Below are positions 1-35,109 of a DNA stretch of 35,109 nt, piece by piece. A model generated the notes under the pieces. The model ran no database searches, had not been told where the DNA came from, and saw only the letters and a program-made list of their open reading frames with translations. The first letter of the stretch is position 1. Each line of letters starts with the position of its first letter. The position numbers and the translations under genes were made by a program. This DNA is from Xanthomonas sp. NCPPB 1128 (GTDB taxonomy: Bacteria; Pseudomonadota; Gammaproteobacteria; Xanthomonadales; Xanthomonadaceae): contig NZ_LFME01000043.1 of the NCBI RefSeq assembly GCF_001043115.1, positions 1-35,109 on the forward strand, in the 5' to 3' direction.

Positions 1-1
1 G

Positions 2-304
2 GCCACGCCTTCGCCCGCCGCCACCCCCGGCCTGCAGGCCGATGCCCTGCCCATGCAGTGGCGGTGCGGCGAGGAACTGGTGCAGGCGGCGGCCGATCCG
101 GCGCGCGAGCGGCAGGCCCTGCAGGTGCGCGGCACCCGCCTGGACATGCAGCGCACCGATGCCGGCGCTGCCACCGGCGCGCGCTACACCGATGCGCTGG
201 GAAACACCTTCTGGCAGTCGCAACCGGACCAGGCCACGCTGACCCTCGCCGGCCTGGGCGAGACGCTCAAATGCGTCCGCCACGACAGCGGCATGACCGG
301 CTGA
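2..304 (+). CDS. MliC-family C-type lysozyme inhibitor-like protein, C-terminal part (5' end outside window)
   Basis: The reading frame is open from base 2 to the TGA at 302-304, so the true start lies upstream of the window. The visible 100 residues contain a pattern I associate with the MliC/PliC fold: a WRCG strand near residue 20, a GARYTDALGNTFW segment, an ATLTL strand and a terminal LKCVR. The two cysteines (in RCG and KCV) would form the conserved disulfide. Family members are periplasmic or outer-membrane lipoproteins that block host or phage C-type lysozyme. The segment before the domain is rich in Ala and Pro, as in a linker after a signal or lipobox. The signal sequence cannot be seen, so lipoprotein status is inference. 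The gene ends 114 bp before motA on the same strand. Confidence 0.62.
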   Translation, partial: ATPSPAATPGLQADALPMQWRCGEELVQAAADPARERQALQVRGTRLDMQRTDAGAATGARYTDALGNTFWQSQPDQATLTLAGLGETLKCVRHDSGMTG

Positions 305-418
305 GCACCCGGCCTGCCGCCGGCACCGCCAAAAACCCGGCACAGTTCACACCTTCAGAATGGCGCGGCGGGGCCGACATCTAGAGCGTCCCCGTTCCGG
401 CCCGCAGGCTGCCCCGCC

Positions 419-1273
419 ATGCTCATCATCGTTGGCTTCATCGTCGTCATCATCAGCGTGGTCGGCGGCTACGTGCTGTCGCACGGCAAACTCGGCGCGC
501 TGTGGCAGCCCTACGAGCTGATGATCATCGGTGGCGCGGCGCTGGGCGCGTTCCTGGTCAGCACCCCGGGCAAGATCGTCAAGGCGACCCTCTCCGGCGT
601 GCTGGGCGTGTTCAAGGGCCCGCAGTACAAGGCCGACGACTACCGCAGCACCCTGACCCTGATCTACGAACTGCTGAACAAGGCGCGCCGCGACGGCTTC
701 ATGGCCCTGGAAGACCATGTCGAGCGCCCCGCCGACAGCGCGATCTTCGGCAACTACCCGAAGGTGCTGGCCGACCACCACCTGCTGGACTTCATCACCG
801 ACTGCCTGCGCCTGATGATCGGCAGCAACATCGAGCCGCACGAACTGGAACCGCTGCTGGAACTGGAGCTGGAGAAGCACCACCACGAGGCGATGGCGCC
901 GGCGCATGCACTGAGCAAGGTGTCCGACGGCCTGCCCGGCTTCGGCATCGTCGCCGCGGTGCTGGGCATCGTGATCACCATGGGCTCGATCGGCGGCCCG
1001 ATCGAGGAAATCGGCCACCACGTCGGCGCGGCGCTGGTCGGCACCTTCCTCGGCATCCTGCTGGCCTATGGCTTCGTCGCGCCGCTGTCTGCGGCGATGG
1101 AAGCGCGCGCCGAGCAGGACAGCCGCATCTTCGAATCGGTGAAGACCGCGCTGCTGGCCTGCCTGCGCGGCTACAACCCGAAGATCGCCCTCGAATTCGC
1201 GCGCAAGACCCTGCCGACCGACGTGCGGCCGAGCTTCGCCGACTTCGAATCGCATCTGAAGACGATCAAGTAA
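419..1273 (+). CDS. motA: Flagellar motor stator protein MotA
   Basis: A 284-residue inner-membrane protein that forms the proton channel of the flagellar stator with MotB and transmits torque to FliG. The N-terminus starts directly in a transmembrane helix (LIIVGFIVVIISVVGGYVL), with a second helix at about residues 34-50. A long cytoplasmic loop rich in charged residues follows; in the family it carries the FliG-contacting charges. Helices 3 and 4 lie around residues 178-235 and include LPGFGIVAAVLGIVITMG, which holds the conserved channel-side proline. Length is normal for the family. The ATG at 419 was chosen because the membrane helix starts immediately. motB follows after 7 bp, so the two are certainly co-transcribed. 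A GCCGACAT at 373-380 resembles a sigma-28 -10 box (GCCGATAA), but no convincing -35 is visible. Confidence 0.96.
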   Translation: MLIIVGFIVVIISVVGGYVLSHGKLGALWQPYELMIIGGAALGAFLVSTPGKIVKATLSGVLGVFKGPQYKADDYRSTLTLIYELLNKARRDGFMALEDHVERPADSAIFGNYPKVLADHHLLDFITDCLRLMIGSNIEPHELEPLLELELEKHHHEAMAPAHALSKVSDGLPGFGIVAAVLGIVITMGSIGGPIEEIGHHVGAALVGTFLGILLAYGFVAPLSAAMEARAEQDSRIFESVKTALLACLRGYNPKIALEFARKTLPTDVRPSFADFESHLKTIK

Positions 1274-1280
1274 CGCGGTC

Positions 1281-2477
1281 ATGGCCGAGACCAAATCCAC
1301 CGTCGTCATCCGCCGGGTCAAGAAGGTCCAGGGCGGCGGCCACCACGGCGGCGCGTGGAAGGTGGCCTATGCCGACTTCGTGACCGCGATGATGGCGTTC
1401 TTCCTGGTGCTGTGGCTGGTCGCGGCCACCACCAAGGAACAGCGCGCGGCGATCGCCGAATACTTCCGCAATCCCAGCCCGCTGGCCGGCAAGAGCCCGG
1501 CGCCGAGTCCCGGCATGGCCGGCCCCGGCGGCGCCAGCACCTCGATGATCAAGCTCGGCGGCGCCGGCGAGATGCAGCGCGGCAACAACAAGGATCCGTT
1601 CGGCAGCAAGAGCCTGAAGGGCGACGACAACAGCAAGAGCAGCCAGCGCGAGAAGGAGAAGGAACGCCTGGAAACGCTGATGCAGGAGCTGAAGCAGGCC
1701 ATCGACAAGAGCCAGGCGCTGGAACCGTTCAAGGACCAGTTGCTGCTGGACCTGACCCCGGACGGCCTGCGCATCCAGATCGTGGACAAGGAGAACCGGC
1801 CGATGTTCGACCTCGGCAGCGCGGTGCTCAAGCCCTACACCCGCGGCATCCTCCACGAGCTGTCCGGCTTCATCAACCAGGTGCCCAACCACATCAGCAT
1901 CACCGGCCACACCGACGTCACCCAGTACAGCGGCAAGAATGGCTACAGCAACTGGGAGCTGAGCGCGGACCGCGCCAATGCCGCGCGCCGCGAACTGGTC
2001 GCCGGCGGCATGGGCGAGGACAAGGTCTCGCGCGTGGTCGGGCTGTCCTCGTCCGTGCTGTTCGACAAGCAGGTGCCGAACAATCCGATCAACCGCCGCA
2101 TCAGCATCGTGGTGATGACCAAGGATGCCGAGGACGCCGCCACCGCCGATGGCGACCACAGCGTCGCCCTGGGCACGGTGCAATCCGATGCCGACACCAA
2201 GGTGCCGGACCTGAGCGCCGCGGCGACCGAAGCCGCCGCAGCGCCGGCCGCTGGCAAGGGCGCACCCGCGGCGACACCGGCCGCCACGAACGGCGCTGCC
2301 CCGGCGGCACCGGCGGCGACGCCGGCCAAGGCCTCGGTGCAGATCGCCGAGCCGCGCACGACCTCGCCGGAGGCGGCGGCAGCCGCCGCGCGTGATGCCT
2401 TGCGCAGCATCAACGGTGGCGCCCCGGTGACGGCTGCCGCCGGCAGCGGCGGGACCGAGGCGGCCAGCGCACGCTGA
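1281..2477 (+). CDS. motB: Flagellar motor stator protein MotB
   Basis: The 398-residue partner of MotA, which anchors the stator to peptidoglycan. After a short basic N-terminus (RRVKKVQGG) comes WKVAYADFVTAMMAFFLVLW, a single transmembrane helix with Asp32, the proton-binding residue, at its conventional position. A glycine/lysine-rich linker and a charged, probably helical segment (about 110-150) precede the OmpA/MotB peptidoglycan-binding domain at about 170-290. That domain shows ITGHTDVT and the NPINRRISIVV ending of the family. Beyond residue 290 is an extra tail of about 105 residues dominated by Ala, Pro, Thr and Gly. It is not part of the core fold and makes this MotB longer than the enterobacterial protein of about 308 residues. 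The start lies 7 bp after the motA stop. Confidence 0.95.
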   Translation: MAETKSTVVIRRVKKVQGGGHHGGAWKVAYADFVTAMMAFFLVLWLVAATTKEQRAAIAEYFRNPSPLAGKSPAPSPGMAGPGGASTSMIKLGGAGEMQRGNNKDPFGSKSLKGDDNSKSSQREKEKERLETLMQELKQAIDKSQALEPFKDQLLLDLTPDGLRIQIVDKENRPMFDLGSAVLKPYTRGILHELSGFINQVPNHISITGHTDVTQYSGKNGYSNWELSADRANAARRELVAGGMGEDKVSRVVGLSSSVLFDKQVPNNPINRRISIVVMTKDAEDAATADGDHSVALGTVQSDADTKVPDLSAAATEAAAAPAAGKGAPAATPAATNGAAPAAPAATPAKASVQIAEPRTTSPEAAAAAARDALRSINGGAPVTAAAGSGGTEAASAR

Positions 2478-2550
2478 TCGCGGCGGTACCCGGCGCGCAG
2501 TCAGTTTCCGCGCCACGATGACCCGGCAGGACCGTACACGGCGCGGCGCT

Positions 2551-2556
2551 TACAAT
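2551..2556 (+). promoter_or_regulatory. Candidate -10 element (TACAAT)
   Basis: TACAAT matches TATAAT at 5 of 6 positions and lies 27 bp before the GTG at 2584. No good -35 is visible. Its position decides against the in-frame ATG at 2518, which would lie upstream of the transcript start. Confidence 0.45.
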
Positions 2557-2583
2557 GGCCGCCACTTCGCCAACGAGACCGCC

Positions 2584-3099
2584 GTGTCCAAGCAATCCAA
2601 AGCCAAGCGCGACAAGCGCAAGAAGCAGCAGTCGCCGCGCCCCTTCGCCCGCCTGGGCCGCGAGCAGCCCATCGCCAACCACGCCGTGCTGCAGGACCAG
2701 AGCGGCCGCGTGCTGGCCGCGATTGGCCTGCAGGGACGCCAGTGGCTGCTGGCGGTCGGCGGCCAGACCATGGGCAATGCCGACAATCCGGTGCCGATGC
2801 TGGCGATGCTCAAGCACCTGGCCAACCTGCAGGAGCAGGAAGGCAACACCATCACCCTGGAATACTCGACGCAGTTGCAGCAGATGATCGACGCGCTGGC
2901 GGCCGAGGCCGGCCAGACCCCGGCCGAGTACCTGGACGCCCTGGTCGCCGAGTTCGCGGCGGGCGATGGCGCGGCAGAGGATGCGGGCGAGGACGAGACC
3001 GACGCGGACGACGCGCCGGAGACGACCGATGCCGCGCCGGCACAGGCCGACAGCAGGGCGGCGCCGGACGCCGCGGCGGAAACGCACAAGCCGGCCTGA
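2584..3099 (+). CDS. Conserved hypothetical protein with basic N-terminus and acidic C-terminal tail
   Basis: I do not recognise a named family. From the GTG at 2584 the product has 171 residues. It begins with a strongly basic stretch (SKQSKAKRDKRKKQQSP). A folded-looking region at about 25-115 follows, with GRVLAAIGLQGRQWLLAVGG and a helical LEYSTQLQQMIDALAAEAG. The last 50 or so residues are low-complexity Asp/Glu/Ala. An in-frame ATG at 2518 would add 22 residues, but a TACAAT box at 2551-2556 lies between the two starts, so the GTG is preferred. The charge split could suit a protein that contacts nucleic acid or ribosomes, but that is speculation. The next gene begins 9 bp after its stop, so they form a two-gene operon. 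Confidence 0.72.
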   Translation: MSKQSKAKRDKRKKQQSPRPFARLGREQPIANHAVLQDQSGRVLAAIGLQGRQWLLAVGGQTMGNADNPVPMLAMLKHLANLQEQEGNTITLEYSTQLQQMIDALAAEAGQTPAEYLDALVAEFAAGDGAAEDAGEDETDADDAPETTDAAPAQADSRAAPDAAAETHKPA

Positions 3100-3108
3100 C
3101 CGGACCCG

Positions 3109-3393
3109 ATGGCGGTCTACATCGACGACGCGGTGCATCCCTGGCGCGGCCAGCGCTGGGGCCACCTGCTCGCCGACACGCTGGACGAACTGCACGCCAT
3201 GGCGGCGCGGCTGGGCATTCCCCGCCGCGCCTTCCAGAACAAGCTCAGCGGCGCGCACTACGACGTGCCGGCGGCCCTGCGCGACGAGGCGATCCGCCTG
3301 GGCGCGGTGCCGGTCTCACGACACAGCGACCGCGAGTTGCTGAAAGCATTGATCCGCAATGCCCGCGCGCAGGCGCGGGGCGAGGCGCAGTGA
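3109..3393 (+). CDS. DUF4031 domain-containing protein
   Basis: A 94-residue protein with the DUF4031 signature: MAVYIDDAVHPWRGQRWGHL at the N-terminus, then DTLDELHAMAARLGIPRRAF, a HYDVP motif and EAIRLGAVPV. The Asp-Asp pair near the N-terminus and the His-Tyr-Asp group are the conserved polar residues and could form a metal or active site. No reaction is established for the family as far as I know. Length is typical. It starts 9 bp after the preceding gene and is probably co-translated with it. The inverted REP doublet at 3425-3490 lies 31 bp past its stop and separates it from the convergent gene on the other strand. Confidence 0.85.
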   Translation: MAVYIDDAVHPWRGQRWGHLLADTLDELHAMAARLGIPRRAFQNKLSGAHYDVPAALRDEAIRLGAVPVSRHSDRELLKALIRNARAQARGEAQ

Positions 3394-3424
3394 GCGGCGC
3401 CACCGCGTCCGCCAACGCGCTTTC

Positions 3425-3490
3425 GTAGGAGCGGCTTCAGCCGCGACGGGCGTTCCCGGGAAAGCCTGTCGCGGCTGAAGCCGCTCCTAC
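3425..3490. repeat. Inverted REP doublet (xanthomonad GTAG-type repetitive extragenic palindrome)
   Basis: Two perfect 23-bp arms, 3425-3447 and 3468-3490, in inverted orientation with a 20-bp loop. Each arm read 5' to 3' begins with the tetranucleotide GTAG and contains its own small hairpin (GCGGC-TTCA-GCCGC, 3431-3444 in the left arm). This is the layout of REP units mobilised by RAYT transposases. The loop itself contains the palindrome TTCCCGGGAA at 3453-3462. The element sits almost exactly midway between two convergent genes, 31 bp from one stop and 30 bp from the other. As RNA it would form a very strong stem on either strand and may stop or protect both transcripts. Confidence 0.85.
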
Positions 3491-3520
3491 AGCACGCCCG
3501 CAGCGCCGACTGACGTCTAC

Positions 3521-4060
3521 CTAGAACGGATCGCTGCCCGGGCGCAGGTCGATGCCCAGGATCGCGGCCAGGCGCTGCATGTCCTGGTCGTCGCGGCTGA
3601 GCGCCATCCAGCCGGCGCGGATTTCGCTGCCGGCGTCCCAGCACCAGATGCTGTAGCCGTGCTCGCGCAGGCGGTCGTAGGCCACGGCCAGCAGCGAGGC
3701 GCTGTCGTGGTCCTCGAGGAAATCGGCGTCGTCGACGTCGCCGCCCCAGTCGATGCGCAGGTTCCAGCGCGCGGCCAGTTCGTCGATCGCGCCGATCAGC
3801 GCCTCGCGGCCGTGGCCGTCGACGTAGAAACCCGCGCGCCAGTCGATCGCATCCTTCAGCGTCCACAGCCAGTCCGCGTCCTCGCGCTCGGCCTCGCCGG
3901 CCGCCTCGCGGTAGGCGTCGAACTGGCGCAGCGCGCTTTCCTCGTCGCCCGGGTTGATCAGCAGCAGCAGGTTCCAGATCAAGCCCTGCTGGGTGTCCGG
4001 ATCGTCATCGTCGTCGAACAGGTCGTCGGGATCGTCGTAGTCGGCGCTGTTGTCGGGCAT
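3521..4060 (-). CDS. Acidic conserved hypothetical protein, DUF6630-like
   Basis: A 179-residue protein starting at the ATG whose complement is at 4058-4060; a longer in-frame extension to 4192 is Arg-rich and looks non-coding. The N-terminus is extremely acidic (DYDDPDDLFDDDDDPD). The body has LLLLINPGDEESALRQF, LKDAIDWRAGFYVD, RWNLRIDWGGDVDDADF, DRLREHGYSIWCWD and GWMALSRDD, and ends in DLRPGSDPF. From memory this resembles the DUF6630 family common in xanthomonads, which has no assigned function; the family name is tentative. There is no signal peptide or membrane segment, so it is probably cytoplasmic. It is convergent with the DUF4031 gene and divergent from the DUF3297 gene, with 146 bp between the two starts. 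Confidence 0.75.
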   Translation of the reverse strand: MPDNSADYDDPDDLFDDDDDPDTQQGLIWNLLLLINPGDEESALRQFDAYREAAGEAEREDADWLWTLKDAIDWRAGFYVDGHGREALIGAIDELAARWNLRIDWGGDVDDADFLEDHDSASLLAVAYDRLREHGYSIWCWDAGSEIRAGWMALSRDDQDMQRLAAILGIDLRPGSDPF

Positions 4061-4206
4061 GGCGGCGGATCGGGCATCACGGGGGAGCGCCAGTGTGCCG
4101 CGCCCGGCGCGCCGGCGGAAGCGCAAAACTCGGCAACGGCGCCGTGGACGTTTATCCTTCGCAGCCCGGAAGACGGCGCTGTCCGCCGCCACGCGAAGCC
4201 ATCACG

Positions 4207-4449
4207 ATGTCCGACACGCCCCCCGACCGCCTGGCGGTCAGCCCGCAGAGCCCCTTCCACGATGCCGAGACGCTGTCGCGCGGCGTCGGCATCCGCTTCA
4301 ACGGCGTGGAGCGCGACAACGTCGAGGAATACTCGATCAGCGAAGGCTGGATCCGCGTGCAGGTCGGCAAGGCGCGCGACCGCCGCGGCAATCCCATGAC
4401 CATGAAGGTCAAGGGCCAAGTCGAAGCCTTCTGGCTCGACGCCAAGTAG
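4207..4449 (+). CDS. DUF3297 family protein
   Basis: A small protein of 80 residues that matches DUF3297 throughout: [19 protein letters not shown], then [39 protein letters not shown] and [14 protein letters not shown]. The ATG at 4207 gives the family-typical N-terminus; the in-frame region back to 4093 is not conserved in character. The fold looks like a compact all-beta domain. Function is unknown, and it is a single-gene unit here. A short GC-rich hairpin follows the stop, between this gene and the convergent ABC permease. Confidence 0.85.
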
Positions 4450-4459
4450 GTGCGATCGC

Positions 4460-4480
4460 CGGCAGGCACAGCGCCTGCCG
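4460..4480 (+). terminator. GC-rich hairpin between convergent genes
   Basis: CGGCAGGC at 4460-4467 pairs with GCCTGCCG at 4473-4480 around a 5-nt loop. Outer GTGCG (4450-4454) and CGCAC (4482-4486) can extend the stem. It lies just after the DUF3297 stop. There is no T run, so termination is only likely, not certain. Confidence 0.45.
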
Positions 4481-4528
4481 ACGCACGACGACGCGCGGCC
4501 GCACGCCGCGCGCCCGTCGGCCACCGCT

Positions 4529-5286
4529 TCAGGGCTTGAGCCGATAGCCGCTGCGGAAGATCGCCCAGACCACACCCAGGCACAGCGCCAGGAACCCCAG
4601 GGTCATGCCCAGGCTGGTCGCGATGTGCACGTCGGCCTTGCCGTAGAACGCCCAGCGGAAGCCGCTGACCAGGTACACCACCGGGTTGAACAGGCTGATC
4701 TTCTGCCACAGCGGCGGCAGCATGTTGATCGAATAGAAGCTGCCGCCGAGGAAGGTCAGCGGCGTGATCACCATCAACGGGATCACCTGCAGCTTCTCGA
4801 AGCCGTCGGCCCACACGCCGATGATGAAGCCGAACAGGCTGAAGGTCAGCGCGGTCAGCACCAGGAAGCCGAACATCCACAGCGGATGGGCGATCTCGTA
4901 CGGCACGAAGGCGCGTGCGGTGAGCAGGATCAGCAGGCCCAGCAGCACCGACTTGCTCGCCGCCGCGCCGACGTAGCCGATCACCACTTCCCACCACGCC
5001 ACCGGCGCCGACAGCACCTCGTAGATGGTGCCGGCCCAGCGCGGCATGTAGATGCCGAAGGAGGCGTTGGAAATGCTTTCGCTGAGCAACGACAGCATCA
5101 CCAACCCGGGAATGATGTAGGCGCCGTAGCTGATGCCGTCGATGGCACCCATGCGCGAGCCGATCGCCGCGCCGAACACCACGAAGTACAGCGAGGTCGA
5201 CAGCACCGGCGAGGCGATCGACTGGGTCAGCGTGCGGAAGGTGCGCGCCATCTCGAAACGGTAGATCGCGGCGATCGCGTGCAGGT

Positions 5287-5290
<4 letters not shown>
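4529..5290 (-). CDS. yadH: ABC-2 type transporter permease (YadH-like)
   Basis: A 253-residue inner-membrane permease of an ABC exporter. It has six predicted transmembrane segments typical of the ABC2_membrane family. Characteristic stretches are [20 protein letters not shown] with [29 protein letters not shown], then [17 protein letters not shown] and [16 protein letters not shown], as in YadH of E. coli. The ATG overlaps the stop of the upstream ATPase gene in an ATGA (5287-5290), so the two are translationally coupled and make a complete exporter (two permeases, two ATPases). The substrate is not evident. There is no membrane-fusion protein gene nearby, so export only across the inner membrane is likely. 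Confidence 0.9.
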
Positions 5291-6234
<944 letters not shown>

Positions 6235-6320
6235 GGGACCTCCCGGGGTGGCGCAGCGGCTGCGGAAACGGCCCTCAGGGTAGAAGCCTGGTCGTGATGG
6301 ATAAATCCCGATGCAGCGGA

Positions 6321-6348
6321 AGCACTCTCCCGTGTGCGGGATAGTGCT
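6321..6348 (-). terminator. Stem-loop, possible terminator of the antiporter transcript
   Basis: 12-bp arms at 6321-6332 and 6337-6348 (AGCACTCTCCCG and CGGGATAGTGCT) with one mismatch and a TGTG loop. It lies between the antiporter stop and the ATPase start. No T tract follows on the minus strand, so an attenuator or processing role is equally possible. Confidence 0.4.
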
Positions 6349-6353
6349 GAAAA

Positions 6354-6494
6354 GCCGGGATTGGGGAGTCGGGAGTGGGGATTCGCAAAGCGCGGGCTGC
6401 GCGTTGCGATGGCGGATTCGGGTGCCTGCACATGGCGTGCACGCGCGATTGCCGGGCTTCTGCGAATCCCCACTCCCGACTCCCCAATCCCGGC
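6354..6494. repeat. Long inverted repeat, 33-bp perfect arms
   Basis: Arms 6354-6386 and 6462-6494 are perfect reverse complements, separated by 75 bp. The arm is built from GGGATTGGGGAGTCGGGAG-type G-rich near-repeats. The second arm ends 2 bp from the antiporter stop codon at 6497-6499. It looks like a genome-dispersed xanthomonad intergenic repeat or a small non-autonomous mobile unit. The inner 75 bp has no ORF of interest. Confidence 0.75.
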
Positions 6495-6496
6495 CC

Positions 6497-8134
6497 TCAA
6501 CTCTTGCGCCGCGCCTCCAGCAGATCCAAGTTGCGGATCAGGCGACGGGCGATCTCGTCGGAGATCTTGCGCTGGCGGGTCAGCTTGAACAGTTCCTGGC
6601 GTTCGGCCTGCAGCCCGGCGTTGCGCAGCTGGCGCAGCACCGCGTCCAGGCGCCGCGCCTCCTCCGGGTCGCTCTCCATCGCCTCGCCGTGGTCCAGATG
6701 GCGCTGGTACAGCGCGCTGACCCGGTTCGCCGCTTCGTTGTAGAGATCGGCATGCTCGCTGTCCTGCACCAGCCGCTGGCGCAGCTTCTCCACAGCGGCC
6801 AGTGCCGCACGCGAGGACTCGCGCCGCGCCAGGTCCTCTTCCCGCTGGTCGTTGGGTTCTTCCGGCAGTTCCAGGCCGCGCAGCAGCCGCGGCAGCCCGA
6901 TGCTGGCGACCAGCAGCGAGGTGACGATCACCGCGCTGGCCAGGAAGATGGCCAGGTCGCGGGCCGGGAACGCGGCGCCGCTGGGCAGGGCCAGCGGCAG
7001 GGTCAGCACGCCGGCGAGGGTGATCGCGCCGCGCACGCCGGCCAGCGAGGTCGCCACCACGATCCGCCACGGCGGGCTCTGCCGGTCCTCGCCGCGGCGG
7101 CGCGCCTTGAGCAGGGTCCAGCGTAGCGACAGCCACACCCACAGGAAGCGCAACAGCAGCAGGCCGACGTAGATCGCCAGCGCATAGGCCGGCAGCCACC
7201 ACGGGTCCAGGTGCCCGGCTTCGTCCATGTTGTGCATGGCGCCCTGCACGATGCCCGGCAGTTGCTCGCCCAGCAGCACGAACATGATGCCGTTGAGGGT
7301 GAACTGCACCATGTCCCACACCGCCGAGCGCTGCACGCGCATGCTGCCCGGGGCGCGGCCGCTCAGCTCCACGTAGCTCATGGCGATGCCGGCGGCGACC
7401 GCGGCGATGATGCCCGAGGCGTTGATCGCCTCGGCCAGCAGGTAGGCGGCGAACGGCAGCAACAGGTTGACCAGGATCGCCGCGCCCGGCTCCTCGCCGA
7501 CCTGGCGCCACACCCAACGCTGCGCCAGACTGGTGCCGACCACCACCGCGATGCCGGCGGCGACGCCGACCAGCGCCACCCACAGGAAGGTCAGCGAGGC
7601 GTCGGCCAGCGAGAACGTGCCGGTGATCGCCGCGGCCACCGCGAACTGGAAGCAGACCAGGCCGGACGCGTCGTTGAGCAGCGACTCGCCTTCCAGGATG
7701 TGCATCAGCCGCTTGGGGATCGGCGCGCGCGCCGCGATCGAGGATACCGCGATCGGATCGGTCGGCGACACCACCGCGGCCAGCGCGAACGCCACCGCCA
7801 GCGGCATGGTCGGGATCATCCAATGGATCAGGAAGCCGGCGCCGATCACGGTGAACACCACCAGGCCCAGCGCCAGTTCCAGGATCACGCCCTTGTCGCG
7901 GAACAGGCCCTGCTTGGGGATGCGCCAGCCGTCCAGGAACAGCAGCGGCGGCAGGAACAGCAGGAAGAACAGTTCCGGCTCCAGCGCATAGCCCTTCTTG
8001 AACACGCCGGCGATGATCGCGCCCAGGCCGATCTGCACCAGAGGCAACGGCAGCGAGAACGGCAGGACGCGCACCAGGTAGCCGCTGGCCACCACCGCCA
8101 GCAACATCGCCAAGACAACTTCGATCGAATGCAT
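6497..8134 (-). CDS. CPA1-family Na+/H+ antiporter
   Basis: A 545-residue inner-membrane protein that exchanges Na+ (or K+) for H+ in pH and salt homeostasis. About twelve hydrophobic segments fill residues 1-420. Landmarks are SPTDPIAV (123-130), [10 protein letters not shown] (149-158) with the ion-site Asp, and [17 protein letters not shown] (from 366), the set expected for NhaP/YjcE-type CPA1 exchangers. Residues 421-545 form a hydrophilic, highly charged helical tail, probably a cytoplasmic regulatory domain. The ATG at 8134 starts immediately before the first helix; a TTG extension to 8197 adds an Arg-rich stretch and is rejected. It is divergent from the methyltransferase gene. Confidence 0.92.
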
Positions 8135-8299
8135 GCTCGTCCGGACGGCGGCGCCACGCCGGCGGCGCCGCCCATGAATGGGGGAGCCTGCAAGCAAAGC
8201 GCACCGCGGCGGCGATGTCCAGTGGCGCGGGCGGCACCCAGGCTACTATCCGGCGACAGAGCCGGTGGCGGACACCGGTACCCTTCCGCCGGAGACCGC

Positions 8300-8968
8300 A
8301 TGCTCACCATCCAGCAACTCAACCGTTTCATCGACGAACACGCGGCGGAAGGCAGCATTCCGCGGATCTGGGACCTGGTCGGCGAGCACTTCGTCCAGGC
8401 CCAGGCCAGCCTGCCGGCCGAGCACGCGATGGAGCGGCGCGAGCTGTCCTTCCACGATCACGTGCGGCTGCTGGGCTACCTGTGCCTGCTGCTGGAAGGC
8501 GTGCCAGGCGACCTGGTGGAGATCGGGGTCTGGAAGGGCAAGTCGCTGGTGCTGATGAACGAGGTCTGCGGGCGCCAGCGCCGGGTGATCGGCATGGATC
8601 CGTTCGCGTTGCCGAACCAGTTCGAGGAATTCAACCACTACCGGCAGCAACTGCTGCCCAATGCGCGCTTCATCCGCGGCTACTCCGAATTCTGCGCCGA
8701 GCATTTCTACGCGATGGAGCCGAAGGTGGCGTTGCTGCACATCGACGGCGGGCATACCGGGCGCAACGTGCTGCTGGATTTCCTGCTGTATGGGCCGAGC
8801 GTCGTCTCCGGCGGATTCGTGGTGTTCGACGACTACGGCGACTGGGAGTACTCGCCGGAGGTCGGTCCCGCGGTGGACCTGCTGCGCGCCGCCGGCTACT
8901 TCGGCGACTTCCACGTGCTCGGCTGCGCCCATGGCTTCGAAAACAGCTACGTGCTGCAGCGCCGCTGA
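8300..8968 (+). CDS. Class I SAM-dependent methyltransferase (TylF/Methyltransf_24-like)
   Basis: A 222-residue soluble protein with a Rossmann SAM-binding fold. Motif I is LVEIGVWKGKS (about 72-82). The acidic residue ending strand 2 is Asp100 in VIGMDPF. HIDGGHT (147-153) and VVFDDYGDW (175-182) supply the metal/substrate-side Asp residues seen in the TylF and cephalosporin-hydroxylase-like branch. These enzymes usually O-methylate sugars or small metabolites. The substrate here is unknown, and there are no sugar-biosynthesis genes beside it. The ATG at 8300 has a GGAGA 5 bp upstream. A TACTAT at 8244-8249 could be its -10 box. It is a single-gene unit divergent from the antiporter. Confidence 0.82.
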   Translation: MLTIQQLNRFIDEHAAEGSIPRIWDLVGEHFVQAQASLPAEHAMERRELSFHDHVRLLGYLCLLLEGVPGDLVEIGVWKGKSLVLMNEVCGRQRRVIGMDPFALPNQFEEFNHYRQQLLPNARFIRGYSEFCAEHFYAMEPKVALLHIDGGHTGRNVLLDFLLYGPSVVSGGFVVFDDYGDWEYSPEVGPAVDLLRAAGYFGDFHVLGCAHGFENSYVLQRR

Positions 8969-9148
8969 GCCGACGCGCCTTTGCCCCTCCAGCAAGCCAA
9001 GCATCTGCAAAGCACCGATCGTCAACCCCGGATCCTAAACCCGACAGCCACTCAGGGTGGGGACGTGTGCATCTGACGCGACAGCCATGCTCAAACATAA
9101 CGGCATGGCCGATATCATGACGCCAATTCGTCATCGAGGCGTCCGATC

Positions 9149-9766
9149 ATGAAAAACACAACCGATAAATGGCGCGACCATGACTATGTGGCGAGCATCA
9201 TCGACAGCATTGATTCCATTGCGGCCGGACGGCCGATCATTCGCGACGCCGATCTTTCCGGCATCACCATCGGTTCATTTGCCATCCTGGAGCAATTGAA
9301 GATCGCGAATCTCTTCGAATCAAGGATAAGCAACACCGACCTGTCTTATTCGAAGATATCGGGAAGTGCGAGCAACAGCTATTTCATGGATGTCAATTTC
9401 GAAAAATCCTGCTTGGACAGGGCAATCCTCTGCAGGACAGAAATAAAGAGGTGCAACTTCTCAAGAAGCAGGCTTGTGATCACCATGGATGATGCAGTAT
9501 GTGAAAGAACGGATTTCGTCAACGCCAGATTCGCCGCTGGATCTCGTGGAATGGAGTACGGCGGTCGTCGGGTAACATTCATAGACTGCGATTTTACCGG
9601 CGCCGTGTTCGACAGGGTTGAGTTTAGAGCATCAAAATTCATCAACTGCACTTTTTCCGATTCGCAATTCAAAAATTGCGACTTTCGTGGCGTCAAATTT
9701 GAGGCCGGCGCCTTACCACAGGCAAGCCAGTTTGAACATATGGATATACCTTCTCAGTGTGCTTGA
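9149..9766 (+). CDS. Pentapeptide-repeat protein, AT-richer than neighbours
   Basis: A 205-residue protein carrying degenerate A(D/N)LXX-type repeats that should fold as a right-handed quadrilateral beta-helix. Repeat blocks run from RDADLSGITIGSF, through IANLFESRISNTDLSYSKIS and CDFTGAVFDRVEFRASKF, to CTFSDSQFKNCDFRGVKF. There is no signal peptide or membrane helix. Base use is unlike the surroundings: I count 53 G or C among the 120 bases 9301-9420, about 44%, whereas flanking genes are visibly far richer. Codons such as ATA, AGA and TTA, rare elsewhere here, recur. This points to recent acquisition. Such proteins can be toxin-immunity partners or gyrase protectors; nothing adjacent decides. 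The start has a GAGG about 9 bp upstream. Confidence 0.85.
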   Translation: MKNTTDKWRDHDYVASIIDSIDSIAAGRPIIRDADLSGITIGSFAILEQLKIANLFESRISNTDLSYSKISGSASNSYFMDVNFEKSCLDRAILCRTEIKRCNFSRSRLVITMDDAVCERTDFVNARFAAGSRGMEYGGRRVTFIDCDFTGAVFDRVEFRASKFINCTFSDSQFKNCDFRGVKFEAGALPQASQFEHMDIPSQCA

Positions 9767-10022
9767 CCTCATCCATGCAGGCCGACGATGACGAAGCACC
9801 TGTCTCTGGATCGATCGTTCCCGCCGCGCCGCCGTACCTGTTACAGCCTGCGCCGCCGTACGAGGGAATGCTCGCCTAGCTTGCCTTGATACGCGCGACG
9901 ATGCCCGCCAGCAGCACCCATTCATCATTATCTGGACGGCGTGATGCAACCACGCCGACGCTGGGCGCGTAGAGAGGGGTGCACGGTCGACTGGCCGCGC
10001 ATCCCTTTCAAGGAGCAAGCCC
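9767..10022. other. Intergenic region with a short direct repeat
   Basis: 256 bp without a convincing gene. GCGCCGCCGTAC occurs twice, at 9826-9837 and 9850-9861. An AT-richer patch with CATCATTATC lies at 9923-9932. The final bases contain the strong AAGGAG ribosome site of the fasciclin gene. Confidence 0.4.
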
Positions 10023-10613
10023 ATGAAGATCCACTTGCTGTCCCTGGCCCTCGCCGGCCTCGTCTCCCTGCCCGCCATGGCCGCCCCCAGCCAGGCCGCG
10101 ATGCACGACCACGCCGCGATGAGCGAAGCAAAGCCGAATCCGATGGTCGGGGGCGCGCCGATGTACGCCACCAAGGACATCATCGACAACGCGGTCAACT
10201 CCAAGGATCACACCACCCTGGTCGCCGCGGTCAAGGCCGCTGGCCTGGTGGACACGCTGAAGGGCGCGGGCCCGTTCACGGTGTTCGCGCCGACCAATGC
10301 CGCCTTCGCCGCCTTGCCGGCCGGCACGGTGGACACGCTGCTCAAGCCGGAGAACAAGGAAAAGCTGACCCAGGTACTGACCTACCACGTGGTCCCCGGC
10401 AAGCTCGATGCGGCTGCACTGCTGGCGCAGATCAAGGCCGGCGGCGGCAGCGCCAAGCTGACCACCGTGCAGGGCGAAACGCTGATCGCCAAGACCCGCG
10501 GCGGCAAGGTCACCCTCACCGACAGCAAGGGCAACACCGCGCACGTCACCACCGCCGACGTGATGCAGAGCAATGGCGTGATCCATGTGGTGGACAAGGT
10601 TTTGATGCCGTAA
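10023..10613 (+). CDS. Secreted fasciclin (FAS1) domain protein
   Basis: A 196-residue protein with a clear signal peptide (MKIHLLSLALAGLVSLPAMA, cleavage expected after AMA), a His/Met-rich linker (MHDHAAMSE) and one FAS1 domain at about 50-196. FAS1 landmarks are GPFTVFAPTNAAFAALP, LTQVLTYHVVPGK and NGVIHVVDKVLMP. Such domains act in adhesion or surface interactions; small single-domain forms are common in Proteobacteria and probably periplasmic or extracellular. The linker His and Met residues could bind metal, which is inference. The ATG is preceded by AAGGAG at good spacing. It is a monocistronic gene closed by a strong intrinsic terminator. Confidence 0.93.
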   Translation: MKIHLLSLALAGLVSLPAMAAPSQAAMHDHAAMSEAKPNPMVGGAPMYATKDIIDNAVNSKDHTTLVAAVKAAGLVDTLKGAGPFTVFAPTNAAFAALPAGTVDTLLKPENKEKLTQVLTYHVVPGKLDAAALLAQIKAGGGSAKLTTVQGETLIAKTRGGKVTLTDSKGNTAHVTTADVMQSNGVIHVVDKVLMP

Positions 10614-10641
10614 GCACACGTCGGGGGGTGCATTGGCATCG

Positions 10642-10669
10642 CGGGGGCGGCTACGGCCGTCCCCGTTTT
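10642..10669 (+). terminator. Rho-independent terminator with UACG tetraloop
   Basis: CGGGGGCGGC (10642-10651) pairs with GCCGTCCCCG (10656-10665), with a single G-U pair, around the stable loop TACG, and is followed by TTTT at 10666-10669. It lies 28 bp after the fasciclin stop. Confidence 0.9.
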
Positions 10670-10734
10670 GCACGTGCATGCGGCCGACCACGACGGCGCT
10701 CCGCCGACGACGACCGCGCCACGCGCACAGGGCG

Positions 10735-12237
10735 TCAGTCGCCGGCACCGCCTGCGTGCGGCATCGGCACCTGCGCTGCCAGCACGCGCAAGTCGCGTAC
10801 GAAGCCCTGATAGGCGGCCTCGCCCGCCTCGCCGCCGCGCTGGCGCAGCACCCACGACGGATGCACGGTGGCCAGCGCGCGGGTGCCGTCGTCCAGCGCC
10901 TGCCATTGCCCGCGCTGGGCCATCAGCTTGAAGCCGCTCCCCAGCACCGCGCGCGCCGCGGTCGCGCCCAGGCACAGCACGATGCGCGGGCGCACCCGCG
11001 CCAGTTCGCCAGCCAGCCACATGCGGCAGGCCTCGACATGGGCCCGCTCGGGATTGCGATGCAGCCGCGCCTTGCCGCGCTGCTCGAAGCGGAAGTGCTT
11101 GACCGCGTTGGTCACGTACATGCCGGCACGGTCGACCCCCAGCTCCTGCAGCGCGCGGTCGAACAGGCGCCCGGCCGGGCCGACGAAGGGACGCCCGCTC
11201 AGGTCCTCCTCGTCGCCAGGCTGCTCGCCCACCACCATCACCGCGGCATCCTGCGGTCCCTCGCCGAACACGGTCTGGGTCGCCGGCTGCCACAGCGGAC
11301 AACGGCGGCAGTCGCGCGCCGCCGCGCGCAGCGCGTCGAGGCTGTCGTCGGCGGCCACCACCGGCGCCGGTGCCGGCGCGGGAATGCGCCGCCGCACCGG
11401 CTCGGGCGCGCGCTCGGCCATCTCGCGCACGCGCTGCCCGGCATCGCGGATCAGCGTCGGCAGCAGCTGCGCCTCCGGCAGATGCTTCCAGTATTTCTGC
11501 GGCATCTCCTGGCGCATCATCGTCGGATTGAGCCGCGCCGGATTGAAGATGTTGGCGTAGTAGGTGCGCCACAGCGTGTCCTGCGCATCGTCGGCCGGCG
11601 CATCGGCACGCTGCGCGCCGGCGCCGAACTGCAGCGTCTCGCCGTCCCAGCGCACGCTGCGGTACGGAGTGAGGATCGCCCAGCGCATGCCCGCGAAGCG
11701 CCGCGCGAAGAACGGCGCCACCCGATCGACGATGTGGTGCTCCGGCTCGAACCAGGCGATATACGCCTCCTGTTCGCCCGGCACCTCACGGAAGCGCACG
11801 AACGCCTTCATCTTGTGGCTGTCGCGGCGCACCGCCTGCGCCCATTGCTGCGCGCGGTGCACATCGGCATCGGTGACCCGCTGCAGCAGCGCGCGCTCGC
11901 CGCCGGCGATGCGCCACAGCAGCCGGTACAACAGCGCATGCCGCTGCGGATCGCGATGGCACAGCACCGCGCCGGCCAGCGCCAGGAACTCGGCCGACAC
12001 CCGCGGCGGCGGCACCTGCGCCGGCAACGTGGCGACGTCGGTCCCGACCAGCAGGCCGCCCTGCGCGTCGCCGTCCCAGGCCAGCGTCTCCGGCGCCACC
12101 TGCGCACACCACGCCGCCCGCGCCACCGCCCGCCACGCTTCCAGGCTCCACGGCGGCACCACCTCAGCCTGGAACACAGTCCGCTCGCTGCATCGCTCCG
12201 GCGCGCCGAACGCAACAGACCGTGCCCATCGGGTCAA
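10735..12237 (-). CDS. DUF4130-UdgX fusion: UdgX-family uracil-DNA binding protein
   Basis: A 500-residue two-part protein. The N-terminal half (about 20-250) matches the DUF4130/TIGR03915 putative DNA-metabolism domain, with HKMKAFVRFRE and the FARRFAGMRWAILTPYRSV segment. The C-terminal part (about 295-490) is a family-4-like uracil-DNA glycosylase of the UdgX type: CRRC (310-313), GEQPGDEEDLSGRPFVGPAGR (from 338), YVTNAVKHF and HPSWVLR (459-465). Cys404 and Cys422 complete a plausible 4Fe-4S set. The UdgX loop KRRIH, whose His becomes covalently linked to uracil, reads KARLH (389-393), with His393 kept. The listed start is TTG, overlapping the upstream TGA; a GTG at 12177 (residue 21) is an alternative. 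It forms an operon with the radical SAM gene. Confidence 0.9.
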   Translation of the reverse strand: MTRWARSVAFGAPERCSERTVFQAEVVPPWSLEAWRAVARAAWCAQVAPETLAWDGDAQGGLLVGTDVATLPAQVPPPRVSAEFLALAGAVLCHRDPQRHALLYRLLWRIAGGERALLQRVTDADVHRAQQWAQAVRRDSHKMKAFVRFREVPGEQEAYIAWFEPEHHIVDRVAPFFARRFAGMRWAILTPYRSVRWDGETLQFGAGAQRADAPADDAQDTLWRTYYANIFNPARLNPTMMRQEMPQKYWKHLPEAQLLPTLIRDAGQRVREMAERAPEPVRRRIPAPAPAPVVAADDSLDALRAAARDCRRCPLWQPATQTVFGEGPQDAAVMVVGEQPGDEEDLSGRPFVGPAGRLFDRALQELGVDRAGMYVTNAVKHFRFEQRGKARLHRNPERAHVEACRMWLAGELARVRPRIVLCLGATAARAVLGSGFKLMAQRGQWQALDDGTRALATVHPSWVLRQRGGEAGEAAYQGFVRDLRVLAAQVPMPHAGGAGD

Positions 12238-13478
12238 TCAAACAAGCCACCCTGCCGCGGTGCCGGCGCCAACTGCGCACGCAGCCGCTGCGGATCGTCC
12301 AGCCGCTGCCGCGGATGGTGATCGAGCACACTGACGAACGGCAGCAGTTTCTTCAGCGGCACCCGCAGCCGCGCCAGGTCGCCGACCCGCAGCCGCGCGT
12401 GCCGCCGCGCCAGCAGCAGGCGCTCGACGTTGCGGGTGCCCAGCCCCGGCACGCGCAACAACAGTTCGCGCGCGGCGGTATTGAGATCCACCGGGAATCG
12501 CTCCGGGTTGCGCAGCGCCCAGGCCAGCTTGGGGTCCACGTCCAGATCGAGCATGCCGCTGGTGGTGGGCGGGGCGATTTCTTCCACCGAGAACTCGTAG
12601 AACCGCAGCAGCCAGTCGGCCTGGTACAGGCGGTGCTCGCGCTGCATCGGCGGCGCCTGCAGCGGCAGCTTGCTGGAGGCGTCGGGAATCGGACTGAACG
12701 CGGAGTAGTAGACCCGGCGCAGGCGATAGTTGCCGTAGAGATTGTGGCTGGTGTGCAGGATCGCGCGATCGTCGGCGCCATCGGCGCCGACGATCATCTG
12801 CGTGCTCTGCCCGGCCGGGGCGAAGCGCGGCGGCTTGGCGCGGACGCGGGCTTCGGCCTTGCGCGCCTCCTTGCTCTCCTCGATGCGCCAGCGCAGCTCG
12901 CCCATCGCCGCACGGATGCCGCCGACGTTCTTTTCCGGCGCCAATTGCGCCAGACCGCCTTCCGTCGGCAGTTCGACATTGATGCTGAGCCGGTCGGCGT
13001 AGCGGCCGGCGGCGGCGAGCAGTTCCGGCGCCGCGTCGGGAATGGTCTTGAGATGGATGTAGCCGGCGAAGCGGTGCTCCTCGCGCAGCTGCCGCGCCAC
13101 TTCCACCAGTTGCTCCATGGTGTAGTCGCTGTTGCGGATGATGCCGCTGGAGAGGAACAGGCCTTCGATGTAGTTGCGCTTGTAGAAGTCCAGGGTCAGC
13201 TTGACCACTTCGGCCGGGGTGAAGCGCGCGCGGCGCACGTTGCTGGACACGCGGTTGACGCAATACGCGCAGTCGAACACGCAGAAGTTGGTCAGCAGGA
13301 TCTTCAGCAGCGAGACGCAGCGCCCGTCGGGCGTGTACGAATGGCAGATGCCCATGCCCTCGGTGCTGCCGATGCCGCCGCTGCGCAGGGAATTGCGCTT
13401 GTCGGCGCCGCTGGAGGCGCAGGACGCGTCGTACTTGGCCGCGTCGGCGAGCACGGCGAGTTTTTCGAGGGTATTCAC
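12234..13478 (-). CDS. Putative DNA modification/repair radical SAM protein (TIGR03916-like)
   Basis: A 414-residue radical SAM enzyme with the 4Fe-4S motif C66-VFD-C70-AY-C73 inside LLTNFCVFDCAYCVNRVSSN. The segment LKTIPDAAPELL and the downstream INVELPTEGGL fit the TIM-barrel SAM region. A helix-hairpin-helix DNA-binding motif lies near 335-365 (LLLRVPGLGTRNVERLLLAR). This matches the family annotated as putative DNA modification/repair radical SAM protein, regularly paired with the DUF4130/UdgX protein. That pairing holds here with a 4-bp overlap (TTGA). It starts with GTG at 13478. Substrate and reaction are not established to my knowledge. The HhH motif and partner argue for action on DNA. 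Confidence 0.92.
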   Translation of the reverse strand: MNTLEKLAVLADAAKYDASCASSGADKRNSLRSGGIGSTEGMGICHSYTPDGRCVSLLKILLTNFCVFDCAYCVNRVSSNVRRARFTPAEVVKLTLDFYKRNYIEGLFLSSGIIRNSDYTMEQLVEVARQLREEHRFAGYIHLKTIPDAAPELLAAAGRYADRLSINVELPTEGGLAQLAPEKNVGGIRAAMGELRWRIEESKEARKAEARVRAKPPRFAPAGQSTQMIVGADGADDRAILHTSHNLYGNYRLRRVYYSAFSPIPDASSKLPLQAPPMQREHRLYQADWLLRFYEFSVEEIAPPTTSGMLDLDVDPKLAWALRNPERFPVDLNTAARELLLRVPGLGTRNVERLLLARRHARLRVGDLARLRVPLKKLLPFVSVLDHHPRQRLDDPQRLRAQLAPAPRQGGLFD

Positions 13479-13495
13479 CGGCCGACGATGCCGGG

Positions 13496-13522
13496 TCCGC
13501 GTCTCAAACGGTGAGACGCGGA
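13496..13522 (-). terminator. Hairpin after the LigB-type dioxygenase gene
   Basis: TCCGCGTCTCA (13496-13506) and TGAGACGCGGA (13512-13522) are perfect 11-bp arms around AACGG. It lies between the dioxygenase stop and the radical SAM start, both on the minus strand. It lacks a T run, so it could be a terminator or part of the radical SAM leader. Confidence 0.5.
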
Positions 13523-13572
13523 TGCGCTGCGGCCTTCACCGCGATGAATCGCTCAGGTCGACCTCCTGGCGT

Positions 13573-14379
13573 TCAGGCCGCCGCACGCGCCGCGGCGCCG
13601 TCGAAGCGGTAGATGTCCATCGCCAGCAGGCCGGCGTCGATCCCCGCATCGATGCGCTGCGCGCCCAGCCCGTCAGCGCCGGCCGCGCCCATCGCCACGT
13701 AAATCGGCAGCCAGTGCTCGTCGGTGGGATGCGCGCGCGCGGCGAACGGCGCCTGCCGGCGGTAGTCGAGCATCGCCGGCACGTCGTCGCGGCGCAACGC
13801 CTGCTCGGTCCATTCGATGAACGGACGCACGTAGGGCACTTCCTTGCCCTCGGCGTAGCGGCCGAAGTCGTGCAGGTTGTGGGTGATGCTGCCCGAGCCG
13901 ATCACCAGCACGCCGTCCTCGCGCAGCGGCGCCAGCGCGCGGCCCAGCGCCAGGTGATGCTCCGGCCCCAGTTCCGGCTGGATCGACAGCGGCACCACCG
14001 GGATGTCGGCCTGCGGGTACAGCAGCGACAGCGGCACCCACACACCGTGGTCCAGCCCGCGGCGCTCGTCCAGCACCGGCGCCAGCCCGGCCTGCGCCAG
14101 CAGCTCGGCGACGCGTTGGGCCAGTGCCGGCGCGCCCGGCGCCGGGTACTGCATCGTATACAGCGCCTGTGGGAAGCCACCGAAGTCGTGGATGGTCTGC
14201 GGCTGCGCCGCGGCGCCGACCAGCGGCCGCCGGCCCAGCCAGTGCGCCGACGCCAGCACGATGGCGCGCGGCCGCGGCAGCGTCGCCGCCAGTTCGGCCA
14301 GCCGCGTGCCGACCAGGCCGGGCTGCAGCGCGGTCATCGGCGAGCCGTGCGAGATGTACAGGGAAGGCAAACGTGCCAT
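13573..14379 (-). CDS. LigB-family extradiol dioxygenase (YgiD/DODA-like)
   Basis: A 268-residue enzyme of the class III extradiol dioxygenase family, close in pattern to YgiD (4,5-DOPA dioxygenase). Conserved histidines are visible in YISHGSP (His11), TIHDFGGFP (His64), LDHGVWVPL (His111), GSGSITHNLHDFG (His167) and DEHWLPIYVAMGAA (His222). Several of these bind the metal and act as catalytic base. The enzyme would cleave a catechol ring using O2; the natural substrate in such bacteria is usually unknown. The ATG at 14379 has a GGAGA upstream; an ATG five codons earlier is less likely. The doxX gene ends 34 bp upstream on the same strand, so they form an operon divergent from a LysR regulator. 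Confidence 0.9.
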   Translation of the reverse strand: MARLPSLYISHGSPMTALQPGLVGTRLAELAATLPRPRAIVLASAHWLGRRPLVGAAAQPQTIHDFGGFPQALYTMQYPAPGAPALAQRVAELLAQAGLAPVLDERRGLDHGVWVPLSLLYPQADIPVVPLSIQPELGPEHHLALGRALAPLREDGVLVIGSGSITHNLHDFGRYAEGKEVPYVRPFIEWTEQALRRDDVPAMLDYRRQAPFAARAHPTDEHWLPIYVAMGAAGADGLGAQRIDAGIDAGLLAMDIYRFDGAAARAAA

Positions 14380-14413
14380 GGCAGGTCTCCACACAGGAAT
14401 GGGGGCGCCGCGC

Positions 14414-14815
14414 TCAGCGCGTGCGCAACACGAACCGGCCGTCGCCGATCAGGAACAGCACCACGAGCGCCAGCGCCCAGAACGCCGGGTACTCCCAGCC
14501 GCCCCCGGGATTGGCGAAGCCGAAGCCGTTGGCGCCATGCACGCTGACGATGGTGCCCAGCAACAGCGGGATGCCGAGCAGTCCAACCCAGCGCGCGTAC
14601 AGGCCGAACAACAATGCCGCGGCGATGACGAATTCCAGCGCCATGGCCACATAGCCCAGCGCGCCGGGCAAGCCCAGCGATACGAAGTAGGCCGCCGTGC
14701 CGGCCGGGGTGAACACCAGCAGCTTGGTCAGCGCATGCACCAGGAACAGCACGCCCAGCGCCAGGCGCAGCAGGGTGGCGCCGTAGGGCGCCAGGCGGGA
14801 CACGGGAGCGGACAT
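14414..14815 (-). CDS. DoxX family membrane protein
   Basis: A 133-residue inner-membrane protein with four hydrophobic segments. The family pattern is LLRLALGVLFLVHALTKLLV, then LGLPGALGYVAMALEFVIAA, LFGLYARWVGLLGIPLLLG and the C-terminal AFWALALVVLFLIGDGRF. DoxX relatives often accompany dioxygenases, pirins or flavodoxin-like proteins induced by quinones or electrophiles, and here it heads an operon with the LigB-type dioxygenase. GGAGAT lies a few bases before the ATG at 14815. The divergent LysR gene begins 98 bp away, so this operon is the likely LysR target. Confidence 0.9.
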   Translation of the reverse strand: MSAPVSRLAPYGATLLRLALGVLFLVHALTKLLVFTPAGTAAYFVSLGLPGALGYVAMALEFVIAAALLFGLYARWVGLLGIPLLLGTIVSVHGANGFGFANPGGGWEYPAFWALALVVLFLIGDGRFVLRTR

Positions 14816-14871
14816 GAACGATCTCCGATGGGAAGGGACCCGCACAGGCTATTCCCAGCGCCACCGCGAAT

Positions 14872-14899
14872 AAATTATCGTGATTTCGGCAATTAATTT
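14872..14899. promoter_or_regulatory. Candidate LysR operator in divergent promoter
   Basis: AAATTA (14872-14877) and TAATTT (14894-14899) form an inverted repeat with 16-bp spacing. They sit in the only markedly AT-rich patch of the doxX-lysR divergent region, as expected for a LysR-type binding site overlapping the promoters. Confidence 0.45.
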
Positions 14900-14913
14900 C
14901 AGGATCCGCAACA

Positions 14914-15822
14914 ATGGATACGCTCGATGCGATGCGCGTGTTCGTCGCCGTGGTCGACCGCAACGGCTTCAACGCCGCGGCCGAGGCACTCGGCATGTCC
15001 ACCGCCAGCGTCACCCGCCAGGTGGCGTGGCTGGAAAAGCGGCTCGGCCTGCGCCTGCTCAACCGCACCACCCGCCGGGTCAGCCCGAGCAGCGTCGGCG
15101 CGGCGTATTACCAGCGCTGCCAGTTGCTGCTGGCCGAGTTCGACGACATGGAGGCGGCGGTCGGCGAGCAGGCGCTGACGCCCTCCGGCACGCTGCGGAT
15201 CAACGCGCCCTTCAGCTTCGCCATCGCCCGGCTGGGGCCACGCCTGGCCGGCTATCGCGCGCGCTATCCGCAGGTCGCGCTGGACCTGACGCTATCGGAC
15301 CGGATCGTGGATATCGTCGAGGAAGGCTACGACCTGGCGATCCGCGTCACCCGCCAGGTGGCGCCGACCCTGATCGCGCGCAAGCTCGGCGAGGTGCAGG
15401 TCTACCTGTGCGCCGCGCCGTCCTACCTGGAACGTGCCGGCACGCCGCGCCTGGCCGCCGACCTGGCCGGCCATGAATTCCTGGGCTACAGCTACATGCC
15501 GCTGGACGAACTGGTGCTGCAGGGGCCGGACGGCCCGACCCAGGTGCGCGTGCAGGGCGGCCTGCGCGCGAACGCCGGCGACGTGCTGCGCGAGGCGGCC
15601 ATCGCCGGCATGGGCATCACCGTGCAGCCGGATTTCATGGCCGAGGCGGCGCTGGAGGAGGGCCGCCTGGTGCGGGTCCTGCCCGATCACCAGCTCGGCC
15701 CGACCGGCGTGTATGCGGTGTACGCCAGCCGCAGCCACCTGGCGCCGAAGGTGCGCAGCTTCATCGACTACCTGGTCGAGGTCGGCGTCGACCGCACGAT
15801 GCGCGCCGCGGCCGAGAGCTGA
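14914..15822 (+). CDS. LysR-family transcriptional regulator (divergent from doxX-ligB)
   Basis: A 302-residue regulator. The N-terminal winged helix-turn-helix (residues 1-60) reads DAMRVFVAVVDRNGFNAAAE with STASVTRQVAWLEKRLGLRL and LLNRTTRRVSPS, which is the CrgA-like subgroup. The effector-binding domain (about 88-295) follows, with GTLRINAPFSFAIARLGPRL and DLTLSDRIVDIVEEGYDLAI. The Arg-Thr-Thr-Arg-Arg strand is typical of regulators of quinone or aldehyde-stress genes. Divergence from doxX-ligB and the AT-rich palindrome between them make that operon the probable target, with autoregulation. AGGAT lies about 9 bp before the ATG. The flavodoxin gene 106 bp downstream may belong to the same regulon. 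Confidence 0.94.
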   Translation: MDTLDAMRVFVAVVDRNGFNAAAEALGMSTASVTRQVAWLEKRLGLRLLNRTTRRVSPSSVGAAYYQRCQLLLAEFDDMEAAVGEQALTPSGTLRINAPFSFAIARLGPRLAGYRARYPQVALDLTLSDRIVDIVEEGYDLAIRVTRQVAPTLIARKLGEVQVYLCAAPSYLERAGTPRLAADLAGHEFLGYSYMPLDELVLQGPDGPTQVRVQGGLRANAGDVLREAAIAGMGITVQPDFMAEAALEEGRLVRVLPDHQLGPTGVYAVYASRSHLAPKVRSFIDYLVEVGVDRTMRAAAES

Positions 15823-15928
15823 ACCGCGGCGCACGGTCGGACACAACATCCCGCCGATGGCGCTGATCGCGACCACGACGCATGCGCACAATGCCCGCGC
15901 TTTTCCCCTCACCTTCAGGAGTCCGCGC

Positions 15929-16498
15929 ATGAGCAAGATCGCGATCGTCTACTTCAGCGGCTACGGCCACACCGTCAAGCAGGCCGAAGCCGTGCACGCC
16001 GGCGCCGCCAGCGTCGGCGAAGCCACGCTGTACCGCATCGACCAGGACGGCAACCTGCCCGACGGCGCCTGGGAGGCCATCGGCCAGGCCGACGCCATCA
16101 TCTACGGCAGCCCGACCTACATGGGCGGCCCCGCCTGGCAGTTCAAGAAGTTCGCCGACGCCAGCTCCAAGCCGTGGTTCGCGCAGGCCTGGAAGGACAA
16201 GATCGCCGCCGGCTTCACCAACTCGGCCTCGGTCAACGGCGACAAGTTCGCCACCATCGAGTACTTCTGGACCCTGTCGCAGCAGCACGCGCAGATCTGG
16301 GTCGGCACCGGCCTGATGCCGTCCAACACCAAGGCGCACGGCTCCGACGACGTGAACTGGACCGCCGGCTTCGGCGGCGCGCTGGCGATCTCGCCGTCCG
16401 ATGCCTCGCCGGACGAGGCGCCGCGCAGCGGCGACCTGGAGACCGCGCGCCTGCTCGGCAAGCGCGTGGCCGAGTTCGCAGCCAGGTTCAAGGGCTGA
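15929..16498 (+). CDS. Flavodoxin-fold NAD(P)H:quinone oxidoreductase (WrbA-like)
   Basis: A 189-residue flavoprotein. The FMN phosphate loop is YFSGYGHTVKQAEAV at residues 8-22; the isoalloxazine-side loop is AIIYGSPTYMGGPAWQFKKF (about 56-75). FTNSASVNGDK and the C-terminal ETARLLGKRVAEFAARF complete the WrbA/flavodoxin_2 pattern. It probably performs two-electron reduction of quinones, which fits the LysR, DoxX and dioxygenase genes beside it. It has its own AGGAG ribosome site 8 bp before the ATG and a hairpin 8 bp after the stop, so it may be monocistronic. The in-frame extension upstream to 15434 overlaps LysR and is not coding. Confidence 0.9.
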   Translation: MSKIAIVYFSGYGHTVKQAEAVHAGAASVGEATLYRIDQDGNLPDGAWEAIGQADAIIYGSPTYMGGPAWQFKKFADASSKPWFAQAWKDKIAAGFTNSASVNGDKFATIEYFWTLSQQHAQIWVGTGLMPSNTKAHGSDDVNWTAGFGGALAISPSDASPDEAPRSGDLETARLLGKRVAEFAARFKG

Positions 16499-16505
16499 GC
16501 CCGTC

Positions 16506-16530
16506 GGTGCCGCCCGCAAAGGGCGGCACC
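16506..16530 (+). terminator. Hairpin after the flavodoxin gene
   Basis: GGTGCCGCCC (16506-16515) and GGGCGGCACC (16521-16530) are perfect arms around GCAAA, 7 bp after the stop. There is no T run. Confidence 0.6.
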
Positions 16531-16697
16531 CTGCATCGCGATCGCAGCGATCTCTGGGCGATGCCACGCCCCCACGGCGCCCGGCCCTGCCGGTCGGGCG
16601 CTTCTCCGAGCCACGCTGCGATCGCGGCTGCGGCACCGCCGCCTGCTCTCTCCGTCCCCATCTCGCAATGCGCCGACCGTTGGCCAGCGCCGTCGCG

Positions 16698-17609
16698 CTA
16701 CGCCATGCCGTCCGGTGCGTGCACCGCGCGCAGGTGATCGATGAACACGCGCAGCTTCGGCGGCAGGTGATCGCGCGCCGGGTAGTAGATGTGCCAGCCG
16801 GGGAACGGCGCGTGCCAGTCGTCCAGCACCTGCTGCAAGCGGCCGGCGGCAACGTCGGCGGCCACCTGCCACTCGAACGCCTGGCCCAAGCCCAGGCCGC
16901 GGCGCGCGGCATCCAGGCCGACCGCGGTGTCGTTGACCACCAGCCGCCCGCTGACTTCGACCAGGAAATCGTGGCCGTCGCGGGTGAATTCCCAGGCCTG
17001 CAGGCGGCCGTCGGTACGCCGCCAGCGGATGCAGTCGTGCACGGCCAGTTCGGCCGGTGTCCGCGGCACGCCGTGCGCGGCGAAATACGCCGGCGCGGCC
17101 ACCACCGTCTGCCGCTGCGGCGGACCCACCGGCACCGCGATCATGTCGCGCGCCAGGCTCTCGCCCAGGCGGATGCCGGCGTCGAAGCCGCCGGCGACGA
17201 TGTCGGCCAGGGTGCGGTCCGAAAACAGCTCCACGCTGACCTCCGGATAGCGCGCCAGGAACGCCGGCAGGTGTGGGCAGACCAGTTGCTCGGCGGCCAC
17301 CAGCGGCAGGTTGATGCGCAGCGCGCCGGCCGGGCGGTCGCGCAGGAAATCCAGGTCGGCGAAGGCCGCGTCGATCTGCGCCAGGCCCGGCGCCACCCGC
17401 TGCAGGAAGCGCTCGCCGTGCTCGCTCAGGCCGACCCGGCGGGTGGTGCGGTTGAGCAGGCGCGCGCCCAGCTGCGCCTCCAGCGCGCGCAGCGTCTGCG
17501 ACAGCGCCGAAGGCGACACGCCCAGTTCGGCGGCGGCGCGGGTGAAGCTGCCATGGTGGGCGACACGGACGAAGGCGACGACGGCGGACAGCGGCGGTGG
17601 ACGGTGCAT
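16698..17609 (-). CDS. LysR-family transcriptional regulator (divergent from aldo/keto reductase)
   Basis: A 303-residue LysR protein starting at the ATG of MHRPPPLSAVVAF; an upstream in-frame ATG at 17651 gives a less typical N-terminus. The HTH region reads FVRVAHHGSFTRAAAELGVS with PSALSQTLRALEAQLGARLL and NRTTRRVGLSEHG. The effector domain includes GALRINLPLVAAEQLVCPHL and DIVAGGFDAGIRLGESL, a form common in regulators of reductases. It is divergent from the aldo/keto reductase gene with 139 bp between starts, the classical LysR arrangement. The likely targets are therefore that reductase and perhaps the two genes after it. A 199-bp gap with no gene separates its 3' end from the flavodoxin gene. 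Confidence 0.94.
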   Translation of the reverse strand: MHRPPPLSAVVAFVRVAHHGSFTRAAAELGVSPSALSQTLRALEAQLGARLLNRTTRRVGLSEHGERFLQRVAPGLAQIDAAFADLDFLRDRPAGALRINLPLVAAEQLVCPHLPAFLARYPEVSVELFSDRTLADIVAGGFDAGIRLGESLARDMIAVPVGPPQRQTVVAAPAYFAAHGVPRTPAELAVHDCIRWRRTDGRLQAWEFTRDGHDFLVEVSGRLVVNDTAVGLDAARRGLGLGQAFEWQVAADVAAGRLQQVLDDWHAPFPGWHIYYPARDHLPPKLRVFIDHLRAVHAPDGMA

Positions 17610-17690
17610 GGCGGACGGCAGTGGAAGACGGGCGCGATGCGCGCCGGCCATTGTTTAGCACACCTTCAAAGCACATGCGCATTACCCGGA

Positions 17691-17719
17691 TTTATCCATG
17701 GCGAGGCGGTGCCTACAGT
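17691..17719 (+). promoter_or_regulatory. Candidate promoter of the aldo/keto reductase operon
   Basis: TTTATC (17691-17696) and TACAGT (17714-17719) with a 17-bp spacer, 30 bp before the chosen start. The -10 matches 4 of 6 and the -35 only 3 of 6. This is consistent with a promoter needing a LysR activator. Confidence 0.35.
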
Positions 17720-17748
17720 GCCCGCACCCTCACATGGAGACCGCCGCG

Positions 17749-18816
17749 ATGGCCCTCGATCACTACCGCCTGCTCGGCCGTTCCGGCCTGCGCGTCAGCC
17801 CGCTGTGCCTGGGCACGATGACCTTCGGCGCCGACTGGGGCTGGGGCGCGGATGCCGATGAGGCACGCCGGCTGTTCGATCTGTACGTCGATGCCGGCGG
17901 CAACTTCCTCGACACCGCCAACATCTACACCAATGGCAGCGCCGAGACCCTGCTCGGCCGCTTCGTCGCCGGCCGCCGCGACCGCCTGGTGATCGCCAGC
18001 AAGTTCGCGCTCAATCCCTTCCCCGGCGATCCCAACGGCGGCGGCAACCACCGCAAGGCGCTGCTGCGCTCGGTCGACGCCAGCCTGGCGCGGCTGGGCA
18101 CCGACTACCTGGACCTGCTGTACCTGCACGCCTGGGATGGCACCACCGGCATCGACGAGGTCATGCGCGGCTTCGACGACCTGGTGCGCGCCGGCAAGAT
18201 CCTCTATGCCGGCATCTCCGACACCCCCGCCTGGCAGGTGGCGCGCATGCAGACCCTGGCCGACCTGCGCGGCTGGACGCCGTTCGTCGCCCTGCAGATC
18301 GAATACTCGCTGGCGCAGCGCACGGTCGAGCGCGAACTGGTGCCGATGGCCGAGGCGCTGGGCATGTCGGTGCTGGCCTGGTCGCCGCTGGCGATGGGCG
18401 TGCTCACCGGCAAATACGGCGCCGCCGATCTGGCGCGGGTACGTGCGGCCGCCTCCGGCGGCGCGCAGGTCGATGGCGTCGGCCGCGCCGAGGTCGCGCA
18501 TTCGCAGCGCACCTTCAACGAGCACGCATTGGCGGTGGCCGAGGCGGTGGTGACGCTGGCCGACGAGCTGCAGCGCTCGCCGGCGCAGGTGGCGCTGGCC
18601 TGGCTGCTGGCGCGCGGGGCGATGCCGATCGTCGGCGCGCGCAGCGTGGCGCAACTGCAGGACAACCTCGGCGCGCTCACCCTGCACCTGGATACCGAAG
18701 CGCTGCAGCGGCTGGATGCCGCCAGCGCGATCGAACTGGGCTTCCCGCACGACTTCCTGGCCTCGCCGAATCCGCAGGCCTTGCTGAGCGGCGGCACCCG
18801 CATCCAGCCGCGCTGA
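17749..18816 (+). CDS. Aldo/keto reductase
   Basis: A 355-residue NADPH-dependent (beta/alpha)8 oxidoreductase. The catalytic tetrad is visible: Asp and Tyr in FLDTANIYTNGSAE, Lys in VIASKFALN and His in LLYLHAWD. The N-terminus RLLGRSGLRVSPLCLGTMTF and the late cofactor-phosphate loop MPIVGARSVAQLQDNLGAL are typical. It would reduce aldehydes or ketones to alcohols; the substrate is unknown. The ATG at 17749 is chosen because a GGAG precedes it at suitable spacing, although ATG 17731 and GTG 17698 are in frame. It is the first gene of a possible reductase / CMD-like / reductase set controlled by the divergent LysR. Confidence 0.93.
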   Translation: MALDHYRLLGRSGLRVSPLCLGTMTFGADWGWGADADEARRLFDLYVDAGGNFLDTANIYTNGSAETLLGRFVAGRRDRLVIASKFALNPFPGDPNGGGNHRKALLRSVDASLARLGTDYLDLLYLHAWDGTTGIDEVMRGFDDLVRAGKILYAGISDTPAWQVARMQTLADLRGWTPFVALQIEYSLAQRTVERELVPMAEALGMSVLAWSPLAMGVLTGKYGAADLARVRAAASGGAQVDGVGRAEVAHSQRTFNEHALAVAEAVVTLADELQRSPAQVALAWLLARGAMPIVGARSVAQLQDNLGALTLHLDTEALQRLDAASAIELGFPHDFLASPNPQALLSGGTRIQPR

Positions 18817-18868
18817 TCCCGGGCGGCAGTGCGCCGCCGGCCACGTCTCTCGCTGCGAGGTCCACCCC

Positions 18869-19387
18869 ATGTCCACGTCCCATCCTTCCCTGCTGAAGGC
18901 GGCATTGGCCGCAAGCCTGGCCGTCGGCGGCGTCGAGACCGCCGCCGCCGAACCGCCGTCCCCGACCCGCTCCACTGCGCCCGCCGCGCTTCCGGGCCAG
19001 CCCACCCTCGCCGAAGCCGAAGCGGCCGGCATCGCGCAGATCGACGCCTTGATGGGACCTGCGCAGGCGCAGGCGATCCGCGCGCTGGCCGATGCCCCGG
19101 ACGCTGCGCTCACCGGCCGCGGCGCCGCCATCGCGTTCGGCGAGATCTATCGTCCGGGCACCGCGCTCGACCTGAAGACCCGCGAACTGGTCACGGTGGC
19201 GGTGCTGGCCAGCCTCGGCCATGCCGTACCGCAGTTGCGCGTGCACCTGCGTGCGGCGCTCGCCGCCGGCGCCAGCCGCGCGGAGATCTTCGCGGTGCTC
19301 GACCAGTTGTACGCCTACGTCGGCTTCCCCACCGCGCTCAATGCCCTGGCCGTCGCCCGCGATGTCCTCGGCGAATCCTCACCCTGA
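18869..19387 (+). CDS. Carboxymuconolactone decarboxylase-family protein with N-terminal signal
   Basis: A 172-residue protein. Residues 1-27 look like a signal peptide (HPSLLKAALAASLAVGG, Ala-rich cleavage region), followed by a Pro/Ala linker and a CMD domain at about 65-168. Domain marks are GEIYRPGTALDLKTRELVTV, VAVLASLGHAVPQLRVHLRA and EIFAVLDQLYAYVGFPTALNAL. The peroxidatic CxxC of the AhpD branch is absent, so this belongs to the gamma-carboxymuconolactone-decarboxylase-like branch with a His in place. Export of a CMD domain is less usual. It sits between two aldo/keto reductases, 52 bp after the first and 54 bp before the second, and is probably co-transcribed with them. Confidence 0.87.
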   Translation: MSTSHPSLLKAALAASLAVGGVETAAAEPPSPTRSTAPAALPGQPTLAEAEAAGIAQIDALMGPAQAQAIRALADAPDAALTGRGAAIAFGEIYRPGTALDLKTRELVTVAVLASLGHAVPQLRVHLRAALAAGASRAEIFAVLDQLYAYVGFPTALNALAVARDVLGESSP

Positions 19388-19441
19388 GCGAACCGCCCGG
19401 CGGCCACGCTTTCCCTCCCCTCCCCCTCAGGAGCATCCTCC

Positions 19442-20437
<996 letters not shown>

Positions 20438-20501
20438 ACCGCGCCCCCGGCCGCGGCGCGGGTCGATTGCCCGCGCCGCGCCGGCCCCGCATGATGCGGG
20501 G

Positions 20502-21203
20502 GTGATCTCCTTCATCGTCCCCGCGCACGACGAAGCCGCCCTTATCGGCGATACGCTGGCCTCGCTGCATGTCGCCGCCCAGGCCTTGCGGCTGGACTAC
20601 GAGACGCTGGTGGTGGCCGATGCCTGCAGCGACGCCACCGCCGAGATCGCGCGCCGGCACGGCGCGCAGGTGCTGGAGGTGGAACTGCGGCACATCGCCG
20701 CCGTGCGCAATGCCGGCGCCGCCGCCAGCGGCGGCCGCCATCTGCTGTTCGTCGATGCCGACACCCGCGTCAACACCCCGCTGCTGGCCGCGGCGCTGCG
20801 CGCGCTCGGCACCGGTGCGGTCGGCGGCGGCGCGCAGGTGCGCCTGCTCGGCGACATCGCCTGGCACGAACGCCTGGCCCAGGCGCTGTTCGGCTGGCTG
20901 TTCCGCTGCACCGGCATCGCCCCCGGCTGCTTCCTGTTCTGCACGCGCAGCGCCTTCGTCGCCGCCGGCGGCTTCGACGAGCGCTACTACGCCGGCGAGG
21001 ACGTGGCGCTGAGCCGCGCGCTGGCCCGGCAGGGACGTTTCGTGATCCTGCGCGAGCCGGTGCATACCTCCGACCGCAAGCTGCGCAGCTTCAGCAAGCG
21101 CGAGCACCTGGAACTGCTGCTGCAGTTGCTGCGCCGCGGCCGCGGCATGCTGCGCTCGCGCGACGGCCTCGGCTTCTGGTACGGGCAGCGCCGCGGCCGC
21201 TGA
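20502..21203 (+). CDS. Glycosyltransferase family 2
   Basis: A 233-residue cytoplasmic or membrane-peripheral GT-A enzyme. It starts VISFIVPAHDEAALIGDTL, with the nucleotide-sugar acidic residues in LVVADACSDAT and the DxD-type motif in LLFVDADTRV (Asp85-Asp87). AGGFDERYYAGEDVALSRAL contains the acceptor-side Glu-Asp pair (GED, 165-167). There is no transmembrane helix, and the protein is short for the family. The GTG at 20502 is the only start that keeps the first beta strand. It sits directly after a 17-bp palindrome (20485-20501) that overlaps the place of the ribosome site. The KAS III-like gene begins 70 bp downstream on the same strand, so it may act with that operon. Confidence 0.85.
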   Translation: MISFIVPAHDEAALIGDTLASLHVAAQALRLDYETLVVADACSDATAEIARRHGAQVLEVELRHIAAVRNAGAAASGGRHLLFVDADTRVNTPLLAAALRALGTGAVGGGAQVRLLGDIAWHERLAQALFGWLFRCTGIAPGCFLFCTRSAFVAAGGFDERYYAGEDVALSRALARQGRFVILREPVHTSDRKLRSFSKREHLELLLQLLRRGRGMLRSRDGLGFWYGQRRGR

Positions 21204-21217
21204 GCGCGGCGGCGCGG

Positions 21218-21247
21218 TTGCCGGCCCCAATGCGCTGGCAGTACGCT
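21218..21247 (+). promoter_or_regulatory. Candidate promoter of the KAS III-like operon
   Basis: TTGCCG (21218-21223) and TACGCT (21242-21247), spacer 18 bp, about 26 bp before the ATG at 21274. It is a weak match to the sigma-70 consensus. If real, it separates the operon from the glycosyltransferase gene. Confidence 0.35.
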
Positions 21248-21273
21248 GCGCGCCCCTTGTGCGAGCTTTACGG

Positions 21274-22290
21274 ATGAGCGTCCACACCAGCAGGCCCCTC
21301 GCGCTGCGCATCCTCGGCACGGGCGAGTATCTGCCCGTGCAGCAGGTGCTGGCGGAGACCTTCGACCGGCGCTGGGGCAAGCCCGCCGGCTGGACCCTGC
21401 GGCACACCGGCGTGGCCACGCGGCACTATGCGGGCGCCGACGAGCCGGCCACCTTCATGGGCGAACGTGCCGCGCGCGCGGCGCTGGAGGCAGCGCAGCT
21501 GCAGGCGCACGAGGTCGACTGCGTGATCAGTGCCTGCAGCCTGATGGAACAGGCGATCCCCTGCAGCGCGGCGTTGCTGCATGCGCGGCTGGGCCTGCAG
21601 GGTAGCGGCATCCCGGCCTTCGACATCAACGCCACCTGCCTGAGCTTCATCGCCGCGCTCGACCTGGCCGCCTGCGCGATCGCCGCCGGCCGCTATCGCC
21701 GCGTGCTGATCGTCGCCAGCGAGATCGCCAGCGTCGGCCTCAACCCGGACGATGCCGACACCGCGCCGCTGTTCGGCGATGGCGCCGCGGCGGTGATCGT
21801 CGCCGCCGACAGCGGCGACAGCGGTTCGCAATTGCTCGCGGCACGCCTGGAAACCTACTCCGAAGGCATCGACCACTGCCGCGTGCGCGCCGGCGGCACC
21901 CGCCTGCGCCTGGACCACGGCGTCGAGGCGCTGCGCGCCGGTTCGCAGTTCGAAATGCACGGCCGCGCCACCTATCGCCTCGCTGCGGCGAAACTGCCCG
22001 GCTTCCTGCAGCGGCTGCTGGCACAGGCCGGGGTCGAGCTGGCGCAACTGCGGCGGATCGTGCCGCACCAGGCCAGCGCCAAGGCGCTGCGCCATCTGCG
22101 CGTCGCGCTGGGACTGGCGCCGGATGCGCTGATCGAGATCATCGGCCATCGCGGCAACCAGATGGCGGCATCCATTCCCGGCGCGCTGCACCAGGCGATC
22201 CACAGTGGCCGCATCGTCCGTGGCGACCTGATCGGCCTGGTCGGCTCCGGCGCCGGGCTGGCGTTCGGCGGCGCGGTGTTGCGCTACTGA
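21274..22290 (+). CDS. 3-oxoacyl-ACP synthase III-like (KAS III/thiolase-fold) condensing enzyme
   Basis: A 338-residue condensing enzyme of the FabH type. The full catalytic triad is present: Cys122 in DINATCLSFIAALD, His265 in IVPHQASAK and Asn295 in GHRGNQMAASIP. GDGAAAVIV (168-176) and the C-terminal GLVGSGAGLAFGGAVL are further family marks. The ATG at 21274 is preferred to the GTG at 21259. Primary-metabolism FabH genes normally lie with fabD/fabG/acpP. This one instead leads a tight operon with an SDR, an MBL-fold protein, an ATP-grasp enzyme and a GNAT-like protein, so a specialised acyl condensation is more likely. OleA-type head-to-head condensation is another possibility. The next gene begins 1 bp after its stop. 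Confidence 0.9.
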   Translation: MSVHTSRPLALRILGTGEYLPVQQVLAETFDRRWGKPAGWTLRHTGVATRHYAGADEPATFMGERAARAALEAAQLQAHEVDCVISACSLMEQAIPCSAALLHARLGLQGSGIPAFDINATCLSFIAALDLAACAIAAGRYRRVLIVASEIASVGLNPDDADTAPLFGDGAAAVIVAADSGDSGSQLLAARLETYSEGIDHCRVRAGGTRLRLDHGVEALRAGSQFEMHGRATYRLAAAKLPGFLQRLLAQAGVELAQLRRIVPHQASAKALRHLRVALGLAPDALIEIIGHRGNQMAASIPGALHQAIHSGRIVRGDLIGLVGSGAGLAFGGAVLRY

Positions 22291-22291
22291 C

Positions 22292-23269
22292 ATGGCACGC
22301 GTCCTGGTCACCGGTGCCTCCGGCTTCATCGGCGCCTACATCGTGCGCGCCCTGGCCGAGGCCGGCGTGCCGGTGCGCGCCAGCGGCCGCGACACCGCCA
22401 AGCTGGCGGCCTTCGCTGGCGATCCGCGCATCGACGTTGTGCGTGCCGAACTATGCAGCGACGACCTGGCGCCGCTGCTGCATGGCTGCGCTGCGGTGAT
22501 CCACTGCGCGGCGTTGTCGGCGCCGTGGGCCAGCGCCGAGACCTTCCGCCTGGCCAACGTGGTCGCCACCGAACGCCTGCTCGCCGCCGCGCTGGCCGCG
22601 CGCGTGCGCCGCTTCGTGCACTTCAGTTCGCCCAGCATCTACTTCCGCTTCGCCGATCAATACCAGATCAGCGAAGACTTCACCCCGCCGGCGCGCTGGA
22701 TCGGTGGCTACCCGCAGACCAAGTGGGAAGCAGAAGAAAAGGTACGCGCCGCAGCGGCGGCCGGACTGCCGGCAGTGGTGCTGCGTCCGCGCGCGGTGTT
22801 CGGCCATGGCGACAACGCGATCGTGCCGCGCTTGCTGGCGGTGGCGCAGCGCGGCTGGTTCCCGCTGGTCAACGGCGGCCGCGCGATGATCGACGTGTGC
22901 TGCGTGGAGAACGCGGTGGCCGCGGCGCTGGCCGCGCTGCGCGCCGAGCACATCGGCGACGGCCGCGCCTACAACATCAGCAACGGCGTGCCGATCGCGG
23001 TGCGCGACCTGCTGACCGAACTGTTCGCGGTGCTGCGCCTGCGCGTGCGGCTGCTGCCGGTGCCACGCGGACCGGCACTGGCCCTGGCCACGCTCGGCGA
23101 ACAGATCGCGCTGCGCCGGCGCGGTCAACCGGAACCGCGGCTCAGCCGCTACGGCATCGGCGTGCTCGGCTATTCGCAGACGCTGGACATCGGCCGCGCG
23201 CGCCGCGAACTCGGCTATGCGCCGGTACTGTCGACCGAGGCCGGGCTGGCCGCACTGGGGCGGCCATGA
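22292..23269 (+). CDS. NAD-dependent epimerase/dehydratase family (extended SDR, 3beta-HSD/OleD-like)
   Basis: A 325-residue extended short-chain reductase. The cofactor glycine motif is VLVTGASGFIGAY (residues 4-16). The catalytic pair is Tyr140 and Lys144 in GGYPQTKWEAEEKV, with a Ser in HFSSPSIYF (around 113). Arg31/33 after strand 2 (RASGRD) suggests NADPH preference. VLRPRAVFGHGD and YNISNGVPIAVRDLL fit the 3-beta-hydroxysteroid dehydrogenase / OleD branch, which reduces beta-keto groups. It could reduce the beta-keto product of the preceding KAS III-like enzyme; this is inference from gene order. It starts 1 bp after that gene and overlaps the MBL gene by 4 bp (ATGA). Confidence 0.92.
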   Translation: MARVLVTGASGFIGAYIVRALAEAGVPVRASGRDTAKLAAFAGDPRIDVVRAELCSDDLAPLLHGCAAVIHCAALSAPWASAETFRLANVVATERLLAAALAARVRRFVHFSSPSIYFRFADQYQISEDFTPPARWIGGYPQTKWEAEEKVRAAAAAGLPAVVLRPRAVFGHGDNAIVPRLLAVAQRGWFPLVNGGRAMIDVCCVENAVAAALAALRAEHIGDGRAYNISNGVPIAVRDLLTELFAVLRLRVRLLPVPRGPALALATLGEQIALRRRGQPEPRLSRYGIGVLGYSQTLDIGRARRELGYAPVLSTEAGLAALGRP

Positions 23270-24114
23270 GCGCGCCACGGCTGCGCTGGCGGCTGTACGA
23301 GGCCGGCCACTGCACGCACCCCGAACGCGCCACGCGGCGCGGCGCACCGCTGGCGCCGTGCCCGTTCCCGGCGCTGGCGGCGCTGCTGCAGCATCCGCAG
23401 CACGGCGATCTGCTGTTCGACACCGGCTACGCGCAGCACTTCTTCGACGCCACCGCGCGTTTCCCCGAGCGGCTGTATCGCTGGCTGACTCCGGTGCAAC
23501 TGGCGCCCGGACAATCGCTGCGCGACCAGCTCGCCCGCGACGGCGTGGATCCGGACCATATCGGCTGGATCGTGCTCTCGCACTTCCATGGCGACCACGT
23601 CGGCGGCGTCGCCGATTTCCCGCAGGCGCGCCTGGCCTGCGCACGACAGGCCTGGGACGACCTGCAGCGCCGCGGCCGGCTGGCCGCGCTGCGCGAAGGC
23701 TTCCTGCCGGCGCTGCTGCACGGCGCGCGCCCGCGCATGCACTGGATCGAGGCGCTGCCCGCGGCCGCACCGCCCACCGCGCTGCGCGACTTCGGCACAC
23801 CGCGCGATCTGTTCGGCGACGGCAGCGTGCTGCTGGTGCCGCTGCCCGGGCATGCGCCCGGCCACTACGGCCTGTGGTTCGAGGACGCGCACGGCCCGGT
23901 GTTCCTGATCGCCGACGCGGCCTGGTCCAGCGCCGCGCTCGCCGATGGCACGCCGCCGCCGGCGCTGGTCACCCACCTGCTCGGCGAGCACCGCGTGTAT
24001 CGCGACACGTTGGCGCGGCTGCATGCGCTGCGCCAGGCCGAGCCGGCGTTGCGGCTGGTGCCCTCGCATTGCCGGCAATGGCGGCCGGCGCCGGCGGAGC
24101 ACACGCATGGCTGA
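23266..24114 (+). CDS. MBL-fold metallo-hydrolase (lactonase-like)
   Basis: A 282-residue metallo-beta-lactamase-fold protein with all seven expected metal ligands: His106, His108, Asp110 and His111 in LSHFHGDHVGG, His196 in PLPGHAPGHY, Asp217 in LIADAAW and His268 in VPSHC. The pattern is close to lactonases and acyl-thioester hydrolases that carry two zinc ions. There is no signal peptide, so it is cytoplasmic. Within this operon it might cyclise, hydrolyse or release an acyl intermediate. A quorum-quenching lactonase is the alternative reading. It begins in an ATGA overlap with the SDR gene and ends 8 bp inside the ATP-grasp gene. Confidence 0.9.
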   Translation: MSAPRLRWRLYEAGHCTHPERATRRGAPLAPCPFPALAALLQHPQHGDLLFDTGYAQHFFDATARFPERLYRWLTPVQLAPGQSLRDQLARDGVDPDHIGWIVLSHFHGDHVGGVADFPQARLACARQAWDDLQRRGRLAALREGFLPALLHGARPRMHWIEALPAAAPPTALRDFGTPRDLFGDGSVLLVPLPGHAPGHYGLWFEDAHGPVFLIADAAWSSAALADGTPPPALVTHLLGEHRVYRDTLARLHALRQAEPALRLVPSHCRQWRPAPAEHTHG

Positions 24115-25288
24115 TGCCCCCGGCGTGCTGATCACCGGCGCGCGTGCGCCGGTCGCCCTGGACCTGGCGCGCCGTTTCGCCGCGCAGGGCTGGCGGGTGC
24201 ACCTGGCCGACAGCGTCGCCAGCCGCATCTCCGGCTGGTCGCGCGCGGTCGCCGCGCATCACCGCGTCGCCCCGGCACGCGATGCGCCGCGCGCCTGGCT
24301 GGCCGATCTCAACGATGTGCTGGCACGCCAGCGCATCGACGTGCTGGTGCCGACCTGCGAGGAAGTGTTCTACCTGGCCCGCTACCGCAGCGCGCTGCCG
24401 GCGCAACTGCACCTGCCGCTCCACGACTTCGACACGCTGCGCACGCTGCACAGCAAGTACGCGTTCATGGAACTGGCGCGCGGTCTGGACAGTGACGTCG
24501 ACGTGCCCGACAGCATCCGCGTGCACGACCTGGAACAGGCGCGCGAATGGGCGGGCACTGCGCCACTGGTGCTGAAACCGGAATTCTCGCGCTTCGGCGT
24601 GCATGTCCGGCTGTACCCGCACGGCATGCTGGCCGCGGACACGCCGCTGCCCGATCAGGGCGCCTGGGTCGCGCAGCGCTACTGCGATGGCGAGGAACGC
24701 TGCTCGTATGCGTTGGCGCGCGACGGCGTGTTGCTGGCGCATGCGGTGTATCGCCCGCGCTATCGCCTGCGGCGTAGTTCCAGCTACTACTTCGACGCCG
24801 CGCCGGATCCGCAGATCGAGCGCTTCACCGCGCAGTTGGTGCAGGCGCTGCGCTTCAGCGGGCAGATCTCCTTCGACTGGATGGTCTCCGCGCAAGGGCG
24901 CTGCAGCGTGATCGAGTGCAATCCGCGCGCGACCAGCGGCCTGCACCTGTTTGCCGCGACCGACCCACTGGTGGCCTTGCTGTGCGGCGACGCGGGCGAT
25001 GCGCAGGCGCCGCTGCGCCCGGCCGACGACCGCGCGGCGATGCTGGGCATGCTCATGCTGGGCGTGGCCTTGCCGGCAGCGTTGGGCCATGGCCGGCTGC
25101 GGCAGTGGCGCCAGGACTACGTGCGCGCCGAGGACGTGCTGGCGCCGCGCGGCGACCGCTGGCCGCTGGCCGGCACGCTGTGCGACCTGGGCAGCCATGC
25201 GCGGCTGGCGCTGGCGCAACGCTGCAGCGTACGCGAGGCCGCCACCCGCGATACCGAATGGGACGGCGAGGCGCTGCCGCCGCCATGA
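24107..25288 (+). CDS. ATP-grasp domain carboxylate-amine/thiol ligase-like protein
   Basis: A 393-residue protein. The N-terminal pre-ATP-grasp domain begins VLITGARAPVALDLARRFAA. A central Lys157 in APLVLKPEFSRFG is the expected ATP-phosphate contact. AQRYCDGEERCSYALARDG forms the B-domain strands. The metal-binding end is SVIECNPRATSGLHLF, with Glu270, Asn272 and Arg274. Such enzymes activate a carboxylate as an acyl phosphate and join it to an amine, thiol or hydroxyl. The specific substrates cannot be read from sequence. The gene overlaps the MBL gene by 8 bp and the next gene by 4 bp, so it is firmly inside the operon. Confidence 0.88.
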   Translation: MADAPGVLITGARAPVALDLARRFAAQGWRVHLADSVASRISGWSRAVAAHHRVAPARDAPRAWLADLNDVLARQRIDVLVPTCEEVFYLARYRSALPAQLHLPLHDFDTLRTLHSKYAFMELARGLDSDVDVPDSIRVHDLEQAREWAGTAPLVLKPEFSRFGVHVRLYPHGMLAADTPLPDQGAWVAQRYCDGEERCSYALARDGVLLAHAVYRPRYRLRRSSSYYFDAAPDPQIERFTAQLVQALRFSGQISFDWMVSAQGRCSVIECNPRATSGLHLFAATDPLVALLCGDAGDAQAPLRPADDRAAMLGMLMLGVALPAALGHGRLRQWRQDYVRAEDVLAPRGDRWPLAGTLCDLGSHARLALAQRCSVREAATRDTEWDGEALPPP

Positions 25289-26400
25289 ACGCCGGCAGCG
25301 TCGAGCCCGCGGCCCCCGACTACGCCGCGCAGCTGCAGCGCTTCACCGCGCTGCATGCCGGTGGCGACGCGCAGCAACTGGCCGACAACGCGCAGGCGCG
25401 CATCGAGGTACTGCAGGCCGGCGCGCTGACGCTGCCGGTGACGGTCGGCGAACACCACCCCGGCAACGCCTGGGTGTGCTCGCCGCGCACCACCTATGCC
25501 GACTACGCCGCCGAGGAAGCCGCGCGGCTGCTGCCTGGCACACTGGCCGCACCGGTGCGCGGCCTGTGCGGCGGCATCGGCGCGTGGCTGGACTGGGCGC
25601 GGATCGACCGTGCGGTCACCCTCAACAACTGGCTGCTGTCCACCAACCTGTATCCGCCGCTGCCGCCCGGCAGCCTGCGCACGTTGCTGGACGCCGCACG
25701 TGCGCGCTGGCCCGACCACGCGCTGTGGTTCCGCTCGCTCAATGCGGTGGACACGCCGCAATGGCTGCACGCGCTGCAGGCCGAAGGCTTCACCCTGATC
25801 GCCAGTCGCCAGGTGTACATGTACCAGGACTGGCCGCAGCTGCTGCGCCATCGCGACCTGGCCCGCGACCTCAAGCTGGTCGACCGCCGCGATCTGCAGC
25901 GCTGCGGCAACGACGCCATCGGCGAGGCCGACTATCCGCGCATCGCCGCGCTGTATGCGCAGCTGTATCTGGAAAAGTATTCGCGCTGCAATCCGGCCTA
26001 CCACGCCGGCTTCCTGCGTGCCTGGCACCGCGCCGGGCTGCTGCGCTTCGACGGCTTCCGCGACGATACCGGGCAGTTGGTGTGCATCACCGGCCTGTTC
26101 GGCATCGGCGGCACCGTCACCGCTCCCATCGTCGGCTATGACCTGCGGCTGCCGCAGCGGCTGGCGCTGTACCGCACCCTCACCGCCTGCGGCATCGACC
26201 ATGCGCGACGGTACGGCCAGCGCCTCAACCAGAGCGCCGGCGCTGCCAGCTTCAAGCGCCAGCGCGGCGGCATGCCAGTCATCGAATACAGCGCGGTCGA
26301 TGCGCGCCACCTGCCGTTGCGGCGACGCCAGCCGATCGCCGCGCTCGGCGCGCTGACCCGGCGCATCGGCGTGCCGCTGATGCGCAAGTACCGGTTGTAA
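25285..26400 (+). CDS. GNAT/FemAB-like acyltransferase-type protein, function unknown
   Basis: A 371-residue soluble protein without a signal peptide. I do not recognise an exact family. The C-terminal half has the look of a GNAT/BioF2-like fold as in FemAB-type transferases: DYPRIAALYAQLYLEKYSRCNPAYHAGF in two parts, GQLVCITGLFGIGGTVTAPIV, and NQSAGAASFKRQRGGMPVIEY, the last resembling the acceptor loop of that group. The N-terminal half includes WVCSPRTTYADYAAEEAARL and LNNWLLSTNLYPPLPPG. It starts in an ATGA overlap with the ATP-grasp gene and is the last gene of the packed set. It probably transfers an acyl or aminoacyl group to the pathway product; this is inference. Confidence 0.75.
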   Translation: MNAGSVEPAAPDYAAQLQRFTALHAGGDAQQLADNAQARIEVLQAGALTLPVTVGEHHPGNAWVCSPRTTYADYAAEEAARLLPGTLAAPVRGLCGGIGAWLDWARIDRAVTLNNWLLSTNLYPPLPPGSLRTLLDAARARWPDHALWFRSLNAVDTPQWLHALQAEGFTLIASRQVYMYQDWPQLLRHRDLARDLKLVDRRDLQRCGNDAIGEADYPRIAALYAQLYLEKYSRCNPAYHAGFLRAWHRAGLLRFDGFRDDTGQLVCITGLFGIGGTVTAPIVGYDLRLPQRLALYRTLTACGIDHARRYGQRLNQSAGAASFKRQRGGMPVIEYSAVDARHLPLRRRQPIAALGALTRRIGVPLMRKYRL

Positions 26401-26491
26401 GGCAACGCAGCACCACGCCAGAAGGCAGACCGTAATCGTTTTCAGCCTCGATCGCGCATGCCGCGCCGGATGTCAGGCGCTGGCACTGGCA

Positions 26492-26497
26492 TATACT
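26492..26497 (+). promoter_or_regulatory. Candidate -10 box of the diguanylate cyclase gene
   Basis: TATACT matches TATAAT at 5 of 6 positions, 46 bp before the GTG start. No good -35 is visible at 16-18 bp. It suggests this gene is transcribed separately from the operon that ends at 26400. Confidence 0.45.
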
Positions 26498-26543
26498 TTG
26501 CTGCACCTGCAACACCTCATCGCCGCGGCGGCCCGGAACATCT

Positions 26544-27731
26544 GTGGAATGGATTGCGCATCTGGCCCATGCCGGCACCCTGCTGATCGTCAACGCATTG
26601 CTCGCGGCAGTGTCCTCGGCGATGTTCCTGGCCCTGTACGTCACCGGCCGCAAGGAACGGCACGCGCGCAGCCTGCTGCTGCTGGCGCTGAGCTACGGCG
26701 TGTTCGCCCTGGGCTTCGGCATCCTGCTGGCGCCGGCCTGGAACGTCACCAACTTCTGGGTCAACCACATCGGCAACGTCACCTTGGACGTGGCCACCAT
26801 GCTGACGCTGGTGGCGGTGAACGCTTATCTGCGGCGTCCGCTGCTGCAATGGACGCTGCTGGTGCCGGTCGCGCTGCTCTGCGCACTGGAGCTCTACAGC
26901 CTGTCCTACGCCAACCACGATCACCGGATCATGGTGATCTTCGGCGGCATGGTGCGCGGCCTGCTGACCGCCGCGACCGCAGTCGCGCTGTGGCGCTATG
27001 CCGACAGCGTGGTGCGCTCGGCGGCGCGCTTCACCGCCGTCTGCCATTTCCTGTGGGCTGGCATGGTGGGACTGCGGATCGCCTGGTGGGCGCTCCACCC
27101 CGATGCCGATACCAGCTACGACCCGACCACCAACTTCGGCCTGCTCTCGCGCATCGTGCTGACTGCAAGCATCACGCCCGGTTTCCTGTGGATGCTGACC
27201 CGCGAAATGAATGCGGAACTGATGCGGCATGCCTCACAGGATCCGCTCACCGGGGTGACCAACCGCCGGGTGATGTGGGAGCGCGGCGAGGCGGCGACCC
27301 ACGATGCCGCGCGCAAGCAGGGGTCGGTCGCGGTACTGATGATCGACGTGGACCATTTCAAATCGATCAACGACCGCTTCGGCCATGCCGTCGGCGACCA
27401 GGTGCTGATCGCCATCGCGCAGACGCTGGCGCAGCACATCCGCACGCCCGACCTGCTGGCGCGCATCGGCGGCGAGGAATTCATGGTGCTGGTCCCGCAT
27501 GGCGAGGAGGCGGGGGTGCGCGATCTCGCCGAGCGCCTGCGGCGACGCATCGAGCAGCAGCAGATCGAGGCGGTGCCGGAGACACCGCTGGTGTGCACGG
27601 TGAGCATCGGCTACTGCCTGTCGGCAGGGGCGCAGGCGCCCTGGCAGACCCTGGTGCTGGCCGCCGACCAGGCCCTGTATGCGGCCAAGCGCGCCGGCCG
27701 CAACCGGGTCGCCGGCACCGCCATCGCATGA
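26544..27731 (+). CDS. Membrane-bound diguanylate cyclase (GGDEF domain)
   Basis: A 395-residue enzyme making c-di-GMP from two GTP. The N-terminal 220 residues hold about seven hydrophobic segments, a membrane sensor of unidentified class. The cyclase domain (about 225-393) has DPLTGVTNRR, MIDVDHFKSINDRFGHAVGD and the active-site GGEEF (309-313). RTPD (300-303), five residues before it, is the RxxD inhibitory site for product feedback. All elements of an active, feedback-controlled cyclase are present. It begins with GTG at 26544; a nearby ATG is out of frame. It lies 43 bp before the Rieske gene and shares the neighbourhood with an EAL phosphodiesterase and motAB, a set typical of motility/biofilm switching. 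Confidence 0.95.
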   Translation: MEWIAHLAHAGTLLIVNALLAAVSSAMFLALYVTGRKERHARSLLLLALSYGVFALGFGILLAPAWNVTNFWVNHIGNVTLDVATMLTLVAVNAYLRRPLLQWTLLVPVALLCALELYSLSYANHDHRIMVIFGGMVRGLLTAATAVALWRYADSVVRSAARFTAVCHFLWAGMVGLRIAWWALHPDADTSYDPTTNFGLLSRIVLTASITPGFLWMLTREMNAELMRHASQDPLTGVTNRRVMWERGEAATHDAARKQGSVAVLMIDVDHFKSINDRFGHAVGDQVLIAIAQTLAQHIRTPDLLARIGGEEFMVLVPHGEEAGVRDLAERLRRRIEQQQIEAVPETPLVCTVSIGYCLSAGAQAPWQTLVLAADQALYAAKRAGRNRVAGTAIA

Positions 27732-27774
27732 TCGCCTGCAGCGAACCACGGACGCGGCGGACGCCGCGAGCGGC

Positions 27775-28788
27775 ATGAGCGCCTGGCATCCGTCGCTGTA
27801 CCGACAGTGGTTCGCCGTCGCTCCCGCCGCGGCGTTGCGCCAGCGACCGCTGGGGGTGTCGGTGATGGACCGGCATGCGGCGATCGCGCGTTGCGCCGAC
27901 GGCCGCCTGCTGGCGCTGGAGGACCGCTGCCCGCACCGGCACGCCCCGCTGTCGGCCGGCTGCGCCACCGGCGATGGCCTGTCCTGCCCGTACCACGGCT
28001 GGCGCTTCGACCGCGACGGCGCCCTGCGCGAGATCCCCGGCCTGCCGCCCGGGCAGGCGCCGCCGGCGGTGCGGGTGCGCGCCTTCGCCGCGCGCGAGCA
28101 CGACGGGCTGATCTGGCTGCGTCCCGATCCGGAAGGCGCGGACGCGCCGTCGCAACTGGTGCAGGCGCTGCAGCCGTCGGCGCGGCGCTTCCTGTGGCGC
28201 ACGCGCTGGGACGCGCACGTGGTCGATGCGCTGGAGAACTTCCTGGACCCGCTGCACACCCATCTGCTGCATCCGGGGCTGGTGCGGCGCGGCGGCGCGC
28301 GCACCGCCATGCGCGCCGAGTTGCGGCACACCGACGAAGGCTTCCACGTCGACTACCGCGGCGCCGCGGCGCAGAGCGGCTGGCTGTACCGGCTGTTCGA
28401 ATCGCCGCGCATCCTGGAACGCGCGCATTTCGCCGCCCCCGGCAGCGCGCAGATCGAGTACCGCTACGCGCGCGGCGGCCGCGTGCGGATCAGCCTGTAC
28501 TTCACCCCGCTCGGCGCACGCAGCACCGACGTCTTCGCCAGCCTGCACGTGGAGGGGCGCTGGGCGCCGGCGTGGGCGGTGCGCTTGCTGGTGTGGCCGC
28601 TGCTGCGCCGCGTTGGCGAACAGGACCGGCGCATGCTCGCCCTGCAGTCGCGCAACCTGCAGCGCTACCCGGGTGCGCGCGCTGCCTCGACCGCACTGGA
28701 TCTGGTGCGCGAACCGCTGCGCCGCTACTGGGACGGCGAAGCGCTCCCGACGCCGGGCAGCGGCCACGACGTGGACCTCATGCTGTGA
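27775..28788 (+). CDS. Rieske non-heme iron oxygenase
   Basis: A 337-residue oxygenase alpha-type subunit. The Rieske 2Fe-2S site is Cys52-x-His54 and Cys71-x2-His74 (RCPHRHAPLS and SCPYHGWRF). The mononuclear iron triad is visible in ENFLDPLHTHLLHP as Asp158, His161 and His166, with the bridging-type Asn155. The C-terminal half is otherwise poorly conserved, which fits the pheophorbide/ketosteroid/VanA-like groups. No reductase or ferredoxin gene is nearby, so electrons must come from elsewhere. It begins 43 bp after the cyclase and overlaps the convergent phosphodiesterase gene by 11 bp at the 3' ends. It could tailor the product of the operon at 21274-26400; this is only proximity. Confidence 0.92.
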   Translation: MSAWHPSLYRQWFAVAPAAALRQRPLGVSVMDRHAAIARCADGRLLALEDRCPHRHAPLSAGCATGDGLSCPYHGWRFDRDGALREIPGLPPGQAPPAVRVRAFAAREHDGLIWLRPDPEGADAPSQLVQALQPSARRFLWRTRWDAHVVDALENFLDPLHTHLLHPGLVRRGGARTAMRAELRHTDEGFHVDYRGAAAQSGWLYRLFESPRILERAHFAAPGSAQIEYRYARGGRVRISLYFTPLGARSTDVFASLHVEGRWAPAWAVRLLVWPLLRRVGEQDRRMLALQSRNLQRYPGARAASTALDLVREPLRRYWDGEALPTPGSGHDVDLML

Positions 28789-31756
28789 CCGTGCAGAGCC
28801 GCTGCAGCACCTCCGCTAACGGGGCCGGGCGCCCGAGCAGATAGCCCTGCACGCCGCCGCAGCCATGCGCGCGTAGCCAGCGCAACTGGCTCTCGGTTTC
28901 CACGCCCTCGGCGACCACGTCCAGCCCCAGGCAATGGCCCAGGGTCAGCAGCGCCTGGCAGATCGAGGCGTTGCGCGGATCGCGGTCCACCTCGGCGACG
29001 AAGCTGCGGTCGATCTTCAGCGTGTCCAGCGGCAGGTCGCGCAGATACGCCATGCTGGAGAAACCGGTGCCGACATCGTCCAGGGCCACGCGCACGCCCA
29101 GCGCGCGCAGCTGCCGCAGCACGTCGCCGGCCTGCTGCGGCTGCCGCATCAGGCTGCTCTCGGTCAGCTCCAACTGCAGGCCATTGGCGGCCAACCCGAC
29201 CTCGGCGCAGGCCTGCGCCAGGTCGGCGACCAGGTCGCCATCGAAGAACTGCAGCGCCGACACGTTCACCGCCACCGGCAGATCCGGCCATCCATGCTCG
29301 ACCAGGGCGCGGCGCGCCCGCGCCGCGGCGCGCATCACCCAGCGCCCCAGCGGCAGGATCAGCCCGGTGTCCTCGCACAACTGGATGAACGCATCCGGCG
29401 CAATGAAGCTGCCGTCGGCCTGCGGCCAGCGGATCAGCGCCTCCAGTTCGCGCGGCGCGCCGCTGACGGCGTCCATGATCGGCTGGAAGTGCAGCTCGAA
29501 TTCCTGGCGCTCGATCGCCTGCTGGATACGTCCGGCCAGGCGCAGGCGCTCGCCGGTGCGTGCCGCCATGGCGCGGTCGAAGCGCACCAGGCTGCGGCCC
29601 TCGGCCTGTGCCGCGTGCGCGGCCTGCGCAGCGCTGCCGATGACCTCGTCGGCGCTGGCGGCATCGTCCGGACACAACGCCACGCCGATGTGCGCCTGCA
29701 GTTGCTGGGTGAATTCGCCGCCCTGCACCGGCGCGTACAGCGCCTCCTGCAAGGCCTGCAGCGCTTGCGGCAGCGCCTGCGGATCCAGGATCGCCAGCAC
29801 GAAGTCCTGCACAGGCTGGTGCGCGCTCAGGCCGAAACGTTCGCCCAGCACGCGAATGCGTTCGGCCACCGCGCAGCGCACAGCGTCGCCGGCGGCACGG
29901 CCCAGGGTGTCGCCGATCAGCGACAGTCCGCGCACCTGCACATAGGCGATCGCATAACCGTCGCGCCGCTGCGCATGCAGGGTCTCGGCCAGGGCACGCG
30001 GCTTGAGCAGGCCCGTGCTGAACTCGTGCTGGGCAAGGAACGCCAGTTCGCGCTCGTGGGCCAGGCGCTCGGTGACGTCCTCGGCCAGGATCAACCGCGC
30101 CGACACGCCGCCGAATTCCAGATCGGCGCTGTGGATGCACACCGACAGCAGGCTGCCGTCCTTGCGCCGGTGCGTCCATACGCTCGGCACGTCGAAGCCC
30201 TCACGCGGTTTGCGCACATCCTGCAGCAAGCGCTCGGCATCCTCCGGCGGGCGCAGATCGCGCAACTCCATCGCCAGGAATTCCTCGCGGCTGTAGCCGT
30301 ACTGGCGCACCGCGGCCTGGTTCACTTCCAGGAAGCGCAGGCTGTCCACGGCGAATACCCAGTACGGCAGCGGATTGCGGTCGAACACCAGCCGGAACTG
30401 ACGCTCGGCATCGAGCAGCCGCGCCTGCGCCGCCACCCGATCGCTGACATCCTGCACCGCGCCGGTCATGCACATGCCATTGCGGGTACGCACCAGCGCG
30501 CCGCGCGCGGCCAGCCAGCGCAGGCGCCCATCGGGCAGGTGCATGCGGTAGACGGTGTTGTAGTCCGCGCGCCCCTGCGCGGCGTCCTCGTACAGCTGCG
30601 TCACCCGCGCGCGATCCTCGTCGTGGATCCGCTCCAGGAACGCCTCGATGGGCAGCTGCATGCGCTGCAGGCCGAACATCGCGCCGGTCGGCTCGGACAG
30701 GCGCAATACGCGCTCGGCGATGTCGATGCGCCAGGTGCCGATGCCGCCCATGCCGTGGGCCAGGCGCAGATCCTCGTCGCCGCGGCGCAGGCGCTGCAGC
30801 AGGTGGCGCTGGCGGCGCTCGGCACGGCGCAGGCTCACCAGCAGATAGGCCAGGCCGAGCAGGTACAGCACGTACACCAGCGCCGCCGCCGCGACGAACC
30901 ACCACCAGCCGGACAGCGTCTCGCGCAGCCCCACCCCGGCCACCGCCAGCAACGGATACGCACCGCCGCCGCTCAGCGCCAGGATCCGCGACGTGCCGTC
31001 GAAGACATCGCGGCGCACGCCCAGCGCGCCGCCATGCGGCATCGGCCGCGCCAGCGCGATCGGCAGGCGAGGCTGGCCGGCCGCAAGCGGGCGGCTGGCG
31101 GCCAGCAGCACGCCCTGCGCGTCGGTCAGCGCGACGATGCCGTCGCGTCCGCTGTCGGTCCCCTGCACGATGCGCTGCAGGGCGGCCACCCGCCATTGCG
31201 CCTCGACCCAGCCATCGGTCCCCCAGGGCACGGCCACACGCACCACGGCCTCGCCGTCGGCCAGGCGCAACGGCGGGCTCACGCAGACCCGACCGCCGCA
31301 GCGCGCATGCTGCATCCAGGCGCGCAGTGGTGCATCGCCGGCGCCACCGAAGCGGCGTTGCCCCTGCGCATTCAGCAAAGCCACGTCGCGCAGTTCCAGG
31401 TGTCGCGCCAGCAGGCCGTGCAACGAGGCGGCGATCAGCTCGGGCGCACGCACCGGCGTCTCCGCCAGCAGCGCCTGCGCGCCCAGGCCTTCGCCATGCA
31501 GGGCCTGGCCGAGATTGTCCAGTTGCAACTGCAGCAGGCGGTCGGCGCCGGTGGCCAGCGCCAGGCTCTGCCGCTGCGCCGCGGCCAGGCGGTTGTGGCG
31601 GTCCTGTGCCAGGACCAGCACCAGGCCGGCCGCCAGCAGCACCGCCAGCACCAGGCCCCAGGTCGCGATCGCCCGCAACGGCGCGCGCGTGACGCGCCGC
31701 AGGCTGTGCCGAAAGCGACGGTCGCGCTTCCTGTCGGCGAGCGGGTTCTGCGGCAT
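28778..31756 (-). CDS. PAS/degenerate-GGDEF/EAL c-di-GMP phosphodiesterase, membrane-bound
   Basis: A 992-residue multidomain enzyme. A basic N-terminus and TM1 (about 30-50) are followed by a periplasmic sensor region (51-280) and TM2 (284-308). Two PAS folds follow (about 330-445 and 450-565), then a GGDEF-like domain (about 575-735) without the GG(D/E)EF signature, where HQPVQDFVLA stands in its place. The EAL domain (745-985) is intact: E772-A-L, Asn831, Glu864, Asp893-Asp894 (LDDVGTGFSS), Lys914, Glu950 and Gln970. It should hydrolyse c-di-GMP under control of a periplasmic and a PAS signal. Its stop lies inside the 3' end of the Rieske gene. It is probably monocistronic. Confidence 0.95.
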   Translation of the reverse strand: MPQNPLADRKRDRRFRHSLRRVTRAPLRAIATWGLVLAVLLAAGLVLVLAQDRHNRLAAAQRQSLALATGADRLLQLQLDNLGQALHGEGLGAQALLAETPVRAPELIAASLHGLLARHLELRDVALLNAQGQRRFGGAGDAPLRAWMQHARCGGRVCVSPPLRLADGEAVVRVAVPWGTDGWVEAQWRVAALQRIVQGTDSGRDGIVALTDAQGVLLAASRPLAAGQPRLPIALARPMPHGGALGVRRDVFDGTSRILALSGGGAYPLLAVAGVGLRETLSGWWWFVAAAALVYVLYLLGLAYLLVSLRRAERRQRHLLQRLRRGDEDLRLAHGMGGIGTWRIDIAERVLRLSEPTGAMFGLQRMQLPIEAFLERIHDEDRARVTQLYEDAAQGRADYNTVYRMHLPDGRLRWLAARGALVRTRNGMCMTGAVQDVSDRVAAQARLLDAERQFRLVFDRNPLPYWVFAVDSLRFLEVNQAAVRQYGYSREEFLAMELRDLRPPEDAERLLQDVRKPREGFDVPSVWTHRRKDGSLLSVCIHSADLEFGGVSARLILAEDVTERLAHERELAFLAQHEFSTGLLKPRALAETLHAQRRDGYAIAYVQVRGLSLIGDTLGRAAGDAVRCAVAERIRVLGERFGLSAHQPVQDFVLAILDPQALPQALQALQEALYAPVQGGEFTQQLQAHIGVALCPDDAASADEVIGSAAQAAHAAQAEGRSLVRFDRAMAARTGERLRLAGRIQQAIERQEFELHFQPIMDAVSGAPRELEALIRWPQADGSFIAPDAFIQLCEDTGLILPLGRWVMRAAARARRALVEHGWPDLPVAVNVSALQFFDGDLVADLAQACAEVGLAANGLQLELTESSLMRQPQQAGDVLRQLRALGVRVALDDVGTGFSSMAYLRDLPLDTLKIDRSFVAEVDRDPRNASICQALLTLGHCLGLDVVAEGVETESQLRWLRAHGCGGVQGYLLGRPAPLAEVLQRLCTVTA

Positions 31757-31859
31757 CGAGAGTGGGGAATGGGGCGTAGGTGCTGGTTACAGCGGCCTGG
31801 CACCGACGATCTTGACCGTACGTGACGCAATACTGCGTTCAGCGGCACAGATAAACGGT

Positions 31860-32786
31860 TCAGCCCGCGGCGGGCCACTGCGCCAGTTGCTGCGTGGTCA
31901 GGCCGACGCGCCTGCAGGCACGCGCAGCGATGCCGTCGTGCAGTGCCACCCGGAACAGCGGCGCCACCCGCTGCAGCAACCAGGCCGGCACCGCTGGGCC
32001 GGTGCGCTGCAACCGCGCCTGCCGCAGCATGGCGCTGGCCCACGGTGGCAGCAAGGCCGCGCCGGCCCCCAGGAACAGTTCCCGCGACAGGCCTGGCGCC
32101 GGTACCGGCAGGCGCAGGCCAGCCAGCACCGCCAGCACTTCGCGCGAGCGCGCATCCACCCGCAACTGCGGCCGCTGCCGTTCGAAGTAGTCCAACACGG
32201 CCGCCTCGCTGGCCGGGACCTGGCGTGCGCCCAGCGCCTCGGCCACGCGCCGGCCTTCGTCGTAGTAACGGTCCGCGATCGCCGCCGGGACTTCACGGCA
32301 GTAGCGGCGGTAGCCCTGCAGGAAGCCGTAGGCCTCGGTCACGTGCACCCAGGTCAGCAGCGCCGGATCGTCGGCCGCGTAGGCACGCCCGTCGGGCGTG
32401 TGCCCGCGCACCCACGCGTGGATCGCGCGGACCCGGGCGATCTGGTGCTGCGCCGCATCCGTGGGCGCGTAGCTGGTGGCGGCGACGAACTGGGTGGTGC
32501 GGCGCAGGCGCCCGACCAGGTCCTCGCGGAAGTTGGAATGGTCGTAGACACCGGCCAGCGCCAGCGGGTGCAGGGTCTGCAGCAGCAGCGCACACAGCCC
32601 GCCGGCCAGCATCCCGGGAAACTCGGCATGGATGCGCCAGGTGACGCTGTCCGGACCGAACAGGCCGATGTCGCCGAGCGGCTGGTCGTAATCAATGGCG
32701 TCGCGCTCGCGCGGGAACGCGCCCAGCACCCAGCGGCGGATCTGGGTGGTGGCCGGAGCGGAGAGCGCACGTAGTAGCGAAGCCAT
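31860..32786 (-). CDS. MpaB-family (DUF2236) oxygenase-like protein
   Basis: A 308-residue, mainly helical protein. DUF2236/MpaB marks are HAEFPGMLAGGLCALLLQTL with HPLALAGVYDHSNF, GRLRRTTQFVAATSY, then RVRAIHAWVRGHTPDGRAYA and TWVHVTEAYGFLQGYRRY. Family members include the latex-clearing protein and mycophenolic-acid MpaB, heme-type oxygenases that bind iron through a conserved His; candidates here are in LLLQTLHPLA and TWVHVTEAYG. The reaction in this organism is unknown. There is no signal peptide. The gene is divergent from the small membrane protein gene, with 176 bp between starts, and 103 bp separates it from the phosphodiesterase start. Confidence 0.88.
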   Translation of the reverse strand: MASLLRALSAPATTQIRRWVLGAFPRERDAIDYDQPLGDIGLFGPDSVTWRIHAEFPGMLAGGLCALLLQTLHPLALAGVYDHSNFREDLVGRLRRTTQFVAATSYAPTDAAQHQIARVRAIHAWVRGHTPDGRAYAADDPALLTWVHVTEAYGFLQGYRRYCREVPAAIADRYYDEGRRVAEALGARQVPASEAAVLDYFERQRPQLRVDARSREVLAVLAGLRLPVPAPGLSRELFLGAGAALLPPWASAMLRQARLQRTGPAVPAWLLQRVAPLFRVALHDGIAARACRRVGLTTQQLAQWPAAG

Positions 32787-32962
32787 GTGCCGATGCTAGC
32801 GAAGACGGCGCGAGCGCCGTGCGATGGCGTATGGCGCGCGTCGGCCGCGTGCCGCATGTGCGGCCGCAGCATGCACTTTGCGGCGGCTGTGCTAGAAAGA
32901 AGCTGCCTCAAGATCGACCGTCGACGTTCCACGTCCGTCACCGCATCTGCAAGGAGCCCGTC

Positions 32963-33580
32963 ATGCTCGCTTTGTTCAAAGGCTTGGGATTGCTGCTCGA
33001 GGACAACGCGCTGCACCAGCGCTCGTTTCCCGAACAGGTCGCGCACTGGCAGCACAAGAGCGAGGCGCAGATCCGCGAAGAGGTGGCCTTGCTGGCCAAG
33101 GCCAAGCAGCAGTGGCTGGTGGCTTCGATCATCGGCTGGCAGGCGATCTCGCTGATCCTGCTCGGCGTGATCACCGCGCAGCTGTGGCAGCACGACTACC
33201 ACCTGACCTTCTCGCGCATCGTCATCGTGGTCACCTCGTGGGTGGCGATCCTGTTCGTGATCTGGTTCATCGCCAACATGTTCGACCGCACCGCCGGCTT
33301 CGAGCGCTGGCTCACCGCGTTCAACAGCCGCGAGCCGCTCTCCGCCGATGCCGATACCGTGGAATGCGTGGCCGATGCATTGAACATGGCGCGCAAGTAC
33401 CCGGAGATCCTCGCCTACAAGCGCGAAGTGGTGAGCAACCGCGAACTGCGCCACGAGGACATCCGGATCATGCGCGAGATGGGCCGTATCCGCCTGCATG
33501 CCGAACTGGTCGCCTCGCTGATCCAATTCGAAGGCACGCCGCCTGGCGGCCAGCCCGGCGTGTTCCGCGTCGCCGGCTGA
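32963..33580 (+). CDS. Conserved hypothetical two-helix inner-membrane protein
   Basis: A 205-residue protein that I do not assign to a family. Two transmembrane helices are clear: about 52-75 (LVASIIGWQAISLILLGVIT) and 86-107 (IVIVVTSWVAILFVIWFIAN). The first 50 residues are amphipathic and charged (WQHKSEAQIREEVALLAKAK). The 98-residue C-terminal region is soluble and rich in charged helices (RKYPEILAYKREVVSNRELR, REMGRIRLHAELVASLIQF). Both ends are therefore probably cytoplasmic. The ATG at 32963 has a perfect AAGGAG 6 bp upstream, which fixes the start although the frame is open to 32819. A strong terminator follows, so the gene is monocistronic. Confidence 0.82.
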   Translation: MLALFKGLGLLLEDNALHQRSFPEQVAHWQHKSEAQIREEVALLAKAKQQWLVASIIGWQAISLILLGVITAQLWQHDYHLTFSRIVIVVTSWVAILFVIWFIANMFDRTAGFERWLTAFNSREPLSADADTVECVADALNMARKYPEILAYKREVVSNRELRHEDIRIMREMGRIRLHAELVASLIQFEGTPPGGQPGVFRVAG

Positions 33581-33629
33581 GCCCGCCGCCGCCCGAGCGA
33601 CGCGCACCGTCCGAACGGCGGCACAACGC

Positions 33630-33661
33630 CGCAAAGCGACCGCACCGGCGGTCGCTTTGCG
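33630..33661 (+). terminator. Strong stem-loop terminator
   Basis: Perfect 14-bp arms at 33630-33643 and 33648-33661 (CGCAAAGCGACCGC and GCGGTCGCTTTGCG) around ACCG, followed by a TTTGT stretch. It lies 49 bp after the membrane-protein stop. Confidence 0.8.
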
Positions 33662-33782
33662 TTTGTGGAGACCACGTTGCACGCGCTGTGCGCCGACGCT
33701 GCGATGCCGGCACAGCGCGGGGGCGGCACACCGGCGCAGGCGCGCCGCGCACCGGGCACGCCGCCGTGCGCTGCCACGGGCA

Positions 33783-33818
33783 TTCCCAAGGCCGCCCTCG
33801 CGAAATATAATCATTCTC
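33783..33818 (+). promoter_or_regulatory. Fur-box-like operator over a sigma-70 promoter
   Basis: A perfect TATAAT -10 (33806-33811) and TTCCCA -35 (33783-33788, 4 of 6) with a 17-bp spacer. A 19-bp site at 33800-33818 matches the Fur consensus GATAATGATAATCATTATC at 14 positions, its right half AATCATTCTC at 9 of 10. Iron-bound Fur at this place would block RNA polymerase. Only 35 bp separate the -10 from the receptor ATG. Confidence 0.72.
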
Positions 33819-33845
33819 GATTAGAACTTTCGCCCCACGGTCTCG

Positions 33846-35109
33846 ATGACACTGCATCCCCTTTCGTGCGCCTGCCTGCTGGGCATGGCGCTATGCCTGC
33901 CTGCGCACGCCGCCGGTGCCGACCCCGCGATGGACGCCGACAGCGGTGCCGATGCTGCACAGGCCACCGCCCTGCCCACCGTGCAGGTGCGTGCCGACGC
34001 GCAGAGCGGCTTCCGTGCCACCGGACCGGTGCAGGCCGACAAGTCCGATGCGCCGCTGGCGCAGACGCCGTTCTCGATCACCGTGGTGCCGCGCGCGCTG
34101 CTGGACAGCCAGCAGGCGCTGAGCCTGTCCGACGCGCTGCACAACGTCTCCGGCGTGGTCGCCAACACCTACGGCCGGCGCGGCTGGGACGACCTGATCA
34201 TCCGCGGGCAGACCGCCTCCGACGCGCTGTTCGTCGACGGCCTGCGCACCGCCGACAGCAACCGCGTGGCCGAGCAACTGTTCGGCGTGCAGCAGGTGGA
34301 GGTGCTGAAGGGCCCGGCCTCGCTGCTGTACGGGCAGGTGCTCCCGGGCGGCCTGGTCAACCTGATCAGCAAGCGTCCCGGCGCCGAACCGATGCGGCGC
34401 GTCGACCTGGGCGTGGGCAGCGACGGCCTGCGCCAGGGCAGCGTCGATCTCAACCAGCCGCTGTCGGCCGATGGCAAGGTGGCCTTGCGCCTCAATGCGC
34501 TGGCGATGAACAGCGACGACCCGACCGACCACGTGTACTTCCGCAGCCGCTGGATCGCCCCGGCGCTGTCGCTGGACCTGGGCCCGCGCACCGACTTCGT
34601 GCTGCTGACCAGCTACCAGGAGCGCGACTACATCCGCCAGCAGGGCCTGCCGTGGGAAGGCAGCGCCGAACCCAACCGCAACGGCAGGATCGACCGCGCG
34701 CTGTTCACCGGCGAACCCGGACAGCGGCCGTACCACAGCCACCAGAGCCGGATCGGCTACGTGCTCGATCACCGCTTCGACAACGGCTGGAGCCTGCACC
34801 ACGCCGCACGCTGGCAGAGCTTCGGCCTGGATGGCTTCCTGATCGCCAACAACGGCCTGGCCGCCAACCTGCGCACCCTGCGCCGCACCGCCATCCAGCA
34901 ACAGTTCGACGGGCGCACCTGGGTGCAGGACACCTACCTGCAGGGCGGCTTCGCCACGGGAACCTGGCAGCACACCGTCACCGCCGGCTTGGACGCGTTC
35001 AAGACCTGGGAGTGGAACGTGCAGTCGACCTGCCGCGTCGGCAATCTCGACGTGTACGCGCCGGTCTACGGCAGCGCCGTGGTCTGCCCGGCCCGCCCCA
35101 CCCGCGACA
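33846..35109 (+). CDS. TonB-dependent siderophore receptor, N-terminal part (runs off window)
   Basis: The first 421 residues of an outer-membrane receptor of the FhuA/ferrichrome-type siderophore family. A signal peptide (MTLHPLSCACLLGMALCLPA, cleavage near AHAA) is followed by an acidic linker and a TonB-box-like segment (LPTVQVRA). The plug domain (about 65-195) has TPFSITVVPRALLDSQQA, DALHNVSGVV, DLIIRGQ, VEVLKGPASLLYGQ and GGLVNLISKRP. Beta strands of the barrel begin after residue 195. The frame stays open to the last base, so the C-terminal 300 or so residues lie outside. The Fur-box-like promoter upstream supports iron uptake. The ligand cannot be read from this part. Confidence 0.95.
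   Translation, partial: MTLHPLSCACLLGMALCLPAHAAGADPAMDADSGADAAQATALPTVQVRADAQSGFRATGPVQADKSDAPLAQTPFSITVVPRALLDSQQALSLSDALHNVSGVVANTYGRRGWDDLIIRGQTASDALFVDGLRTADSNRVAEQLFGVQQVEVLKGPASLLYGQVLPGGLVNLISKRPGAEPMRRVDLGVGSDGLRQGSVDLNQPLSADGKVALRLNALAMNSDDPTDHVYFRSRWIAPALSLDLGPRTDFVLLTSYQERDYIRQQGLPWEGSAEPNRNGRIDRALFTGEPGQRPYHSHQSRIGYVLDHRFDNGWSLHHAARWQSFGLDGFLIANNGLAANLRTLRRTAIQQQFDGRTWVQDTYLQGGFATGTWQHTVTAGLDAFKTWEWNVQSTCRVGNLDVYAPVYGSAVVCPARPTRD

What the first reader, a model, noticed from the sequence alone, without database searches (positions are those of the whole stretch)
21274..26400. Compact five-gene biosynthetic operon: KAS III-like, SDR, MBL fold, ATP-grasp, GNAT/FemAB-like
Five complete genes run with a 1-bp gap and then overlaps of 4, 8 and 4 bp, so they are almost certainly made together. 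Catalytic residues are intact in the first four (Cys122/His265/Asn295; Tyr140/Lys144; seven metal ligands; Lys157/Glu270/Asn272). There is no NRPS, PKS module or carrier protein. The combination suggests acyl condensation, beta-keto reduction, thioester or lactone hydrolysis, ATP-driven ligation and amide transfer, giving a small acylated metabolite. I know of no characterised pathway with this exact set, so it is the best candidate here for an undescribed system.
Basis: partly seen in the sequence, partly recalled or inferred. Interest (0 to 1): 0.72.

Follow-up and report, generated by a model that had tools for sequence, protein, structure and literature searches.

The report
Putative acyl-amide biosynthesis gene cluster
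Six of seven enzyme families that keep turning up together in distantly related bacteria sit side by side in this plant-associated bacterium and probably build a small fatty-acid/amino-acid molecule that I could not find described; a shortened version sits in about one in eight complete E. coli genomes, so it can be tested in laboratory strains.

Summary
The five-gene operon is real and as described (1-bp gap, overlaps of 4, 8 and 4 bp), and intact in 15 of 20 genomes of its genus. A Rieske oxygenase gene at 27775-28788, behind a GGDEF gene, belongs to the system: it is intact in the same 15 genomes, broken together with the other five in a sixteenth where the GGDEF gene is whole, and directly follows the GNAT gene in Duganella, Rhodanobacter, Dyella and relatives. 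All six full loci from other families found through the ATP-grasp protein also carry an adenylate-forming ligase (TIGR02304), which this genome lacks. The core KAS-SDR-MBL-TIGR02304 occurs in Alpha-, Beta- and Gammaproteobacteria, Bacillota, and 672 of 5,426 complete E. coli genomes, including Nissle 1917 and ATCC 25922. The GNAT model matches aminoacyl-tRNA-dependent peptide synthases and FemX best; the ATP-grasp model matches PurD, PylC and other ATP-grasp enzymes. I propose that a fatty-acid-like unit is condensed, reduced, released, coupled to amino acid(s) by ATP-grasp ligation and FemX-type transfer, and oxidised by the Rieske enzyme. Substrates, order and product are inferred. Searches of an open-licence paper library showed no description of the set.

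The parts
21274..22290 (+). KAS III-like condensing enzyme (338 aa), C122/H265/N295
   Evidence: closest NCBIfam PRK07204, 364.7 bits, cut-off 402; closest solved by sequence: CorB 4yuc, E 6.6e-57
22292..23269 (+). SDR reductase of the NAD-dependent epimerase type, OleD-like (325 aa), Y140/K144
   Evidence: (OleD model 177.6 bits, cut-off 580)
23266..24114 (+). MBL-fold hydrolase (282 aa), HxHxDH site, distant from AHL lactonases and 4-pyridoxolactonase
24107..25288 (+). ATP-grasp ligase (393 aa), K157/E270/N272; PRK06849-like
25285..26400 (+). tandem-GNAT transferase with FemX-like fold (371 aa)
27775..28788 (+). Rieske non-haem iron oxygenase (337 aa from the MSAWH start), part of the system though separated by a GGDEF gene
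   Evidence: Rieske 72.5 bits, VanA_C 44 bits; NxxDxxHxxxxH from N155
26544..27731 (+). diguanylate cyclase (GGDEF) lying between GNAT and Rieske; judged not part of the system: no hit in the locus of two genus genomes that keep the rest (L077, L080), and intact in the genome where all six system genes are broken (L085)

Best explanation
The window holds six of the seven genes of a conserved biosynthetic system without NRPS, PKS module or dedicated carrier protein: KAS III, OleD-type SDR, MBL hydrolase, ATP-grasp ligase, FemX-like tandem GNAT and Rieske oxygenase. The seventh, an adenylate-forming ligase of family TIGR02304, is absent here. Proposed order (all steps inferred): the KAS III makes one carbon-carbon bond (acyl thioester plus malonyl-ACP from ordinary fatty-acid synthesis) to give a 3-oxoacyl chain; the SDR reduces it to a 3-hydroxyacyl chain; the MBL hydrolase releases the acid from its thioester; where present, TIGR02304 activates an acid as acyl-AMP; the ATP-grasp enzyme joins a carboxylate to an amine through an acyl phosphate; the GNAT adds an amino acid, most likely from an aminoacyl-tRNA as in FemX and the streptothricin-type peptide synthases; the Rieske enzyme oxidises the product. 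The product would be a small hydroxylated acyl-amino-acid or aminoacyl-lipid. Shown: gene content, co-inheritance, intact catalytic residues, predicted folds. Not shown: substrates, order, product.
Confidence: 0.5

Rival explanations
1. The system makes a membrane lipid rather than a diffusible metabolite: the KAS-SDR part builds a long-chain backbone, the FemX/MprF-like GNAT aminoacylates it, and Rieske or FA-hydroxylase/desaturase enzymes modify it.
For: MprF, a lipid aminoacyltransferase, is among the fold matches of the GNAT; the E. coli and G381 branches add PAP2, FA_hydroxylase-family and FA_desaturase genes.
Against: None of the six window proteins matches a membrane-enzyme family; the E. 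coli branch has no GNAT or ATP-grasp hit in the locus; the membrane enzymes are branch-specific.
Confidence: 0.2
2. A diverged analogue of the OleABCD pathway: KAS in the role of OleA (head-to-head acyl condensation), SDR as OleD, TIGR02304 as OleC and MBL as OleB, giving a beta-lactone, olefin or ketone.
For: The SDR's best NCBIfam model is OleD (177.6 bits), and a protein over the OleD cut-off is its closest paralogue in the same genome (36%); the four core enzyme classes parallel OleABCD (recalled comparison).
Against: The KAS scores 219.7 bits on the FabH model and 86.7 on the OleA-type model PRK09258 (cut-off 285), and CorB is its closest solved structure by sequence; neither an OleB-type nor an OleC-type protein is among the window genes; the genome has an OleD over cut-off and a PRK09258 KAS elsewhere; it does not explain ATP-grasp, GNAT and Rieske.
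Confidence: 0.13
3. A catabolic set: Rieske oxygenase, CoA ligase, SDR, MBL hydrolase and a thiolase-like KAS break down an aromatic, sterol or lipid compound.
For: Rieske oxygenases and PaaK-type ligases are common in catabolism (recalled); the Rieske and SDR have weak hits to the sterol-demethylation proteins SdmA and SdmB (64.9 and 60 bits, cut-offs 600); TetR-family genes lie beside some copies.
Against: The KAS has the Cys-His-Asn triad of decarboxylating condensing enzymes in 35 of 35; ATP-grasp and FemX-like enzymes are ligating; no transporter gene recurs beside the set in the annotated loci that I read.
Confidence: 0.1
4. A quorum-signal pathway of the alkylquinolone or lactone type (adenylating ligase, KAS III and MBL thioesterase as in PqsA, PqsD and PqsE).
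For: Same three enzyme classes as in the Pqs pathway (recalled); in G381 the cluster lies near a LuxI gene and a probable LuxR-type gene; the MBL is distantly like AHL lactonases.
Against: LuxI was noted near one copy only; the MBL match to lactonase models is far below cut-off (67.4 bits, cut-off 390); no receptor gene recurs in the annotated loci that I read.
Confidence: 0.07

Closest known systems
OleABCD long-chain olefin / beta-lactone pathway
   Same: KAS III-fold condensing enzyme followed by an OleD-type SDR; an AMP-forming ligase in relatives of other families
   Different: KAS is FabH/CorB-like by scores; hydrolase is MBL instead of an alpha/beta hydrolase; the relatives' ligase is PaaK-like; ATP-grasp, FemX-like GNAT and Rieske added. 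An OleD over cut-off and a PRK09258-type KAS sit elsewhere in this genome
FemX / MprF / streptothricin-type aminoacyl-tRNA-dependent transferases
   Same: tandem-GNAT fold over 235-274 residues; the invariant F323-K324 recalls the Phe304-Lys305 pair of FemX (recalled, residue alignment not seen)
   Different: 9-14% identity only; no FemAB Pfam match; tRNA use untested; operon partners are fatty-acid-type enzymes
PurD / PylC-type ATP-grasp ligases
   Different: 10-17% identity; carboxylases match as well; substrate unknown; no Pfam model reaches its cut-off for the window protein
NCBIfam families PRK07204, PRK06849 and TIGR02304 (no assigned pathway in their names)
   Same: These models appear to describe the KAS, ATP-grasp and ligase of this system; 3 of 3 Bacillota KAS tested pass PRK07204, and Bacillota ligases pass TIGR02304
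   Different: Window KAS and ATP-grasp fall below the cut-offs; the 3 Bacillota ATP-grasp relatives tested do too (364-402 of 406); no TIGR02304 gene in the window's genome
Pqs pathway (PqsA, PqsD, PqsE)
   Same: adenylating ligase, KAS III and MBL thioesterase classes (recalled)
   Different: reductase, ATP-grasp, FemX-like and Rieske steps have no counterpart there (recalled, not tested)

Membership tests
OleABCD pathway | condensing enzyme over the PRK09258 (OleA-type) cut-off | tested here: not met
   86.7 bits against 285; a KAS at another locus of the same genome scores 469.5
OleABCD pathway | OleD equivalog NF042422 cut-off | tested here: not met
   177.6 bits against 580; a paralogue on contig C14 scores 623.4
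OleABCD pathway | OleB-type alpha/beta hydrolase and OleC ligase in the operon | tested here: not met
   third gene is MBL fold, fourth ATP-grasp, fifth GNAT
PRK07204 KAS III | curated score of 402 bits | tested here: not met
   window 364.7; Bacillota relatives 424.9, 469.4 and 457.3; E. coli relative 333.4
PRK06849 ATP-grasp | curated score of 406 bits | tested here: not met
   window 323.3; relatives 329.8-401.6, none over cut-off in the 4 tested
ATP-grasp superfamily | ATP-grasp fold with catalytic Lys, Glu, Asn | tested here: met
FemX/MprF-type tandem GNAT | tandem GNAT fold | tested here: met
FemX/MprF-type tandem GNAT | use of aminoacyl-tRNA | not testable with these tools
   needs an enzyme assay
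AHL lactonase (MBL) | equivalog cut-offs of the AiiA/AttM models | tested here: not met
   67.4 bits against 390 for AttM, 42.9 against 375 for AiiA
KAS-SDR-MBL-TIGR02304 core system | KAS, SDR, MBL in that order | tested here: met
KAS-SDR-MBL-TIGR02304 core system | TIGR02304 adenylate-forming gene in the genome | tested here: not met
   0 matches at E <= 0.001 in the window's assembly, 71 contigs, completeness 100; also no hit in the fetched loci of 14 congeners with the intact operon and of 9 family genomes outside the genus
Rieske non-haem oxygenase | Rieske centre and 2-His-1-carboxylate motif | tested here: met
   Pfam Rieske 72.5 bits; C52, C71, D158, H161, H166 in 21 of 21, H54 and H74 in 20 of 21
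Pqs pathway | PqsD- and PqsE-type proteins | not tested
   comparison recalled only

The most novel reading that the evidence does not exclude
A previously undescribed pathway, spread over at least two phyla, couples one KAS III condensation from ordinary fatty-acid synthesis to aminoacyl-tRNA-dependent (FemX-type) and ATP-grasp amide formation and Rieske oxidation, making a new class of aminoacyl-fatty-acid metabolites without NRPS, PKS or its own carrier protein; a four-gene core of it sits unnoticed in about 12% of complete E. coli genomes.
Probability: 0.3. Interest if true: 0.82.

Novelty: new variant of a known kind. Interest (0 to 1): 0.62.

Why it matters
If the reading is right, it gives a purpose to protein families that carry no functional name in NCBIfam (PRK06849 'hypothetical protein', TIGR02304 'F390 synthetase-related protein') and shows a way to link fatty-acid chemistry to tRNA-derived amino acids without a dedicated carrier protein. 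Because the four-gene core is annotated complete in well-used E. coli strains (Nissle 1917, ATCC 25922), a product can be looked for by deleting one gene and comparing extracts.

Tried and rejected
Considered and rejected: that the five genes are the whole system (Rieske conserved, TIGR02304 in relatives of other families). That the GGDEF gene between GNAT and Rieske belongs (no hit in loci L077 and L080; intact in L085 where the six others are broken). That ATPG-GNAT-Rieske works alone: first read so from L087-L089, then KAS-SDR-MBL relatives were found elsewhere in the same three genomes. The two Deinococcus copies of ATPG-GNAT remain open: only their plasmids were searched; one holds a KAS III at 35% that I did not look into, the other none. 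Bacterial ceramide synthesis was considered as a parallel; the paper search brought nothing usable and it stays a recalled lead. The Vfm signal cluster of Dickeya was considered because G381 carries LuxI; only a search listing was seen.

Led nowhere: profile search of the GNAT family against PDB sequences (chance-like hits only); paper searches (0 papers; no paper on this set among those listed; of 26, 11,900 and 67 papers only 20, 25 and 10 were listed). From PMC2649909 one passage was read: it mentions an F390-synthetase annotation in a Desulfotalea-type FASII cluster, a different setting. Plain Foldseek (library pdb) was never accepted by the queue, so the fold comparisons rest on VIA-align 2 alone.

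Rows dropped and choices: 5 of 15 loci (L036-L040) match only a short part of the ATP-grasp protein, weakly; L035 is a 3.4-kb contig with ATPG at its edge. Two weak ATPG hits (G035, G040) and a weak second hit in G116 were not counted. TIGR02304-anchored searches favour loci that have that gene, so the share of relatives with TIGR02304 is given only for loci found through the ATP-grasp protein. Of 71 plasmid records matching TIGR02304 I opened 10 from that list, chosen by hand: 8 have KAS-SDR-MBL-ligase side by side; on two Pseudomonas megaplasmids (pBASL58, pMPPla107) the relatives are spread over 13-22 kb among unknown genes. Of 6 Bacillota genomes over cut-off, 5 neighbourhoods were read and one of these (G756) lacks KAS and SDR; G604 is split over contigs and was not read. 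Of 38 Pseudomonadota genomes with any TIGR02304 match I read the 4 over cut-off and the next 2. The two module trees use 28 of the 35 rows with a KAS; the 7 without an ATP-grasp hit were left out. The rejection of a xanthomonad-plus-Burkholderiales clade for KAS-SDR-MBL (p-AU 0.003) was asked after seeing the tree, on quick trees.
Full report
Observation. Recomputed coordinates are KAS III 21274-22290, SDR 22292-23269, MBL 23266-24114, ATP-grasp 24107-25288 and GNAT 25285-26400, with a 1-bp gap and overlaps of 4, 8 and 4 bp. The assembly is a 4.95-Mb genome in 71 contigs whose nearest named relatives in the scan are Xanthomonas sp. F10 and X. bonasiae. The families were confirmed by Pfam and NCBIfam, the ATP-grasp and GNAT also by predicted structures.

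Conservation in the genus. Of 20 genomes of the genus, 15 (the window's included) hold a full-length KAS orthologue at 82% identity or more; G151 holds a broken one; G149, G157, G159 and G162 show only paralogues at 33% or less. Around the KAS, all five genes follow in order in 15 of 15. Three of the four junctions are the same to the base in all 15; SDR-MBL overlaps by 4 bp in 8 and is 64-166 bp apart in 7. dN/dS between the window and five congeners is 0.08-0.37 in 25 gene comparisons, which fits purifying selection.

The missed Rieske gene. The gene at 27775-28788 encodes a Rieske oxygenase (Pfam Rieske 72.5 bits, VanA_C 44 bits) with both iron sites: C52, C71, D158, H161 and H166 are invariant in 21 relatives, H54 and H74 in 20 of 21. 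In Duganella, Rhodanobacter, Dyella, Oleiagrimonas and two family members (L086, L091) it overlaps the end of the GNAT gene by a few bases; in L090 it starts within about 20 bases. In the genus a GGDEF gene lies between; two genus loci (L077, L080) show no GGDEF hit there. Rieske is intact in exactly the 15 genomes with an intact KAS, broken in G151, a 76-residue fragment in G162 and not found in three (E <= 1e-20). In G151 KAS, SDR, MBL, ATPG, GNAT and Rieske are all in pieces or partly deleted while the GGDEF gene in their midst is whole. Across 149 family genomes, Rieske (E <= 1e-30) is found in 12, all of them among the 15 with a strong ATP-grasp match; three have ATP-grasp without Rieske.

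The wider system. Among 15 loci found through the ATP-grasp protein in named genomes, 9 are full enough to read (L026-L034). They hold KAS, SDR, MBL and ATPG in 9, GNAT in 7, Rieske in 7, and an adenylate-forming ligase in 6, over the TIGR02304 cut-off in the 3 tested. The 6 with the ligase are the 6 from families other than the window's. The order KAS-SDR-MBL-TIGR02304-ATPG-GNAT-Rieske is seen in Duganella, Rhodanobacter, Dyella and Oleiagrimonas, and in Paraburkholderia with the Rieske frame in two pieces. Paenibacillus has KAS-ATPG-SDR-MBL-TIGR02304-GNAT. Shinella and Rhizobium have KAS-SDR-MBL-ligase-GNAT-Rieske with ATPG on the other strand. In Pseudomonadota 4 of 299 sampled genomes pass the TIGR02304 cut-off and all 4 have KAS-SDR-MBL beside it; the next two, below cut-off, do too. 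In Bacillota 6 of 299 pass; of five neighbourhoods read, four have KAS, SDR and MBL and one (G756) does not. Of 10 opened plasmid records with the ligase, 8 have the four core genes side by side and 2 have relatives scattered over 13-22 kb. A KAS relative in Priestia stands apart from the set, beside an acyl carrier protein and an MMPL transporter. The window's own genome has no TIGR02304 gene, and none was seen in the fetched regions of its genus or of nine family genomes. Within the family but outside the genus, six loci have KAS-SDR-MBL-ATPG together, five of them with GNAT and three with Rieske. In three family genomes of one genus (g15) ATPG-GNAT-Rieske and a KAS-SDR-MBL set sit at two loci of the same genome; there the KAS-SDR-MBL copies are distant, 33-41% identical to the window's. 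That ties the halves together even without linkage, though the distant copies leave room for doubt.

E. coli. The core KAS-SDR-MBL-TIGR02304, followed by PAP2, sterol-desaturase-family and acyl-CoA-desaturase genes, lies between narI and two tRNA-Tyr genes in UPEC 26-1, Nissle 1917 and ATCC 25922. A 5.8-kb query over most of it is found, at 80% coverage or more, in 672 of 5,426 complete E. coli genomes; a KAS-only query also finds 672, with CFT073 and LF82 in the listing.

History. Trees of concatenated KAS-SDR-MBL and ATPG-GNAT-Rieske over 28 genomes share their main groups, but the two Burkholderiales rows lie outside the xanthomonad group for the first half (a common clade is rejected, p-AU 0.003, asked after seeing the tree) and group with it for the second (support 99; a purely xanthomonad clade is not rejected, p 0.38). 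So halves may have been exchanged. The support comes from quick searches.

Mechanism. The families suggest one condensation, one reduction, release of the acid, activation, amide formation by the ATP-grasp enzyme, aminoacyl transfer by the FemX-like GNAT and oxidation by the Rieske enzyme. Where TIGR02304 is missing, as here, activation may fall to the ATP-grasp enzyme or to an unlinked ligase; this is open. The first steps would use pools of ordinary fatty-acid synthesis, which would explain the absence of a carrier-protein gene. Product and order are inference.

Known or new. No paper on this gene set turned up in the listings of searches of an open-licence library; three of these listings were capped, subscription papers are not covered, and no cluster-comparison tool was available. 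I therefore call it a new variant of a known kind: a small fatty-acid/amide biosynthetic system with an unusual and widely conserved set of enzymes.

Noticed in passing
L178 7001-13882 (E. coli Nissle 1917), L179 7001-13882 (ATCC 25922), L149 8001-14882 (UPEC 26-1): KAS-SDR-MBL-TIGR02304-PAP2-sterol desaturase family-acyl-CoA desaturase between narI and tRNA-Tyr; the query was found in 672 of 5,426 complete E. coli genomes.
   Followed up: partly
L085 8238-13927 (G151): A decaying copy: KAS, SDR, MBL, ATPG, GNAT and Rieske broken or partly deleted, GGDEF between them intact.
   Followed up: partly
window 21204-21273; L071-L084: The gap between the upstream GT2 gene and KAS is about 70 bp in the window and similar in some congeners, and about 600-650 bp in others; an insertion or deletion not examined.
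   Followed up: no
L126 745-2113 and 4250-12379 (G381): An autoinducer synthase (LuxI) gene, a probable LuxR-type gene (by eye) and a pectinesterase gene stand next to the core cluster with PAP2, FA hydroxylase and two desaturases.
   Followed up: no
L139 4530-6136, L140 3571-5230: Sulfotransferase and TetR genes divergent from the core cluster in Ketogulonicigenium and Paracoccus plasmids.
   Followed up: no
L138, L144 (Pseudomonas megaplasmids pMPPla107 and pBASL58): KAS, TIGR02304-like and ATP-grasp relatives spread over about 13-22 kb among unknown genes on large plasmids.
   Followed up: no
L158 3438-4406 and 12674-13753 (window genome, contig C14): An OleD over cut-off (623.4 bits, cut-off 580) and a PRK09258 KAS III about 8 kb apart in the window's genome.
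   Followed up: partly
window 28778-31756 (-), 31863-32786 (-): A large PAS-GGDEF-EAL type protein and an MpaB/rubber-oxygenase-family protein downstream of the Rieske gene.
   Followed up: no
L147 7998-11626 (Priestia megaterium plasmid): A KAS III relative (35%) beside an acyl carrier protein and an MMPL transporter, without the other genes of the set.
   Followed up: no
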